Positions 1 through 64,000 of a stretch of 64,000 nt of DNA are shown here, piece by piece; position 1 is the stretch's first letter; each line of letters opens with the position of its first letter. A program made the translations under genes and the position numbers. The DNA is taken from NCBI GenBank assembly GCA_949284715.1, contig CASDWH010000015.1, positions 1 through 64,000 on the forward strand. Direction: 5' to 3'. The notes beneath the pieces were generated by a model. It was given only the letters and a program-made list of their open reading frames with translations, did not search any database and had not been told where the DNA came from. This DNA comes from an uncultured bacterium (lineage in GTDB: Bacteria > Cyanobacteriota > Vampirovibrionia > Gastranaerophilales > Gastranaerophilaceae).

Positions 1-6
1 CCACTC

Positions 7-27
7 AAAACGATTCTTAATCGTTTT
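7..27. other. perfect 9-bp inverted repeat near left edge
   Basis: AAAACGATT and AATCGTTTT flank a three-base loop, followed by further T and, on the other strand, preceded by A. This is what a weak rho-independent terminator looks like in either direction. The reading frames to its left run off the window, so the gene it serves cannot be named. It could also be a piece of a dispersed repeat. Confidence 0.4.
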
Positions 28-61
28 TCGCTGAGTCCTTGCCACATCGACATATAGTTTT

Positions 62-240
62 ATTCAATTTTCACAATCTTTATGGCGGACTCGGTATTTT
101 CTCTTATACGGCTCGCGCGAAGGTCTATACCTTCATACTCGCCCGCTCCATGCTTTATTAGGCAATCCCGCCAGTTCTGTATCACAGCCAGCTTACCGGC
201 TGCCCAGATAATCGTATCACAAACATTTTTTCGATTCAAG
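62..240. other. G+C-richer stretch of unknown nature
   Basis: This part is visibly richer in G+C than its surroundings and holds several short stems, for example GAAGGT/ACCTTC around 117-132 and CAGCC/GGCTG around 185-203. On the minus strand it is open, and its C-terminal reading (ending IRENTESAIKIVKIE) looks protein-like, but there is no credible start codon with a ribosome binding site: an in-frame extension would have to cross the terminator at 245-278. It may be a decayed gene remnant or a structured RNA. No family is recognised. Confidence 0.3.
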
Positions 241-244
241 CCAA

Positions 245-278
245 TAAAAAAAAGAGCCATCCGGCTCTGATATTTTTT
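245..278. terminator. bidirectional rho-independent terminator
   Basis: AGAGCC (253-258), loop ATCC, GGCTCT (263-268), with an A run on the left and a run of T (273-278) on the right, so it can act on both strands. It is the strongest signal in the first 400 bases. Confidence 0.6.
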
Positions 279-401
279 GTGTGAAGTGTAGTATGAATAT
301 AAATCTGTTTTTATCCGTCGTGCTACCCTTTTATAAAGTATTTCTAAACACAAAAGTTGCCTTTTATACAAATATTTGTTACAAAATTTAATATAGATAA
401 T

Positions 402-423
402 CGGCGGGAATTACTTCCCGCCG
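402..423 (-). terminator. terminator hairpin of the EF-hand gene
   Basis: CGGCGGGAA, loop TTAC, TTCCCGCCG forms a perfect 9-bp stem just past the stop codon of the minus-strand gene ending at 436. The following bases on the minus strand are T-rich but not a pure T tract. Confidence 0.55.
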
Positions 424-435
424 AACTGAATATTA

Positions 436-2322
436 TTATATTTTTTGTTTTTCTACCCATGCAGTATAATCTGTTTTGAAAGCTTCCACAAATGCTGTCA
501 TCATTGCCCGGGGATTAAATTTATTGACTTTAAAGAATCCGACTTGAGATACTTGTATATTATCACTGATTACAGTGCCTTTTGAATTTGTAATCATGGT
601 GTTGAATATTTGTTCATCAAACTCTACTCCATTAGCATTGCACAAACTTTCAGCTTTTCTACGTAATTGAGTTGTTAATGAATCAAGCAGAGCTTCTGCC
701 GCTCTCGTATCCATTTCTGATTTGAGGCCTGTACGAGTTGAGTAATCCTCATTATTTTCAAATGCCTCAACTACATTCCGGTCAACGCCCGCATCTTCAA
801 CAGCTTGGGCATAATCAATATCCTGAATATCCATATCAGTATTTGATGCATTCATTTCATTGATTGCAGCTGCTATATTGGTATTGAAATTTGTAATAAA
901 GTTTTGAACAATAGTTTGCATTCCATCATTAGATGTATATTCTTTTTTCTTGTTCAATACTTTATGTTTTGATTTATAAGAAGTTAAACCATCAATCAAT
1001 TCATCAAGTGTTTGTTTATAGACCTTTTCAAACATAGTTTCTACTTTATCAAAAGAAATACCATGTTCAGCGAGCATTGTTTTTATTTGTGCCTTCATTT
1101 GCTCTTTTAAGTTGCTCTCTTCAATTCGGCGCCGAACTTCATCTTGTATTCTTTCGTCATGTCCGTCTTTGCCTTTAACAGTAATCTTGCTATCATCATA
1201 ATATCCTTCAATATCGCTATAATTAATAGTTGCCGCATCAACAGCATATTCTTCACCTTTTACAGCTTTAAACGCAGCCTCTTCAGCAGCTTCAGCTTCT
1301 GCTGCTGCTTTTGTCTGTGCTGTTTCTTGCACCGATTCCGTGTTCAAAGAATCAAGATATTTGTCTACTGCCTCTTTCAATTCTGCTCCTACAGTGTATG
1401 AATCTATTTTCCTCTCTAATGATGCAGCATTTGTATAGCTATACCCGCCGAGAGTTACTGTCAATCCTTGTTCAATTGCCGCATTCAACAGTTCTTTAGC
1501 GTAGTCTTTCAACAAGTTAAGCTCATTTGTTGAGTCAATATATTCACCAAACGCACTGGTTTTAGCCTCCCAATCTGCAATTTCATCACTAATCTTATCT
1601 CTGTCTGAGGTATTAAGAAACTCTATCAAATGAGTCCTTAAATCAGCTTCAAGATTATCGCCCGTATATGCTGCAATAAATGCATTAGCTTCTTTTTCTA
1701 AAACAGGTGCTAAATTTTGAACATAAACACTTGCTGCCGCATCATCCATTACAGGCGCTTGGTCATTTGTTTTGGTTGTTGCTTCAGTTTTTATATCTTG
1801 TAAAAGTTCATCTAGCACGCTTGAAAGAATATTTGCTTTCTCCTGCTTTTCTTGTGCTTCGCGTTCAGCCTGTGCTTCCGGAGTATCATACAATACCTGC
1901 GCTTTTAATTCTTCGTATTTTTCCGGCAGTACCGCTTCAAACTCTGATGCCATTTCTGATACATTTTTTCCTGCTAATGTATATTCTTCGGCAAATTTAT
2001 CTACCAGCTCTCTAAGCGCCGCGGTCATATCTGCTGCATACGCGCTATTGGCGCCGATAAAATCTGTTGTTACTTTTTGAATATAAGGCTGCAAAGCTTC
2101 TTCCATTTTTATTTTCTGTTCCCAAATCTGGAATTCTTCGTTTGATACCTGTCTATCACCATTTGTATCCACGGTTGATAGTTCTACTGAATCAAGTCCA
2201 TACTCCTGGATTGCTGCATTATATTCCTGTTCGGTAATTGTCCCGTCTTTATCTTTATCCAAGTCCTCAAATTTAATTTGCGCCCCGTTCGCTGCCGTTA
2301 AATTTCCGAATCTGATATCCAT
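436..2322 (-). CDS. EF-hand calcium-binding, mostly helical protein of unknown role
   Basis: 628 residues. Two EF-hand loops are clear near the N-terminus: residues 22-33 (DKDKDGTITEQE) and 52-63 (DTNGDRQVSNEE), each with the expected acidic ligands and a final Glu, so calcium binding is likely. The rest is long, acidic, Ala/Glu-rich and probably helical or coiled coil, without a signal peptide or membrane segment. An AAGGAG sequence sits just upstream of the ATG at 2322. It appears to be a single-gene unit with its own terminator. The body of the protein matches no family I recognise, so only calcium binding is claimed. Confidence 0.7.
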   Translation of the reverse strand: MDIRFGNLTAANGAQIKFEDLDKDKDGTITEQEYNAAIQEYGLDSVELSTVDTNGDRQVSNEEFQIWEQKIKMEEALQPYIQKVTTDFIGANSAYAADMTAALRELVDKFAEEYTLAGKNVSEMASEFEAVLPEKYEELKAQVLYDTPEAQAEREAQEKQEKANILSSVLDELLQDIKTEATTKTNDQAPVMDDAAASVYVQNLAPVLEKEANAFIAAYTGDNLEADLRTHLIEFLNTSDRDKISDEIADWEAKTSAFGEYIDSTNELNLLKDYAKELLNAAIEQGLTVTLGGYSYTNAASLERKIDSYTVGAELKEAVDKYLDSLNTESVQETAQTKAAAEAEAAEEAAFKAVKGEEYAVDAATINYSDIEGYYDDSKITVKGKDGHDERIQDEVRRRIEESNLKEQMKAQIKTMLAEHGISFDKVETMFEKVYKQTLDELIDGLTSYKSKHKVLNKKKEYTSNDGMQTIVQNFITNFNTNIAAAINEMNASNTDMDIQDIDYAQAVEDAGVDRNVVEAFENNEDYSTRTGLKSEMDTRAAEALLDSLTTQLRRKAESLCNANGVEFDEQIFNTMITNSKGTVISDNIQVSQVGFFKVNKFNPRAMMTAFVEAFKTDYTAWVEKQKI

Positions 2323-2406
2323 TTGCTACTCCTTATTTAGTTATAAATTCCCTGTTTTATCTATTACGGCAATTAAAAAAAAAACTTTAACCCACCTCAC
2401 CCCGCC

Positions 2407-2431
2407 ACATCATATCACATCATATCATATC
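2407..2431. repeat. short tandem repeat ACATCATATC
   Basis: Two exact copies of a 10-bp unit (2407-2416, 2417-2426) plus a partial copy lie in the spacer between two divergent genes (2323-2552). Nothing else but A+T-rich promoter-like sequence is visible in the spacer. Confidence 0.6.
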
Positions 2432-2552
2432 GGGCATTATAACTGAGTTTGAGGCAATTATAAATTCATCTTTACATTTCGTTACATTTATTTTTAAACA
2501 GATTCATAAAATCAAATACTTTTTTATACCTTTGTGCTAAAATTAGTTCATT

Positions 2553-3566
2553 ATGAAATGCGCAGAATATAATAATGGAAAAATAATTGTAAAAGATACA
2601 GATAATATTACACTCGGGGTAAACAAGGGCGCGATAATAAAAGTTCGAGGCTGCGGACTTTGCGGCTCCGATATTGTTAAATACCGCCAGAACCTCGTAC
2701 CTAACGGAACCGTTCTCGGTCATGAAATTGTAGGCGAAATTGTCGAAATCAATTCCGATACTGATTTTCAGTTTATGGACAGAATTGTATCATCTCACCA
2801 TATACCGTGTTTTGAATGCACCTATTGTAAAGCCGGCAGCTACTCAATGTGCAGACACTTTAAAGAAACAAATTTTATTCCGGGCGGATTTTCTGAAAGA
2901 ATTTATTTAAGTGAAGAACATTTGCAAAATGTTGCACACAAAGTTCCTGAAAACATACCCGATGAAGTAATCTCTTTCTATGAACCATTAGGCTGCTGTA
3001 TTCGTGCAATAAAAAGAACACAATTAACTAAAAATGCCAATGTTCTTGTCGTCGGGCTGGGTTCTATAGGCCTTTTAATGGGGCAGGCTCTTGCAAATTA
3101 TGGTATGAGTGTTTTCGGGTGCGATATTCTTGAATCCAGAGTTGAACTTGCTGAAAGTTTAGGAATAATTGGCTTCAATTCCTCAGATATTAATAAGGCG
3201 AAAGAATTTATTCTTGCAAATACTAACGGCCTTGGAGTTGATGCAGTATTTATGACCTCAGGAGCAGATAAAGCTATTGATGCAGGAATTACTCTTGTCA
3301 GAAACGGCGGAAAAATCAATGTATTCTCCAGCACCCCGCAGAATAACGGATACAAAAACAACGATATTTATTACAGAGAATTGACTATTCTCGGCAGTTA
3401 TTCTCCATCACCAGAAGATTTGCAAGACTCATTTAATATGATAGCGTCAGGGAAAATCATTGTACGTGATTTAGTTACTGATTATCCGCTTGATAGAATA
3501 CAAGAAGCTTTTAACGATACAATAGCCAATAAGATTATGAAAGCATTCATTAAAATATCGGAGTAA
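2553..3566 (+). CDS. zinc-dependent medium-chain dehydrogenase
   Basis: 337 residues, usual for the MDR (alcohol/polyol dehydrogenase) family. The catalytic zinc site is seen as CGLCGSD (Cys37) and GHE (His57-Glu58). The structural zinc loop has four cysteines spaced C-x2-C-x2-C-x7-C (PCFECTYCKAG...SMC). The NAD(P)-binding turn is GLGSIG. It should oxidise a secondary alcohol or sugar alcohol, or run in reverse; the substrate cannot be told. It is followed after 3 bases by a second MDR gene, so the two are probably co-transcribed. No Shine-Dalgarno is seen; TAAAAT lies 9 bases before the ATG, so the mRNA may be leaderless. Confidence 0.85.
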   Translation: MKCAEYNNGKIIVKDTDNITLGVNKGAIIKVRGCGLCGSDIVKYRQNLVPNGTVLGHEIVGEIVEINSDTDFQFMDRIVSSHHIPCFECTYCKAGSYSMCRHFKETNFIPGGFSERIYLSEEHLQNVAHKVPENIPDEVISFYEPLGCCIRAIKRTQLTKNANVLVVGLGSIGLLMGQALANYGMSVFGCDILESRVELAESLGIIGFNSSDINKAKEFILANTNGLGVDAVFMTSGADKAIDAGITLVRNGGKINVFSSTPQNNGYKNNDIYYRELTILGSYSPSPEDLQDSFNMIASGKIIVRDLVTDYPLDRIQEAFNDTIANKIMKAFIKISE

Positions 3567-3569
3567 AAA

Positions 3570-4610
3570 ATGAAAGCTGTTTTATATTACGGGCCTCAAA
3601 ACATAAAATATGAAGAAACAATGATAAAACCGCTTGCAGAAGGTGAAATACTTGTCAAAGTAGAATCCGCACTAACCTGCGGTACTGATGTAAAAACCTA
3701 CAGGCGCGGACATCCTGTACTAATAAAATCAGTACCTTCAGGCTTTGGTCACGAATTTGCGGGTACAGTTGCAAAACTGGGGAAAGGTGTGACCAGGTTT
3801 AAAATCGGCGACAGGGTAGTTGCTGCAAATTCTGCACCCTGCGGGCATTGCTTCTTCTGCAAGAGGGAAGAATATAATCTCTGCGAAAACCTTGATTTAC
3901 TAAACGGAGCCTATGCTGAGTATATTGTTGTCCCCCAAAGAATTGTTGAAAAAAACACTCTTATTCTTCCGGACAATCTTTCTTTTGATAAAGCTGCATT
4001 CTGCGAGCCGCTTGCAAATGTTGTTCACGGAGTTGAACGTACCGGTATAAAACCTGGAAATACAGTAGGAATTATCGGTATCGGACCTATCGGACTGATG
4101 TTTGCAAGGCTTGCAAAACTTAAAGGGGCAAGAGTTATTGCAGCCGGCAGGAACCCGATTAAACTTAAACTTGCCGAAGAATTTGCAAAAGCTGATGAAA
4201 TTATAGACTTAAAGAAATACCCTAACCCTGAAAAAATATTCAAATCTTTTACAGAAGAAGGCAAGGGCCTTGATATCGCTGTAGAATGCGTTGGGCTTCC
4301 TGAAATCTGGGAAAGAATATTTGAGTGCGTACGCCCGGGCGGTACAGTTCATTTCTTTGGCGGCTGTAAATCCGGTTCTACCGTTACTTTTGATACAACT
4401 AAATTACATTACAGCGATATTAAACTTATGAGCGTGTTCCATCACACTCCTAAATACTTTAGAATGGCGCTGGACTTGATTGCATCGGGGGATGTGGAAG
4501 TAGAAAAACTCATTACCGGCACTCTCCCGTTAAATCAACTTGAATACGCACTTCAACAGCATATTGAAGGTAAAGCTGTTAAGTTTCTGATTAAACCCCA
4601 ATTTGTTTAG
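3570..4610 (+). CDS. zinc-dependent medium-chain dehydrogenase, sorbitol/threonine dehydrogenase-like
   Basis: 346 residues with the MDR layout: a CGTD catalytic cysteine motif, GHEFAG, the structural zinc cysteines in CGHCFFCKREEYNLC, and a GIGPIG Rossmann turn. The catalytic domain resembles L-threonine or sorbitol dehydrogenases, but substrate residues cannot be assigned by eye. It lies 3 bases after another MDR gene; the two share fold but little sequence, so they may act on successive or related substrates rather than form a recent duplication. Its last 20 bases overlap the convergent gene at 4591-5070. Confidence 0.85.
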   Translation: MKAVLYYGPQNIKYEETMIKPLAEGEILVKVESALTCGTDVKTYRRGHPVLIKSVPSGFGHEFAGTVAKLGKGVTRFKIGDRVVAANSAPCGHCFFCKREEYNLCENLDLLNGAYAEYIVVPQRIVEKNTLILPDNLSFDKAAFCEPLANVVHGVERTGIKPGNTVGIIGIGPIGLMFARLAKLKGARVIAAGRNPIKLKLAEEFAKADEIIDLKKYPNPEKIFKSFTEEGKGLDIAVECVGLPEIWERIFECVRPGGTVHFFGGCKSGSTVTFDTTKLHYSDIKLMSVFHHTPKYFRMALDLIASGDVEVEKLITGTLPLNQLEYALQQHIEGKAVKFLIKPQFV

Positions 4611-5070
4611 TATGTATAGTTTCAGGCTTTCTCCATAGTTTCATTCGCTTGAGAGTAAATGAAACAATCTTTCCATCTTTATCCCTTTCTATTAAAAGGC
4701 GTGTAGAATCAGAAAGTTCACGTTTTGTATCAATAGATGACAACAAGCCGTCTTTATATAACCGTGTTTTGATAAGATTGTTTTTAGTAATATATTTTAA
4801 AGCACCGGAAAATTTTTCTCCATCTATAAATGCTGTTTTATTATCAAACTTGATACCCTTATTTTTTACTGTTTCATTAAAAGTTTTTAACCCGGATTTC
4901 CTATTATACATGAATCCTGCGCCAACAAGCCCGAGAGTAGCAAGCCCCGACAATGTTAAAAGAACTGCCGCCGTCTTATTAGCCCTGCTTTCAAGCTCCA
5001 TGTATTCATAGTTTTCTTGATTATTAATATACGCAGGCACTGCTGCCGGTTTAATATTCTCTATACGCAT
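4591..5070 (-). CDS. small single-pass membrane protein, unknown
   Basis: 159 residues from the ATG at 5070, chosen because GGAG lies 6 bases before it. A TTG further upstream would start inside that binding site. One hydrophobic helix (about residues 35-56, AAVLLTLSGLATLGLVGAGF) follows a short polar N-terminus containing PAAVPAY. The rest is a basic, probably cytoplasmic domain of about 100 residues. No family is recognised. The 3' end runs into the convergent dehydrogenase gene by 20 bases. Confidence 0.6.
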   Translation of the reverse strand: MRIENIKPAAVPAYINNQENYEYMELESRANKTAAVLLTLSGLATLGLVGAGFMYNRKSGLKTFNETVKNKGIKFDNKTAFIDGEKFSGALKYITKNNLIKTRLYKDGLLSSIDTKRELSDSTRLLIERDKDGKIVSFTLKRMKLWRKPETIHTKQIGV

Positions 5071-5192
5071 AAAATTCTCCAATACAAACTAATAACTAAT
5101 TAAATATATTCTGTTAATAAACAGATTAATATCAGCCGGCAAGACAAATTTATGGAGAATCAACGCTATTTAAAAATCTGAAATAATACACA

Positions 5193-5219
5193 CAAAAAAA
5201 GAAGAGGACAAAAGTCCTC
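5193..5219 (-). terminator. groESL terminator
   Basis: On the minus strand GAGGAC-TTTT-GTCCTC is followed by TTCTTTTTTT, just after the groEL stop codon. This is a textbook rho-independent terminator. Confidence 0.85.
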
Positions 5220-5255
5220 CTCCTATGTTTATTATATCCGGTCAGGCAGATAATA

Positions 5256-6905
<1,650 letters not shown>

Positions 6906-6926
6906 TTATTTCTCCTTTATCCGTAA

Positions 6927-7214
6927 TTATTCAATAATAGCTAGTGCATCTTTTACTGAAAGTATTTTGTATTCAACACCGTCAACTTTCACATCTGTAC
7001 CTGAATATTTAGCATACAAAATCACATCGCCGACTTTAACATCCATCGGTTCTCTTTCGCCGTTGTCATTAACTTTCCCTGCACCAACCGCAACTACTTC
7101 ACCTTTTTGCGGCTTTTCTTTTGCGCTGTCAGGAATAAAAATACCGCCTGATGTTTGTTCTGTATCTTCGATAACTTTGATTACAATTCTGTCTGCTAAT
7201 GGTTTAATTGCCAT
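6927..7214 (-). CDS. groES: 10-kDa co-chaperonin GroES
   Basis: 95 residues starting MAIKPLADR, the conserved GroES start. It was chosen over an upstream in-frame start because GGAGG lies 8 bases before this ATG. The mobile-loop region ([21 protein letters not shown]) and the [15 protein letters not shown] segment are intact. It caps the GroEL chamber. First gene of groESL; the 120-base leader carries an inverted TTCTTAAT repeat rather than a CIRCE element. Confidence 0.97.
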
Positions 7215-7275
7215 ATTAATATCCTCCTTTTTTCCTATAACATATTTATACAACCGAAAAGCCAAATAATTAATT

Positions 7276-7308
7276 TTCTTAATGAAAAATTAAGAATTTG
7301 ATTAAGAA
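7276..7308 (-). promoter_or_regulatory. candidate operator: TTCTTAAT inverted repeat upstream of groESL
   Basis: TTCTTAAT (7276-7283) is followed after 5 bases by its exact complement ATTAAGAA (7289-7296), and a second ATTAAGAA follows after 4 more bases (7301-7308). The three 8-bp half-sites lie about 60-95 bases before the groES start. The HrcA target CIRCE (TTAGCACTC-N9-GAGTGCTAA) is not present. A role in heat-shock control is inferred from position and symmetry. Confidence 0.4.
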
Positions 7309-7335
7309 AAATACAAAATAAACAAAAACAGTAAA

Positions 7336-8184
7336 TTAACGAACTATTTTATGCCGTATAACAGCATTACTGCCCTGAGATGATATAAATAAAAGATTGT
7401 TATTCACGTGCAGACCGTAAGGCTTGCTTACCCCTTCCAACAGGACAGATACAAGCCCCTCCGGGGTTATTTTTAAAACATTATTTGCATTATAATTGGC
7501 GACATATATATTACCTACACTGTCGCTTGCAAGACTTATAGGCCCGCTGATTTTCGGATTTTTCACATACACTAAACGTCTGCCGTCAGGAGTTATTTTC
7601 AGTATGGTATTATCCGTAAATGTTGCAATATATATATTGCCCGAATTATCCGATGTTATACCTGTCGGACTAACTATATTTTCATAAATACCTACAGTCT
7701 TAGCAGCCTTTGACGGTGAGTTAACAGCCGGAGCCGGCGTATCTGTCTTAATTGCCAGTTTTTCAACGAGCGCGCGCGCCGGTTTATAATACTCGCTTAC
7801 AGGCGGAATTATATTTACATACGATTTAACATTGTTATAGTCGCCCAATTTAGCGCATATTTGAGCCGCCTTATAAACCGATTCATAATCATTAGGATTT
7901 CTCAGTAATATCTGCTTAAATACAGAAAGCGCCTCCGAATGCTGGTTTGTATAATCCAGTATAGTTGCAAGATTATAATAAGCATCTATATAATCCGGAT
8001 AAATAGCTATAGCCTCTCTAAATGCTTTTACAGCCTTATCATACAATCCAAGCTTATAGTAATCAACACCCTGATTATATTCCAGTTTAGCATCCAGAGG
8101 AATTGCACCGTCAACAGCATATACCTGCGACGGTACAGTTCCTAATGCTATTAAAAAAATTAAAGTTAAAAGTGATTTTTTCAA
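7336..8184 (-). CDS. secreted TPR and NHL-repeat protein
   Basis: 282 residues. A signal peptide (MKKSLLTLIFLIALGTVPSQVYA) is followed by about three TPR units (residues 30-140; for example DAYYNLATILDYTNQHSEAL) and then three NHL-type beta-propeller strands (about 165-282; GITSDNSGNIYIATF, SLASDSVGNIYVANY). Both parts are protein-binding scaffolds, so a periplasmic or surface assembly role is plausible. Three NHL repeats are too few for a full propeller, so the propeller may be incomplete or completed by dimerisation. It starts 8 bases after the malQ stop codon on the same strand, hence probably one operon, but the functional link is unclear. Confidence 0.7.
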   Translation of the reverse strand: MKKSLLTLIFLIALGTVPSQVYAVDGAIPLDAKLEYNQGVDYYKLGLYDKAVKAFREAIAIYPDYIDAYYNLATILDYTNQHSEALSVFKQILLRNPNDYESVYKAAQICAKLGDYNNVKSYVNIIPPVSEYYKPARALVEKLAIKTDTPAPAVNSPSKAAKTVGIYENIVSPTGITSDNSGNIYIATFTDNTILKITPDGRRLVYVKNPKISGPISLASDSVGNIYVANYNANNVLKITPEGLVSVLLEGVSKPYGLHVNNNLLFISSQGSNAVIRHKIVR

Positions 8185-8192
8185 TATTTTAT

Positions 8193-10043
8193 TTATCCTA
8201 ATTTAGCCAACAAATCTTTATGCTTATCTGCAAATTCTTTTCCGCGTGCAATTATCGCAGCCTTTAAAATTTCTTGCAGATTGATTGTTTCTTTTGTTTC
8301 AAAATCATTCGGCAATCTAAGCGACCAGTTTGCATCGCCGGATGTTCCCGGGCGGTTATAAACATCTTCTATCTGGAAAAAGTCAGTAAAGAATATTTGA
8401 ACATTACGTGCTTTTGACGCAAAAATCTCTACAAGTTTTACAAATTTTAAATAGTTTGCATCAGTAGTAAGCTTAACAATAATATCGTCTTTATTCTCAG
8501 CTTCCGCAAATAAATCTTCTACAAGATTTTTTGCATGCAGATATCCTTCATGAGTATTAATCATAGACTTGGCCCAGAATGAAACAGGAAGGTTATCGTG
8601 CGTGCCAACCATATTCCATACATTTTCGCCGATATTTTTACATCTATACGGATGTTCCGGCTTTTCAGGAACAACAAACTGGGTTAATCTCATACCTTGA
8701 AGCTGATATTTTTCCATAACAGCAACAACCGGATTAGTCAGGGTTCCAAGATCTTCACAGACTATTGCATTCTTATCAAGCCCGCATTCTTTGGCCGCTG
8801 CGATAACAATTTTTTCTACAAATCTGCCATATAATCTGATTTGTTCATCATTAAGAGTTTTTACTCTTTTTTCTTTATCCGGCTCAAGAGTATAATCCAA
8901 ATCTTCTAAAGTTGCTACCGCAAACTTAGACAAGAAAGGATGTTCCGGCGAAGAGAATAAACGGCCAGCGCCATCTTCACACTTAGGAGTCTTATCCGAG
9001 CGGTATACCCACGGGTCAATTAAGCCTACAATATGGTCTATTCTTACCCCGCCAGGGTTTTCGGTAAACATTTTTTTATAAAGGCGTTTCATCAATTCGC
9101 CGCCTTCACCCAGGTTTCCTTCTCTATCGAAAAGTTTATCAGGGTTCATTGCAGGGAATCCCCATGCCTGACCGTCTTTAGAGAAATAATCCGGCGGACA
9201 GCCAAGAGAATACCCTTCCAAAAACAATGACTGATATGCCCAGGCATCACGGTCTGAAAAAGCAACCTGTCTGTCTGCTATCATTTTTATATTATGTTTA
9301 AGCGCAAATTCTTTAGTTTTCAAAGACTGTTCTTCAAGTACAAACTGGCAGAATTTGTAAAATTCTATTTCATCAGCATATTTTTTAGATATTTCATCAA
9401 TCCTTATCTGATATCTTTTAGCTTCATCATCGTTTAAAGGATTTAGAAGATTTTTATCATCCTTATTTTTCCAGCCGTACCAGTAATCACTGCCATGCTC
9501 TATTGAAAGCGCCTCATATAACGAGTCTTTGGATAACCAGAAATCATTTTCTTTTTTAAATTTATCAAACTCTTTATTAAACTTTGTAGTTTTTTTGAAA
9601 TTAGAATACGCAATTTTTAAAGCCTCCATTTGAGCTTTAGAAATATAAGAGTAAGCTGTTCTGCCTTTATCAGCATTAGGGTTATCTGCAACTACTTTAT
9701 CAAATTCGACAGAGGGAAGAATATTATCCCATTCTTTTGTAGTCAACTGTTTAAGGTCAATAAACAAAGGGTTGCCGGAAAAAATCGTACCGCAATAAGG
9801 AGATGCATCTGTTGATTTTGTTTTTCCGTTGGGGCCAAGCTGGATAGCATTAAAATAATTTTCGGCATAATTTATAAGAGCATGCCCGGCGCTTGAATTA
9901 TAGCTGCCAAAACCGGTATCCTCACCCTTAAGAGCCGGAAAACTTCCGCCATGAATTATAAGTGCAAAGTTATCCTTACCAAGAACTTTCAATGCCTCTT
10001 TTACAAGTGTGCTGTCTGATTTAACCATAATCCCGCTTGTCAT
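8193..10043 (-). CDS. malQ: 4-alpha-glucanotransferase (GH77 amylomaltase)
   Basis: 616 residues from the ATG at 10043, preceded by GGAGGG. The enzyme moves alpha-1,4-glucan segments between chains and acts in glycogen or maltodextrin turnover in the cytoplasm. GH77 hallmarks are visible: GVRIDHIVG with the catalytic Asp, CEDLG with the acid/base Glu, and GTHDN with the third carboxylate, plus RQVAFSDRDAWAYQSLF and WGFPAMNP. It is longer than the common ~500-residue form because of an insertion around residues 120-215 (the lysine-rich FKKTTKFNKEFDKFKKEN region), so its substrate preference may differ. Confidence 0.9.
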   Translation of the reverse strand: MTSGIMVKSDSTLVKEALKVLGKDNFALIIHGGSFPALKGEDTGFGSYNSSAGHALINYAENYFNAIQLGPNGKTKSTDASPYCGTIFSGNPLFIDLKQLTTKEWDNILPSVEFDKVVADNPNADKGRTAYSYISKAQMEALKIAYSNFKKTTKFNKEFDKFKKENDFWLSKDSLYEALSIEHGSDYWYGWKNKDDKNLLNPLNDDEAKRYQIRIDEISKKYADEIEFYKFCQFVLEEQSLKTKEFALKHNIKMIADRQVAFSDRDAWAYQSLFLEGYSLGCPPDYFSKDGQAWGFPAMNPDKLFDREGNLGEGGELMKRLYKKMFTENPGGVRIDHIVGLIDPWVYRSDKTPKCEDGAGRLFSSPEHPFLSKFAVATLEDLDYTLEPDKEKRVKTLNDEQIRLYGRFVEKIVIAAAKECGLDKNAIVCEDLGTLTNPVVAVMEKYQLQGMRLTQFVVPEKPEHPYRCKNIGENVWNMVGTHDNLPVSFWAKSMINTHEGYLHAKNLVEDLFAEAENKDDIIVKLTTDANYLKFVKLVEIFASKARNVQIFFTDFFQIEDVYNRPGTSGDANWSLRLPNDFETKETINLQEILKAAIIARGKEFADKHKDLLAKLG

Positions 10044-10139
10044 AAATACCCTCCTTCTCTTTCTAAATAGTATCATTCTTATATTTTTTTTTCAACAGTA
10101 ATAAGTTTTAAGAATTATTAAATTTCGTTTACCGGCAAA

Positions 10140-10176
10140 AAAAAGCTCAATCTCTGACAGATTGAGCTTTTTTTCT
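10140..10176. terminator. bidirectional terminator before lytic transglycosylase end
   Basis: AGCTCAATCT (10145-10154), a 5-base loop, then AGATTGAGCT (10160-10169), flanked by an A run and a T run. On the minus strand it directly follows the stop codon of the lytic transglycosylase gene. Confidence 0.85.
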
Positions 10177-10188
10177 TTAGATAAAACA

Positions 10189-10812
10189 TTACAACGCCTG
10201 CATTTCGACAGTCGGCTCACGGACTTCCGGTATCTCATTCACTTTAGGCAGCTCCGGAGTATCTTCTTTGGCCGACAATTCCGTAGGCGGGATTGTATCC
10301 AATTCTAAATCTTTCTTTTGTTGTTCTAATATTCTTACAAGTATAGGATCCGGTTGTTTTTTCAGAGCCTGATAATCAGCCATTATTTTTGTTACAAAAT
10401 GCTTTGTTTCTTTAAACGGCGGCACTGCATTATACTTTTTAACATTACCCGGCCCTGCATTATATGCAGCAAGCGCAAGCTCTGTAGAGCCGAACATATC
10501 ATACATCATTTTGTAATACATTAATCCGCCTTTGATATTCTCATTCAGATAATACGGATTAACTCCCAGCTTTTTAGCGGTAGACGGCATGAGCTGATAT
10601 ACCCCGACTGCTCCATGACGGCTTTTTAGGGAATGATTGTAATTGGATTCTTTTTTGGCAAGACTTAAGGCCAACGCCGGATCCACATTCATTTCAAGTG
10701 AATGCTTAATAATAGTTTCTTTTACCGTATCAGCAGGGATTTCAGACGCGAAAGCAGAACTAAAACTGTATATGGTAATGGCTGCTAATACAAGTGATAA
10801 TTTTTTAATCAT
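10189..10812 (-). CDS. secreted lytic transglycosylase (SLT family)
   Basis: 207 residues. A signal peptide (MIKKLSLVLAAITIYSFSSAFA) leads to an SLT/lysozyme-like domain with the catalytic Glu55 in AKKESNYN, then GAVGVYQLMPSTAKKLG and AYNAGPGNVKKY. It cleaves the MurNAc-GlcNAc bond of peptidoglycan with 1,6-anhydro ring formation in the periplasm. The C-terminal 50 residues are Pro/Glu-rich and probably disordered. It is a single-gene unit with its own terminator; neighbours do not point to a secretion system, so housekeeping wall remodelling is the simplest reading. Confidence 0.88.
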   Translation of the reverse strand: MIKKLSLVLAAITIYSFSSAFASEIPADTVKETIIKHSLEMNVDPALALSLAKKESNYNHSLKSRHGAVGVYQLMPSTAKKLGVNPYYLNENIKGGLMYYKMMYDMFGSTELALAAYNAGPGNVKKYNAVPPFKETKHFVTKIMADYQALKKQPDPILVRILEQQKKDLELDTIPPTELSAKEDTPELPKVNEIPEVREPTVEMQAL

Positions 10813-11259
10813 AATCCTCTCTCCGTTTGTTCATTGGAGTTTGCATTAAAGTTCCGCAACAGAAATATCAAAATCCTCATAAAATTAAGATATAAAAAAC
10901 CTCAACGCAAATTATGTGATTGTCACACGCATTATAAAACAAAGATAAAAAAAAATCAAGTACTATGGTTCTTATTGCTTGTGTTTACTACAACTGCGGG
11001 CATTAATTTATGAATAAAAGTTGTATATTTTTTACTAAAATTTAAATCCATGCCCGGTATAAACTTGAAATAAAAAAAGATTTAAAAGTACAAAAAAATT
11101 ATCATTTTGACTTCTTCCGAATCTTCAATTTGTAAAATTTTATCAAGAAAAATTTACATCGCGAAACATTTTGATTCAAAACGAAAATTTTATGATAAAT
11201 TAGATTGTAACAGAAGTTTTTGAATCTGATTATCACATGGGAATTAATAGGAGACAATG
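10813..11259. other. long A+T-rich intergenic region with two inverted repeats
   Basis: No gene is seen in these 447 bases. CGGGCAT (10997-11003) pairs with ATGCCCG (11050-11056) across a 46-base loop, which could be a small RNA or a leader structure. A second symmetric site, TTTTGA-T-TCAAAA (11169-11181), lies about 80 bases before the winged-helix gene and overlaps a possible -35 box; it could be an operator. Promoter boxes themselves are not clear. Confidence 0.4.
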
Positions 11260-11805
11260 ATGGCGGAGTATTTGACCAAAGAGGAAATTAAACAGTGGAG
11301 AAGCTCATTGGAAAAAATAACTTTAGAGGAGTATGCAGCTAGATTAGGTAAATTAATAGAAGAAGCTAAACCTACAAATGATGTTGTCGATATGGTTATG
11401 AATGAACAAAAAATGACAACTGACAGCCATCCTCAAATGGCTAAACAGGACAAGTTTGCTGCAATTGCACAAAGAGCTTTTGAAAGAGAACGCCAGCTCT
11501 CTCACACACCTTTTTCGATTAGCAGACCAAAACAGCAGGCAGCAGAAGAAAAAGCACCTGTTACCAGTGAAGCAGTTAAAATTGATGTGAATATAGAATT
11601 AAAAAAATCATTGACAGACAGAGAGCAGATAGTTCTGGATTATTTGCTTGCAAATGTCAATAAAACAGTATATGCTAAAGATATAGCAGAACTTCTGGGA
11701 CTGCCGCGGGATTATATTTATAAATACATAAAAAATCTGAGAGCAAAAATAGAAGGCGATAAGCTGCAAAATTGTCAGGGCGGCGGTTTTATACTAACAG
11801 CCTAG
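11260..11805 (+). CDS. OmpR-type winged-helix DNA-binding protein without receiver domain
   Basis: 181 residues. The start is the second of two adjacent ATGs, which lies 6 bases after GGAG. The last 65 residues (about 115-181) fit a Trans_reg_C winged helix: LTDREQIVLDYLLAN, a recognition-helix region RDYIYKYIKNLRAKIE, and the terminal wing GGGFILTA. The N-terminal 110 residues are charged and probably disordered; no receiver domain or phosphorylation site is present, so it should not be a normal two-component regulator. It is followed 12 bases later by the DUF262-like gene, so they likely form one transcript and perhaps one function. Confidence 0.65.
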   Translation: MAEYLTKEEIKQWRSSLEKITLEEYAARLGKLIEEAKPTNDVVDMVMNEQKMTTDSHPQMAKQDKFAAIAQRAFERERQLSHTPFSISRPKQQAAEEKAPVTSEAVKIDVNIELKKSLTDREQIVLDYLLANVNKTVYAKDIAELLGLPRDYIYKYIKNLRAKIEGDKLQNCQGGGFILTA

Positions 11806-11817
11806 GTTAAAAAATAT

Positions 11818-12924
11818 ATGGATTTATACAAAGCACTTGAATTTCTGGAAAACACCGGACATTTATATACTTTAGATTATGCAAAAAAATGTTTGTATAG
11901 TGCTAAGTTATCAAATTACATGTTTGATATGTCTGATATTACTGAACCTGTAAATCTCGGAACTTTCTATTCACAACCTATTAAAATCGGAGAACAGTTT
12001 ATTGTTGACGGCGTGAGCCGGCTGGTTGGTCTGTCTTTGTTTTTGTATGCAATCTGCGAGTGCTGGAAAAATACAACAGAACGCAACGAATTACTTATCA
12101 GAAAGATTAAAGCAAATTACCTGCTGCGAAACGGAAGACCCAAAATCATTTTAAAAGGAAGTAACAATGATATTTATGAGCCGCTGCTTCTTGGCGACAG
12201 AATCGCAGGAAAAAATAAAAAAACAGTAATATTTTGCACATATCACGAATACTGGACAAGGCTTAAACTGGGAAACTACGACCTTAAAGATATTATGGAT
12301 AAACTGGACAAATTATATCTGTATAACATTAATTTAGCAGATATGGATTCTGCCCGTATCAGAGATTTTTACTACACATTAAACATTGATAATCAAAAAC
12401 TTAATCAAATAGCACTTATCCGTGATTTCCTAAAAGAACTTGATGCAGAATACGAATGGTCGGAGATTGAACAGCTTTTCTTTAATAATAAAGATTATCT
12501 TATGATGTTCCTCAGAGATTTCTTAGTTACAAAGTACAAAATAAAAAAAATACCTTATAACAGTTATTATATTGTTTTAAAAGATTATATAAACAAGATT
12601 ATAAAATATAAAAGCGCCTCACAGGCTGTAGAAGATATGCACGCATCTGCTATTACATACAACAATATCTTGAACGTTGATATCGTTGATGAAGATATTA
12701 AAAACAAATTTGTGGAAATTAAATTTAACAAAGGTACTGATACCTACGCTTATTTATTAGAAATATTTGAAGATTATAACGACGGAAACATATCAAAAGA
12801 TACGTTTGTTGAAATTCTAACAGCAGTAAATGAATATCTAATTAACAGAAACGCAAACCCCGGTATTCGTACCAATTTTAATGATTTAATTTCTGACTTA
12901 AACAAAATGCTTTACGGAGAATAG
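11818..12924 (+). CDS. DUF262-like (ParB/GmrS-related) protein with altered signature
   Basis: 368 residues. The stretch around residues 48-110 follows the DUF262 pattern: a short strand (PIKIGEQF), then IVDGVSRLVGLSLFLYAI where family members have the DGQQR-TTL box, then a helical region ending in PKIILKGSNNDIYEPLL. The C-terminus (TAVNEYLINRNANPG...FNDLISDL) also resembles the end of DUF262 domains. DUF262 proteins include the nuclease/NTPase half of GmrSD-type modification-dependent restriction enzymes. Here Gln-Gln is replaced by Val-Ser and no DUF1524 HNH domain follows, so catalysis may be lost or changed. Annotated from eye-level similarity only. Confidence 0.45.
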   Translation: MDLYKALEFLENTGHLYTLDYAKKCLYSAKLSNYMFDMSDITEPVNLGTFYSQPIKIGEQFIVDGVSRLVGLSLFLYAICECWKNTTERNELLIRKIKANYLLRNGRPKIILKGSNNDIYEPLLLGDRIAGKNKKTVIFCTYHEYWTRLKLGNYDLKDIMDKLDKLYLYNINLADMDSARIRDFYYTLNIDNQKLNQIALIRDFLKELDAEYEWSEIEQLFFNNKDYLMMFLRDFLVTKYKIKKIPYNSYYIVLKDYINKIIKYKSASQAVEDMHASAITYNNILNVDIVDEDIKNKFVEIKFNKGTDTYAYLLEIFEDYNDGNISKDTFVEILTAVNEYLINRNANPGIRTNFNDLISDLNKMLYGE

Positions 12925-12994
12925 TTTACTGCTCTCACGAAAACAGTCCTGCGTATTAGTTTACAAAAATTAACAGAAAGATTCTATATAAAGA

Positions 12995-13022
12995 TTGAAA
13001 TATACTTTTTATATGCTATAAT
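12995..13022 (+). promoter_or_regulatory. sigma-70-type promoter
   Basis: TTGAAA (12995-13000) and TATAAT (13017-13022) with a 16-base spacer stand 22 bases before the ribbon-helix-helix gene. It is one of the clearest promoters in the window. Confidence 0.7.
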
Positions 13023-13044
13023 AATATAGTTGAAGGAGGGAAAT

Positions 13045-13236
13045 ATGGCCAGAGTTCTTATATCTATGTCTGATGAATTTCTTAATAGAGTAGATAGCAT
13101 TGCAAATTCGGAACAAAGAACAAGAAGTGAATTGATTAGAGAAGCCCTGCGCTCCTATCTTAGAAAGAATAAAATGAGCAGCATGAAAAACGCTGAAGAG
13201 AATGCCGAAGTTCTCTCATCATTGCTCGATGATTAG
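13045..13236 (+). CDS. ribbon-helix-helix (CopG-type) DNA-binding protein
   Basis: 63 residues starting MARVLISMSDEFLNRVD after GAAGGAGGG. The pattern of a short strand, a helix, a turn and the helix TRSELIREALRSYLRK is the RHH_1 fold used by CopG, NikR and antitoxin-type regulators; the dimer binds DNA through the first strand. Standing alone with its own promoter and no toxin gene beside it, it is more likely a small transcription regulator than an antitoxin. Its last four bases overlap the stop codon of the convergent response-regulator gene. Confidence 0.8.
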   Translation: MARVLISMSDEFLNRVDSIANSEQRTRSELIREALRSYLRKNKMSSMKNAEENAEVLSSLLDD

Positions 13237-14510
13237 TAATTTACTTCTTTCATAAAAGTATCAACCCAATATAGTAAATCCGCTATTTCATATGGTTTAG
13301 GCAGATATAAATCCGCTTTTGTATTAAGAATAGCGGATTTGTTGTGTTTTGAAGAGGTAACAATAAGACGTGTGTTAGCAAAATTCCTATCCTGTTTTAA
13401 TTGTTGAATAAAGTTAAGATTTTCTAATTTATCACCTGCATCATAAATAACAACTGCCGGAACTTCTCTCTCTAAACTTGCTGCAATATCATACCCTTGT
13501 AATTCCAGTGTCGTTCTAAGCAAAAGTTTTAATGCTTCGTCTTCTTCATTTATATAAATACGTTTATTAAATTCTTTTGAAATAACAGAACCGGCGCCGG
13601 TAAGCTTTAGTCGTTCTATCGCATAATTAGAGCCTGTCGGAACTTTTGCCATGGATTTTATCCGCCTCAGGTGTTCTATCAGTTCTTCCGGAGTTTCTGA
13701 TTTTGTATAATCAATTTCTAATCCGCCCGCCAGTATATAAACAAGCTCGACTCTGCGTTCCGCATAGCGCTCGCCCTTTACAAGAGAAAATCCGCGCTTC
13801 ATATCTTCTTCAGAATAAAATTTAGGCGCAACAGTATCAAATGCAAATGCCAAAAATCCGGCAAGCTTTTCAACAACCTCCGGCACAGTTATTATTAGAA
13901 ACTCATTTTCTGCTAAACGTCCGAGGTAATCGTTTGTGCTGAATGCAGATTTAATAATTGTTACAAAAGACTGAATTAGTTTATCTGCGGCAAGCTCACT
14001 GTAAATGGACTTATAAATAAAATAATTTTCAATACTGACAATAAGAAGCGCCCGCTCTGCTTTATCACAAATAATCCTTTTCAATGAACGCATAATATAC
14101 TTTCTATCAGGCAGGAGAGTTTTTGTATCCAGGCTAAGCTCTATATCCCTGCGCAAATGTGCCTTTATACGCATTTTAAATTCTTCTATATTGACAGGTT
14201 CACTAATAAAATCATCTGCCCCTCGTTTTAAAAATTCAACACGGTCGTTAACATCAGAAGATTTTGACATTATTACAATTACAGGCCGCATATTATATGT
14301 TAAAACCCTTATTCTTTCACACAACTCTGGAACATTTCCGCTCAAGCTATCAGATATAACAATCAAATCCGGCTCATAATTCTCAATATACTCCAGCCCT
14401 GCTGAAATATTCCTTGCAACATGTACAGTTGACAGCGGAGTTTCAAGGCTTTTTTTATACTTAAACGGAAGTTCTTTCCGTTTGTCTATAATTAGTATGT
14501 TGCAGAACAA
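13233..14510 (-). CDS. REC-degenerate GGDEF-REC protein
   Basis: 425 residues. N-terminal receiver-like domain (1-120): the acceptor position reads IVISDS, where a normal domain has LLD, and the conserved Lys-Pro is Glu-Pro (FISEPVN), so it probably cannot be phosphorylated normally. Middle domain (about 125-300): a diguanylate-cyclase-like fold whose GGDEF box is AENEF (YLGRLAENEFLIITV), so no c-di-GMP synthesis is expected. C-terminal receiver (310-425): Asp in AVVIYDAG and Lys in YLPKPYE are kept. It overlaps the upstream kinase gene by 19 bases, so the kinase is the likely partner of the C-terminal receiver. Confidence 0.75.
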   Translation of the reverse strand: MFCNILIIDKRKELPFKYKKSLETPLSTVHVARNISAGLEYIENYEPDLIVISDSLSGNVPELCERIRVLTYNMRPVIVIMSKSSDVNDRVEFLKRGADDFISEPVNIEEFKMRIKAHLRRDIELSLDTKTLLPDRKYIMRSLKRIICDKAERALLIVSIENYFIYKSIYSELAADKLIQSFVTIIKSAFSTNDYLGRLAENEFLIITVPEVVEKLAGFLAFAFDTVAPKFYSEEDMKRGFSLVKGERYAERRVELVYILAGGLEIDYTKSETPEELIEHLRRIKSMAKVPTGSNYAIERLKLTGAGSVISKEFNKRIYINEEDEALKLLLRTTLELQGYDIAASLEREVPAVVIYDAGDKLENLNFIQQLKQDRNFANTRLIVTSSKHNKSAILNTKADLYLPKPYEIADLLYWVDTFMKEVNY

Positions 14511-15205
14511 ATCTGATCCTCCGGATTGTATAATGGCAGAATTACTTCAAATGTTGTACCTTTAGGATAATTATTTTTGAATGATATACTTCCATGCATC
14601 ATTTCAACCATATGCTTAGTAATGTATAATCCTAAACCATTGCCTTGAACCGTACGGGTGAGAGGATTATCGAGTCTTGCAAACTTTTCAAACACTTTGT
14701 TTTTATCCTGCTCAGCTATTCCAATTCCTTGATCTGAAACCCTTACAGCAAAATAATCTGCTTTTTCTGCAAAATCCGTACTTACAGTAACAGTTGTTCC
14801 TTCCATTGAGTATTTACAGGCATTCTCAATCAAATTTGTCATAATTTGCTGAAACCTCTCAATATCAATCATTCCTTCAGGCAGCTTGGGATTGTACCTT
14901 GTTTCTATATCATGTTTAGGATATCTCTGCGAAATCACTTTCAAAACCGGCTCCAGAACCCCTTTTATATCTGCTTTCTTTAATACGAGCTTTTCTGCTG
15001 CACCTGATGAAACTGCTAAAATATTCTCAACAAGACCTATTAATCTGTTTGATTGTTCTTCAATAATTTTTAAGAATTTTTTTTTGTCATCATCACCAAT
15101 TTTATCCCATGAGGCAAGCAGAGTCTGCGCAAACCCTCTTATGCTTGTTAAGGGAGTTCTCAATTCGTGGGATACGGTTGAAACAAAATCTTCCTGTTTA
15201 GTCAT
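14492..15205 (-). CDS. soluble histidine kinase without sensor domain
   Basis: 237 residues. It begins almost at the dimerisation domain: His13 in STVSHELRTPLTSIRGF is the phospho-acceptor. Then come the N box (NLIENACKYS), G1 (VSDQGIGIAEQD) and G2 (GNGLGLYITKHMVEMMHG) of an intact HATPase_c domain. There is no membrane segment or sensory input, so the signal must come from a partner. A stop codon lies in frame upstream with no other start between, so the ATG at 15205 is right. No Shine-Dalgarno is seen; TATAAT ends 6 bases before the ATG. The gene overlaps its response-regulator partner. Confidence 0.88.
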   Translation of the reverse strand: MTKQEDFVSTVSHELRTPLTSIRGFAQTLLASWDKIGDDDKKKFLKIIEEQSNRLIGLVENILAVSSGAAEKLVLKKADIKGVLEPVLKVISQRYPKHDIETRYNPKLPEGMIDIERFQQIMTNLIENACKYSMEGTTVTVSTDFAEKADYFAVRVSDQGIGIAEQDKNKVFEKFARLDNPLTRTVQGNGLGLYITKHMVEMMHGSISFKNNYPKGTTFEVILPLYNPEDQICSATY

Positions 15206-15211
15206 AACTGA

Positions 15212-15217
15212 ATTATA
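15212..15217 (-). promoter_or_regulatory. -10 box implying a leaderless kinase mRNA
   Basis: TATAAT on the minus strand lies 6 bases before the kinase ATG, which would put the transcript start at or beside the ATG. The -35 is weak (TTTTCT at a 17-base spacer). Confidence 0.45.
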
Positions 15218-15254
15218 CCACTTTTTCCATTTTTAGAAAACGGTTAATCAAGTT

Positions 15255-16559
15255 CTAACTTTGGAATGTATTAAAGATTTTTTCAACAGAATCATCAATA
15301 ACTTTCTTAACAGATTCCATCTCTGTAGATATAGCCGCCTGTTCTGTATCTAGTTGTTCCAGCTTTAATTCCAACTGCTGGTCTTCTTTTTGGATAGTAG
15401 AAGTCAGGGCATTTATATCATTTATCGTTTTTTCATAAACTTCTACTGCATGCCGGTACTCATTCATAGCATCCTGATATGCAGCATCATCTGTCACTAT
15501 TTCATAGTTTAAAGCGTATACATTTGAATCGTTAGCAAATCTCACTGACGCAAATCTGCCGCTCTCATCTGTTTCTAATAATGCATTTCCGGTATTAGTA
15601 ATTTTTGTCGGCACATACGATGCCCCGTAATAAAATAATTCTGATTGATTATCAATAGGCGCATCCGGCAAGTACGCATTATTATAACTATTCATCAAAT
15701 CATCATAGGTAGTAAAATAAGTCTGCCCGTTCAGGTCAAATGTATAAATTCCTGAACCGGTATAGGTATAAGTACCATCATCGTTTAAGGTAAAATAATT
15801 AGAAATATTTGAACCCTGAATATCCTGAACAATCTGAGAGAGTTCTGTTGCCTGATCTTCTGTCAGGCTTGTAAGTTCAGTAAGTTTGCTGTTTCCTACA
15901 TAGGTGGGAAAGCCTGTTTCTGCATAATCACTATACGCTGAACTCATACCGCCTGCTACATTATCCAGTTCTTGAGTAAGCGCAAAATGCCATGTATCAT
16001 CTTCTTGATATCCTACAATACTGTCATTTGACAAATCAGGATTACCGATTGCTTCTTTGAATCTTTGTAATTGTATTGCCAACTCTTCATCCTGGATATC
16101 GGATATACTACTATAATTTACAATTGTTCCATCAGCATTTGTAACCGTGTATGAATTATCTGGATTAACTGCCGCTGTTACGGAATCATTTACATAGCCT
16201 GAATATGTATTAGCCACCTGAACCTGAGGGTCTGCAAGTTTTTTCTCTGCACCTTTGAAGATATCTCTTATATAGTGGCTTGTTACTACATAATTAGAAT
16301 TATCGTCATAAGAAGAGTTTTGTGACCAGCTATCAATATAGTAATCGGTATTTCCGTCAGAATATGAGTACTGTTCAGTAGTATAATCTGCCGTACTGGG
16401 GACTTCGGGGAGTTCTAAATCCAGCATTTTATTAAATAAACCGGCGACTTCATTTGCAAGATTTGTTCTTGCCTGATTTATCTGTTGTCCTTCATATTCG
16501 CAGTTTGATTTTCTTGCCGTTAATTGTACGTATCTGGCCTGTGATGCTGCCATTCCCAT
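15255..16559 (-). CDS. MGMAASQARY-type protein with C-terminal coiled coil
   Basis: 434 residues. The first 45 residues (MGMAASQARYVQLTARK..., then EGQQINQARTNLANE) form an amphipathic helical head that I remember from many paralogues in gut melainabacterial genomes; its function is not known to me. The middle (60-340) is Tyr/Asn/Ser/Asp-rich with short repeats of the NADGT or NDDGTYTYTGSG type and looks like an exposed, possibly surface region. The last 80 residues are a coiled coil. There is no signal peptide. The head-and-tail helix layout recalls secreted filament or hook-type proteins, but this is only a resemblance. Confidence 0.6.
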   Translation of the reverse strand: MGMAASQARYVQLTARKSNCEYEGQQINQARTNLANEVAGLFNKMLDLELPEVPSTADYTTEQYSYSDGNTDYYIDSWSQNSSYDDNSNYVVTSHYIRDIFKGAEKKLADPQVQVANTYSGYVNDSVTAAVNPDNSYTVTNADGTIVNYSSISDIQDEELAIQLQRFKEAIGNPDLSNDSIVGYQEDDTWHFALTQELDNVAGGMSSAYSDYAETGFPTYVGNSKLTELTSLTEDQATELSQIVQDIQGSNISNYFTLNDDGTYTYTGSGIYTFDLNGQTYFTTYDDLMNSYNNAYLPDAPIDNQSELFYYGASYVPTKITNTGNALLETDESGRFASVRFANDSNVYALNYEIVTDDAAYQDAMNEYRHAVEVYEKTINDINALTSTIQKEDQQLELKLEQLDTEQAAISTEMESVKKVIDDSVEKIFNTFQS

Positions 16560-16664
16560 AACGCTATCTCCTTATGATTGTTGATAATATGTACTCTTTA
16601 ATTATTATATATTATTTGTCAACTTATTATAACGACATAAGAGAGATTTTGCATAATTTTTTGA

Positions 16665-18836
16665 TTAAAAATCATTCAAAAACTGTAGATTTTCATCCTC
16701 ATTTCCGTTCTTGACTTCTTCAGTTACATCATAGAAAACAACAAGTGCATCTTTTAGGGATGCAAATGTATTAGTTATTGCGTTGCAATAAATACTATAA
16801 TCTGCTAATTTACCGGCAATTCCTTTCATCAGCACCCATTCCAGCGGATAAGCAGTCAAATCGGTTGTACTGTATAATTTATTATTCTCTTTTGCAAAAT
16901 ATACCGGCAAATCTTTGTCTGTCAAGCTTTTTGCATACTTTCTAATGTATGAAAATATATTCTCCATAAACTCGTCTTTTTGCTTATTTGTAACAAGTTT
17001 TTTCTTAAACGTATTATTCACTTCAATATTATCTACAACAAAAACAGGGTTATCAGGATTCACAGTGTATACCCGCGATTGGGCAACCGTTTCATTATTT
17101 TCATTTTTAATTTCAATAATATTAAATGCCGTGTGTAATAAATAATTAGGCGTTGATTTTCCTTGAGGGGCATCAAGTGCTGTGCAGCAGGTTGTATATG
17201 AGCCGTTAAATATTGACTTTTGCGGAATTCTTTTCCATAAACAAATGCTTAATTTTTCTCCTCCAGCCTCAAATTTTTCTTCCGGAACACCTTCCAGCCA
17301 CTTCTGATAATCTAGCCCCATATTTTCAAATATTTCTTTTGTCTGCATATTTGCATAACCATATTTGTTATACGGGTCATTAATATACTCTTTAAATTTT
17401 CCGCGTGAGGCAGATTGTACAACCGAATCCAGCGCAAGTCCCGGTTCAATCATTTTTGCAAGCTGATACATATATCGCAAATCCCAATTTATATCTTCCG
17501 GTCTTAGCTTATTAATCTCTTCATCACTAAACCCGCAGCGGTTTAATACTATTTTCTTTATTTGATTTTCTATATATTCAAAATTGATTTGAACCCCGCC
17601 GTTTTCTAACTCGGTCAGGGATTTTTCCAAATCAATATCCTTTAATATAACCGCAAGATTTTTTCTATTCATATTTACTAATCTGCAAAAATAAACTTTA
17701 TCACGCGCTGAAATGTTTACAAATTCCCCGTTTTTATTTATTCGTTTTCCTTTCTTTACAGCTTTTGATAATACTTCTTCATCTTTAATCGTATATTTTT
17801 CAATCGGCTGTAAAAACTGCCTTGCATTATCAAGCCCTCTGTCAAATATTTGAAGAACTGTTTCCTCATCAGTCAGCGCCATCATACCTATTAAATACAT
17901 TATATTATCAACAAAAAATGCAGCCAGTTCCCCCTCTGTATCCTCATCATATCCAAATTTAGACTTTTCATTTTTGTATACCCTGCTCATTAACGAGCCT
18001 GTATTTCTTAGTACTTTATTAAAATGTTTTTTATCTTCAAAAGGGTATTTCAAAAAATCAAATATTGAATAACTATTATTAAGTCTGGGGTTAATCAATA
18101 TTGTGAAGGGAGAACCATTTTTTTTGAAATCTATTGTATTTAAATTTTTCTTTAACGGATGGTTTATATCGTAAGCCACCTCTATCACATAATTAGCAAC
18201 TCCGTTTTCTATATTATGAACAATATTAGCACTCTCTGTTTCATTATATCTGGATAACCTGGTTAAATAATTATACAACTCTTGAGATGTCATCAGTTTA
18301 CTATTAACAAGTGCAGTAACGGCATCTGCATTTTTATCGGTAAGAGTGCTGATTATTTTATCTATAGTAACAGGGCGTATATAATCAAGATTCATATCAA
18401 AAATTCTGTTTCTTAAATCAGGGTTGGTTTTACTAATCACCAGTCCGCTTTGACCGCCAAGTGAAGTATAGTACTCCACAAAATCCCTGTTCATTTCATT
18501 AGTGGCCGCTAATACATTCTTTACAGCATCATAGCCCTCAGTTTTTTCAAAAATCTGTGTTAGATATCCGGCACCTGCGGCGTATACACATATATTTAAC
18601 AATGTTTTGCAATTAGCATTATTAAGGGTGCTTGAAAAAACAGAAAGTCTTTTTGAGGAAATTTTATATCTCTCGACAAACCGGCGCAAAGACTCAACTA
18701 TCTTTAGATTTTCCTCTGTAAGATTAGACTTTAAAAATATATCACTCTTTTTGAAAATTCCCTTAAAATACGGAGTTTTCGGTGTAGAATAATTTATTTT
18801 ATTATATGAAAAACTATTTACCGGCTGTATAAACAT
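16665..18836 (-). CDS. large uncharacterised protein with PYFKG N-terminal tail
   Basis: 723 residues, no signal peptide or clear membrane helix. The N-terminus is a short disordered tail ending TPYFKGIFKK, a style shared with several other proteins in this window. The body is mixed alpha/beta. A Cys-containing block at about residues 535-600 (FNGSYTTCCTALDAPQGKS, NYLLHTAFNIIEIKNEN, VVDNIEVNN) looks like the conserved core and may be enzymatic: paired Cys, then beta strands ending in VVDNIEV. No family is recognised. Single gene; a TATAAC box lies about 10 bases before the ATG. Confidence 0.5.
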   Translation of the reverse strand: MFIQPVNSFSYNKINYSTPKTPYFKGIFKKSDIFLKSNLTEENLKIVESLRRFVERYKISSKRLSVFSSTLNNANCKTLLNICVYAAGAGYLTQIFEKTEGYDAVKNVLAATNEMNRDFVEYYTSLGGQSGLVISKTNPDLRNRIFDMNLDYIRPVTIDKIISTLTDKNADAVTALVNSKLMTSQELYNYLTRLSRYNETESANIVHNIENGVANYVIEVAYDINHPLKKNLNTIDFKKNGSPFTILINPRLNNSYSIFDFLKYPFEDKKHFNKVLRNTGSLMSRVYKNEKSKFGYDEDTEGELAAFFVDNIMYLIGMMALTDEETVLQIFDRGLDNARQFLQPIEKYTIKDEEVLSKAVKKGKRINKNGEFVNISARDKVYFCRLVNMNRKNLAVILKDIDLEKSLTELENGGVQINFEYIENQIKKIVLNRCGFSDEEINKLRPEDINWDLRYMYQLAKMIEPGLALDSVVQSASRGKFKEYINDPYNKYGYANMQTKEIFENMGLDYQKWLEGVPEEKFEAGGEKLSICLWKRIPQKSIFNGSYTTCCTALDAPQGKSTPNYLLHTAFNIIEIKNENNETVAQSRVYTVNPDNPVFVVDNIEVNNTFKKKLVTNKQKDEFMENIFSYIRKYAKSLTDKDLPVYFAKENNKLYSTTDLTAYPLEWVLMKGIAGKLADYSIYCNAITNTFASLKDALVVFYDVTEEVKNGNEDENLQFLNDF

Positions 18837-18958
18837 TTCTAAATAGTTATAACCCGAACAAGATTTTTTTTGCTATCAAATTCTATATTTTTACAATACT
18901 TAATCTATTGTAACTTTAAGTTAGTTATGTCACAATTATTAACATAAGGGAGATTGGT

Positions 18959-19438
18959 ATGAATTTTTTAATTATTAAACAGGTTAGTATATTAAGTTTT
19001 ATATTTGGATTAATACTTGGTTTTATAACATTATTACCTGTTCTTAACCTTATAGCTTTTCTTTTTGCAATGTTTGTAATAGGCGGGGCTATGGTGCTGT
19101 TTTTGAAAAAATTTAATCTAATCGGACTAATTAATATTAAGGAAGGCGCAGTTATCGGAGCTATAGCAGGATTTGCGTCTTTTCTCGGCCTGTGTGTTCT
19201 ATACCTTCCGGTAAGTTCGCTGATAGGACTGATTTTCCGGCAATATACCGGCGATTTTTTCTCTATGTTCTTTTCTTCTTTTGGTTCACTGGTTATCGGA
19301 CTGTTTCTAATATTCTTCAGCGCCCTTATGAGCGCACTATTAAACAGCTTTAGCGGACTTTTTGCCGTTTGGATGTACGAATTTGTCACCGGAGTTAAAA
19401 AAGGTGATAACGAAAATATAAATTTTCAGATAAAATAA
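18959..19438 (+). CDS. four-helix integral membrane protein
   Basis: 159 residues, very hydrophobic, with about four membrane helices (residues 8-30, 34-52, 62-85, 105-140) and a short polar C-terminus (GVKKGDNENINFQIK). GGGAG precedes the ATG. It resembles small uncharacterised DUF-type membrane proteins; no transport or enzymatic motif is visible. It lies 25 bases before mtnA on the same strand, so they could be co-transcribed. Confidence 0.65.
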   Translation: MNFLIIKQVSILSFIFGLILGFITLLPVLNLIAFLFAMFVIGGAMVLFLKKFNLIGLINIKEGAVIGAIAGFASFLGLCVLYLPVSSLIGLIFRQYTGDFFSMFFSSFGSLVIGLFLIFFSALMSALLNSFSGLFAVWMYEFVTGVKKGDNENINFQIK

Positions 19439-19463
19439 TTGTATACACAAAAAGGAGCCGATA

Positions 19464-20513
19464 ATGGAATTTAAATCAAAAATAAAAACCATAGAATGGG
19501 TTGATACATATTCTAAAATGGTAGACCAGACTAAAATACCTTATGAATACTCTTTTGTTAATATAACAAGCGGGGATGAAATGTTTTCCGCAATAAGAAC
19601 AATGATTGTAAGAGGCGCGCCGGCAATTGGAATAGCAGGCGCACACGGTATTAATCTTTACGCGCAGGAACTTGCAAAACAAAACATATCAAGAAGCAAG
19701 TTTATAGAAGAATTACTTAAAAAAGCCGATTATATGAAAACTTCCCGCCCGACGGCAGTTAATCTTATGTGGGCTATTGAAAAGCAAAAAGAGGTTATCA
19801 AAAATTCTACTGCTGATATAAACGGAATAATTAAAGAACTTATAGAAAACAGTATAAAACTTGAAAATGAAGATATTACAATAAACAAAAAAATAGGCGG
19901 CTATGGTGCAGCAATAGTTCCAAAAGGCGGAACTATCCTGACCCACTGTAATGCAGGCGCGCTTGCCACCGTAGGTTACGGTACCGCTCTGGGCGTTGTA
20001 CGTTCAGCTTATGCTAATGATAACACTATTAAGGTTTTTGCAGACGAAACCCGCCCGCGCCAGCAGGGTGCTAAAATTACAACATTTGAACTTGTGATGG
20101 ATAATATCCCAGTAACTCTTATTACTGACGGTATGTGTTCTTATTTTATGAAAAAAGGAATGATTGATGTCGTTGTTGTAGGTGCAGACAGAATAGCAGC
20201 AAACGGAGATACTGCAAATAAAATCGGAACTTATACTGTTGCAATTGCTGCAAAGTATCATAATATCCCGTTCTACATTGCAGCCCCGCTTTCAACTATT
20301 GATACTTCAATTAAATCCGGGGATGAAATTCCTATAGAAGAACGCGCCTCAGAAGAAGTTACACATATAAACGGACAGCGAATTTGCGCAGAAGGAGTAA
20401 ATATAATAAATCCAGGCTTTGATGTAACCCCTAATGAACTTATAACCGGTATTATTACAGAAAAAGGGATTATTAAGCCAGATTATAAGACATCAATCGC
20501 TGCACTATTTTAG
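19464..20513 (+). CDS. mtnA: S-methyl-5-thioribose-1-phosphate isomerase
   Basis: 349 residues. It converts methylthioribose-1-phosphate to methylthioribulose-1-phosphate in methionine salvage. The family signature is clear: RGAPAIGIAGAHG, Cys162 in THCNAGALATVG, ADETRPRQQGAKIT, and Asp242 in VVGADRIAANGDTANKIGT. The Cys and Asp match the catalytic pair of the Bacillus enzyme. AAGGAG precedes the ATG. metK, which makes the SAM that this pathway recycles, is in the same window, but no other salvage gene is adjacent. Some MtnA-like proteins act on other pentose phosphates. Confidence 0.92.
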   Translation: MEFKSKIKTIEWVDTYSKMVDQTKIPYEYSFVNITSGDEMFSAIRTMIVRGAPAIGIAGAHGINLYAQELAKQNISRSKFIEELLKKADYMKTSRPTAVNLMWAIEKQKEVIKNSTADINGIIKELIENSIKLENEDITINKKIGGYGAAIVPKGGTILTHCNAGALATVGYGTALGVVRSAYANDNTIKVFADETRPRQQGAKITTFELVMDNIPVTLITDGMCSYFMKKGMIDVVVVGADRIAANGDTANKIGTYTVAIAAKYHNIPFYIAAPLSTIDTSIKSGDEIPIEERASEEVTHINGQRICAEGVNIINPGFDVTPNELITGIITEKGIIKPDYKTSIAALF

Positions 20514-21835
20514 CGGCACGATGTATCAAATTGAGCCAAATTCCGAATAACTGCAACCATCATCCAGAATATAAACTGGAGCTGGGGGCGGAAGTATATT
20601 GTATCCACAATTCCGTGTAATAGCATTCCGGTAATTGATGTCAGTGCAATCGTTAAAACAATAACTTTATTAATATTTTTTGATTTAAATATTGTTCTGA
20701 CAGCTCCCGTAATGAGAAATCCAAGAAAAGAAAGGAATGCTACTAAAGCAAAAATTCCGCTCTCTACCGCCGTTTCAAGATAAATATTATACGCACTTAA
20801 TGCATCATAACCTGTTTTCATATACAACCCGTATGTTTCGCGAAAATTCTGGTTGCCGACGCCAATTCCTAAAAACGGGTTATCTTTAAACATCTCAATA
20901 GATGACTGATATACATTAAATCTGAAGGAGGTCGAACTATCTCCCCTCATTGCAAAAATACTTAGCACCCTTGCTTTAAGAGAAGCAGAAAAGAACACAG
21001 CAAGTACACCCAGCGTACATATACCTCCATACAATTTATAAAGCAGTACTTTAATTTTATCATTAGAACGGATAAAAAATATTACGGCAGGAACCAGCAT
21101 CATAAACGGATACGCCGCAAACACCCCTCTACAGCCGCTCATTATCATTACCACCGTCGCAAGCAGAGATATAATAACACCGGTAAAAAACCTTACTCTG
21201 CTTTTTTGTATAGCCAGCAGAACCGTTACACCATATACAACCGGCAGAAGAGAAAGCATATAACCGCCAAAAAGATTTGGATTAAGCGGTTTTAAAGTCC
21301 CGTATACTCTTGTCATTACTTCTTCAGGATTCAAATGAGAAGTATCCTGCCAGCCGGCAAGCGCACCGGCATGACTTGAATTTTGGAGCAACCCGACAAT
21401 GCTTTCATAACATACACAAAAAACAAATATACTTAAAAATTTATAAATATCTTTTTTATTTTCTTTTAAATATATTGAGCAAACAACGTAATATCCGAGA
21501 TAAATAAAAGTTTTTAGAATTCCTTTGAGGCTCAATACAAATAAAGATGCACCAGCAGTGCTTATAATGACAAATCCCAGATAAATAATTAGACAAAGTT
21601 CAAATTTTGTATATTCAAACCTGAAACCTTTTTTTACAAAAATTTTAATAAAGGTTAAGAAAATACTGACAAGCGCTGCATATCCTATTGTATCCGACGG
21701 ACAGTACAAAGAGAGCAAAAGCACTGCTGATATTGCAAAAAATATCAGTTTATCAATAAATTTAAGAATAACACTTTTTTCAGCGAACGGAGCCAAAAAA
21801 TTTTGTGAAGCTTCAAGAATTTTATTGAGAATCAT
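20510..21835 (-). CDS. O-antigen ligase / IctB-type polytopic membrane protein
   Basis: 441 residues with 11-12 predicted membrane helices and the Wzy_C/IctB pattern: a large loop around residues 300-355 with RGDSSTSFRFNVYQSSIEMF, then NPFLGIGVGNQNFRETYG and AYNIYLETAVESGIFA. Members join O-antigen or other surface glycans to a lipid or protein acceptor at the outer face of the inner membrane; cyanobacterial homologues are often called IctB. It is last in a three-gene run (hldE-kinase-like, DUF4330, this gene; gaps of 15 and 7 bases), which supports a surface-glycan role. Its stop codon overlaps that of mtnA by 4 bases. Confidence 0.85.
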   Translation of the reverse strand: MILNKILEASQNFLAPFAEKSVILKFIDKLIFFAISAVLLLSLYCPSDTIGYAALVSIFLTFIKIFVKKGFRFEYTKFELCLIIYLGFVIISTAGASLFVLSLKGILKTFIYLGYYVVCSIYLKENKKDIYKFLSIFVFCVCYESIVGLLQNSSHAGALAGWQDTSHLNPEEVMTRVYGTLKPLNPNLFGGYMLSLLPVVYGVTVLLAIQKSRVRFFTGVIISLLATVVMIMSGCRGVFAAYPFMMLVPAVIFFIRSNDKIKVLLYKLYGGICTLGVLAVFFSASLKARVLSIFAMRGDSSTSFRFNVYQSSIEMFKDNPFLGIGVGNQNFRETYGLYMKTGYDALSAYNIYLETAVESGIFALVAFLSFLGFLITGAVRTIFKSKNINKVIVLTIALTSITGMLLHGIVDTIYFRPQLQFIFWMMVAVIRNLAQFDTSCR

Positions 21836-21842
21836 TCTTATA

Positions 21843-22358
21843 TTACTCTCCGGAGTTTTGGATAATTACATCAGATACAGTACCGTTAAATTTATAAGAA
21901 CTGCCTTCAAGGGTAACAGGCAAGCCTGATTTAAGCTTATTACCACCGACAACAGCCCCGTCTTTGGTAATTTTTGCATCATCCTCAATTATAACAACTG
22001 AATCATACATATTAGGATACGCCGGATCATTAACTACTATTAAATCTTTTCCGTTATAAACAGCCGTTTTGCGAGGCTGGACAAAAACTTCACGAATATT
22101 TAGTTCAGTATAAGGAACATTTCTGATTGTTATAAATGCTTTTTCACCCTTTTTTACAGGAAACTCTGTTCCCGTATAAGAAATGCCGCGCAGAACAACA
22201 TGGAACATTACTTTTGATGAAGAAACTATCTGCTTATCAGAGGTTTGTCTTATCTGTTTAAAAGTAATATAACCGATAAGAAGGGCAATAATTATTGTAA
22301 GCAGAATAATAACATCTACTAAGCTTATTTTTTTAATTATTTTTTTTAATTTCTCCAT
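21843..22358 (-). CDS. DUF4330 membrane-anchored protein
   Basis: 171 residues. One N-terminal membrane helix (about 14-34, VDVIILLTIIIALLIGYITF) and an exported beta-rich domain. The C-terminal segment VVGGNKLKSGLPVTLEG...FNGTVSDV matches the DUF4330 pattern common in cyanobacteria. Function unknown. It sits between the heptose-kinase-like and O-antigen-ligase-like genes, so a part in envelope polysaccharide assembly is inferred. Confidence 0.75.
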   Translation of the reverse strand: MEKLKKIIKKISLVDVIILLTIIIALLIGYITFKQIRQTSDKQIVSSSKVMFHVVLRGISYTGTEFPVKKGEKAFITIRNVPYTELNIREVFVQPRKTAVYNGKDLIVVNDPAYPNMYDSVVIIEDDAKITKDGAVVGGNKLKSGLPVTLEGSSYKFNGTVSDVIIQNSGE

Positions 22359-22373
22359 ATTAGTTTCTCCCTT

Positions 22374-23390
22374 TTATTCAATGTTAATCTTTGAAGGTAT
22401 ATTTTTAATTATAGTATTAATGTTAGTTGTAGCACAACCGAATTCTTTAACAACAATACCGGCTGCAATATTACCAATAATTGCTGCGTAAACAGGCTCT
22501 GCGCCGGCAGCGAGTGCAAGGGTATATACCGCAGTAACAGTATCACCGGCACCCGTCACATCAAACACTTTTGACTTATTAAATACCGGAATATGATAAT
22601 TCTCTTTAGGCGTAACAAGCATCATACCGTCGCCGCCGCAGGTTATTAATACGAACTTTGCTTTACTATCCGAGATTAAATACTTACCCGCTGTTACAAA
22701 ATCTTCTCTGGTTTCAATTTTTCTTCCTATATACTTCTGGGTATCAGGAAGGTTAGGAGTCATTGATGTAATATTCTTGTAATTATCTAAATCCTTTTGT
22801 GCATCAACAACGATTATCTTTTTATACTTGTTAGCAAGTTTAATCGCTGAACTAATAACTTTTGGAGTAAGAGTACCGATATGATAATCCGAAAGAATCA
22901 AAGCATCGTGTTCAGGAATAGCTATTTCCAAATTTTTTATAATCTGTTTCTCAATATCCTCAGGCAGCGGTTCATCTGTCTGGGAATCTATTCTGACAAT
23001 CTGCTGCGTAATAGAGTGGGAGCAGGAGCCGGAAATTCTTGTCTTAGTTATTGTTTTTCTTCCCTTTGCTTCTACAAGGTATTTGCAATTTATACCGGCA
23101 TCAGCAAACGCTTTTCTGATATCACCTGCATGATAATCATCGCCGACAACACCTATAACGCTTACTTTACCTTCATTTATAGATGCTGCATTGTGTGCCG
23201 CATTAGAAGCACCGCCTAAAATATATCGTGTATAAGAATGCCTGAGGATAAGCACAGGAGCTTCTCTCGAAATCCGTTCGGTATCACCGTAAATCATTTC
23301 ATCTAATGCTAGATCACCAACAACAAGCACACTTTTTTCATTAAGTGCTTTAATATTCTCAATTAATATCTCTCTAGAAATTTCCATCAT
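22374..23390 (-). CDS. PfkB-family sugar kinase, RfaE1/HldE kinase-domain type
   Basis: 338 residues. The ribokinase-fold features are present: SVLVVGDLALDEMIYGDTERISREAPV at the N-terminus, LGGASNAAHNAASI, and the catalytic anion-hole motif VFDVTGAGDTVTAVY. The start and the ISREAPV segment are those of D-glycero-beta-D-manno-heptose-7-phosphate kinase (RfaE1). Unlike E. coli HldE there is no nucleotidyltransferase domain, so ADP-heptose synthesis would need separate partners, not seen here. It heads the operon with DUF4330 and the ligase-like gene, which fits LPS-type precursor synthesis. The start ATG has only a weak AGG upstream. Confidence 0.85.
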   Translation of the reverse strand: MMEISREILIENIKALNEKSVLVVGDLALDEMIYGDTERISREAPVLILRHSYTRYILGGASNAAHNAASINEGKVSVIGVVGDDYHAGDIRKAFADAGINCKYLVEAKGRKTITKTRISGSCSHSITQQIVRIDSQTDEPLPEDIEKQIIKNLEIAIPEHDALILSDYHIGTLTPKVISSAIKLANKYKKIIVVDAQKDLDNYKNITSMTPNLPDTQKYIGRKIETREDFVTAGKYLISDSKAKFVLITCGGDGMMLVTPKENYHIPVFNKSKVFDVTGAGDTVTAVYTLALAAGAEPVYAAIIGNIAAGIVVKEFGCATTNINTIIKNIPSKINIE

Positions 23391-23460
23391 CGTTGCCTAA
23401 AATCTAAATATACTATATAATTATTTTATAACAAACAAAATAATTTAAGGGAATTTTTTA

Positions 23461-24417
23461 GTGCAGAATACCGAACCCGAAAAGAGAGAGTCTTATGCTA
23501 TTGATGACGATGATGTAGATATACGTCTTATTCAGCGCCAGATTGCTAATGTCATGGCTCAATTACCAGCCGGAGACAACAAAACCAAATCCCAAAATAA
23601 AAATGATAACGATACTCAGGAAACTGATTCTACCGAAGCAGCCGCAAGCGGCACTACTGTCATTCCTCCGCTTTTACAGGGAAAAACTCCAAGAAATCAA
23701 ACAGGTGAAAAAAGCCAGGATGATTCATTAGACGTAAATGAATTTATGAATATGAGCAATAATGAAGTTTCACTTGATTTATTAGAGCAGCTCACAAGCC
23801 GTATAACCGCAGAAATGGGTACAAATGAGCAAACAGAAGAAGCACCTTCACCGGCGGAAAATTCAGAACAAACACCTGACGAAGAAGAAATTGAAGCCGA
23901 AATAAATGAACTTGATGAAAGCGAAGAACATATTAACCGCATAGAAGCCGATGAGGTTCAGGCAGAAGAAGCAACAATTAACCAGGAAAGCGAAAAAACA
24001 ATTGTTACGGATCAAATCTGCGAATATCCCGTAAATAACTTTGACTCAGAATATATGCAGACTCTGGATTATCTGGAAGGCGATAAACGGTATAAAAAAT
24101 TTGTTATATATATTGATGAAGAAAACATTGATTATATTTCTTCACTATCTATTCAGGAAAGAAAAGATATTATTAACAGTATACTAAGGGAGCAGGATGA
24201 TATCAGGCTTGCAAAAAGAGAATATGAGAGAAGAAAAAAACTTGTAGTTCACCTTCTTATAGGGATAATTACATTTGTCATCTGCATCCCTCTTTTATAC
24301 GCAATTGTAAACACATGTCTTGAAGCAACTATAGACAACTACAAACGCTCACAATACAACTTTGAAGTCTTATACAAAGAACGCGGCAAAATCAAATCAA
24401 CACAAACGCAGCATTAA
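23461..24417 (+). CDS. acidic disordered protein with C-terminal membrane anchor
   Basis: 318 residues from a GTG start 7 bases after AAGGGA. Residues 1-190 are rich in Glu, Asp, Gln, Ser and Thr with no fold visible. About 190-250 (DSEYMQTLDYLEGDKRYKKF, YIDEENIDYISSL) may be folded, and residues 262-285 form one membrane helix near the C-terminus, so most of the chain lies on one side of the membrane. No family is recognised. Its stop codon overlaps that of the convergent phosphoesterase gene by 4 bases. Confidence 0.6.
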   Translation: MQNTEPEKRESYAIDDDDVDIRLIQRQIANVMAQLPAGDNKTKSQNKNDNDTQETDSTEAAASGTTVIPPLLQGKTPRNQTGEKSQDDSLDVNEFMNMSNNEVSLDLLEQLTSRITAEMGTNEQTEEAPSPAENSEQTPDEEEIEAEINELDESEEHINRIEADEVQAEEATINQESEKTIVTDQICEYPVNNFDSEYMQTLDYLEGDKRYKKFVIYIDEENIDYISSLSIQERKDIINSILREQDDIRLAKREYERRKKLVVHLLIGIITFVICIPLLYAIVNTCLEATIDNYKRSQYNFEVLYKERGKIKSTQTQH

Positions 24418-25157
24418 ACATGCCGTTTATCAGGGTTGAGGAGTATGTCCGCAATGCTTCCGGCGCCTTCAAATGTTCTTGCGCGCATAATTTCGGCAGC
24501 CTTTTCATTATCATAATTTACAAAATGGTGGGAAATGAGGAATTTTCCGCCCTCAATAGTCAATGTAAGATAACACGCCTGCGGTTTTTCCGTAAAAGGG
24601 CGGCCTACAGAACCTGCGTTAATAACTGTTTTTTTAGAAACGGTCTGAAACCCGCAGGGGATATGAGTGTGTCCGCATAAAATAATATCAGCATCCGTAT
24701 CCTTAATCATTTCTTCAAGCTTATCTAACGGCGTATCCGGAAGAATATCTTCATTGTTCTTTCTCGGAGAACCGTGAACCAGTAATAATTTTACACCTTC
24801 AAATTTTAGATTTAACTGATTTGGGAGAGAACGTAAAAAATCTTTCTGCCTCCAATTTAAAAGCTCAACATCATTCTTAAGAGCCTCTGCCATCACAGGA
24901 TACTTAGATTTCATTACATCATAAATACCTTCATCATATTCGGCAATAAGCTTATCAGTATTGCCCTGAATTAATATATACTCCTGCTCTTCTTTTGCTT
25001 TAATAAACCAATCTACAGTTTCTGCCGGTTCCGGCCCTGCCATAGCATAATCACCAAGACCTATGACCTTATCACACTTATTCAACTTAGTGTGCTTAAT
25101 TACAGCCCGCAGAGCCTGCATATTTCCATGAACATCCGATATTACAGCAAGTTTCAT
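24414..25157 (-). CDS. metallophosphoesterase (YfcE/MJ0936-like)
   Basis: 247 residues from the ATG at 25157 (an upstream TTG is unlikely). The calcineurin-like motif set is complete: SDVHGNMQAL, GLGDYAMAGPEP, GNTD, LLVHGSPR and CGHTHIPCG, each supplying ligands of the two-metal site. It hydrolyses phosphoesters; phosphodiesters or nucleotides are common for the family. Divergent from ispG with only 43 bases between starts, so the two share a promoter region. Confidence 0.88.
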   Translation of the reverse strand: MKLAVISDVHGNMQALRAVIKHTKLNKCDKVIGLGDYAMAGPEPAETVDWFIKAKEEQEYILIQGNTDKLIAEYDEGIYDVMKSKYPVMAEALKNDVELLNWRQKDFLRSLPNQLNLKFEGVKLLLVHGSPRKNNEDILPDTPLDKLEEMIKDTDADIILCGHTHIPCGFQTVSKKTVINAGSVGRPFTEKPQACYLTLTIEGGKFLISHHFVNYDNEKAAEIMRARTFEGAGSIADILLNPDKRHV

Positions 25158-25188
25158 ATTTACTAATCTCTCTTTTTTCAATTTGTAA

Positions 25189-25194
25189 TATAAT
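25189..25194 (+). promoter_or_regulatory. -10 box implying a leaderless ispG mRNA
   Basis: TATAAT ends 6 bases before the ispG ATG, and there is no Shine-Dalgarno. Transcription would begin at or next to the start codon. The -35 region is not recognisable. Confidence 0.45.
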
Positions 25195-25200
25195 AATTAT

Positions 25201-26256
25201 ATGATAAAACGACGAAAAACAAAACAATTAATAATCGGAAATGTAAGAATCGGTTCTGATGCGCCTATTTCAGTACAGTCAATGTGTAATACCGATACAA
25301 GAGATACAAAAGCTACTCTGCGGCAAATTGATGAACTAACAGAACACGGCTGCGAATTAATCAGGCTTGCAGTCCTTAATAAAGATGCAGCAGCATGCAT
25401 GGGAGAAATCGTAAAAAAAAGTAAAATTCCTGTAATAGCCGACATTCATTTTGATTACCGTCTGGCAATTAAATGCATTGAGCAAGGTGTTTCAGCCCTG
25501 AGAATTAACCCCGGAAATATCGGTAAGCGCGAAAATGTAGAAAAAGTTGTTGCACTGGCAAAAACAAACAAAACCCCGATAAGAATCGGAATTAACGGAG
25601 GTTCGCTGGAAAAAAATCTTGAAGCACTTGATATACCGCTGGAAGAAAAAATGGTAAAAAGCGCACTGGGACATATAAAAATTCTGGAAGACATGGATTT
25701 TGACCTCATAAAAGTATCTTTAAAATCATCAGATGTTCCAACCACCATCAAAGCCTACAGACTGATGGCAGAAAAATGCGATTACCCGCTGCATTTGGGC
25801 GTCACTGAAGCCGGAACGCTTAAATCTGGATTAATAAAGTCATCAATAGGGCTTGGCACACTTCTTTTTGAAGGAATCGGCGATACAATCAGAGTGTCTT
25901 TGACAGAAAATCCTCTAGAAGAAGTAGATGCCGGCTGGAGAATATTAAAATCACTGGGATTAAGGCATCGAGGCGTAAACTTCATATCCTGTCCTACCTG
26001 CGGCAGAACAAAAATTGACCTAATTTCCCTTGCAAAGCAGGTAGAAGAACGGTTTAAAAATCTTAACCGCCCTCTAACAATTGCTGTTATGGGCTGCCCT
26101 GTAAACGGCCCCGGAGAAGCAAAACACGCTGATTTCGGTATCGCCGGAGCAATCGGCGAAGGCTATATATTTCGCAAAGGAGAAATTATTGCACGCGTTG
26201 ATGAAAAAGACTTGATTAATACGCTGGAAAATATTATAATGGAATCAGATAAGTGA
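25201..26256 (+). CDS. ispG: 4-hydroxy-3-methylbut-2-enyl-diphosphate synthase
   Basis: 351 residues, the short bacterial GcpE form. It makes HMBPP from methylerythritol cyclodiphosphate in the MEP isoprenoid pathway, using a [4Fe-4S] cluster. Seen: a TIM-barrel start (IGSDAPISVQSMCNTDTRD), the ligand cysteines in SCPTCGR and MGCPVNGPGEA, and the conserved Glu of NGPGE. Transcribed away from the phosphoesterase and followed by a small secreted-protein gene 31 bases on. It shows that the organism uses the MEP route. Confidence 0.95.
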   Translation: MIKRRKTKQLIIGNVRIGSDAPISVQSMCNTDTRDTKATLRQIDELTEHGCELIRLAVLNKDAAACMGEIVKKSKIPVIADIHFDYRLAIKCIEQGVSALRINPGNIGKRENVEKVVALAKTNKTPIRIGINGGSLEKNLEALDIPLEEKMVKSALGHIKILEDMDFDLIKVSLKSSDVPTTIKAYRLMAEKCDYPLHLGVTEAGTLKSGLIKSSIGLGTLLFEGIGDTIRVSLTENPLEEVDAGWRILKSLGLRHRGVNFISCPTCGRTKIDLISLAKQVEERFKNLNRPLTIAVMGCPVNGPGEAKHADFGIAGAIGEGYIFRKGEIIARVDEKDLINTLENIIMESDK

Positions 26257-26287
26257 GAGATAGTTTTTGAAAAATAGAATGGGTGTT

Positions 26288-26605
26288 ATGAAAAAATTTG
26301 TATTATTAGCAGTTTTTGCATTATTAGGTTCGGGCTTTGCCAGAGCAGAAGTTACTCCTGATGAAATGCTTGACCCGAATTTTGTTATGAATAACGGATA
26401 TTCAATTACAACAGCATCGGATATTTTAATTTTACAATCCCGTGCTAACGGGGTTCCCGCGGTTAATATTGAAGATAAATCATATTACCATAAGCCTGTT
26501 GTAAAAGCGATACGTAATGCTTTTATCTATCTGGATCCGGCATTGGAAGATAATGGCAGATTCCATCATGATATTAAGTTTACACCGCAGGTAACCGATT
26601 ATTAA
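26288..26605 (+). CDS. small secreted protein, unknown
   Basis: 105 residues from the ATG at 26288; another ATG 9 bases earlier is possible. The N-terminus MKKFVLLAVFALLGSGFARA is a signal peptide with a likely cut after ARA. The mature 85 residues (EVTPDEMLDPNFVMNNGYS...) have no cysteine and no known motif; they contain SILILQSRANGVPA-type segments typical of small periplasmic proteins. It follows ispG by 31 bases and may be read through from it. Function unknown. Confidence 0.6.
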   Translation: MKKFVLLAVFALLGSGFARAEVTPDEMLDPNFVMNNGYSITTASDILILQSRANGVPAVNIEDKSYYHKPVVKAIRNAFIYLDPALEDNGRFHHDIKFTPQVTDY

Positions 26606-26606
26606 T

Positions 26607-27158
26607 CTATAAAAGATATTTTTTGGCACAATTAAACATTACATTGATAAGTTCCGCGTTTGAGTATATGTTCATACCGGAACTTTCAAGTACTTGTTTA
26701 AGCCGCTTCTCCCACAGATTGTATATCTCTTCATCATCAAGTCCGAGAGTTGTACCTATAAGTTTTAGTTCCTTGTAATCAATAGGTATGGGCTGCGCTC
26801 CTCTGAGAATATCCACAACCTGTATCCGCTTCTTTCTCGGAAATGATTTTAAAAATGTTACAGTATCCATTTTCTTTTCTTTTATCGCATTACGTAAAAA
26901 CTCCGTGGCTTCATCCACAAGTATAGGCTCCTGCGGGATTTTATACTCTATAAACTCCTCAGGTGCAATATCCATTACGGTTGCTATCCTCTCAAGAGTT
27001 GTACTCCTTGTTGAAAATGGTATCGTTTCATCTATCAGATTGTATACGTATGATAAGGTTACTCCTATCATCTCAGCAAAATCTTTTTTATGCAATGATT
27101 TTTCTTCTAAAAATTTTGCAACTTTATACGAACTTTTTTGTTTTGTTGTTTCTTTCAT
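26607..27158 (-). CDS. Cro/C1-type helix-turn-helix regulator
   Basis: 183 residues. Residues 10-65 are a Cro/C1 (XRE) HTH domain: KVAKFLEEKSLHKKDFAEMIGVTLSYVYNLI with the recognition helix after the turn, and RIATVMDIAPEEFIEYKI as the fifth helix. The C-terminal 110 residues are helical, possibly a dimerisation or sensing domain, including LKSFPRKKRIQVVDILRGAQPIP. A CAGGAGAGG sequence lies before the ATG. It is divergent from pth and convergent with the small secreted-protein gene (gap of one base). Confidence 0.85.
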   Translation of the reverse strand: MKETTKQKSSYKVAKFLEEKSLHKKDFAEMIGVTLSYVYNLIDETIPFSTRSTTLERIATVMDIAPEEFIEYKIPQEPILVDEATEFLRNAIKEKKMDTVTFLKSFPRKKRIQVVDILRGAQPIPIDYKELKLIGTTLGLDDEEIYNLWEKRLKQVLESSGMNIYSNAELINVMFNCAKKYLL

Positions 27159-27275
27159 TTTTTACCTCTCCTGCTATAAAATAAAATTATTCTGTTTTTT
27201 TTATAACCACAACCCGGAGAGTCAATGCGGTAATATTTATTTGTAGTAAAATTATATATATAAGGACTAATTAAA

Positions 27276-27833
27276 ATGAAACTTGTCGCAGGATTAGGGA
27301 ATATAGGGAATAATTATCTTTTTACACGTCACAATGCTGGTTTTATGGCTGTTGACAAGTTTGCGCTGGATAATTCTGCCTCCTTTAAAGAAGTTCCGAA
27401 ACTACGCTCTCTTATTACAAATATTAAGGCAAATGGAGAAGATTACATTGTTATAAAACCAACAACTTTTATGAATCTCTCGGGAGAAGCGCTGCAGTTG
27501 GTTATGAACTATTACAAAATTCCAGCAAGTGATATTTTAATCATTTATGACGATATATCCCTCGACACAGGAACAATCCGCTACCGCGCAAACGGAAGCG
27601 ACGGAGGACACAACGGAATTAAATCCATTATTAAAGCCCTTGGAACAAAAGAATTTACAAGGCTGAAAATAGGCATAGGCCCGCAGCCGAATCTGCCATC
27701 GGAAGTTTATGTCCTGCAAAAATTTACAGACGATGACTTAAAACGATTAAAGCCGGCACTTGACAAATCAGTAGAATCCATTGATTATTATTTTAAGAAC
27801 GGAATTTCAAAAACACAAAATTTATATAATTAG
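27276..27833 (+). CDS. pth: peptidyl-tRNA hydrolase
   Basis: 185 residues, normal length. It frees tRNA from peptidyl-tRNA dropped by ribosomes. Signatures: GLGNIGNNYLFTRHNAGF with the catalytic His (usual form GLGNPG, so Pro is Ile here), KPTTFMNLSGEAL, the DDISLDTG Asp, and GSDGGHNGIKSI. AAGGA lies upstream. The TPR gene follows after 8 bases, suggesting one transcript. Confidence 0.95.
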   Translation: MKLVAGLGNIGNNYLFTRHNAGFMAVDKFALDNSASFKEVPKLRSLITNIKANGEDYIVIKPTTFMNLSGEALQLVMNYYKIPASDILIIYDDISLDTGTIRYRANGSDGGHNGIKSIIKALGTKEFTRLKIGIGPQPNLPSEVYVLQKFTDDDLKRLKPALDKSVESIDYYFKNGISKTQNLYN

Positions 27834-27841
27834 GAGAATAT

Positions 27842-29128
27842 ATGGGTATCGCAGAACAATTTGAAGAAGAAGAAAAATACGCAGAAGCATATTTAGAATA
27901 CAAAAAACAATTATCGCACAATGCAAACAATATTGATTTGCTCACTCATCTGGGGCATTTAGCCATTATGCTGGACAGAACAGATGACGCGGTTTCATAT
28001 TATTTAAAAATCATTTCTATTGACAACACCAACACAATGGCACACGAACAGTTAATGAGTATTTATGAGTATACCGACCGGTTTAAATACTATATCTACA
28101 GAGGCAATCTTAATATTTTACAGGGACACTACACCTACGCTCTAAACGACTATAAAAAAGCGATAGACGCAGCCGGCGGAGATGAAGATAAAATTATTAC
28201 CGCAAGAATGGTTTTGGGCAGCATTTATGAACAAATTGACAAGCCGGATAAAGCTATTGACGAGTATATTCAGGTAATTGACCACGGTGCGGAAGATATC
28301 TATACATTCCTAAAACTTGCAAATCTATATATCAAAACCGATTATATTCAGGGGGCTATAAATATTCTGGAAAAAGCAAGAGAAAAAGGGATTGAAGGAG
28401 CAGATGAACCTCTTGCAGGATATTATATTAAAGCCTCCATGCCTGATAAAGCTCTTGAAATAACAAAAGACCCTTTAACAAAAATCAGAGCATATATGGA
28501 TTTGGAACAGAACGATAACGCGTTTGAACTCCTTCAATCGCTGGATGAGAAGTCTAAAAAAACACCGCAGTATTATGCTCTTCTTGCGCAATATTATTTC
28601 CAAAAAGACATGCTTGATGAGGCTCTTGAAACAGTTAATGAATATGAAAAACTCAATTATAACTCACCTCTTGTCTATCAGATGAGAGCATTAATCTATG
28701 AAAAAAAAGAAAACTACTTTCAAGAACACGTTAACTGGGCAAAATACAATCTTGCAAAAGGCGATAAAGATATCGCAATTAGTGAATATCTGAATGCCTA
28801 TCAGATTAACGATAAAAACATACAGGTAGTAGAGGCCCTTGCCTTCTTAAATGAAGAAGCCGGCGACAAAAACAAGGCAAGTGAGTTTTTTGAAGAACTT
28901 TTAAAATTAGAACCAAAGAATAAAACAGCTTTAGAAAAACTTGCACGTTTCAGGGACTATATCGGCGACTATGAAGGTGCTATTGAGTACATGGAAAGGC
29001 TCCAAGAAATTGACCCTAAAAACCAGTATATTGCGCTTAACCTTGACAAGTTCAAAGAAAAAGTAGAAAATGCAGGAAATATAATGTACTTTTTCAAGAA
29101 TCTGCTTAAGAAATTCGGGCTTGAGTAA
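27842..29128 (+). CDS. cytoplasmic TPR-repeat protein
   Basis: 428 residues made of about ten 34-residue TPR units: DDAVSYYLKIISIDNTNTMA, DKAIDEYIQVIDHG, KASEFFEELLKLEPKNKTALEKLA, GAIEYMERLQEIDPKNQY. No signal peptide. TPR scaffolds bind partner proteins; none is obvious here. It starts 8 bases after pth. Confidence 0.85.
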   Translation: MGIAEQFEEEEKYAEAYLEYKKQLSHNANNIDLLTHLGHLAIMLDRTDDAVSYYLKIISIDNTNTMAHEQLMSIYEYTDRFKYYIYRGNLNILQGHYTYALNDYKKAIDAAGGDEDKIITARMVLGSIYEQIDKPDKAIDEYIQVIDHGAEDIYTFLKLANLYIKTDYIQGAINILEKAREKGIEGADEPLAGYYIKASMPDKALEITKDPLTKIRAYMDLEQNDNAFELLQSLDEKSKKTPQYYALLAQYYFQKDMLDEALETVNEYEKLNYNSPLVYQMRALIYEKKENYFQEHVNWAKYNLAKGDKDIAISEYLNAYQINDKNIQVVEALAFLNEEAGDKNKASEFFEELLKLEPKNKTALEKLARFRDYIGDYEGAIEYMERLQEIDPKNQYIALNLDKFKEKVENAGNIMYFFKNLLKKFGLE

Positions 29129-29170
29129 ATTGTATGGCAATTTTTTTCCATAAAAATACTTTATACTATT

Positions 29171-30043
29171 ATGGGAATTAATTTTAGTCCAAATATCAAA
29201 TTATGGCAGGCTGATTCTGTCAAAACTTTTGATAGAGAAAAAGCGCCTATAAAACAAAACCAGCCGGATGTATTTGTTCGTCAGGATAGTTCTGCAAAAT
29301 ATATAGAACAGGTTAATAACTTATTTCCGTATGGTGAGCTGAATGATATTTACACAAAAATGTGTAAAGAATTGGAGCTGGATTACCCGCCTATATTAAA
29401 TTTTGAAACTTCAAAAGCCGGCGCAGCCGGCGGAGGCTACTCTTTTAGCAGTAATAAAATCACATTGAACCTGCCGGACATACTTGAATCAGATTATAAA
29501 ATAATAGGAATAAAAAATGGAAAAGAGGAATTACTTGTCGAACCCAAAACCTATACACCGCTTTTTATAAATAAATCCATAGCCGGTTTAATTGTTAAAA
29601 ATCCGATGAACGCAATAATAAAGGGTTATGACAAACTTGAAGCCCGGCCGGTAACAGATGATGAACAACGAAAATTATTTATTTTAAAACTCAGGCACGA
29701 ACTTATTCACGCAAAACAGCACATGATTATGCGCCAAACAGAAGGAATAGGCTCAAAAGCTGTCATAAAAGCCTGGCGGCACTTCCCTAAAAATGAAGGT
29801 GCGCCAAAATATATTATTGACCGGATTGTAAACGCGCAATATCAACAATCTTACTGGGTTGACAAACCGGACATAATAAAATACTCTAAACATTCCACAG
29901 AAAGTGAGTATGCACAAAAATGTCTTGACGCAATCCAAAACTACCCGCCGGTAGCATCACCAATGTATAATTCTAATTTTATCGAATTAGAAGCTTACAA
30001 AGAATCAAATGACTATATAAGAAAAGAATACGGCGATTGGTAA
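29171..30043 (+). CDS. HExxH metallopeptidase-like protein
   Basis: 290 residues. The zinc-peptidase motif HELIH is at residues 176-180 (LRHELIHAKQHMIM), and a downstream Glu in FIELEAYKES (272/274) could be the third ligand, giving a gluzincin-type site. No signal peptide. The N-terminus MGINFSPNIKLW resembles the short tails seen in several proteins of this window. TATACT lies 3 bases before the ATG and no Shine-Dalgarno is visible. Substrate unknown; it is preceded by the TPR gene and convergent with the WYD-repeat gene (3-base gap). Confidence 0.6.
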   Translation: MGINFSPNIKLWQADSVKTFDREKAPIKQNQPDVFVRQDSSAKYIEQVNNLFPYGELNDIYTKMCKELELDYPPILNFETSKAGAAGGGYSFSSNKITLNLPDILESDYKIIGIKNGKEELLVEPKTYTPLFINKSIAGLIVKNPMNAIIKGYDKLEARPVTDDEQRKLFILKLRHELIHAKQHMIMRQTEGIGSKAVIKAWRHFPKNEGAPKYIIDRIVNAQYQQSYWVDKPDIIKYSKHSTESEYAQKCLDAIQNYPPVASPMYNSNFIELEAYKESNDYIRKEYGDW

Positions 30044-30046
30044 AAT

Positions 30047-30466
30047 TTATAACGTATTAGGCGCATCCATTATTGAGCTTTCATCCAGAACCATGTCCTC
30101 ATCGTCAATATCTTCTTCGCTATTGTCATCAAAACTTTCCAACACCATTTGAGCCATCTCTTTAGCAATAATTGAGCGTGTATCCTCAGGGCAGTTTTGA
30201 AGAAGACTTATCGCTGTTCTCAATGTAGCATCAATATCATACCAGCGTTCATGTTTATTACGTTTCAAGCCCTCTTCCGTTGCCGAAATAATTTCATCGA
30301 CAGATGAAAATTCAGTATCTGAAAGGTTATGTTCACTAATAATTTTTATTAAATTTAGAGCTATTCTGATTTGAGATTCGTCATCGGTTTCTTTTAAAGT
30401 ACGCATCGCCTGTGACAATACCGGATCTTTATCATACCAGCGTCTTGTATCATTAGTATCGGACAT
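30047..30466 (-). CDS. small protein with two WYD repeats
   Basis: 139 residues, acidic. It has two copies of the motif RWYDxDxxLxxAxxxL, at residues 9-24 and 74-89, about 65 residues apart; each begins a helical unit of about 60 residues. The last 35 residues are Asp/Glu-rich. No family is recognised. GGAGG lies before the ATG on the minus strand. Function unknown. Confidence 0.65.
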   Translation of the reverse strand: MSDTNDTRRWYDKDPVLSQAMRTLKETDDESQIRIALNLIKIISEHNLSDTEFSSVDEIISATEEGLKRNKHERWYDIDATLRTAISLLQNCPEDTRSIIAKEMAQMVLESFDDNSEEDIDDEDMVLDESSIMDAPNTL

Positions 30467-30618
30467 ATAACCTCCTCAAACAATCTAAAGTCTTAGTATA
30501 GCTATTGTACAACATTTTTTCAGGTTTGTAAATTATTTATATTTGAGTTAAAATTTACTGGTAAATAACATAATGCTTACGGCCGATTACCATTAATCAA
30601 GACAGTTGGAGAAATATT

Positions 30619-31632
30619 ATGCTCATTATAATGAAACAAAAAGCCGCGCAGGAAAATATTGATAAAGTTATAGACTACATTAAAAAACGCGGGTTTGACG
30701 CACATGTATCTAACGGAGAACTGCATACCGTTATTGGTGCTGTCGGAAATAAGATTATTGATAAACGTGATATTGAACTTCTTGATGATGTAGAAGAAGT
30801 AATCAGAATTTCCACTGGTTTCAAACTAACAAGCAGGGTATTTCAGGCAGAGGACACAGTTATTGAAGTGAACGGTGTTAAATTTGGCGGCGATTACACA
30901 GGGCTTATTGCCGGCCCTTGTACGGTAGAATCCTATGAGCAAACCGACAAAACAGCAGAAGCACTCGAAAAATCTAATGTAAAAATTCTAAGAGGCGGCG
31001 CATTCAAACCCAGAACTTCACCATACGCTTTTCAGGGACTGGGTGAAGAAGGTTTAAAAATTATAAGAAGTGTTGCTGATAATCATAATATGGCTGTAAC
31101 TTCCGAAATTATGGAAATATCACAAATTCCTATGTTTCTTAAATATGTTGATATTCTTCAAATCGGCGCAAGGAATATGCAGAATTATAATCTCTTAAAA
31201 GAAGTTGGAATGCTAAATAAACCTGTATTATTAAAACGCGGTCTATCTTCAACCTTTGAAGAGTGGCTTATGTCTGCCGAATATATAATGTCCGGCGGAA
31301 ACAGACAGGTCATATTATGTGAAAGAGGTATAAGAACGTTTGAGCGTTATACAAGAAATACTCTGGATTTGTCAGCAATTCCGGTTATTAAAAAGCTCAG
31401 CCATCTGCCGATTATTATTGACCCCTCTCACGGTACAGGATTGAGAGATAAGGTTGCGCCAATGTCGAGAGCTGCTGTTGCGGCAGGATGCGACGGATTA
31501 ATTATAGAAGTACATTACGATGCTGATAATGCCCTCTGCGACGGCGCACAATCACTCTATCCTGATGAATACAACAAACTTTATCAAGAAATTAAACAGA
31601 TTGCACCAATTATTAATAAAATTATAGACTAA
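30619..31632 (+). CDS. aroF: 3-deoxy-7-phosphoheptulonate synthase with N-terminal ACT/ferredoxin-like domain
   Basis: 337 residues. First enzyme of the shikimate pathway: phosphoenolpyruvate + erythrose-4-phosphate. Residues 1-70 are the ferredoxin-like regulatory domain of the Thermotoga-type I-beta enzymes; the rest is the TIM barrel with AGPCTVES, LRGGAFKPRTSPYAFQG, LKRGLSSTFEEWL, and DPSHGTG. A domain like this usually lets Tyr or Phe inhibit the enzyme. GGAG lies 7 bases before the ATG. The stop codon overlaps that of the convergent peptidase-like gene by 4 bases. Confidence 0.93.
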   Translation: MLIIMKQKAAQENIDKVIDYIKKRGFDAHVSNGELHTVIGAVGNKIIDKRDIELLDDVEEVIRISTGFKLTSRVFQAEDTVIEVNGVKFGGDYTGLIAGPCTVESYEQTDKTAEALEKSNVKILRGGAFKPRTSPYAFQGLGEEGLKIIRSVADNHNMAVTSEIMEISQIPMFLKYVDILQIGARNMQNYNLLKEVGMLNKPVLLKRGLSSTFEEWLMSAEYIMSGGNRQVILCERGIRTFERYTRNTLDLSAIPVIKKLSHLPIIIDPSHGTGLRDKVAPMSRAAVAAGCDGLIIEVHYDADNALCDGAQSLYPDEYNKLYQEIKQIAPIINKIID

Positions 31633-32450
31633 CCTGCTTCCGCAAGAGCAATATCAAGAAAATTCTTTATCTCCCTAAAGGATTTAAATTCCAAGCGTTC
31701 AATAAATGCACTGTACGCCTCAGGAGCAATTTCTGCAACTTTTTCCCTGTCAACAACCAGACCTTCAATAAATCTTGCAAAAAGTTCTGCCGGTTTTGCA
31801 TAATATTTTTTTAAGCCTCTGAGTTTGCGGCTGTACCTGCTCTGACGTCTTTGCAAAGAACGTAAATTTATATATGCTATATACTCTTCAGGCATATCCG
31901 GAAAATCATTCCTTATAGTTGAAATTGAATAAATGATATTATTTAACGGCGACACAACTTTTACATTATCATATTTTAACAAATATTTTGCAGCAGAATT
32001 CTTAATATAGCGTTCAAACTGCGTAAATTTTATACTGCGCCTAAAATCAGGATATTTAAGTTTTATAATATTTTCCTGTTCTTTGATTTGAGATTTTATT
32101 TTCAAAAGTTCCTGACGCACATTTAATTCTGTGAATCTTCCTGTAACAAACTCCGTAACAGCGGCTAATTCATCTAATAATATTTCGTCCTTAACCCCGA
32201 ATATTTTTTCAAGACTTCCAAAACTGCTGTCAATAGAATGGTGGAAAAAGTGCGTAAATTCATGAGCAATCACAGGAACAGCCTTCTGAGGGGACAAATT
32301 TTTAGATATATCAATCCGCCTTAAATCATAATTATTATGCAGGAATACCCCCTGATGACCGCGGGCCTTTGTAGAGGTCTTTACTTCTATGCCGCACTCT
32401 TTACAGTATTCTATCAGCTTTGTGAATGTTCTGTTTCCCGTACAAGCCAT
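31629..32450 (-). CDS. ImmA/IrrE-like HExxH protein
   Basis: 273 residues. HEFTH at residues 63-67 (VPVIAHEFTHFFHHSID) and the downstream LLDELAAVTEFVTGRF give a zinc-binding layout like that of ImmA/IrrE-type peptidases (HExxH plus a Glu about 30-35 residues on). The remainder is basic and helical. No HTH partner lies beside it, unlike ImmA-ImmR. The start overlaps the 3' end of cutA by 37 bases. Real peptidase activity is not proven; it may cut a repressor or a toxin partner. Confidence 0.55.
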   Translation of the reverse strand: MACTGNRTFTKLIEYCKECGIEVKTSTKARGHQGVFLHNNYDLRRIDISKNLSPQKAVPVIAHEFTHFFHHSIDSSFGSLEKIFGVKDEILLDELAAVTEFVTGRFTELNVRQELLKIKSQIKEQENIIKLKYPDFRRSIKFTQFERYIKNSAAKYLLKYDNVKVVSPLNNIIYSISTIRNDFPDMPEEYIAYINLRSLQRRQSRYSRKLRGLKKYYAKPAELFARFIEGLVVDREKVAEIAPEAYSAFIERLEFKSFREIKNFLDIALAEAG

Positions 32451-32740
32451 TTTAAATACTCTTCACTACAATCCACAACAGGTAAAGATATTATTTCCGG
32501 AACATTATAATCATGTAATTTTTCAATAACAACTTTTATTTTAGAATAATATTCACGCCGCGTTTTTATTATTAAAAGCGCCTCTTTCTCTTTGCACATT
32601 TCACCTTCCCACGAAAAGTGTGAAACCACATTATCAACAATACTTACACACGCAGCAAGTTTGTGCTTTACAAGCGTTTTTGCAATTTTTTCCGCCTGTT
32701 TTTTATCTGGAACTGTACAATACATAACTACAATATCCAT
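32414..32740 (-). CDS. cutA: divalent-cation tolerance protein CutA
   Basis: 108 residues from the ATG at 32740 (5 bases after GGAGG). The CutA1 fold is clear: VVMYCTVPDKKQAEKIAKTLVKHKLAACVSI, EKEALLIIKTRREYYSKI, and VPEIISLPVVDCSEEYLKWL. It forms a trimeric ferredoxin-like protein linked to copper or other metal tolerance; its biochemical role is debated. On the minus strand it follows the glcD-like gene after 15 bases and overlaps the next gene, so all three are one transcript. Confidence 0.92.
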   Translation of the reverse strand: MDIVVMYCTVPDKKQAEKIAKTLVKHKLAACVSIVDNVVSHFSWEGEMCKEKEALLIIKTRREYYSKIKVVIEKLHDYNVPEIISLPVVDCSEEYLKWLVRETEHSQS

Positions 32741-32755
32741 AAACACCTCCCGTTT

Positions 32756-34147
32756 CTATAAGTCAAATATCTTACCCGGATTAAGTATATTCTTGGGATC
32801 AAAAACTTTCTTTACACGTTTCATATAATCAATTGAAAGCCCGTTTATAACTTTAGGTATAAATTCTTTCTTTTCTACGCCGATGCCGTGTTCCGCAGAT
32901 ATTATACCGCCTAATGAAACAGTCAATTTGTATATCTCTTTTTTGGCAGCTTTATAATTATTATATTCCTGCTCATCATCAAGATTTAAAGCTATCTGCG
33001 GGTGAACATTACCGTCACCGACATGCCCTACAATACTTACAAGAAGATTATACTTATCACAAATACTCTTGATACCCTTAACCAGCTTCCCTAAATTAGA
33101 GCGGGAAACAATTACGTCATCTGTCAATACATCCGGCTTGAGTTTTGCCGTTGCGGCAAAAGAAGCCCTGCGTCCCTGCCAGATTTTTTTAGCTTCTTCC
33201 TCGTTTGTTGAGTATTTTATACCGCTTGCGCCGGATTGGTTTAAAATTCTTATAATATTTTCTCTCTGATAATCAATCGAACATTCAAACCCGTCAATTT
33301 CGATAATAAGAAGGGCATCTTTTTCAGTATTAAGTCCGATATTAAAGAATTTTTCAACAGTTGTAATAGCATTTCCGTCCATAAAATCAAGCGTAGAAGG
33401 CATGAATCTGTTCTGCAAAATTGTATTAACAGAATTAGCCGCATCCTTTACTGAATCAAAATAAGCCATAATAACCTGCGAAGCTTCCGGTTTCGGAATA
33501 AGTTTAACCAGAGCCTCAACAACAATCCCCAGAGTTCCTTCACTGCCGACAAAAAGCTGCCCAAGGTTATATCCGGTTGCATTTTTAATAGTATTTGAAC
33601 CTGTTTGAATGATTGAGCCGTCAGAAAGCACAACTTTCAAATCCAGAATATAATCCTTTGTTCCGCCATACTTAAAAGTTCTCGGGCCGCCTGCTGATTG
33701 TGCAATAGCGCCGCCTATTGTCGAAACTCTGAGATTAGAAGGATCCGGAGGAAAAAACAATCCCATAGCCTCAACCTGCGATTGTAATTCTCCAATCACA
33801 ACGCCTGGCTGAACTGTCGCTGTCATATCAATTTTATTGATATTTATGATTTTATTCATTTTAGAAAAACACATTACAATCCCGCCGTTATCGCAAAAAC
33901 ACGCACCGACAAGATTAGTGCCTGCTCCCCGGCAGACTATCGGAATATGATGTTTATTGGCATACCGGACAATTGCTTGAACTTCTTCTATTGACCCGGG
34001 AAACACAACCGCATCAGGAAGCCTTTTTGACTTTCTTGTATTCGTTGCATCCTGAGCGTATATATAACGTTCTTCTTTTCCGGTTAATATATTCTCAGGG
34101 GCAAGAATTTTCTTCAAACCATCTATATTTTTACTTTTCGTTAACAT
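32756..34147 (-). CDS. glcD: FAD-linked 2-hydroxyacid oxidase/dehydrogenase (GlcD-like)
   Basis: 463 residues, full length. FAD_binding_4 domain with PIVCRGAGTNLVGACF and IGGAIAQSAGG (FAD contacts), then the C-terminal FAD-oxidase domain with VGHVGDGNVHP and GGIISAEHGIGVEKKEF. It oxidises glycolate, D-lactate or a similar acid to the keto acid. No glcE/glcF partners are beside it, so it may be a stand-alone D-lactate dehydrogenase type. Its start overlaps the giant coiled-coil gene by 17 bases. Confidence 0.88.
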   Translation of the reverse strand: MLTKSKNIDGLKKILAPENILTGKEERYIYAQDATNTRKSKRLPDAVVFPGSIEEVQAIVRYANKHHIPIVCRGAGTNLVGACFCDNGGIVMCFSKMNKIININKIDMTATVQPGVVIGELQSQVEAMGLFFPPDPSNLRVSTIGGAIAQSAGGPRTFKYGGTKDYILDLKVVLSDGSIIQTGSNTIKNATGYNLGQLFVGSEGTLGIVVEALVKLIPKPEASQVIMAYFDSVKDAANSVNTILQNRFMPSTLDFMDGNAITTVEKFFNIGLNTEKDALLIIEIDGFECSIDYQRENIIRILNQSGASGIKYSTNEEEAKKIWQGRRASFAATAKLKPDVLTDDVIVSRSNLGKLVKGIKSICDKYNLLVSIVGHVGDGNVHPQIALNLDDEQEYNNYKAAKKEIYKLTVSLGGIISAEHGIGVEKKEFIPKVINGLSIDYMKRVKKVFDPKNILNPGKIFDL

Positions 34148-37100
34148 AGGCTGTCAGTTTCTCAACATTCTTGTTTAACTTGCTTATCTGCCTTTCAAAA
34201 CTTGCAATCTTTTTCACAAGCTGGGTATCATCTTTTGAAGATATTATTTCAGATATTTTTTCAAGTTTACTTATTGATTCATCATACCCGCTATCCGATG
34301 ATACCACATCAAGAATTTTATCCAACATGGTTTCCAGTTTATTTATTTTTTCCTGCTGCTTCGTAAACGCAGGTTCAAAAAAGTCTACAATCCTGTTTAT
34401 TTTTCTTTCCAGTACCTGCATTCTTTCCTGCTGATTTTGGAAAGTTGGTTCTAAAGTTTCTATAATTACATTAAGTTTGGACTCCATTGCATCAATCTTA
34501 TCCGATTGTGCATCTATTTCAAACTTAACAGAGGTACTATTTTTAATATCTTCAAGGCTTAGTTTGATTTCATTAATATCTTCAGTATTATTCAGCCTGT
34601 CTGTAATATAACCAAGCTTTTCCTCTGTTGAATCTATCCATTCCGCCAGATACTCAAACACTTCATTAAAAGCTTGATTTGTTATTTCCTGACGCCCGAC
34701 AATATCTTTTATGGAAGTTACCTGATATTCAATCTTATCCATTCCGACTTCTTCGTAGAGATTTTTGGTTCGCTCTTCTACGCTGCCCATTATATTGCGA
34801 AAATCTTCAATATTTTCTTTCAGATTTTTATAAGACTCGTCAGAGGATATAAGGAGTTTGTTAGTTCTTATACTAATGCTTATAATATCATTTGCTATTT
34901 TTTCAAGCTCTTCTCTTACCTCACCAATTTCGTGATTAGGAAGCTCCGTTTTTAAGAATTCTAATGTTTGCGAAGCTTCCGAGAGTTTTTCTGCTAAATT
35001 ATCTATCTCATCGCCGCGCCCTTGTTTCTTAATTTCTTCAAGAGTTACACGTAATTTAGCAACATCCGTTTCGATATCCTGCAAACTATAGGTACCAATC
35101 GTATCCGGGTCCCCGGAACTTAATATATTTACCTGCGCTTGAAGATTATCTATATGAGAGATTATTTCTTCCTGTTCTTCTACAAATGATATTTGGCTGA
35201 CTACATTTAGTAACTGAGTTATTATTTCATTTTTTAAAGTACTAAGCTTGGAAGATATAGTATCATTGCCAAATTCTTTAATTTCTCTGGCAAAATCATC
35301 CAAAGACATTTGTATATCAGATTTTATATTATCCTCTGATGCTTTGAGTTCTGTTACTACAGACTTTGCTTCGTCTTGAACGTAACCTATAATATCATCC
35401 TGTGTTGAAATAACATTTTTTATATCGAGAACAAGATTTTCTAAACCATCAAGAATTTCTGAAGTATTTTCATTAATATTATTAATATCATTAATTGGTA
35501 ATGATTCTTTTAATTCTTGTATCTGACTAATAACTGTATCAATAGAATTTATTACCGTTTCAAGATGCCGTTTATTCTGGTTTGAATTAAGCTCTGATAC
35601 AACCAAACGAAGCTTTGTTAAATCGCGTTCAATATCGGAAAGCGAATATTGTGAAGAATCTTCATCCGACTCTTGTATTGCCTTTAATTGAGCCTTAATT
35701 ACCTCTACAGAATCGGACAATTCTTTGCCGTTTGCAAAAATATCAGAGAGAAGTTCTTTATCAACCTGATTTTCTTCCGCAAATTTATTAGCAAATTCTT
35801 TGGTATTTACTGCCACTTCAGAAATTGCTTTAAGCTGGAATACATGGTTATTTTCAATACTATCTTCAATTCTGTTCAGCGAATTAGTGTAATCTTCTAT
35901 AAACTCTGACTGAGTCGTTCCTATTTTTTCAACAGCAGAAGAAATTGAATCAGCAGACTCCTTCAATTCTTTATGTGCTTCTTCTATCTCAGTTTTTAAT
36001 TCAATAGTTTCAGCCTCAAAAGAAATCTGGTTAAACGCACCTATCAATTGAGTAATTATTTCCGATTTGAAAGTATCCAGAAGTCCGCTATTGATACCGA
36101 GTCCGTCTATCTTAGATATAATCTGTTCCAGGCTTTTTGTCTGATTATTAAGAATATCTATATTATTTATCCCCTCAAGCCGGGATAAAATTTGCTCAAA
36201 ACTTCTGTTCTGGTTATTAAGAATATCTGCATTGTTTATACCATCAAGTTTGGATATAATTTGTTCAAAATTTCTATCCTGTTTCTCTAGTACATCAGAA
36301 TTATTTATCTGCTCAATTTTAGCAATAATTTCTAAGAGATTCTTATCCTGTTTTTCCAGAATACCGGCAGTATTGATTTCGTTTAGGCGGGATAAAATTT
36401 GTGCAAGATTTTTATCAACATTTCCGGAACTGCTAATTTTTTCTATCTTAGATAAAATACGCTCCGTGCTTTCTTCCTGAGCAGTTAAGGTATCAATACT
36501 GTTAAGCAAATCCAGACGCGCAGTAATTTGTTCAAATTGTTCATTCTGTTTTGCTAGAATTTGTCCGGTGCTTTCATCCTGCTTGGTCAACACATCTAAA
36601 TTATTAACCGTACCAATATGTGCAACTATATGTGCAAGGTTCGCATCTTGTTTCGCTAATATAGCAGAAAGCATCGCATTCAATTCCGCACTCTGAGTGC
36701 TGTTATCAAGCTTTGCAGAAATATCTTTTAAACCGGTATTCAAAGCCTCGCGTAAAGATTTGAAATCCGAAGTTTTTTCAATAGTTGAGATAACATTATT
36801 AAATGCACGCTCAACATCTGCACGAAACAATTCACGGGCTGTATCAATAGATTCCAGTTTTTCCTTTATTACGGCAATATTTGATGTAATAGTATCATTT
36901 AACTGAATATTAGCAATAAGTTTATCGACCTGCACACGTAAATATTCTATTGCCTCCACCGGCAATTCCGAACGCAGCATGTTTATAGAGTTATTCAATA
37001 CCCCTATTGTTTCACTTATCTCTGATTGTACAGAGGCAGTAGCAAGGCTGTCTTTTAATTGACCGAGGCTCAGGCGTAATTTAGCAATATCTGCTTCTAT

Positions 37101-40100
37101 ATTTAATAATGAATAGTTATCACTACCGGTAATATTATTAAGCCTGTCATTAATACCCGAAATTTGTGCAGATATATTTTCTGCATTTGTATTAAGGGTA
37201 GATATAATTTTATCACCCTCGCGCGGTATTTCCTCTAATGATACACCAAGCTGTCCGATGGTACTTCTTAACTCATCCTGCCAGAGTTTTATAGAGTTTA
37301 AAATCTCTTCTTGTTCTGTTGAGAAAGATATTTGGTTGAAAATAGTCAACATCTGCGTGATAATATCTGTTTTTAAATTATCAAGCAAAGCCGAAATATT
37401 ATCTCTGCCGGTTTTATCAGAAATATCATTGCAAAGAACCGTAATATCATCAATCGCCAAAAGCTGTTTATCCAGCATAGACTTTACAGATAAAATTTCA
37501 TCAATAACTTTAGACTCATTATCTCTATCTTTGCCTGATAAATCAGACCTTATTATTGTTAATGAATCATTAATATCTGATGAGTATTTAGCATTTGCCG
37601 TACTCAACTGCTGGAGAGCGCTAAATAATGCCGTAGAATTCTTGTCTGTCTGTTCTAAAAGCTTTGCAAGAGTTTCACCTGTTTTTACAGAGGCCTCCTG
37701 ATTAATCAATTTAGTAATTTCAATACTTAATTGCTCAATTTTTTCAATTATATCATTCTGAGATGTAACCCCTTCTCCAATTTCTGATTTTATCTTATCA
37801 GCTAAACCTTCAACACGGGCAACTGCCTCCTGGACAGACAAACCGCCGCCATTTGCCATTTTCAAAAGCGTATTGCCAAACATTTCTAATTTTTCAGTAA
37901 TTTCGGTCTGATTCAGCTCATTCTTTTCTAATGCCCGCGTTATCCCTGCACCCAGCGTTTCAAGACGATTAACAATATCAGCCTTGCCGGTATCCGCCTG
38001 ACGACTTATATTACCTATTTCTTTTATCAGCATTTCAATTTCAACGGCAATATCAGACTTGATTTTTTTCTCCTGAGAGAAAAGAATATCCAGCATTTCA
38101 TTTTTGTCATCTGATTCCGGACTTGATTCTATTTTGTTTTGTAAAATTGATAAGATAGAAGCAAAAGACTTATTAATCTCGTCACTGACTGTAGAAATTA
38201 TTCTGCTCTGTATAACTTCAAGTTTATCATCCAGCTTTACTGATTCGATTATTCCCGGGATTTCAGCCTTAAACCCGGCAAATATCTTGTTACACTCATC
38301 TTTAAATTCGTCCAGTTTCTGAGAACTTATTCCTGAAGCCCCGCCGGCATTAAGCTTAATTTCTTCAATAGCACTGCTCATGCTATTGCTAATCAATTCA
38401 TTAATGCTGTTGGCTAATTCGGTACGAACATCTGTAAGTATACTTCTATTTGCCTCGGGAATACTTTCAATTTTATTGATTATATTGTTATTTAAAGTTT
38501 GGAATTCTTCCCATCTGGCTTGATTGTTTCTGTTATATTGCAGTTCAAATTCTGAAAGTTTATCAAGAAGAGCATTCCGTACTCCGGAAAAGCGGTCTAA
38601 CAACTCGGCTTTCATCGGATTATTATTTAAATCTTCTATTACGTATTCCTTAAACTCCAATATTTCATTTTTTAGAGCCGATAGTTCTTCATAAGATTTT
38701 TTGATATCTTCACGGATAAAAGTACTATTGCTTTCTATTTTAGTTGCAAGATTCTGAAAATGGGTCTGGGTATTTGCATCATAATTAGTTAAACGGGTAT
38801 TAATTTTTTCAATACACTCTTTTAAATAATTACTAACTTTATCAACGATTTCAGAAGAGTAATCTTTAAGCGAATATTCTATATCTGTAAATCTTTTATC
38901 AAACTCTATATCGCTTTTATTATCTGTAACGCTTACGTAAGATAAAATATCAATTAGCGACGAAGTAATATTATTCAGCAAACTTCTTAACTCGGAAAGC
39001 CCGTCTTTGTATATTGAAACAAGTCCGCTGCTGCAAGTTTCAACCTGCTGTTTTACTGTTTCAAAATCAAGATTAACTTTTTCAAACTGTTCTTTTGACT
39101 CAATATTTAAAGAATCTTTAACACCGTTTGAAAGTTCCGTCTGGGCATTAATAATCCCTTCTTTAAGGATATTGAAAGTTTCTTGCAAATCAAGCGAAAG
39201 AAATGCTTCCAGTTTTTCACGGAACCCATCCATTCCTTCTTTTGCAGAAGAAAAATCTGCACTTAAAGTGTCAAGCTTAAGATTAACATTGCCGGAAAGT
39301 TCTGTCATTTGTTTTCCGGTACTGCTCAAAGCAATAGACTGATTATTTAACAGCCCTGCCAGAGTATTTTCTAGGGCAGCAAGACGCTCTGTTACATTTT
39401 TGAAAAGCAAACTATTTGCCGCCCCTGATGCAGTTTCTATGTCTGTTATACTTGATTTCAAACCGATTAACGAACCGGAGAGGGCTTCCAGATTTTCACC
39501 GGCAACAGTTTTTATTTCAGAAGTAAGAGTGTCTACTTTCTGCTTAATATCCTCCACTGTCCGCTGGAAAGTAAGTTCTGAAAGCTGAGAAAACTTGCTG
39601 GATAAATCGCTTATATAAGTTTTTATATTTACTTCGCTTTTTGTTAAAGAGCTTTGAATATTCTGGAAGTTAACATGTATATCAAGAGCTTTAATACTTG
39701 ATGCAACAGTTTCTAAATCATTTTTTATAACATATAAATCATTTTGGGAAATATTAACTGTATTGGCAATCTGATTTAAAGCACCTTCCAAATCCAGGCG
39801 TATTTTACTGAAATCATTGTCATCCAACGCTTTATTGATAGCTGTTTCGATTTTAGCAAGCTTGGATAAATACTCATTAGTCGTATCTGTATCAACGTTT
39901 TGAAGAATATCTTTCAGACTGTTAATAAGAGCCGAAGCGTTATCAATTTTTTGATAAAGCGGCTCTACATTACAATTAACCGCAAGTTCGCCGATTGAAC
40001 TGTAAATCTCTTTATTTTGCAATAATAATTCTGATAAACGTTCATCGGAAGTTTTATTTTCACATTTTGCCAGAATATTTGCAAGTGTTTCTTCTATCTG

Positions 40101-40766
40101 AACAGATTTTTTATCAAGCACCTGAATAGATGCAAGTATTGAGTTAGAAGTCATGTAAAGATTTTCAAAATCTTTATCATAATGGTTATCTGCACACCTG
40201 TTTCTTATATCATCCAGCGCGCGGACAATAGTGCCGAAGTTGTCGCCGAGATTAACTATAATACTTTCAAACCCGTTATTAAAACGTTCAAGCTCTTTTT
40301 TTAGAACATCGAGATTAGAAATTATTGTCCCCGTAGAACTATCATCTGTTCTTAAGGCTTCTATTCTAAGTATTATATCAGTAAGCGTATCTTTCTGGGA
40401 AACTACTTCCCTTGAAAATACAGATAAATTTGTTGCAATAATATCAAAAAGTTCTTTAATTTCTGACGACTTAAGGGAATCAACACTATTTTTCAGGATA
40501 TTACTAAATAATGATTCAATAGTAGAGAACTTTGAAATAAGGACACTATGGCGTTCATCAAGCGACTGGCGCATAGTAGAAATAGCAGAATTCATCAGTT
40601 CAAGATTATCCTCCTGATCAATTCTGTCAAGCTTATTATTAATAACATTAAGCAGCTTATTCATATCGCCTGCGTTAAGCACATCCTGCGCTCTTATTGA
40701 ATTCAAAAGCGATTTTATTGTATCAAAGTTCTCTTTTATATCCGAAAGATTGTTTAACTCACTCAT
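34131..40766 (-). CDS. giant coiled-coil protein, 2,211 residues
   Basis: One uninterrupted frame from the ATG at 40766, which follows GGGATATTTTTG. It has no signal peptide or membrane helix, and almost its entire length is alternating heptads of Leu/Ile/Val with Glu/Lys/Asp/Asn, so a long rod or filament-forming coiled coil is expected. Two blocks recur three times: IITQ(L/M)L....NQISF and YSL..IE.D(I/L/V)(A/T)KLR, marking an internal module of roughly 200-500 bases. A tandem of four 23-residue repeats is listed separately. It is upstream of glcD in the same strand order. Function unknown; a cytoskeleton-like or chromosome-organising role is only a guess. Confidence 0.75.
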   Translation of the reverse strand: MSELNNLSDIKENFDTIKSLLNSIRAQDVLNAGDMNKLLNVINNKLDRIDQEDNLELMNSAISTMRQSLDERHSVLISKFSTIESLFSNILKNSVDSLKSSEIKELFDIIATNLSVFSREVVSQKDTLTDIILRIEALRTDDSSTGTIISNLDVLKKELERFNNGFESIIVNLGDNFGTIVRALDDIRNRCADNHYDKDFENLYMTSNSILASIQVLDKKSVQIEETLANILAKCENKTSDERLSELLLQNKEIYSSIGELAVNCNVEPLYQKIDNASALINSLKDILQNVDTDTTNEYLSKLAKIETAINKALDDNDFSKIRLDLEGALNQIANTVNISQNDLYVIKNDLETVASSIKALDIHVNFQNIQSSLTKSEVNIKTYISDLSSKFSQLSELTFQRTVEDIKQKVDTLTSEIKTVAGENLEALSGSLIGLKSSITDIETASGAANSLLFKNVTERLAALENTLAGLLNNQSIALSSTGKQMTELSGNVNLKLDTLSADFSSAKEGMDGFREKLEAFLSLDLQETFNILKEGIINAQTELSNGVKDSLNIESKEQFEKVNLDFETVKQQVETCSSGLVSIYKDGLSELRSLLNNITSSLIDILSYVSVTDNKSDIEFDKRFTDIEYSLKDYSSEIVDKVSNYLKECIEKINTRLTNYDANTQTHFQNLATKIESNSTFIREDIKKSYEELSALKNEILEFKEYVIEDLNNNPMKAELLDRFSGVRNALLDKLSEFELQYNRNNQARWEEFQTLNNNIINKIESIPEANRSILTDVRTELANSINELISNSMSSAIEEIKLNAGGASGISSQKLDEFKDECNKIFAGFKAEIPGIIESVKLDDKLEVIQSRIISTVSDEINKSFASILSILQNKIESSPESDDKNEMLDILFSQEKKIKSDIAVEIEMLIKEIGNISRQADTGKADIVNRLETLGAGITRALEKNELNQTEITEKLEMFGNTLLKMANGGGLSVQEAVARVEGLADKIKSEIGEGVTSQNDIIEKIEQLSIEITKLINQEASVKTGETLAKLLEQTDKNSTALFSALQQLSTANAKYSSDINDSLTIIRSDLSGKDRDNESKVIDEILSVKSMLDKQLLAIDDITVLCNDISDKTGRDNISALLDNLKTDIITQMLTIFNQISFSTEQEEILNSIKLWQDELRSTIGQLGVSLEEIPREGDKIISTLNTNAENISAQISGINDRLNNITGSDNYSLLNIEADIAKLRLSLGQLKDSLATASVQSEISETIGVLNNSINMLRSELPVEAIEYLRVQVDKLIANIQLNDTITSNIAVIKEKLESIDTARELFRADVERAFNNVISTIEKTSDFKSLREALNTGLKDISAKLDNSTQSAELNAMLSAILAKQDANLAHIVAHIGTVNNLDVLTKQDESTGQILAKQNEQFEQITARLDLLNSIDTLTAQEESTERILSKIEKISSSGNVDKNLAQILSRLNEINTAGILEKQDKNLLEIIAKIEQINNSDVLEKQDRNFEQIISKLDGINNADILNNQNRSFEQILSRLEGINNIDILNNQTKSLEQIISKIDGLGINSGLLDTFKSEIITQLIGAFNQISFEAETIELKTEIEEAHKELKESADSISSAVEKIGTTQSEFIEDYTNSLNRIEDSIENNHVFQLKAISEVAVNTKEFANKFAEENQVDKELLSDIFANGKELSDSVEVIKAQLKAIQESDEDSSQYSLSDIERDLTKLRLVVSELNSNQNKRHLETVINSIDTVISQIQELKESLPINDINNINENTSEILDGLENLVLDIKNVISTQDDIIGYVQDEAKSVVTELKASEDNIKSDIQMSLDDFAREIKEFGNDTISSKLSTLKNEIITQLLNVVSQISFVEEQEEIISHIDNLQAQVNILSSGDPDTIGTYSLQDIETDVAKLRVTLEEIKKQGRGDEIDNLAEKLSEASQTLEFLKTELPNHEIGEVREELEKIANDIISISIRTNKLLISSDESYKNLKENIEDFRNIMGSVEERTKNLYEEVGMDKIEYQVTSIKDIVGRQEITNQAFNEVFEYLAEWIDSTEEKLGYITDRLNNTEDINEIKLSLEDIKNSTSVKFEIDAQSDKIDAMESKLNVIIETLEPTFQNQQERMQVLERKINRIVDFFEPAFTKQQEKINKLETMLDKILDVVSSDSGYDESISKLEKISEIISSKDDTQLVKKIASFERQISKLNKNVEKLTAYVNEK
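36084..36359 (-). repeat. four tandem 69-bp repeats inside the giant gene
   Basis: Four consecutive units of 69 bp encode 23-residue repeats such as LEKQDRNFEQIISKLDGINN-ADI and LNNQNRSFEQILSRLEGINN-IDI; a more divergent, slightly shorter unit precedes them. The similarity shows at both DNA and protein level, so recent slippage or recombination is plausible. Confidence 0.8.
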
Positions 40767-40896
40767 CAAAAATATCCCATTAAATAACTACTTAGCTATA
40801 ATACCACAAACATGGTAACAAATCTTTCTTTAATCTCAAAGAAGTTAATATTTGTTAATCATAAATTGCGGAACTGTTTTTCGCTCTAAAGCGGAA

Positions 40897-40923
40897 GAGC
40901 GGCGGAAATATCCGCCGCTCTTT
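40897..40923. terminator. strong hairpin between metK and the giant gene
   Basis: GAGCGGCGGA (40897-40906), loop AATA, TCCGCCGCTC (40911-40920), then TTT. Downstream of metK on the minus strand it would stop transcription, though the T run is short on that side. Confidence 0.6.
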
Positions 40924-40942
40924 GCTATATATAATTTACATA

Positions 40943-42211
40943 CTAGCAAGTACATGCCTGCTTAGCTTGAAGTTTTAATAATTCTGCTTTATCGGTTTTT
41001 TCCCACGGGATACTTAAATCAGTTCTTCCAAGATGACCGTATGAGGCAAGAAGCTGATAGAATTTACCGCCGTTCTTTGCCGGAAGATTTCTTAAATCAA
41101 AGTCCTTGATAATAGAAGCAGGCCTTAAATCAAAATTCTTTTTGACAAGAGCGCTTATATCGTCATCAGAAATTTTACCGGTTTGGAAAGTATCAATAAA
41201 TATTGATACAGGTTCTGCAACGCCGATAGCATACGCAAGTTCCACTTCGCACTTATCAGCAAGCCCTGCGGCAACAATATTTTTAGCAACATACCTTGCT
41301 GCATACGCTGCCGAACGGTCAACTTTTGTAGGATCCTTTCCACTGAAAGCACCGCCGCCATGCCTTGAATATCCGCCGTAAGTATCAACAATAATCTTTC
41401 TGCCGGTTAGCCCGCTATCACCTTGAGGCCCGCCGATTACGAACCTGCCTGACGGATTGATTAAAATCTTTGTTGAAGAATCCGGTTTTACGGATTGAGT
41501 TTCAAATACATAATCAATTACACATTTTTTAAGGTCATTATATATAATTTCCTGAATTTTGGAATTATCAGTTATACCTTCTATTTCAGGACTATGCTGT
41601 GTAGAAAGAAGAATCGTATCAATTCTTGACGGTTTACCATCAACATATTCAACTGTTACCTGAGATTTACCATCCGGCCTCAGATAATTTAATATCCCTT
41701 CTTTTCTAACCTGTGCAAGTCTATAAGCAAGTTTATGCGCCAGACTTATTGGCAGCGGCATAAGCTCCGGAGTTTCATTACAAGCGAACCCGAACATTAT
41801 CCCTTGATCGCCTGCACCTATATTCTGGGTTTCAGACACCGAAGTATCCGCATTCTCAGATCTTGTTTCGTAAGCTTTATTAACACCGCCTGCAATATCA
41901 ACAGATTGTTCATCAATACTGGTTAACACAGCACAGGTATCGCAGTCAAATCCGCCGCCCTGTATACCATGGTACCCGATGTTGCGAATTGTATTTCTTA
42001 CAATTTGCGGAATATCAACGTAACAATCAGACGTAATTTCGCCGCATACCAGAACCATGCCTGTTGTGGCAGTAGTTTCTGCCGCAACCCTTGAATTAGG
42101 GGATTTGGTCAAAAACTCATCAAGTATAGCATCAGAAATCTGATCGCATACTTTGTCGGGGTGTCCTTCTGTTACTGATTCAGAAGTAAACAAAAATTTC
42201 TTTGATGTCAT
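40943..42211 (-). CDS. metK: S-adenosylmethionine synthetase
   Basis: 422 residues. It makes SAM from methionine and ATP. Seen: [25 protein letters not shown] at the N-terminus, [19 protein letters not shown]-type loop replaced by [50 protein letters not shown]. It is slightly longer than the E. coli enzyme (384) and ends in CTC. AAGGAG precedes the ATG. A promoter with TTGCTT-N17-TACAAT lies upstream; SAM would also feed mtnA salvage. No known SAM riboswitch is recognised in the 70-base leader. Confidence 0.97.
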
Positions 42212-42283
42212 TTTTTTCTCCTTAATTTATTGTACCGGTAAGGTTTTTAATTCCGACCCGGTGTGATAGTACATAACCACAGT

Positions 42284-42312
42284 ATTGTAATTCAGAAACA
42301 ATAATAAAGCAA
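42284..42312 (-). promoter_or_regulatory. metK promoter
   Basis: On the minus strand TTGCTT (42307-42312) and TACAAT (42284-42289) are separated by 17 bases, about 75 bases before the metK ATG. In the leader, ACCGG (42234-42238 region) can pair with CCGGT (42258-42262 region). Confidence 0.6.
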
Positions 42313-42429
42313 TTTTTATGTTAAAATAAGTTAATGAAAGTTCACATATTATGTAAAAACTTTGTAAAAAAATAATTTTTATTTATAATATGTATATATT
42401 TATATTAAGTAGAAAAATAGGATAGGTAT

Positions 42430-43086
42430 ATGAGTAATATGAATGAAAGCGTTGGTAAGAGGATAGTAGAAGCACTGAAACGACAATCGGAAAACGATTT
42501 GCCATTATCATCTGTGCCGCCAAAATCTTCGGCATTCCAGCCTCAAAGAAAAATTCAGGAACAGGAAACATTAAAAGAAGCGCAGACTCCGGCAGAAGAA
42601 ATTCAGCAGCAGCCGGCATTTAATGATATTTTTGCTGAAAATAATGATATGATGGGAACCACAATCCCGCTTACCCAGTCAAAACCAGCCTCTATACTTG
42701 ATGATTCTTTTGATTCTGTATCTGGATTCAGCGAACCGGAGGTTCCGCCGTTTGCATCAATGAGCGAGCCTGCTGTTTTTGAAATGCCATCCAATATTGT
42801 TGTATTAAAAAAACTTATTTCCCAGCTTCCGAGCGGTGTGTCAAGACATACCGGCGCACAAATTATAAAACAAACAATGGAAGCTCTTGGTATATCAATG
42901 AGAAGTGTGCTTCAAGATGCACAGCAGGTTCAGGAAAATCTTAAAAACTCTGCTAAAGAATGTCAATCCTATATACAAGAATATAAAAAACAAATTGTTT
43001 CTTTGGAAAAACAATCACAAAACTACCAGAAACAATATGCCGCACTCAATGATTTAATAAGCTTGTTTATTCAGGCAAACAAGTAA
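42430..43086 (+). CDS. disordered protein with C-terminal coiled coil
   Basis: 218 residues. Residues 1-120 are Pro/Ser/Gln-rich and disordered. Residues 125-165 (NIVVLKKLISQLPSGVSRHTGAQIIKQTMEALGIS) look like a small conserved helical domain, followed by a Gln-rich coiled coil to residue 215. This combination is reminiscent of DivIVA/GpsB-type organisers, but no motif proves it. AGGATAGG lies before the ATG. It heads the run that contains the Clp accessory genes, ruvX and tilS. Confidence 0.6.
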   Translation: MSNMNESVGKRIVEALKRQSENDLPLSSVPPKSSAFQPQRKIQEQETLKEAQTPAEEIQQQPAFNDIFAENNDMMGTTIPLTQSKPASILDDSFDSVSGFSEPEVPPFASMSEPAVFEMPSNIVVLKKLISQLPSGVSRHTGAQIIKQTMEALGISMRSVLQDAQQVQENLKNSAKECQSYIQEYKKQIVSLEKQSQNYQKQYAALNDLISLFIQANK

Positions 43087-43096
43087 GCAGGTAATT

Positions 43097-43384
43097 ATGT
43101 CAGAAGATAAAATTGTAAAACTCGGCGCTAAACGCGGGAAAAAAGAACCCAAACAACACGAACATCATCACAGCCAAAACGAATTTGTACCTTCAAGAGA
43201 ACTTATTAATTGCAGTTTTTGCGGGCGTTCTTCTGCCGAAGTTATAAAAATGGTTAAAGGCCCCGGTGTGAATATTTGCGCCGAATGTACGATGATTGCC
43301 GTACAATACCTGATACTAAATGACAGACTTCCGTCAGCGGAAGCCCAGATGATTCTTGATGCATTTTGGGGAAAAGCTAAATAA
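43097..43384 (+). CDS. stand-alone ClpX-type zinc-binding domain protein
   Basis: 95 residues. After a basic, His-rich 35-residue tail, a zinc finger Cys39-x2-Cys42-x18-Cys61-x2-Cys64 (INCSFCGRSSAEVIKMVKGPG, NICAECT) matches the N-terminal zinc-binding domain of ClpX in both spacing and surrounding residues. No AAA+ module is attached. In ClpX this domain dimerises and docks substrate adaptors such as SspB and also some substrates, so a free copy could compete for or bring in substrates. It lies 10 bases after the preceding gene and 19 before the next one. Homology clear; function inferred. Confidence 0.8.
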   Translation: MSEDKIVKLGAKRGKKEPKQHEHHHSQNEFVPSRELINCSFCGRSSAEVIKMVKGPGVNICAECTMIAVQYLILNDRLPSAEAQMILDAFWGKAK

Positions 43385-43403
43385 TTAAACCCGTGGAGTT
43401 GAT

Positions 43404-45002
43404 ATGAATAAAATCCAAATAAAAGCTGAATTTTTGATGCTGTTATCTAAGCTTGAACTTGGCAACAGTGATTGTTTGGATAGTCTTGAAATGCTAAAAA
43501 AAACAGGTGAAAACAGGTATATTATTGAAGTTGCCCTGAAAGAAGCCGTTTCAGGCGATGATAAAAAGCTTTCAGCCATACTATTTATACTAAACCAGAT
43601 TATTGAAAAAAATATTCTGGAAGAACAATTGTGGGAATATATTAAGGATAATGAATATCCGGACAGTATAAAAATTGCCGCTTTTAATATCTTAAGCCAA
43701 CTTAATCCGGACTGCAACTATCTTTCCGTTAAAGATTACATCGCAGATATAGAAACTATTATTGAAGACGAAACAAAAGAAGTGTTAGCCTCAGCCCTGA
43801 TGAATCCTGAGGCGCAAATAGATTTTATGGACTTTTTAAAATCCTTAAATGAAGATGATAAAGTAACCCTTCTTGGCTCCCTAAAAGAGGATTATGACGG
43901 AGATGCGCTTGCAAACATTATTATACCTGTTTTCCTCTACGCTCCGAACACTAAAGAAGGACTTGTTGCTCTTAATCTGCTAGGAGATACTAAATCACAG
44001 CTTGCGTTCCATGAACTTGAAAAATCACTTGATTTTGTAAGCGAGGAACTTAAGCCGATTGTTAAAAAAAATATGTCTAAACTCAAACTCTCAGGTATCA
44101 GAGTTGATGAAACACTTAAATTTTACAAAGAAATTTTATCAGTTTCCAGCCCGTATAAATCAATAATATCGTATCCGGACGGTCACGGAAACATGGCAAT
44201 CATCTTCACAAGAAAAAGATTTGAAGATAATTCAATCCAGCTCCTTGCAATTGTTATTAACAACAGATACGGAATGCTTGATAGCTTTGGTTTCAATTCA
44301 ATAACAGAAGATGACTATCTGATGATAAAAGACAGGTTTGTTAACGGCAGCCGGTGTATAGAAATTACACCTGAACTTGTAAAATACCTGCTTAACAGCG
44401 CAGAAAAAACTTCCCGCAAAAATAATGAGATGCTTCCATATGAGTACATTTGCTGGCGAAGCATTTTATCAGACATTGAAGAAAAAACACCGGATTTGAG
44501 TTTTAAAACGGTTGAATTAAACAATGATGATATTGAAGAAATTTGTAATCTGGATTTTATTGAAAGATGGTTTTTTGATTGTTTCACCTCTGACGAGTTT
44601 GCGGAACTAATCAGAAAATTAAATGCTAAACTCCGTGCAAATCAATTTTCAACTAATTTTACCCGGTTTGTAGAAGAAGAATTTGACAATATCTTCACAC
44701 AGGAAGAAATAGAAGCCCAGAATGGCAAAATTAATCTTGCAGCATACCTGAAAAAACTTGAAGGGAATGAAGAACTTGCTGATAAAATAGCATCAATAAA
44801 AAATAACAGAATATTTTTCTCAAATATTCTGAAAAAAAGTATTTATGAACACTACATAAGCAAACGCTGGCAGCTTCAAAATGAAAATAAATCTATTGAT
44901 GTTTTCAGTAAACGTTCCCGTTCCCCAAAAGACGAATTTAAGCGCCTGGAACTAGACTTAATAATAACGGGTATTGAATCGGAATGGGTAAAAAATGTTT
45001 AA
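43404..45002 (+). CDS. helical HEAT-like protein of unknown function
   Basis: 532 residues, no signal peptide or membrane segment. Residues 1-230 have the feel of alpha-helical repeats (KKLSAILFILNQIIEKNI, SIKIAAFNILSQLNPD), followed by a more compact alpha/beta part (residues 240-330, with NMAIIFTRKRFEDNSIQLLAIVINNRYG) and a helical C-terminus. GTGGAG lies upstream of the ATG. Its 3' end overlaps ruvX by 8 bases, so translation is probably coupled. No known family is recognised. Confidence 0.65.
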   Translation: MNKIQIKAEFLMLLSKLELGNSDCLDSLEMLKKTGENRYIIEVALKEAVSGDDKKLSAILFILNQIIEKNILEEQLWEYIKDNEYPDSIKIAAFNILSQLNPDCNYLSVKDYIADIETIIEDETKEVLASALMNPEAQIDFMDFLKSLNEDDKVTLLGSLKEDYDGDALANIIIPVFLYAPNTKEGLVALNLLGDTKSQLAFHELEKSLDFVSEELKPIVKKNMSKLKLSGIRVDETLKFYKEILSVSSPYKSIISYPDGHGNMAIIFTRKRFEDNSIQLLAIVINNRYGMLDSFGFNSITEDDYLMIKDRFVNGSRCIEITPELVKYLLNSAEKTSRKNNEMLPYEYICWRSILSDIEEKTPDLSFKTVELNNDDIEEICNLDFIERWFFDCFTSDEFAELIRKLNAKLRANQFSTNFTRFVEEEFDNIFTQEEIEAQNGKINLAAYLKKLEGNEELADKIASIKNNRIFFSNILKKSIYEHYISKRWQLQNENKSIDVFSKRSRSPKDEFKRLELDLIITGIESEWVKNV

Positions 45003-45399
45003 AATTATGGGATTAGACATCGGAACAAAGCGTATCGGAGTCGCGCTTAGCGATTATTTACACGTTACAGCCGTTCCGAATACCTGTGTTGACCGCCAGC
45101 CTGAGAATAAAGCGGTGGAAACTATAGTGAAAATAGCTTCAGAAAACCGCGTCAAACAGATAGTAATAGGTTTGCCGCTCAATATGGATGGTTCTAAAGG
45201 TAATCAGGCAAAAGATTGTGAAAAATTTGCAAAATATCTTTCTGGTTTTGATATAATATATGAAGATGAAAGATTGACATCCGATTTGGCAGAAGAACGG
45301 CTCCGCGAAAGGAAAGTTGATTTTAGAAAAAATAAAGGTCTTGTTGATATAGAAAGTGCATGTATCATTCTGGAACAATACTTATCAAAACTAAATTAG
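44995..45399 (+). CDS. ruvX: RuvX/YqgF RNase H-fold nuclease
   Basis: 134 residues. MFKIMGLDIGTKRIGVALSD gives the first catalytic Asp; VIGLPLNMDGSKG and YEDERLTSDLAEERL supply the others. YqgF proteins process 16S rRNA 5' ends in E. coli and also have Holliday-junction resolvase activity in other species. It overlaps the preceding gene by 8 bases and is followed 19 bases on by a DUF1292 gene, the same order as yrrK-yrzB in Bacillus. Confidence 0.92.
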   Translation: MFKIMGLDIGTKRIGVALSDYLHVTAVPNTCVDRQPENKAVETIVKIASENRVKQIVIGLPLNMDGSKGNQAKDCEKFAKYLSGFDIIYEDERLTSDLAEERLRERKVDFRKNKGLVDIESACIILEQYLSKLN

Positions 45400-45418
45400 T
45401 TAGTGGAAAGGAATTCAA

Positions 45419-45682
45419 ATGAGCGATAACCCGGAAAATATAATAGAAATAATTGATGAAAACGGAAAAACTATTTGTTGTGAACTATTTAACATAATTG
45501 AATTTGAAGGGAATGAATACGCTCTTTTACTCCCGCAGGAAGAAAAAGATAATGAAGACGCAGAATTTGTTGTTATGAAAATAATGGAAGATGAAGATGA
45601 CATTGCTTTCATAAATCTTGATGATGATGAATTTAACAGGGTATCTGAATATATCGAAAACATTCAGGATGATGAGGAGTAA
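45419..45682 (+). CDS. DUF1292 (YrzB-type) small acidic protein
   Basis: 87 residues, very acidic. The pattern ENIIEIIDENGKTICCELFNIIEFEGNEYALLLP and EFVVMKIMEDEDDIAFINLDDDEFNRV matches the DUF1292 family, which in Firmicutes (YrzB) lies next to ruvX. Function unknown. It follows ruvX by 19 bases; the next gene starts 2 bases after its stop, so translation of the two is tightly linked. Confidence 0.85.
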   Translation: MSDNPENIIEIIDENGKTICCELFNIIEFEGNEYALLLPQEEKDNEDAEFVVMKIMEDEDDIAFINLDDDEFNRVSEYIENIQDDEE

Positions 45683-45684
45683 GT

Positions 45685-47034
45685 GTGTTAGAAAAATTTA
45701 CGGAAAAAGCGGTAAATGTAATAATCGAAGCGCGGAATACAGCAGCAGAACTCGGAAGCAGCGAAGTTAAACCCGAGCATATATTACTGGCATTAGTGAA
45801 AGAAGCAAAAGGTATTTCTTTAAAACTATTTAAAATGCACAATATAACAGAACAAACGCTTTTGGATAAAATGGGTGTTGAATATTCAACCAACATCCAT
45901 ACCAGAGAAGTTCCGTTTGGCAAAGAATGCAAAGAAATCCTTAAGCGTACAATGGATTTTGCTAAAAAGACAGGGAATGAGAATATTCTTTTTGAGCATA
46001 TTTTCCTTGTAATCATTACTGATAAGAATTCTAATATTGACGAATTACTATCAGAATTCGGATTTGATTTTTATCAGGCGCGGGAAATTTTATCAAAACT
46101 TGTTCAAAGGAAAACAAAAAAACTTATCCACCCTGAAGCAGAAGATGAAGAAGATAAGAGCAAAACTTGTTTCGATTCTATATATGAAGGTTCCGAACTT
46201 TCTAATATTCTGGACAGTGCAGCCGCTAAATTATCTGCCTCGCACTACGAAATCCTCGGGACAGAACAAGTTTTCAGCGCAATACTGGAGGATTCCGACT
46301 CTGATTTATCAAAGATATTTGCAAGTGCAGGAATTACCCCTGAAATATTTGCAGAGGGATTAAATAAACAACAATCACGAAAGTCAGAATTTGAAGATAA
46401 AAAAATTATTTTCACACCAAATGCTTTCGGTGTTATGAATCTGGCCCTCCAAATTGCAAAAGAGTACGGTTCATCCGTCGTAAGACCGGAACATGTTGTA
46501 TTGAGTATTTTAACGTCAAAAAAAGGACTGGCTTATGACGTACTGAAAGATCTTAAGGTTAATGAAGAGGAACTTATACACGCAATTGTAAAACCTATAG
46601 AAAAGCAAATGCCAGAAACCCTCAGAATTCTGAGATTAGCCAAAGAAGAGGCACGAAGAATAGGCCGGAATATTGTCGGCACAGAAATGTTTCTGCTCGG
46701 CATTATTGCAGAAGGAACCGGAATTGGTGCTGCGGTGCTTAAAGAGCTTGAAATTACTCTTAAAGATGCAAGACTCGTAGTTGAAAATATTGTAGGATTT
46801 GGCAACGAGTATTTTGACAAAGAAATTGTATATACAAAACGCGCTAAAAGGGTTTTGGAGCGGGCATGGATGCTTGCCAAAAAACAAAATAAAACAAAAA
46901 TCGGCTCAGAGGATCTTCTCTCTGCAATAACAGAAGAACCCTCATCTCTTGCGATGAAAGTACTTGCCCAGCTAGGTGTTGATGCAGTCGAAATTAAGTA
47001 CGGAATTTTAAATGAATGCAGCAAGAACCAGTAG
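45685..47034 (+). CDS. Clp N-domain-only protein with six R-repeats
   Basis: 449 residues from a GTG start after GAGGAG. It consists almost wholly of Clp repeats: about 1-66, 72-140, 165-232, 245-312, 314-380 and 385-446, i.e. three double Clp_N domains (FTEKAVNVIIEARNTAAELG.., VRPEHVVLSIL.., RILRLAKEEARRIGRN.., RAKRVLERAWMLAKKQ..). The ATPase cores of ClpC/ClpB are missing: no Walker motif is present. ClpC N-domains bind substrates and adaptors such as MecA/McsB, so this could be a multivalent adaptor, decoy or scaffold. Bound by DUF1292 and tilS, it is in the housekeeping run. Confidence 0.85.
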   Translation: MLEKFTEKAVNVIIEARNTAAELGSSEVKPEHILLALVKEAKGISLKLFKMHNITEQTLLDKMGVEYSTNIHTREVPFGKECKEILKRTMDFAKKTGNENILFEHIFLVIITDKNSNIDELLSEFGFDFYQAREILSKLVQRKTKKLIHPEAEDEEDKSKTCFDSIYEGSELSNILDSAAAKLSASHYEILGTEQVFSAILEDSDSDLSKIFASAGITPEIFAEGLNKQQSRKSEFEDKKIIFTPNAFGVMNLALQIAKEYGSSVVRPEHVVLSILTSKKGLAYDVLKDLKVNEEELIHAIVKPIEKQMPETLRILRLAKEEARRIGRNIVGTEMFLLGIIAEGTGIGAAVLKELEITLKDARLVVENIVGFGNEYFDKEIVYTKRAKRVLERAWMLAKKQNKTKIGSEDLLSAITEEPSSLAMKVLAQLGVDAVEIKYGILNECSKNQ

Positions 47035-48341
47035 TTTTAAAAATCAAAAACTTTTTGGATAAATATAAACTGCACGGTAAAAAATTTGTTATAGGGTTTT
47101 CTGGCGGTTTTGATTCAATGTGTACTCTGGATATTTTATCAAGAACAGATGTACAGTTAATTGCGGCACACTACAACCATGGCTGGAGAATAGAAGCGGA
47201 TACCGAAGAACAGCATTGTAAGGAATTTTGTGAAATCCGCGGCATAGAATTTTACAGCGGGCATGCGCCAGAAGATTTAAAACACACGGAAACTGCCGCA
47301 AGAGAAGCAAGATACAATTTTTTAGAGCAAGTCCGGCAACTGTATAATGCTGACGGAATTATTACTGCCCACAACAGCGATGATAATGCCGAAACTGTTT
47401 TATACAGAATTATAAAAGGAACCGGAATATCCGGCTTAAAAGGGATTCAACCGGTTAGAGATAATATTTACAGACCAATACTTGACTGCACGCGTTCTGA
47501 AATTGAAACTTACTGCAAAACTCACAACCTTTCTCCTAATATAGATTCTTCAAACTCTGATATAAAATACAACCGGAACCTTATCAGACACAAAATTCTA
47601 CCGGCAATGGAGAGTATTAATCAGGAAGTTAAAAATTCTATTAACAAGCTCTCTGAACTGGCAAAACTTGATGAAAAAATTATTAATGAGTATATAGAAC
47701 AAATAACCCGAAATGTTCTTGATAATAACCGTATAATCATTCCGGAGTTTATCAAACTATCTGGCGCACTTCAACAAAAAATTATTTATAATCTGGTTTC
47801 AAAATACCTTGATGAATATGATTTAAAAAAAATAAAAGAGTGTCTGGCGTTTATTTCAGACAATTGCCAGAATAATGAAACTAAAAAGAAATCTCTTACT
47901 ACAGATATATGGCTCGCTGTTAATAAGCATGAATGTATAATTTACAAAGAAGAACCAGTTTATAGTAATGAAATTCTAATTAACGGATGCGGAGAATTTA
48001 AACTGGGCGAAAATGTTTTAGTTATTGAAGAATGTATTAAAGCCCCCGGGAAATTCCCTGAAGATAAAACAGGGATTGCCTATGTTGATTTATCAAAGAT
48101 TGTCTATCCTTTAACACTCAGACAGGGCAGAAATAATGATACTATTAAACCGCTCGGCATGAATGGTTCAATGCTATTAAAAAAATATTTAAGCGGAAGA
48201 AGAATTACACAATACAAAAGGAAAAATCTTCCGGTGCTTGCCTGCGAGAATGAAATACTGTGGGTTCCGTTTGTCGGGCTAAGTTCAAATATTGCCGTAA
48301 ATAGTATCCCGACTCATAAATTATATTTTTTAGCAGAATGA
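47016..48341 (+). CDS. tilS: tRNA(Ile)-lysidine synthase
   Basis: 441 residues. It adds lysine to the C34 of tRNA-Ile2 so it reads AUA. Seen: the PP-loop ATP motif FSGGFDSMCTLDILS, AHYNHGWR, THN-type EAR repeat (AAREARYNFLEQ), HNSDDNAETVLYRIIKGTG, RPILDCTRSEIETY, and a C-terminal TilS_C domain ending in AVNSIPTHKLYFLAE. It overlaps the Clp N-domain gene by 19 bases. It is the last gene before the tRNA. Confidence 0.95.
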   Translation: MQQEPVVLKIKNFLDKYKLHGKKFVIGFSGGFDSMCTLDILSRTDVQLIAAHYNHGWRIEADTEEQHCKEFCEIRGIEFYSGHAPEDLKHTETAAREARYNFLEQVRQLYNADGIITAHNSDDNAETVLYRIIKGTGISGLKGIQPVRDNIYRPILDCTRSEIETYCKTHNLSPNIDSSNSDIKYNRNLIRHKILPAMESINQEVKNSINKLSELAKLDEKIINEYIEQITRNVLDNNRIIIPEFIKLSGALQQKIIYNLVSKYLDEYDLKKIKECLAFISDNCQNNETKKKSLTTDIWLAVNKHECIIYKEEPVYSNEILINGCGEFKLGENVLVIEECIKAPGKFPEDKTGIAYVDLSKIVYPLTLRQGRNNDTIKPLGMNGSMLLKKYLSGRRITQYKRKNLPVLACENEILWVPFVGLSSNIAVNSIPTHKLYFLAE

Positions 48342-48353
48342 TAAAAATACCTC

Positions 48354-48381
48354 TTGACAATCAGCGTTGATATAATAAACT
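48354..48381 (+). promoter_or_regulatory. promoter-like boxes before tRNA-Gln
   Basis: A perfect TTGACA (48354-48359) is followed by TATAAT only 11 bases on (48371-48376), too close for a normal spacer; TAAACT at 48376-48381 gives a 16-base spacer. Either combination could drive the tRNA, which starts 15-20 bases later. Confidence 0.4.
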
Positions 48382-48395
48382 AAAGTTGTGGCCAA

Positions 48396-48470
48396 TGGGG
48401 CGTCGCCAAGCGGTAAGGCAGCGGGTTTTGGTCCCGCCATTCAGAGGTTCGAATCCTTTCGCCCCAGCCA
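48396..48470 (+). tRNA. tRNA-Gln (anticodon TTG)
   Basis: 75 bases including an encoded CCA. The acceptor stem TGGGGCG pairs with CGCCCCA (48460-48466) followed by discriminator G and CCA. The anticodon loop TTTTGGT places TTG at 48428-48430, reading CAA/CAG. The T arm is AGAGGTTCGAATCCTTT. A T+G-rich terminator follows. It is the only tRNA in the window. Confidence 0.96.
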
Positions 48471-48473
48471 ATA

Positions 48474-48509
48474 AAAAAACGGGAGCTGTAACAGCTTCCG
48501 TTTTTTTAC
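48474..48509 (+). terminator. terminator after tRNA-Gln
   Basis: ACGGGAGCTG, loop TAA, CAGCTTCCGT followed by seven T residues, starting 4 bases after the CCA. Confidence 0.85.
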
Positions 48510-48616
48510 TAATATTGCAGCTTAATGTTCTTTATTTGGATTTTCATCAGGATTTTATAATACTCAATTAGCAAGATTTATAAGCAAAAATATTTTTGTT
48601 GTGTTTTTATAAAAAT

Positions 48617-49546
48617 ATGAAAATTAATAATTATATATTTAATAATTATATATTTAATAATATATCTTTTTATAAACAAAAAAATTATTATCGCATTGGA
48701 AATTATTGCTTAGATAAAATTCCCGATAAAATTAATTCCGCAGCAATCAAAGAAATCTCACTGCCTTTAAAATTGTTACTTCGCTGTTTTTCGCCAAAAC
48801 GAATAAAAGAAATGGCACAAATAAATTTATATGCTGCCAACAAAGTTAAATCATATTTTGACAGTCTATATGGAACAAATAATTATACATTAATTGCTAT
48901 CGGCCGTTCTGTTGCATCAATTGCCGAAACAGCCAAAGCGCTTGGGGCAGATGCTAAAATCATTCCGCTGTCAGGTTTAAAGAATGGACTACCACAAAAT
49001 ATTCCAAATACAGATATTTATAAAAAATATTTAGACAGTATTGGTATAAACAAAAATAGTTTAGCCGGTAAAAGACAACATATACTTATAGATTATACCT
49101 ATTCAGGAAACTCTCTGGCTACAGCTCAATCTTTCCTGGAACAAAATTGCTTAACTTTTAATAAAGAACAACTTGTGCATATTTCGATTAATAATTTATT
49201 AAAAGATGAGTTTTATAATAATGAGTGGGATTTATTATTTAGTTTAAACAGATTTAAATTATACTCAATGGTAGGAAAATTAAATATCAATAACTTAAAA
49301 AATGTATTTGTCCAGGCAAATGTTAATACCGCAGAAGAATACAAATCACGTGCTGCAAAGTATATAAGAAAATTATTTTTGTTCCATGTTTTTGATAAAT
49401 TTAATTCTAATAAATTTAAATTTGTAAAACCGGATAAAGAATTAAATATGCTAAATAAGCATTATCTGTCACAAAAAGCCATGAAGGCAAGATTGGAATT
49501 ATCAATAAAAAGACAAAATATTTATTTAGAGCGGTTAACTGAATAA
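48617..49546 (+). CDS. phosphoribosyltransferase-like protein, uncharacterised
   Basis: 309 residues from the ATG at 48617 (a TTG upstream is less likely; no Shine-Dalgarno is seen). A Rossmann-like strand TLIAIGRSVASIAETAK and, downstream, ILIDYTYSGNSLATAQ resemble the PRPP-binding region of phosphoribosyltransferases, where the family has (V/I)(D/E)(D/E)xxxxGxT. Both acidic residues are not preserved, so the call is tentative. The N-terminal 15 residues come from a 15-bp tandem repeat (NNYIF twice). Preceded by the tRNA terminator; function unknown. Confidence 0.4.
   Translation: MKINNYIFNNYIFNNISFYKQKNYYRIGNYCLDKIPDKINSAAIKEISLPLKLLLRCFSPKRIKEMAQINLYAANKVKSYFDSLYGTNNYTLIAIGRSVASIAETAKALGADAKIIPLSGLKNGLPQNIPNTDIYKKYLDSIGINKNSLAGKRQHILIDYTYSGNSLATAQSFLEQNCLTFNKEQLVHISINNLLKDEFYNNEWDLLFSLNRFKLYSMVGKLNINNLKNVFVQANVNTAEEYKSRAAKYIRKLFLFHVFDKFNSNKFKFVKPDKELNMLNKHYLSQKAMKARLELSIKRQNIYLERLTE
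48626..48660 (+). repeat. 15-bp tandem repeat
   Basis: The unit AATAATTATATATTT occurs at 48626-48640 and 48641-48655, with a partial third copy. It sits at the start of the phosphoribosyltransferase-like frame and encodes NNYIF; it could shift the N-terminus in other strains. Confidence 0.75.
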
Positions 49547-49647
49547 CTACACCCGCCGGAGCATAAAAGTCTATTGCTCTGTAAATTTTTTGTTACAATA
49601 AGGCAATTTATTCTTTTGTTATTTTTTATTACAGACGGAGGTGTGTT

Positions 49648-50202
49648 ATGAATACAAAAATTATTAATAATGTAATCAAGATGAAAAACTCTTTTACGCA
49701 AGCCGGAAGATTCAAAAACCAAATGTACAATGATTTATATTCCGCCGGAATGCGTGAAATCCGAGAAAGAACTATAGATAAAGACCGCTTTGTTCTTATG
49801 GCTTCAAAAACAACAGGTAAAGGTAAAAGTGATATTACTTTCGGTGTAGATTTAAAGAAAGGATATATACAAAAACAGACAGAATTATCACGTATACTGA
49901 CCTGCTATGATAAAAAACTATCTCTGGTAACAAAATTTTTTACAGATATGCAGGGCAACCTGCTTCGCAGAATAACCCGAAAACAGACTTCTGTTAATGG
50001 AAAAAACTTTGCTGATGAAACTATTACGGAAGTTCCTGATAAATATACAAAAATTACCAAAACAGGAAATACAATTAAACGAAAAGTAAATGTAGAGTAC
50101 ACAAACGGAAATAAATATAATTTTACGGAAGATAACAACGGAAACAAAATATACAATAGAATTATTGACGGAGTAGAATATACTTTTTTCAAAAACAAAT
50201 AA
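49648..50202 (+). CDS. uncharacterised 184-residue protein
   Basis: Basic protein beginning with a GGAGG binding site 6 bases before the ATG. Residues 12-40 are a Lys/Arg-rich helix (KMKNSFTQAGRFKNQMYNDLYSAGMREIRERT). The remainder (KSDITFGVDLKKGYIQKQ, then repeating YTKITKTGNTIKRKVNVEYTNGNKYNFTEDNNGNKIYNRI) looks like beta-hairpin repeats, resembling RHS/YD-type or wedge strands but too short to assign. No signal peptide. Not part of an obvious operon. Confidence 0.55.
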   Translation: MNTKIINNVIKMKNSFTQAGRFKNQMYNDLYSAGMREIRERTIDKDRFVLMASKTTGKGKSDITFGVDLKKGYIQKQTELSRILTCYDKKLSLVTKFFTDMQGNLLRRITRKQTSVNGKNFADETITEVPDKYTKITKTGNTIKRKVNVEYTNGNKYNFTEDNNGNKIYNRIIDGVEYTFFKNK

Positions 50203-50245
50203 TCGCCTGTATGTTTTTGAAGCTTTTCTATCAATCGCCGGTATA

Positions 50246-50275
50246 TTGCTAGGAAATCCGAAAATGTGCTATACT
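50246..50275 (+). promoter_or_regulatory. promoter of the CDF transporter, short or absent leader
   Basis: TTGCTA (50246-50251), an 18-base spacer, and TATACT (50270-50275); the ATG lies 8 bases later, so the mRNA would begin almost at the start codon. No Shine-Dalgarno is present. Confidence 0.5.
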
Positions 50276-50283
50276 CAAATGGT

Positions 50284-51180
50284 ATGGAGATAGTTACAGA
50301 AAAAAAATTGGCCGCAGGTCTATCAATAACATCAAATGCGATAATAATCCTTCTAAAATTTATTGCTGGTATTATTTCCGGCTCAATTAGTATTATCTCC
50401 GAGGCAATTCATTCTTTGAGTGATTGTATTGCTTCCATTCTAACATTTTTTGCTGTAATAAAATCCTCAGAACCTGCGGACAGCGACCACCCGTTCGGTC
50501 ACGGCAAATATGAAGATATGTCCGGTTTTATTGAAGGCGGGCTAATAATCTTTGCTGCTTTTTATATTATTTACGAAGCTGGTAAAAAACTATTCCTGCC
50601 GGAGGCGCCGCAGATTGATACAACTCTTGGTATTGCAGTAATGCTTTTTGCTGTCATTGCCAATTTTTTTGTAAGCCATATTCTTTTTAAAGTAGCAAAA
50701 AAATCAAATTCCATTTCACTTTTTGCGGATGGAGAGCATTTAAGAACAGACATTTATTCCTCCCTCGGCGTAATGACAGGGCTTGTACTGATTAAAATAA
50801 CCGGAATCCATATTCTTGACCCGATTATCGCAATTCTTGTCGCATTTTTTATTTTAAAAGCCGGATTTTCTATATCAAAAGAAACTTTAAACAATCTTCT
50901 TGACGGCTCACTGCCGCCTGAGGATTTAAAAGTTATAGAGGACATCATTCATTCTTGTCCCAATAACCGTATTCTTGGGATAAAAAACCTCAAAGCTCGC
51001 AGGTGCGGCCCTTCTACAGATATTGAACTCACAATGATTTTCCCGCCGCAGATGGCTATACTTGAATGCCACAATATTTGTGATGATATAGAAGAATTAA
51101 TCCGGCAGAAACTCGGGAATGTAACAATCATGATTCACGCAGAACCGGAATGTGCAAAATGTTCAGCACATAAGAACTAA
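50284..51180 (+). CDS. cation diffusion facilitator (zinc/iron efflux family)
   Basis: 298 residues from the ATG at 50284 (a GTG 18 bases upstream is possible). Six membrane helices and the CDF signatures: SGSISIISEAIHSLSDCIAS with His/Asp metal ligands in helix 2, DHPFGHGKYEDM in the loop after it, and ADGEHLRTDIYSS in helix 5 with the second His/Asp pair. It also has the cytoplasmic C-terminal domain (ARRCGPSTDIELTMIF). The His-Asp/His-Asp site points to a Zn-type exporter. It ends with a metal-binding looking tail CAKCSAHKN. Confidence 0.9.
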   Translation: MEIVTEKKLAAGLSITSNAIIILLKFIAGIISGSISIISEAIHSLSDCIASILTFFAVIKSSEPADSDHPFGHGKYEDMSGFIEGGLIIFAAFYIIYEAGKKLFLPEAPQIDTTLGIAVMLFAVIANFFVSHILFKVAKKSNSISLFADGEHLRTDIYSSLGVMTGLVLIKITGIHILDPIIAILVAFFILKAGFSISKETLNNLLDGSLPPEDLKVIEDIIHSCPNNRILGIKNLKARRCGPSTDIELTMIFPPQMAILECHNICDDIEELIRQKLGNVTIMIHAEPECAKCSAHKN

Positions 51181-51219
51181 TAAAATTATCTATATTCGTT
51201 TTCGTGATTTAATAGTAAT

Positions 51220-51861
51220 ATGAACAATTTAGCAATAGACCGGCTAAAAAATATTCCGCAGCTAAATAGGGAGTATACTACACCGGAGAAGAGAGCAAAA
51301 TCGGTAGTTATTCTGGGGAGTTCCAAAACAACAGAACCTCTTATGGAATATTTAGACTTGTGTTCACAGACAACAAAGGAACTTGTTAAAAACGGATACA
51401 ATATAATAACCGGCTGCGGGACAAAAGGGATTATGGGTGCAGCTTACTATGCCGCAAAGGAGGCCTCTGCTATAAACCTTGAAGGGAAACCTGTTCAAAA
51501 TCTTGCAATTATCGTTAATCCGCTGTGGGGAGATGAGAATTTAGACGATTGTTTAGTAATAGGTAAAGCCTCTTCTGAATCTGAAAGAATTATTAAATTC
51601 ACAAGAGTTGCAGATAATTTTGTAATTTTTCCCGGAGGCACAACCACTCTTCAGGAAGCAACAACACTTATCAGACACAATGTTCATTCAGAAGAGAGCG
51701 GGTTAAAAAAAATTATTCTTGCAGGGAAAGAATTTTTTGCAGGACTAAAACAACAGTACGAAACAATGGCAAAAATGCAGCTTTTAAAAAATACGCCTGA
51801 AAAATTTTTCAAAGTTCTTAATGACAAAAATGAAATCATAAAAACTATTTTAAAACGCTAA
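51220..51861 (+). CDS. LOG family protein (lysine-decarboxylase-like fold)
   Basis: 213 residues. A Rossmann fold with VVILGSSKTTEP at the first loop, GYNIITGCGTKGIMGAAYY, and the LOG-type PGGTTTLQE (family PGGxGTxxE, with Thr in place of the second Gly). LOG-type enzymes free cytokinin riboside phosphates or hydrolyse nucleotide monophosphate N-glycosidic bonds; a role in nucleotide metabolism is the usual annotation. The Gly to Thr exchange in the motif may matter. No other helpful neighbour. Confidence 0.8.
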   Translation: MNNLAIDRLKNIPQLNREYTTPEKRAKSVVILGSSKTTEPLMEYLDLCSQTTKELVKNGYNIITGCGTKGIMGAAYYAAKEASAINLEGKPVQNLAIIVNPLWGDENLDDCLVIGKASSESERIIKFTRVADNFVIFPGGTTTLQEATTLIRHNVHSEESGLKKIILAGKEFFAGLKQQYETMAKMQLLKNTPEKFFKVLNDKNEIIKTILKR

Positions 51862-51916
51862 AAACCAGACACCCGGCTAATAGACAACACGGGATAATTT
51901 TTTCATTATTATAGTA

Positions 51917-52345
51917 ATGAAAAAATTAATAACTTTAATTTTAATAGTATTTTTTATGCCGTTCGTGTTTGCCGCTGATTTTTGTAATAAAAAAATAATT
52001 ATAACAAAAGTTACCGACGGCGACACGGTAAAAGGGATTGTTGACGGGCAGGAAATCAGTATCCGGCTGTCAGGAATTGACTGCTACGAAACCTCAAAAC
52101 GGGATAGAGCATACAAACAGGCATATCTAAATAAAATGACAATAGAAGATGTTGTACAAAAAGGCAAAGACTCAAAGATAATTCTTACCAATCTGTTAAA
52201 ATCCAATAATAATATCACTGTCAAATTCACAGATATTGATAAACGGTATAAAAGATACGTCGGAATTCTTTATTCCGGCGAACTTAATATAAATGAATAT
52301 ATGATACAAAAAGGCGGCTGCATGTGTTTTGAGTATAAAAACTAA
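51917..52345 (+). CDS. secreted thermonuclease (staphylococcal nuclease fold)
   Basis: 142 residues with a signal peptide (MKKLITLILIVFFMPFVFA). Then the SNase/OB-fold: VTDGDTVKGIVDG, RLSGIDCYETSK with the active-site Arg and Glu, and DIDKRYKRYVGILY with the second Arg. It should cut DNA or RNA with Ca2+ outside the cell or in the periplasm. The C-terminus is short, with a pair of Cys near the end (GGCMCFEYKN) that could form a disulfide. It is convergent with the next gene (11-base gap). Confidence 0.9.
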   Translation: MKKLITLILIVFFMPFVFAADFCNKKIIITKVTDGDTVKGIVDGQEISIRLSGIDCYETSKRDRAYKQAYLNKMTIEDVVQKGKDSKIILTNLLKSNNNITVKFTDIDKRYKRYVGILYSGELNINEYMIQKGGCMCFEYKN

Positions 52346-52356
52346 ATTTACTTTGT

Positions 52357-52842
52357 CTAAACGCCTCTGAAGTTTTTAAGTTCCGGTTTTTCGGCGGCCA
52401 TTTTTTGAGCATCGGCTGATAGTTTTTGAATAATAAGCTGCCAGAATTTTCCGGCAAACTCTGTATCTGATAACTTGGCCGGCTTTTGCATTTGACCTAA
52501 AAACTCTTTGGCCAATTCCATTTTTTTATTCAGTTTTTTATAAATATCTAATATTTTTACAAATGAGGCTGCAACTTTTTCGTCTGTTTCATGTAAAATT
52601 GCAGTTATTTTAGGTTTTGTAAGCTTAAAGAAACTAATATCTGAACTTCCAAACGTATATGCCACATCTAAAGAGCCTTTACCGTCATTAAACAGGGTAA
52701 TTGTATCATCAGGAAGCTTTTTAGTCTGCGCTTCAAAAATCTTTGCTATATTTTGCCAGCGTTCTGCAAATCTGCCTGCGTCGCTCACATCCAGTCTGGC
52801 TGTAAAATTTACCGGACAATTGTACGATTTAATTCCTTCCAT
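52357..52842 (-). CDS. uncharacterised 161-residue protein with VNFTA tail
   Basis: Starts MEGIKSYNCPVNFTARLDVSDAGRF, with AAGGAG 10 bases upstream. The N-terminal VNFTA fits the F-x-[GA] tail style of this window. The body is a helix-rich alpha/beta domain; the C-terminal 60 residues are Lys/Gln-rich coiled coil (KKLNKKMELAKEFLGQMQKPAK). No signal peptide, no known motif. Function unknown. Confidence 0.6.
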   Translation of the reverse strand: MEGIKSYNCPVNFTARLDVSDAGRFAERWQNIAKIFEAQTKKLPDDTITLFNDGKGSLDVAYTFGSSDISFFKLTKPKITAILHETDEKVAASFVKILDIYKKLNKKMELAKEFLGQMQKPAKLSDTEFAGKFWQLIIQKLSADAQKMAAEKPELKNFRGV

Positions 52843-52996
52843 TTTGTATATCTCCTTGTTACTGTAATAATTGATTATTAATACTAAATTTAAAGAAAAA
52901 AATAATTGCCTTTTTTTGAATAATAATTTACATAATTTAATAAATAGAGGATGTGAAAAATATACATTTTTCTCACAAACCCAATAAACTAAAAAA

Positions 52997-53024
52997 TTTA
53001 CTTTATAATTAAAAATGTTATAAA
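52997..53024 (+). promoter_or_regulatory. promoter of the cupin gene
   Basis: TTTACT (52997-53002), a 16-base spacer and TATAAA (53019-53024), 19 bases before an AAGGAGG ribosome site and the ATG at 53044. Confidence 0.55.
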
Positions 53025-53043
53025 CCTGTATGAAGGAGGAAAA

Positions 53044-53358
53044 ATGAATAAAGTAATCAACCTAAAAAATATCGAATATAAAGAGGAAAGAATAAATAAA
53101 GTTCCCGTATTTGATAATGAGCAAAGCTCATTAACTTTAATTGCATTTAAGAAGGGGATGGAAAGAGCAGTACACATAGATGAAAAAGATGAAGTGGCAC
53201 AAATTATTGAGGGAGATGCAGAAATCACAATTGACGGACAAACCTACAAGCTTGAAGCAGGAGAAATGATTGTTATGCCTGCAGGGACACTGCATGGACT
53301 TAAAGCAGTTTCTGATACAAAAATACTTTTATTAAGACCTAAACATACTCATATTTAA
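53044..53358 (+). CDS. small single-domain cupin
   Basis: 104 residues. Cupin motif 1 is around KDEVAQIIEGDAEITIDG and motif 2 LEAGEMIVMPAGTLHGLKAV; one conserved His of the metal site in motif 1 (usually HxH) is present only as H in AVHIDEKDE, and motif 2 keeps PAGTLH, so metal binding is likely weaker or altered. AAGGAGG precedes the ATG. Such cupins are often sugar- or ligand-binding sensors. A long non-coding region follows. Confidence 0.85.
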   Translation: MNKVINLKNIEYKEERINKVPVFDNEQSSLTLIAFKKGMERAVHIDEKDEVAQIIEGDAEITIDGQTYKLEAGEMIVMPAGTLHGLKAVSDTKILLLRPKHTHI

Positions 53359-53698
53359 TGTACTAAAAGCCAATAATAACACTCTTTTCCCTGTTTGAGG
53401 GCGGCCGAATGTGGGGGATTTACCTTATACCTTTGTCATGTTGAACTCGGTTCAGCATCTTATCAACATGGCATTATGAATTGGTGCAATAAATTGCACC
53501 CTACTGCTTGTACCAAGCCGGCAAAAAAATCAATACCCGTGCCGCATCTCAACCCGGGCGGGGAACAAAAGAGCCATGCCATACCCGCATTTTTCCCATT
53601 CATCCCCCCCTCATTTACCCCCCCCCGCCTTGCATAATCACATTTAAAATCTGACAAAAAAATTGTGTTATAATAATTAAGAAGTTGGAGATATTACT
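53359..53698. other. non-coding region with repeat-like, C-rich tract
   Basis: 340 bases without a credible gene. It holds TGAAC-tcg-GTTCA (53447-53460 area), the perfect hairpin GGTGCAA-TAAA-TTGCACC (53483-53500), and a C-rich tract (about 53605-53633) with runs of six to nine C. The composition differs from all neighbours, so this is likely an inserted repeat-type element, but no terminal repeats or target duplication could be shown. Confidence 0.45.
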
Positions 53699-54940
53699 AT
53701 GAAAAAGAATTTTAATTATTACGTTCAAGACTTAGAAACATATATAATGTTTTACATAAAAGAAACTGTTGCAAAAATTACGCCTGATTTAGAGGCAAAA
53801 AACCGCGCACCGATTGCTCTTTCTATGGGCGCGCCGACAGCAGCACCACCTAAATTTGTTATTGACAAGCTTAAAGAAGTTCTTGATGAGGATGGAATCC
53901 ACACTTATTCTTCACCTAAGGGCGAACTCTATTTTAGAAACGCAGTTAAAGAACGTATGAAAAAAAGGTTTAATGTAGAATTAGACGCTGATAAAGAAAT
54001 TTTTTCTCTTATAGGCTCCAAAGAAGGTCTGGCAAACATAATAAGAATTCTAATAGACCCTGTTCATAATATTGACGATAGGGATATAATTATGCTTCCA
54101 GATCCGGGTTATGCTTCATATAAAGAAATGGTAAAAGTTTCCGGCGGAAGAGCATATTCGCTTCCCTTAACCAAAGAAAACAACTACATGCCTGATCTTG
54201 AAGAATGCAGGCAGAATATGAAAGCAGAAGGGTATAACCCTGAAAAGCTAAAAGCCGTTGTTATAAACTATCCAAATAACCCGCTCGGCTGCACAATGAC
54301 TAGAGAATATGCAAAATCCGTTGTTGATTTCTGTAAGAAATATAACCTCGTACTTATCTCTGACACAGCTTATGCAGATTTATATTTCAATGAAAACGAC
54401 AGACCATTTTCGATACTTGAAATAGACGGAGCTAAAGACTGCGCAGTAGAGTTTTTCAGTTTTTCAAAACCATACGCCATGACCGGATGGCGGCTTGGCT
54501 GGGTTTGCGGAAACAGCGAAATTGTTTCAATATTCGGAAAGCTCAAATCAACCCTTGATACAGGTATTTTCAGAGCTATTCAAAAAGCAGGCGCAGCAGT
54601 TCTCCTATCAAAAGAAGGAGATGAATATATAAAAGAAAAAAATATCGGGTTTAAGCGCAAACAGGAAATCTTCGTAAAAGGTTTAAAAGAGCTTGGCTGG
54701 GGAGATTTTAATGTTCCGGATGCGACTTTCTACCTCTGGCTGCCTGTTCCGCCAAGATATAAAACCTCTAAAGAATTTACCGATGACCTTCTTAGAACCT
54801 CTGGAGTCGTTGTTGTTCCGGGAAGCGGTTTTGGAAAATACGGCGAAGGATTTTTCAGAGCCTCTATTGTATGCTCGGATGAAAAACTACAGGAATGCAT
54901 TGACCGGATGAAGCAAGACGGATTCTATTTCAACAAATAA
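53699..54940 (+). CDS. pyridoxal-phosphate aminotransferase, class I/II
   Basis: 413 residues. The PLP lysine is in FFSFSKPYAMTGWRLGWVCG; NYPNNPLGCTMTREY, and the Tyr/Asp of SDTAYADLYF are also conserved. The N-terminal APTAAPPKFVIDKL is typical of LL-diaminopimelate or aspartate/aromatic aminotransferases. The exact substrate is not decided by eye: LL-diaminopimelate aminotransferase (dapL-like) is a real possibility. AGTTGGAG precedes the ATG. It ends 21 bases before the following small membrane gene. Confidence 0.85.
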   Translation: MKKNFNYYVQDLETYIMFYIKETVAKITPDLEAKNRAPIALSMGAPTAAPPKFVIDKLKEVLDEDGIHTYSSPKGELYFRNAVKERMKKRFNVELDADKEIFSLIGSKEGLANIIRILIDPVHNIDDRDIIMLPDPGYASYKEMVKVSGGRAYSLPLTKENNYMPDLEECRQNMKAEGYNPEKLKAVVINYPNNPLGCTMTREYAKSVVDFCKKYNLVLISDTAYADLYFNENDRPFSILEIDGAKDCAVEFFSFSKPYAMTGWRLGWVCGNSEIVSIFGKLKSTLDTGIFRAIQKAGAAVLLSKEGDEYIKEKNIGFKRKQEIFVKGLKELGWGDFNVPDATFYLWLPVPPRYKTSKEFTDDLLRTSGVVVVPGSGFGKYGEGFFRASIVCSDEKLQECIDRMKQDGFYFNK

Positions 54941-54948
54941 ATACATGG

Positions 54949-54954
54949 TATAAT
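54949..54954 (+). promoter_or_regulatory. -10 box implying a leaderless mRNA for the small DPG-type gene
   Basis: TATAAT ends 7 bases before the ATG at 54962, no Shine-Dalgarno is present and the nearest -35 is weak (TTTCAA at a 15-base spacer). Confidence 0.4.
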
Positions 54955-54961
54955 ACAAATT

Positions 54962-55162
54962 ATGAGAGTAATAAATTACACTTGTTTAATATTAATCGTA
55001 TTCCTGCTGATTAATAATCTGGAGGCTCAGGCGTACATTAACCCGGGTTCCGGAAGTTACATTTTCCAGACTATTATCGGGGGCTTGCTCAGCATATTTT
55101 ACCTGTGTAAAAAAATAATTTTAAAATTTGTAAGCATTTTTGTAAAAAATAAGAATGAATAA
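54962..55162 (+). CDS. small membrane protein with INPGSGSY motif
   Basis: 66 residues. A signal/anchor helix (MRVINYTCLILIVFLLINN) is followed by AYINPGSGSYIFQTII, a motif typical of tiny proteins next to capsule or S-layer polysaccharide genes (often read as YxDPGTGSxxLQ). A second membrane helix (about 37-60) follows. Its end overlaps the methyltransferase gene by 8 bases, so translation is coupled. Role inferred from this context; no biochemical function known. Confidence 0.65.
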   Translation: MRVINYTCLILIVFLLINNLEAQAYINPGSGSYIFQTIIGGLLSIFYLCKKIILKFVSIFVKNKNE

Positions 55163-56528
55163 CGTTTCTTTTAGAGATAGTGCCGGATTTGTATTTAAGC
55201 ATAACGGTGAAATCTACAGACAAATTAATAAAGTTTATCAAGATATATACGAAAAACTAATGTCTTGCGGTCTATACGAAGAATTGACAGAAAAAGGCTT
55301 TTTGGTGCCGCATAAAGAAATTAATCTCACAGAATTACGGGATAACCGCTTATACAAATACATAAAACCGGAGCAAATTGATTTTATATCATATCCGTAT
55401 GAGTGGTGCTTTTCTGAACTCAAAGATGCAGCAATTTTGACTTTAAACGTCCAAAAAACAGCACTTAAATACAACATGTCTTTAAAAGATGCTTCCGGAT
55501 TCAATATACAGTTTAAAAACGGAAAACCAATATTTATTGATACTCTGTCCTTTGAAACTTATAGAGAAAACACTCCGTGGATTGCATACGGTCAGTTTTG
55601 CAGACATTTTCTGGCGCCGCTTGCATTAATGGCATACACAGATATAAGGCTTAATCACCTCTTAATCACAAACCTTGACGGTATCCCGCTTGATTTGTGC
55701 CAAAAACTCCTGCCGCTAAGAGCAAAATTAAACTCCGGACTACTTTTCCATATTTATCTTCATTCTTTATCTATTAAAAAGAACGAGGGGGTAACAAATA
55801 TTTCCGACAGTAAACAGAAGTTCTCAAAAACAGCAATGGAAGCTTTAATTGACTCCTTAGAAAGCTGTATTTCAAGCCTAAAACAGCCCAAACTTAAAAC
55901 AGAGTGGGGGAATTACTACTTAAATACAAATTACACAGAATCCTCGTTTAAAGAAAAAGAAAACATAATAAAAGAATTCATACAAAAAATAAACCCAAAT
56001 ACTATTTGTGATTTGGGCGCAAACTCCGGAACTTTTTCAAGAGCCGCACTATCAGCACAGCCGGAAGCCTTTTGTATAGCATTTGACATAGATACCGCTG
56101 CCGTTGATAAAAACTATAAACTGGTTAAACGAAATAATGAATCGGGACTTCTACCGCTGATTCTTGATATCACTAATCCTACACCTGCAATAGGATTTGC
56201 AAACGAAGAAAGAAGCAATTTCCAATCAAGGTTCAAGTGTCATACAGTAATGGCCCTTGCTCTCCTTCATCACCTTGCAATATCCAACAATTTGCCCTTT
56301 TGCAATATTGCTAAATTTTTATCGGAGCTTGGAGAATATCTGATTATAGAATTTATCCCCAAAGACGATTCAAAAGTCCAATTCTTATTGAGTACAAGAG
56401 AAGATATCTTTGAAAATTATTCTCAGGAAAATTTTGAAAAAGATTTTTCTAATTTCTATAAAATAATTGAAAAAAGAGAAATCCAGGGTTCTAAGCGTAC
56501 AATATATTTAATGCAAAGGAGTAAATAA
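55155..56528 (+). CDS. SAM-dependent methyltransferase with large N-terminal domain
   Basis: 457 residues. The N-terminal ~250 residues are an unassigned domain (contains FIDTLSFETYRENTPWIAYGQF and TEWGNYYLNTNY). The methyltransferase domain (about 275-440) has a class I motif I, TICDLGANSGTFSRAAL, then an acidic SAM-binding strand AFDIDTAAVDKN and HTVMALALLHHLAIS. The acceptor may be a sugar or lipid in the surface polymer encoded here. It overlaps the preceding gene by 8 bases and precedes the sulfatase-like gene by 2. Confidence 0.8.
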   Translation: MNNVSFRDSAGFVFKHNGEIYRQINKVYQDIYEKLMSCGLYEELTEKGFLVPHKEINLTELRDNRLYKYIKPEQIDFISYPYEWCFSELKDAAILTLNVQKTALKYNMSLKDASGFNIQFKNGKPIFIDTLSFETYRENTPWIAYGQFCRHFLAPLALMAYTDIRLNHLLITNLDGIPLDLCQKLLPLRAKLNSGLLFHIYLHSLSIKKNEGVTNISDSKQKFSKTAMEALIDSLESCISSLKQPKLKTEWGNYYLNTNYTESSFKEKENIIKEFIQKINPNTICDLGANSGTFSRAALSAQPEAFCIAFDIDTAAVDKNYKLVKRNNESGLLPLILDITNPTPAIGFANEERSNFQSRFKCHTVMALALLHHLAISNNLPFCNIAKFLSELGEYLIIEFIPKDDSKVQFLLSTREDIFENYSQENFEKDFSNFYKIIEKREIQGSKRTIYLMQRSK

Positions 56529-56530
56529 AA

Positions 56531-58303
56531 ATGTACATACTCCTCTTCCCATACCTCTTATGCATGCTGCCGGTTCATTCTATCTATGCACAAAATATTG
56601 CAGAAATTCCAGTACAAGACTATCTTGCATCACTTATAATAACCTGTATTTTTATTACCGTCGGTATTTTCGGATTGAATTCTTTTATAAACAACATCTA
56701 TATATCAGAACTAATTTTTTGTATAATCTTTTTTCTGCTCCTGTACGCCAATATCTTTTTTGTAAAACTCTTCAGTACCTACAAAAGGACACTTATTAAA
56801 TACCAGTTCTTGTTTATCGGATTATTTATTTTAATTTGTACCGCAGCCGCCATCTCTATTTTGTATTTATCTAAACTGATTTCACCCGTTCTATGCTCTA
56901 AAATATTATTCTATACCTCTTGCTTTATAAACTTTTTTGTTCTTATTGATATTATTAAAAAATTAAGAGATTTTTATTGTGACGCAAATTCACTACCTGA
57001 AGAAAATGTATGTTCGCTAAAACAACTTCCCAAAAATCTGCCGGATATTTATCATATCATAACTGATTCAAATACAGGATTTGACCGTCCGGAATACTAC
57101 GATAATTATTTTAAAGATGAATTATTAAAACGCGGATTTCAAATTTACTACAAAGCTAAAAGCAATTACAATTATACCTTCTGTTCGGTACCGTCAGTAC
57201 TAAATATGGATTATATAGAAAATATTGCCGGCTCAGTTACCCCTGCAAAGACTTTAAAATTCTATGGTAAAAACAAGGTCTTTAACTTGCTTAAAAATGC
57301 GGGATATAAAATACAGGCAAAAACATTTAATCTATACAAACATCTCTTAAAAAATAATGTATCCATTAAACTTATCCCGTTAAAAGCTCTGTCGTTTAGT
57401 TCAATAATATACATAATTCAGTGTATGCTTGGAGTCGGGTATGTTTCCAATAATTTCACAGAAATCTCTAAAAGCATCTATCAGTTTGCCAAATACAAAA
57501 CCGCCAAACCCAAATACTTTTTCGGGCATCTTATGGCTCCGCATTATCCTTATTTATACAACGGAGAAGGAGGCAGAATTCCGGCCAAACACAGCAGAAA
57601 CCCGCAATACTATCTTCCATACCTCAAATATACAAATAAACAATTATTATCACTAGTAGATTCATTAAAACAAAACATGAGTCCGGATTCAATTATCATA
57701 CTCCATGGTGATCATTCAATAGGCAGCAATGACGAAAACAAGTTTAAAATATTGCTTGCAATCTATGGGGATAATAAATATCTCAAAAATATTCCGGACA
57801 ACTGCACTCTGGTAAACCTCTTCCGTATTCTGTTCAATAACATCTTAAATACAGACTTCCCGCTGCTTGAAAACAAATACACAATAACTAATAACTGTAC
57901 CACAATCTGGAGTCATAACCATTTTTCTAAAAGATTTGAAAAATTAAAACAAAAATACAAAAATAAACGTGTTTTATTCTATGGGACAGGCTCTTTTTTT
58001 AAAGAATTTACAAGCCGTTACAATATATCAGAACTTAATATAGCAGGCTTTTCAGATATTAAATATAACTCTTTTAAAGCCCCTGTCTATAACAAAGAAC
58101 TCGGTGCATTTATTGTTGCACCCGATTGCATATACAAATTAAAACCCGATATAGTATTTATAAGTTTACTCCAATCACATCATGCAGAGCAATATTTTAA
58201 CGAAGTGCTATTTAAAGACAAGAACAATAGATTCAAATACGAAATTTTGCTTGAAGAAACACCCCGCGGAGTCATTGAAAGACTTATGGCTCAACTATTA
58301 TAA
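56531..58303 (+). CDS. membrane AlkP/sulfatase-type enzyme fused to a Rossmann-like domain
   Basis: 590 residues. About five membrane helices (to ~residue 145), then an alkaline-phosphatase-superfamily region (about 165-400): PDIYHIITDSNTGFDRPEYYDNYF, FFGHLMAPHYPY, and SIIILHGDHSIGSNDE supply candidate metal ligands, similar to LTA-synthase/phosphoethanolamine-transferase-type enzymes. The last ~115 residues (KNKRVLFYGTGSFFKEFTSRYNI, LNIAGFSDIKYNSF, IVFISLLQSH) look like a nucleotide-sugar/NAD Rossmann domain, unusual for this family. GGAG precedes the ATG. The three-gene set suggests a polymer-decorating enzyme. Confidence 0.75.
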   Translation: MYILLFPYLLCMLPVHSIYAQNIAEIPVQDYLASLIITCIFITVGIFGLNSFINNIYISELIFCIIFFLLLYANIFFVKLFSTYKRTLIKYQFLFIGLFILICTAAAISILYLSKLISPVLCSKILFYTSCFINFFVLIDIIKKLRDFYCDANSLPEENVCSLKQLPKNLPDIYHIITDSNTGFDRPEYYDNYFKDELLKRGFQIYYKAKSNYNYTFCSVPSVLNMDYIENIAGSVTPAKTLKFYGKNKVFNLLKNAGYKIQAKTFNLYKHLLKNNVSIKLIPLKALSFSSIIYIIQCMLGVGYVSNNFTEISKSIYQFAKYKTAKPKYFFGHLMAPHYPYLYNGEGGRIPAKHSRNPQYYLPYLKYTNKQLLSLVDSLKQNMSPDSIIILHGDHSIGSNDENKFKILLAIYGDNKYLKNIPDNCTLVNLFRILFNNILNTDFPLLENKYTITNNCTTIWSHNHFSKRFEKLKQKYKNKRVLFYGTGSFFKEFTSRYNISELNIAGFSDIKYNSFKAPVYNKELGAFIVAPDCIYKLKPDIVFISLLQSHHAEQYFNEVLFKDKNNRFKYEILLEETPRGVIERLMAQLL

Positions 58304-58307
58304 CAAT

Positions 58308-58337
58308 GAAAAATTCCGGACAGAGCCGGAATTTTTC
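58308..58337. terminator. bidirectional terminator
   Basis: AAAATTCCGG (58310-58319), 6-base loop, CCGGAATTTTT (58326-58336). It separates the sulfatase gene from the convergent uncharacterised gene whose stop lies within it. Confidence 0.85.
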
Positions 58338-58884
58338 AGCCTACTACATCATAAATATCCATTTGATTTCTAAAATAAATATTATACTCTGAATCTTTAA
58401 TATGCGGATAAGGCGGATTTTTTTCCCTAAATGACATACTTATACTTTTCCATATCGGTGCAATATATTTATTCCACCATTCAGGATAGGCTTCCGTATA
58501 TTGCTTACCAGTTAACGCGTTAAACATATCTTTATTTTCAGGGTCAAGGACTTTTCTTATACAACCAAGAACCGTACCCACAGAACCTTCCTTACAAGGT
58601 TCAACATCTTTGAAATCAGCCTTAGTTGTAGATATTCTGACTCGTTCCCCATACTTATAATCTTTTTTATGAAATGTAGTAATTGTAATTATTTCCCTGG
58701 AGGGATGATGCTTTAAGGCTTTATCAACAGCATTTAATAAACTTAACTCTTTTTTTGTGCCGCCATAAGGACTTGTTGCACCTTTATATTTTTCTAAATA
58801 GGCATACACATACCTCATGGTGTCGGATTGTTTATTAATCGCCGCACCAAAAGATTGATTGGAATTGGTTGTACTTATATACAT
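58336..58884 (-). CDS. uncharacterised protein with NQSFGA tail
   Basis: 182 residues. Starts MYISTTNSNQSFGAAINKQ, another F-G-A tail. The body is alpha/beta with DTMRYVYAYLEKYKGATSPYGG and EIITITTFHKKDYKYGERVRISTTKADF; no catalytic motif is known. A GGAG lies rather far (15 bases) from the ATG. Gene 26 bases downstream of the next one on the same strand, suggesting a two-gene unit. Confidence 0.55.
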   Translation of the reverse strand: MYISTTNSNQSFGAAINKQSDTMRYVYAYLEKYKGATSPYGGTKKELSLLNAVDKALKHHPSREIITITTFHKKDYKYGERVRISTTKADFKDVEPCKEGSVGTVLGCIRKVLDPENKDMFNALTGKQYTEAYPEWWNKYIAPIWKSISMSFREKNPPYPHIKDSEYNIYFRNQMDIYDVVG

Positions 58885-58909
58885 TTATATATTTTATTAC
58901 TCCTTAATT

Positions 58910-59395
58910 TTATTTTTTAGCAGTTGGGCCGCTGCTGATAACTTTTTCTTCATACTTTATCGGTTCAAGAGCTTCATAAATTTTATATTTATCATCTTTG
59001 TCTTCACCAATTTGTTTTAATTTACTTGTTATTACTCTTTCACGAACTTCATGTGCAGTACTGCCGTCTTTATTCCACAACGTAGATTCCTGTTTGATAA
59101 GTTCGGGTACAAATTTATCTTTTTCACCGTTTTTGCCTGCAATTTTAGCATATTGTACAAAAGAATCCCGCTGCTGGCGCATCCCGTTTGCTTCCATGTA
59201 ATAATTATTATACGCGCGACCTTTTAACCAGCGGCTGTTAGCTCTTTTTAGAGATCCCAGATACTTCCCGTCTTTACCAACAAATTCACACGCACTCACA
59301 GGTTTTTGCAACGCAGGATTTATATAAGTACGTTTGTTTACTGCCTTTGCTCCGTTTTGTCTTAAAAATGCCTTAATTGGTGATACTGATACCAT
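58910..59395 (-). CDS. uncharacterised 161-residue protein
   Basis: AAGGAG precedes the ATG. Basic, Lys/Asn/Gln-rich, no signal peptide. Segments AKAVNKRTYINPALQKPVSACEFVGKDGKYLGSL and KLKQIGEDKDDKYKIYEALEPIKYEEKV suggest a small mixed alpha/beta fold. No known family. It shares the strand and short gap with the preceding gene. Confidence 0.55.
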   Translation of the reverse strand: MVSVSPIKAFLRQNGAKAVNKRTYINPALQKPVSACEFVGKDGKYLGSLKRANSRWLKGRAYNNYYMEANGMRQQRDSFVQYAKIAGKNGEKDKFVPELIKQESTLWNKDGSTAHEVRERVITSKLKQIGEDKDDKYKIYEALEPIKYEEKVISSGPTAKK

Positions 59396-59451
59396 ACTAC
59401 TTTACTCCTTTCTTAAACACTAAATCCATTTTTTGTAGCAATTTTATATCA

Positions 59452-60525
59452 TCAATATCTATTTTGCAAGCGATTCATTTGTTTTGTTAAATATTCGTTA
59501 ATAAACCTTAATACTACTCCTATGTATGTTGTTGATATTATTCCGGCTATAAAATAAAAATAAGTAGTTTTTAGAGGGCAGTAGAACCAGTAAATATCGG
59601 CATTATTTTTAATATCAAAAGACAGCCCTTTTATTGCAAGAATTGTATATGTAATAAAATTAAAAATCAGTAAATGATTGGCCATTATATGATAAGTATT
59701 ATGTCCTATTTGCTGCAAAAATTTCCAGTTTTTAACTTTGTCATAAAATATTTCAACAATAAACAGACTCATCCATATTCCCGTAACACTGGTTAAAATC
59801 GGAACAATCCAGTTATCAAAATCCCCCCATACAAGAATATAACTCAATCCTATTCCATCCTGCGGAGTATAATCTGCGTTCGTAAGCCATAGGACAGATT
59901 GGATAATCAAAATAAATAAAAATATCTTACCCGTAAAAATATTGTATCTGCCCTCTATCTGTTTTGTATAAATATGCCCTAAATGAACAAACAGAAGCGA
60001 AAACATTGTCCGGAGCAAATACAGGACAAAAAGATTATCAGCGAACTGCTCCATCTTTATCGCTGCCAGAGCCAAAATCAAAAATAAAACTATTTTTGTT
60101 TGTGCAGGAATCTTATATAGAACTTTATACACAATAAGAGTTGTAAAAAGCTGAGGTACAAACCATAACGGAGAGGCAAAATCAAGCTGATGTCCTGTCA
60201 GAAACGGTATAACCAGTTCATTATACCAGGTTACCGGCATTCCCCAGAATTTTCCAACAATCGGTGCAGCAGCATAAGTTATACCTAAATATATAAAAGA
60301 ATACAAAAAATAAGGTATTATTAATGATTTTACCCTGCGTTTAAAAAATTCGCCAAAAGAATATTTCTCATTAAAAAGCATACCGGCAATAAAGAAAAAC
60401 AAAACAACTTGAAAAGAATAAGGCGGAAACATCGGAAGAACGGAAAATTCAAGATGTCCTGCAACAACAATCATTATTGCAAGAGCTTTTAGGACATTCG
60501 TCTTGTTATTAAATACCTTATCCAT
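59452..60525 (-). CDS. acyltransferase-3 family membrane enzyme
   Basis: 357 residues, about ten membrane helices. Typical N-terminus with the Acyl_transf_3 motif: LKALAIMIVVAGHL (catalytic-type His) and FFFIAGMLF, then RRVKSLIIPYFLYSFIYLG. Members acetylate or succinylate cell-surface polysaccharides, lipid A or exported sugars using acetyl-CoA from the cytoplasm. Six bases downstream of the dehydrogenase gene, so translation is coupled; the two may make and modify one sugar derivative, which is an inference. Confidence 0.85.
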   Translation of the reverse strand: MDKVFNNKTNVLKALAIMIVVAGHLEFSVLPMFPPYSFQVVLFFFIAGMLFNEKYSFGEFFKRRVKSLIIPYFLYSFIYLGITYAAAPIVGKFWGMPVTWYNELVIPFLTGHQLDFASPLWFVPQLFTTLIVYKVLYKIPAQTKIVLFLILALAAIKMEQFADNLFVLYLLRTMFSLLFVHLGHIYTKQIEGRYNIFTGKIFLFILIIQSVLWLTNADYTPQDGIGLSYILVWGDFDNWIVPILTSVTGIWMSLFIVEIFYDKVKNWKFLQQIGHNTYHIMANHLLIFNFITYTILAIKGLSFDIKNNADIYWFYCPLKTTYFYFIAGIISTTYIGVVLRFINEYLTKQMNRLQNRY

Positions 60526-60531
60526 AATACG

Positions 60532-61572
60532 CTAATGTTTTATTGCTACTTTAAAACAGTTTCCGCGTCTGTTTTCAAAGTAATCATACGCTTCTAAAAT
60601 ATTGTCCAGTGCAAATGTTTTTGATATTAAAAACTCTGTTGATATTTTACCTTTTGAAATTAAATCAAGAAGCTTTTTACAATGAATGGCATCAACTCCG
60701 CCTGTTTTAAAAGTTAAATTCTTACCGTACATAGCCGGCAGCGGCAAAGTAAGATTTTCCTCATACATAGCAACAATTGCTATAATAGCATTCGCACGGG
60801 CAATTTCCCAGGATATCTGAAAAGATTCCTTAGTACCGGCAGCCTCAATCACTTTATCCGCACCATGTCCGCTGGTTACATTATTTACAAATAGTTTTAC
60901 AGATTCTCTGAGAGGGTTAACTATATAATCCGCAATACCAATACGTTTGGCATATTCCAGTCTGTACTGGTCTATATCTATAGCGATAATTTTACCGTTT
61001 GTAAATAATTTTGAACAAATCATTGCACAAAGTCCGACCGGCCCGGCACCAATAACTGCAACATTTTCGTCCTGCTCTATTTCACACAATTCAGCACCGA
61101 AATAACCGCTTGAAAGAATATCGCCGGTAAACAACGCTTCTTCATATGTCACATTATCAGGAATACGTGTTAAACCATTATCAGCATATGGAACTCTTAC
61201 ATATTCAGCCTGACAGCCGTCTATACGGCAGCCTAATTCCCAGCCGCCTTTTTCACAATTATTTATAAAACCCTTTTTACAAAAAAAACAATCCCCGCAA
61301 AAAGTAATACAATTTGCAGCAACCCTATTCCCCGGTTTCAAATTCTTTACACCGGAGCCTGCCTCAATAATCTCCCCTACAAACTCATGTCCGAGAATAA
61401 TATTGTTCACCGCCCTCGGCACAAAACCTTTTATTATATGGATATCACTTGTGCAAACAGATGAAAATGTAACTTTTACAATCGCATCACCAGGCTCCTG
61501 TATTTGAGGAACCGGCCGCTCTGTTATACGGGTTAAGGGTATCCTGTCTTTATTATATACAAACGCTTTCAT
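60532..61572 (-). CDS. zinc-dependent medium-chain dehydrogenase
   Basis: 346 residues from the ATG at 61572, with AGGAG 6 bases upstream (an adjacent TTG is unlikely). MDR signatures: VCTSD in place of the catalytic CGxD, GHEFVGEI, structural cysteines in FCGDCFFCKKGFINNC, and GAGPVG for NAD(P). The third such enzyme in the window and less like the other two. Substrate unknown; its pairing with the membrane acyltransferase suggests a sugar-related alcohol. Confidence 0.85.
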   Translation of the reverse strand: MKAFVYNKDRIPLTRITERPVPQIQEPGDAIVKVTFSSVCTSDIHIIKGFVPRAVNNIILGHEFVGEIIEAGSGVKNLKPGNRVAANCITFCGDCFFCKKGFINNCEKGGWELGCRIDGCQAEYVRVPYADNGLTRIPDNVTYEEALFTGDILSSGYFGAELCEIEQDENVAVIGAGPVGLCAMICSKLFTNGKIIAIDIDQYRLEYAKRIGIADYIVNPLRESVKLFVNNVTSGHGADKVIEAAGTKESFQISWEIARANAIIAIVAMYEENLTLPLPAMYGKNLTFKTGGVDAIHCKKLLDLISKGKISTEFLISKTFALDNILEAYDYFENRRGNCFKVAIKH

Positions 61573-61645
61573 CAACTGCTCCTAAAGCTGGATATGCAAC
61601 TATTCTTACTGATTATAATACCATATTTTCAATTTTATAAGAATA

Positions 61646-62512
61646 CTAATTTTTAGATTTATTGTTACTAAAATTAGTAAAATATTCCAATCCGATTTTG
61701 GGAGCAATCTTTTTCCAGAAATCATGCAGCACACGGTTTGCATATACTGTTGTATCCTGCTGAATTAGAAGACTGTCAAATTTTTGCGATAACTGTTTTT
61801 TTAAATCTGAATCCTTTGTTTGTAAATACGTTTCCACAATTCGCTTATACAAAACCGGTTGAGTTTTTTTAAGTGACATTGACAGAATATTAATAATTTC
61901 CTCGTTTATTTCCTTAAGCTGTTCTTCGCTTAATTGAGAATACTTCCCCGTTTTTCTTAAACAAGATATTTCACCTTTTTTATTAAAAGCAATGACTTCT
62001 GTGTTATGCTCATTTTTTACAAGCGCAGAAAAATCATTAAACCCTACAGGATTCGTTAAACCATTTCCATTCTCCGGATGCCCGTGAAGAGTAGTATATC
62101 CTTCTCCCTGCCAGATTACTTTCATTAAATCAATCAGGCTTAATGCACTGCGTACTTCTTTACAATCCCCTTTAAATTCCGCTAAAATCTCGTTATTTGC
62201 ATTACTAATATTCACAAGGTGTTCATAAGGTTTATCAGAATTCAAAGCTCCGGTAATTCTTGCCCTCGCATAATCAAACGCTTCTTCTCTAGTATCAAAT
62301 TGTTTCTCAGCAGGCTCTATATAATTAACAATACCATCCCTGTTAAGTTTATAATACGAATTTTCATACATATTAGCGGCCGTATACATTCCAAGCAGTA
62401 CAAATGCCGCCTGCACTGTTTTACTAACACGTTTCTTTACAGACATACGAGAAAAACGATTTAAATATTTTGTCTGATATCGGGATATATCCGGATTAAA
62501 TTTTATATTCAT
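61646..62512 (-). CDS. membrane-anchored JAMM-like (JAB/MPN) protein, candidate
   Basis: 288 residues from the ATG at 62512 (longer frames upstream lack a credible start). N-terminus MNIKFNPDISRYQTKYL, then a membrane helix (about 32-48). Residues 100-185 resemble a JAB/MPN fold: a possible Glu in NEILAEF (112), then H143-G-H145-P in YTTLHGHPENGNG, and D160 in GFNDFSALV, followed by NTEVIAFNKKGEISCL. In JAMM peptidases the metal is held by HxH, Asp and Glu. The HxH-Asp gap is 4 residues longer than usual. No neighbour explains its job. Confidence 0.4.
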   Translation of the reverse strand: MNIKFNPDISRYQTKYLNRFSRMSVKKRVSKTVQAAFVLLGMYTAANMYENSYYKLNRDGIVNYIEPAEKQFDTREEAFDYARARITGALNSDKPYEHLVNISNANNEILAEFKGDCKEVRSALSLIDLMKVIWQGEGYTTLHGHPENGNGLTNPVGFNDFSALVKNEHNTEVIAFNKKGEISCLRKTGKYSQLSEEQLKEINEEIINILSMSLKKTQPVLYKRIVETYLQTKDSDLKKQLSQKFDSLLIQQDTTVYANRVLHDFWKKIAPKIGLEYFTNFSNNKSKN

Positions 62513-62657
62513 ACTATTATCACTAAACCTGGCTGCTACCGTTATTGTAAAAGAAAAAAACATCATTTTGTATATAAGTAAATTTTTGTAAATAAAATTT
62601 CTAAAAATAACAAAAAATATCATTCTGGTGTTTTAATATTCACGTAAAGGAGGTTTT

Positions 62658-63125
62658 ATGCCAATAAATATTGCACCGCTAAAATCTACTGTTTCACCGC
62701 AGCCCAAAGAAAATAAACCGGCTAAAGATAATACCGCACCTCAAAAAATAAGTACTTCAATAAGTTCAAAAATTTCTGTCCGTGATGGTGTAATAATTAC
62801 GGCAGTACCAACATTGCTGGGCGCCGGGTATTCCGCAAAATCATATTTTGAGCGTAAAGGTAAATATTCCGTGTATAATGACCTAGCGGCAAAATATTCA
62901 CAAGGAACCCCTGAACACGGCAGCCTGACAGATTGTGCCAAACTAATGAAAAAAGGTATGCGCGATGCAAAAATATGCGGTATTCTTATTGCCGCAGCAG
63001 GAATAATTGCAGCCGGAACATTTGCTGTTATTAAAGCGGTACAAACCGGTAAAAAACAGCAGAAAACACCTGAAAAGCTGTCTAATATACAAATTTCAGA
63101 CAAAAACACAGGCAAAGCAAATTAA
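62658..63125 (+). CDS. two-helix membrane protein, unknown
   Basis: 155 residues after a perfect AAAGGAGG-type site. Residues 1-40 are Pro/Lys-rich and disordered. Two hydrophobic stretches (about 44-62 and 106-128: GILIAAAGIIAAGTFAVIKAV) could span the membrane. A basic tail follows. The last four bases overlap the stop codon of the convergent gene. No family is recognised. Confidence 0.6.
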   Translation: MPINIAPLKSTVSPQPKENKPAKDNTAPQKISTSISSKISVRDGVIITAVPTLLGAGYSAKSYFERKGKYSVYNDLAAKYSQGTPEHGSLTDCAKLMKKGMRDAKICGILIAAAGIIAAGTFAVIKAVQTGKKQQKTPEKLSNIQISDKNTGKAN

Positions 63126-64000
63126 ATATTTTCTAAATCATCAAAATCGTGTTCTTTATAAAAATTCTTTTTAGGCTTTTTGATACGGCTGTTTTTCTTT
63201 TTTGTTTCTTCCGATACTTTTTTATAAGCATTATCAAGAGATAATCTCACAATGGTTTCTTTGCTTTTTTTATCATAAATACAGAGCCAAAAAGTATCTT
63301 TTACATTATTTACGGCAAACGAAATTTTACCGGCAAAGCGATCCCCGGGTCTTATTTGTGAGAATAACAGCTTCGTATCACCAAACACTGACGGATTAAA
63401 GCTCACATTATAATCATTTACAAGCGTCATATCCATACCGGAAAACGTATAATCAGACATATTTGCAATACTTAAGGACAACGTTAACGTGTTAACTTCA
63501 CCAAACGGATCTTTTTCATATAAAATATTTGAAATTCTGACTTTTATATCATCACACAGTATTTCGTCTTTTTTAAGAGCCTCCTCTTTATAAACCGGCA
63601 AGGCAACATCAGTAGTTATTTTAACTTTGATTTCATCCCCCGGAGCAATAAGAACATTTTTTCCTTTCCTATAAAGAGCCATGCCAAGCCCTACAGCACC
63701 GCCAAGAGCAGCACCGCCGGCAACTGTATACCCTTGAGAAGCAATAGCAGCCTCTATACCAAGCATTTGCGCGGCATATAATCCGCCGATTAAACCGCCA
63801 GCCGCAGTATAACCAATATCCGTTGCAACGATTTTAGTAGCAGCCTTCAGAGGATGAAGTCTTGTCGACATTTTACCTTCGATAGGAATCTCACGCCCAT
63901 CAGGAGTAATAAGATAATCAAATGACAAATCAATATAACCATCTCGGCCCAATCTTTTTGCCTCGCTGGCTTCTCTTATCATACCATGAGCGATTGTCCC
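63122..64000 (-). CDS. glycine-rich membrane-associated protein, 5' end beyond window
   Basis: At least 292 residues. The frame continues open to the window edge, with no stop before it, so the ATG at 63982 need not be the real start. The N-terminal visible part (GTIAHGMIREASEAKRLGRDGYIDLSFDYLITPDGREI) looks like a domain of TrbI/VirB10- or PilZ-like proteins, and a Gly/Ala-rich hydrophobic region (GGLIGGLYAAQMLGIEAAIASQGYTVAGGAALGGAVGLGMAL) follows, then a beta-rich C-terminus with NYNVSFNPSVF-type strands and a basic tail. Envelope protein; exact family unknown. Confidence 0.5.
   Translation of the reverse strand, partial: GTIAHGMIREASEAKRLGRDGYIDLSFDYLITPDGREIPIEGKMSTRLHPLKAATKIVATDIGYTAAGGLIGGLYAAQMLGIEAAIASQGYTVAGGAALGGAVGLGMALYRKGKNVLIAPGDEIKVKITTDVALPVYKEEALKKDEILCDDIKVRISNILYEKDPFGEVNTLTLSLSIANMSDYTFSGMDMTLVNDYNVSFNPSVFGDTKLLFSQIRPGDRFAGKISFAVNNVKDTFWLCIYDKKSKETIVRLSLDNAYKKVSEETKKKNSRIKKPKKNFYKEHDFDDLENI

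Follow-up and report, generated by a model that had tools for sequence, protein, structure and literature searches.

Proteins built from the Clp_N domain without an ATPase, and rare tandem Clp_N repeats, are already known. ClpC2 and ClpC3 of actinobacteria are Clp_N-only proteins (PMC10030653, PMC10864484). Mycobacterial ClpC2, in which a single Clp_N unit is preceded by a separate N-terminal domain for dimerisation, binds ligands of the ClpC1 N-terminal domain such as cyclomarin, competes with ClpC1 and thereby protects it, may be a holdase, and represses its own gene, whose promoter it binds (PMC10030653). ClpT has been described as confined to the plastids of algae and plants (PMC7966870). 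Away from Clp ATPases, Clp_N repeats have otherwise been reported as rare fusions, in FtsH-ternary and vWA-MoxR conflict systems (eLife 2020, PMC7159879). Overall, the Clp_N-only proteins of mycobacteria (ClpC2, ClpC3) and plastids (ClpT) guard or tune the Clp protease.

We focused our attention on a gene in a window of 64,000 nucleotides, the whole stretch of DNA analyzed here, from an uncultured bacterium of the order Gastranaerophilales, a group of gut bacteria related to cyanobacteria and lacking photosynthesis. The analysis establishes an ancient, order-specific protein made of three different ClpC-type N-domains and no motor. An earlier note on this DNA had related it to Clp_N-only proteins of plants and cyanobacteria, named as ClpT and ClpS-like. 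The cyanobacterial part does not agree with the plastid confinement of ClpT (PMC7966870), and ClpS belongs to a different fold family (PF02617), to which the protein gave no match in Pfam. The closest functional comparison, actinobacterial ClpC2/ClpC3 (PMC10030653, PMC10864484), was absent from that note.

Anatomy and predicted fold

The gene and its putative ribosome binding sequence are located as follows:
45685..47034, + strand: six-repeat Clp_N protein (Clp_N x6), 449 aa, GTG start, composed of three double domains without an ATPase
45674..45679, + strand: SD-like GAGGAG, within the last part of the DUF1292 gene and 5 nt before the GTG; a similar overlap is found in relatives

Scored as a whole against Pfam, the 449-aa protein matched Clp_N with an E-value of 9.8e-49 (163.8 bits), and a six-frame search resolved six matches (45742-45864, 45958-46101, 46240-46365, 46444-46587, 46639-46797 and 46870-46998). 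Each scored 26-41 bits, above the curated cut-off of 20.7 bits for Clp_N (PF02861), so that profile matches and fold agree in placing the protein in this family. No AAA domain, nor any other non-Clp_N domain, exceeded its Pfam cut-off in the protein. Neither a Walker A motif nor a Walker-B-like pattern is present, and Walker A is also absent in 42 relatives; the protein thus lacks the AAA+ module with Walker A/B by which Hsp100/ClpC unfoldases are recognized. The start assignment is well supported, since residue 1, encoded by GTG, aligns with Met1 of ClpC (M/L-FERFTEKA) and the SD-like GAGGAG lies 5 nt upstream.

An AlphaFold2 model, computed from 73 input sequences, reached a mean pLDDT of 83.4 and a pTM of 0.62, and contains 24 helices, four per repeat. 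The predicted heads were compared with known structures using Foldseek and VIA-align, and all three pairs fold like N-domains of ClpC, ClpD or ClpT. In the predicted model, head 1 (residues 1-141) matches the ClpD N-domain (Z 17.4), head 2 (residues 162-305) matches S. aureus ClpC (Z 16.2), and head 3 (residues 310-449) matches the ClpC1 N-domain, with 5gui as best row (Z 24.2); relative to ClpC N-domains, head 3 shows 34-43% identity and an rmsd of about 1.4 A. Sequence matches to 5gui (ClpC) gave E-values of 4e-32 (head 3), 3e-12 (head 1) and 7e-12 (head 2), by which head 3 is the closest of the three to ClpC N-domains. The linker joining head 1 has low confidence in the model and is probably flexible, while heads 2 and 3 adjoin almost without a linker.

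Altogether, the anatomy reported in the earlier note is borne out: all six Clp R-repeats pass the Pfam cut-off and fold as such, the three joined double domains are recovered by both Pfam and the AlphaFold2 model, with a ClpC-type N-domain fold on each pair as the proposed structure check asked, and no hidden ATPase core was found.

Distribution, descent and the Clp system of the hosts

A total of 79 complete loci in public records encode a full-length orthologue, 436-461 aa long; the record titles refer to Gastranaerophilales, Melainabacteria or gut bacteria, with a few other labels. Within the order Gastranaerophilales, 106 of the 116 genomes sampled encode a full-length six-repeat orthologue (37-91% identity), and the ten without a full-length match are partly incomplete assemblies. 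Among 40 other genomes of the class in this sample no such orthologue was found, the nearest being at most a ClpC-type partial match. Moreover, a profile search of 386 genomes of the phylum returned E-values below 1e-115 in nearly all genomes of the order, and about 1e-40 or weaker outside it. The protein is neither a fragment nor an oddity of a single genome, and we regard its anatomy and distribution as near certain. It is also not essential everywhere, as two compact genomes belonging to one genus, G008 (98% complete) and G047 (89% complete), are devoid of it and keep ClpC. In these two genomes, a gene beside rnhB encodes a protein of 143 aa with just one double Clp_N domain (L231:4519-4950 and L226:1264-1695, both on the - strand).

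A tree of double domains placed head 2 and head 3 in one clade each across the order (SH-aLRT 99), and head 1 near one group, where the grouping was not resolved. As heads cluster by position order-wide, the tree indicates that the triplet predates the split of the order, and a recent internal triplication by tandem duplication is ruled out. Regarding relatives with 4, 6 or 8 repeats, for which the earlier note proposed a search, the orthologues of the order are all of six-repeat length, and other numbers occur in a family of the class (f8), whose proteins have two, about four, about six, or eight to nine repeats. Clp_N is the sole domain of these f8 proteins, except for one short overlapping histone-fold hit, and in G082 and G145 tandem Clp_N-only genes are found (L229:3910-7130 and L230:4154-9291). 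In another family of the phylum, the protein encoded at L233:3270-4127 combines an N-terminal ArsR-type helix-turn-helix with a C-terminal double Clp_N domain, an arrangement which makes a Clp_N ligand-sensing transcription factor possible.

The source genome encodes ClpX and two ClpPs, and its assembly gave no ClpC-type AAA match. Clp_N matches were present in all 99 relatives sampled, the best one mostly lying in a ClpC-sized open frame, and ClpC is present in all congeners. When the 5.5-kb clpC region of a congener was compared to the source genome, neither clpC nor the adjacent mnmA was found, and the stretches upstream of the congener's clpC aligned for the most part with the starts of contigs (C19, C20). 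Since clpC and mnmA are absent as a block and the upstream stretches match contig starts, ClpC is probably missing through an assembly gap, and not through evolutionary loss. The idea that the six-repeat protein replaces an absent ClpC was hence rejected, as congeners all have ClpC and a gap is likelier. The absence of clpC and mnmA from an assembly rated 99.97% 'complete' is in itself a caution on inferring gene loss.

Retained residues and proposed role of the protein

The repeats and the ClpC-type positions they retain are:
45685..45909, + strand: repeat 1 (head 1), ClpC T7/E32-type site present as T6 (43/43) and E31 (38/43)
45910..46119, + strand: repeat 2 (head 1), F78 as invariant aromatic of the groove; K83, E104
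46120..46182, + strand: linker of low confidence joining heads 1 and 2, H149-P150-E151 invariant in 43 order-wide sequences
46183..46398, + strand: repeat 3 (head 2), whose start is the most divergent; E194
46399..46608, + strand: repeat 4 (head 2), T244/E269 site complete and invariant
46609..46818, + strand: repeat 5 (head 3), directly after head 2; E334 invariant, Pro in place of Thr
46819..47019, + strand: repeat 6 (head 3), retains T384 and K388; its Glu site is degenerate (E in 22/43)

Site positions of ClpC were taken from PMC12583610, the source for residue roles in its N-domain, with titles of CymA co-crystals also drawn on, and were scored in 43 order-wide sequences. The groove aromatic (F80 position) is retained in all heads (F78 43/43, F243 39/43, F/Y383 39/43). 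The K85 position is retained in heads 1 (38/43) and 3 (42/43), and is occupied by Phe or Tyr in head 2. Complete Thr+Glu sites of the phosphoarginine type are found in repeats 1 and 4 (T244 and E269 both 43/43), Ser+Glu predominates in repeat 2, Glu alone is retained in repeat 3, and in repeat 6 Glu is gone in half of the sequences. Thereby, residues of both the groove and the phosphoarginine site of ClpC are retained in head 1, and one complete site in head 2; head 3, where conservation peaks, has kept a single Glu together with the regulatory Lys and the aromatic residue of the groove. These retained residues suggest that the heads may bind ligands, even if part of the pocket conservation may reflect fold stability.

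The earlier note had taken the three joined domains as a sign of multivalent binding. This is plausible from the sequence, but the picture of equal copies does not hold: the heads have diverged in their residues and form separate clades, so 'three different heads' appears the better description. As to the nature of the ligand, a search for the arginine kinase family (PF00217, McsB) gave no match in 59 genomes, and none in control genomes either; the control Bacillus subtilis, whose genome is known to have both families, was matched by neither the Clp_N nor the arginine kinase profile. The negative arginine kinase result therefore carries no weight, and phosphoarginine is an undecided candidate.

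We favor, with a probability of roughly 45%, the reading that the protein is a multivalent, motor-less competitor or holdase for ligands of the ClpC N-domain, ClpC2-like in its action without belonging to the ClpC2 family. This reading is based on six Clp_N repeats without an ATPase, ClpC-type folds, selective retention of ClpC ligand-site residues, heads in separate lineages, the existence of a ClpC/ClpP machine and the precedent of ClpC2. The protein would stay in the cytosol, where its heads would engage, simultaneously and through multiple contacts, the ligands usually bound by the ClpC N-domain, with unfolded segments, tagged substrates, and adaptor proteins or peptides as candidates. As it has no motor, bound ligands would not be unfolded and the protein would compete with ClpC, either by holding substrate or by sponging up deregulating peptides. 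The outcome may be a tuning of ClpC-ClpP proteolysis, as mycobacterial ClpC2 does. Start codons are consistent with a restrained dose: of 80 loci, 66 have TTG or GTG as the first codon of the six-repeat gene, and 10 of 18 deep-branching loci start with Leu at the same position (TTG start as called), while ruvX and the DUF1292 gene, operon neighbors of the six-repeat gene, start with ATG (78/79 and 72/72, respectively). Retention of a weak start across loci suggests a limited amount of the protein, which would be kept below that of the operon neighbors.

We consider rather unlikely, at this stage, a more ambitious version, in which a three-headed, motor-less docking domain with head specialisation would be a constitutive ClpCP regulator (decoy, holdase or trans-allosteric switch), order-wide and in ClpS-less hosts, and would represent an undescribed mode of AAA+ protease control.

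Alternatively, the protein could be a positive adaptor or scaffold, with one head on ClpC or on an adaptor and the others holding substrates for delivery to ClpCP. Three diverged heads do suggest a division of labor, and ClpS, the standard adaptor of the ClpC N-domain, was absent from all 58 order genomes tested, in a search in which positive controls matched. However, most sister families without the six-repeat protein (f9-f12, f14) lack ClpS as well, which leaves no specific link and argues against a simple replacement of ClpS; moreover, we know of no N-domain-to-N-domain binding across proteins in a delivery mode. We see this as an unlikely role.

Less likely still is a trans-allosteric regulator. 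Its heads would imitate the N-domain of ClpC and dislodge it from the contacts that anchor it to the M-domain and the AAA1 ring, thereby either activating resting ClpC or locking it. In ClpC of S. aureus, the N-domain contributes its pArg sites and K85 to stabilising the resting state (PMC12583610), and K83, K388 and the Thr/Glu sites kept in the six-repeat protein match these residues, but this reading presupposes that ClpC of Gastranaerophilales forms such a resting state.

A ClpT-like accessory subunit of the ClpP core, steering assembly of the protease ring, is improbable: the fold is the same (head 3 versus ClpT1/T2, Z 18.9 and 19.7), the hosts are cyanobacterial relatives and the source genome has two ClpPs, but ClpT is reported only from plastids and associated with the ClpP/R core, has one domain instead of three, and is matched in sequence by head 3 far more weakly (6e-5 and 2e-4) than ClpC is.

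Equally improbable is a recruitment outside proteolysis, e.g., with RuvX, TilS or a helical neighbor protein, which was considered in view of the following genes:
43097..43384, + strand: 95-aa protein, ClpX C4 zinc finger (PF06689) without an AAA domain, nearby gene
43404..45002, + strand: 532-aa protein, mainly helical, with a minor beta portion; neighbor conserved in the subclade, gene order-wide
44995..45399, + strand: RuvX/YqgF, conserved neighbor
45419..45682, + strand: DUF1292 protein, immediately upstream of the six-repeat gene, 2-nt gap
47016..48341, + strand: TilS, immediately downstream; overlaps the six-repeat gene as called

Almost all of the 80 closest loci with enough contig share the gene order 532-aa protein, ruvX, DUF1292, six-repeat gene and tilS, often with the zinc-finger-only ClpX-like gene in front. 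However, none of these neighbors is adjacent to the six-repeat gene in 18 deep-branching loci, where neighbors vary and have no tie to clp genes. The 532-aa gene also occurs in nearly all order genomes tested, including G008, G044, G047 and G065, where no six-repeat protein was detected. The operon is therefore not strong evidence of a common task. Function could likewise not be read from the 532-aa protein, a layout of helical repeats, a four-strand element and further helices, which matched neither a Pfam family nor, at E <= 0.001, a fold in the PDB. It may be added that the zinc-finger-only protein and the six-repeat protein, each a motor-less version of a Clp ATPase docking domain, are encoded within 3 kb.

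Comparison with known Clp_N proteins

The support gathered so far for the competitor or holdase reading consists of anatomy and evolution. Our literature search found no paper naming both Gastranaerophilales and Clp protease, and no six-repeat, order-wide conserved protein with unequal heads. A three-unit version kept nearly order-wide, with unequal site retention, is a natural test of the ClpC N-domain sites without the motor. Moreover, as the ClpC N-domain is the target of anti-tubercular peptides, a natural multivalent version may serve as a tool.

Among described systems, the conflict systems (PMC7159879) are multi-gene and have Clp_N fused to vWA, whereas the six-repeat protein has no fusion and the ten neighboring proteins scanned with Pfam contain no vWA, MoxR or FtsH domain. 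The f8 proteins of G082 and G145 are likewise Clp_N-only and include about six repeats among their repeat numbers, but they are divergent and show no firmly supported grouping with the six-repeat protein in the double-domain tree. Plastid ClpT1/ClpT2 are similar as Clp_N-only accessory proteins of the cyanobacterial/plastid line with the same fold; however, they have one double domain, are plastid-only, bind the ClpP/R core and show weak sequence similarity, whereas here all complete orthologues (436-461 aa) are of a size with three double domains. Every head shares its fold, and several ligand-site residues, with the N-domain of ClpC (cyanobacterial/plastid, Bacillus/Mycobacterium), but unlike ClpC the protein has no AAA modules or M-domain and carries three domains in one chain. 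It differs from ClpC2, too, in its phylum and in opening directly at the ClpC-like FERFTEKA, with three Clp_N units and no extra domain, instead of a dimerisation domain and one unit. Nevertheless, it resembles ClpC2/ClpC3 as an ATPase-less relative of ClpC with a Clp_N ligand domain, encoded apart from ClpC, and its head 1 matches ClpC2 in sequence (8ad9, 3e-9).
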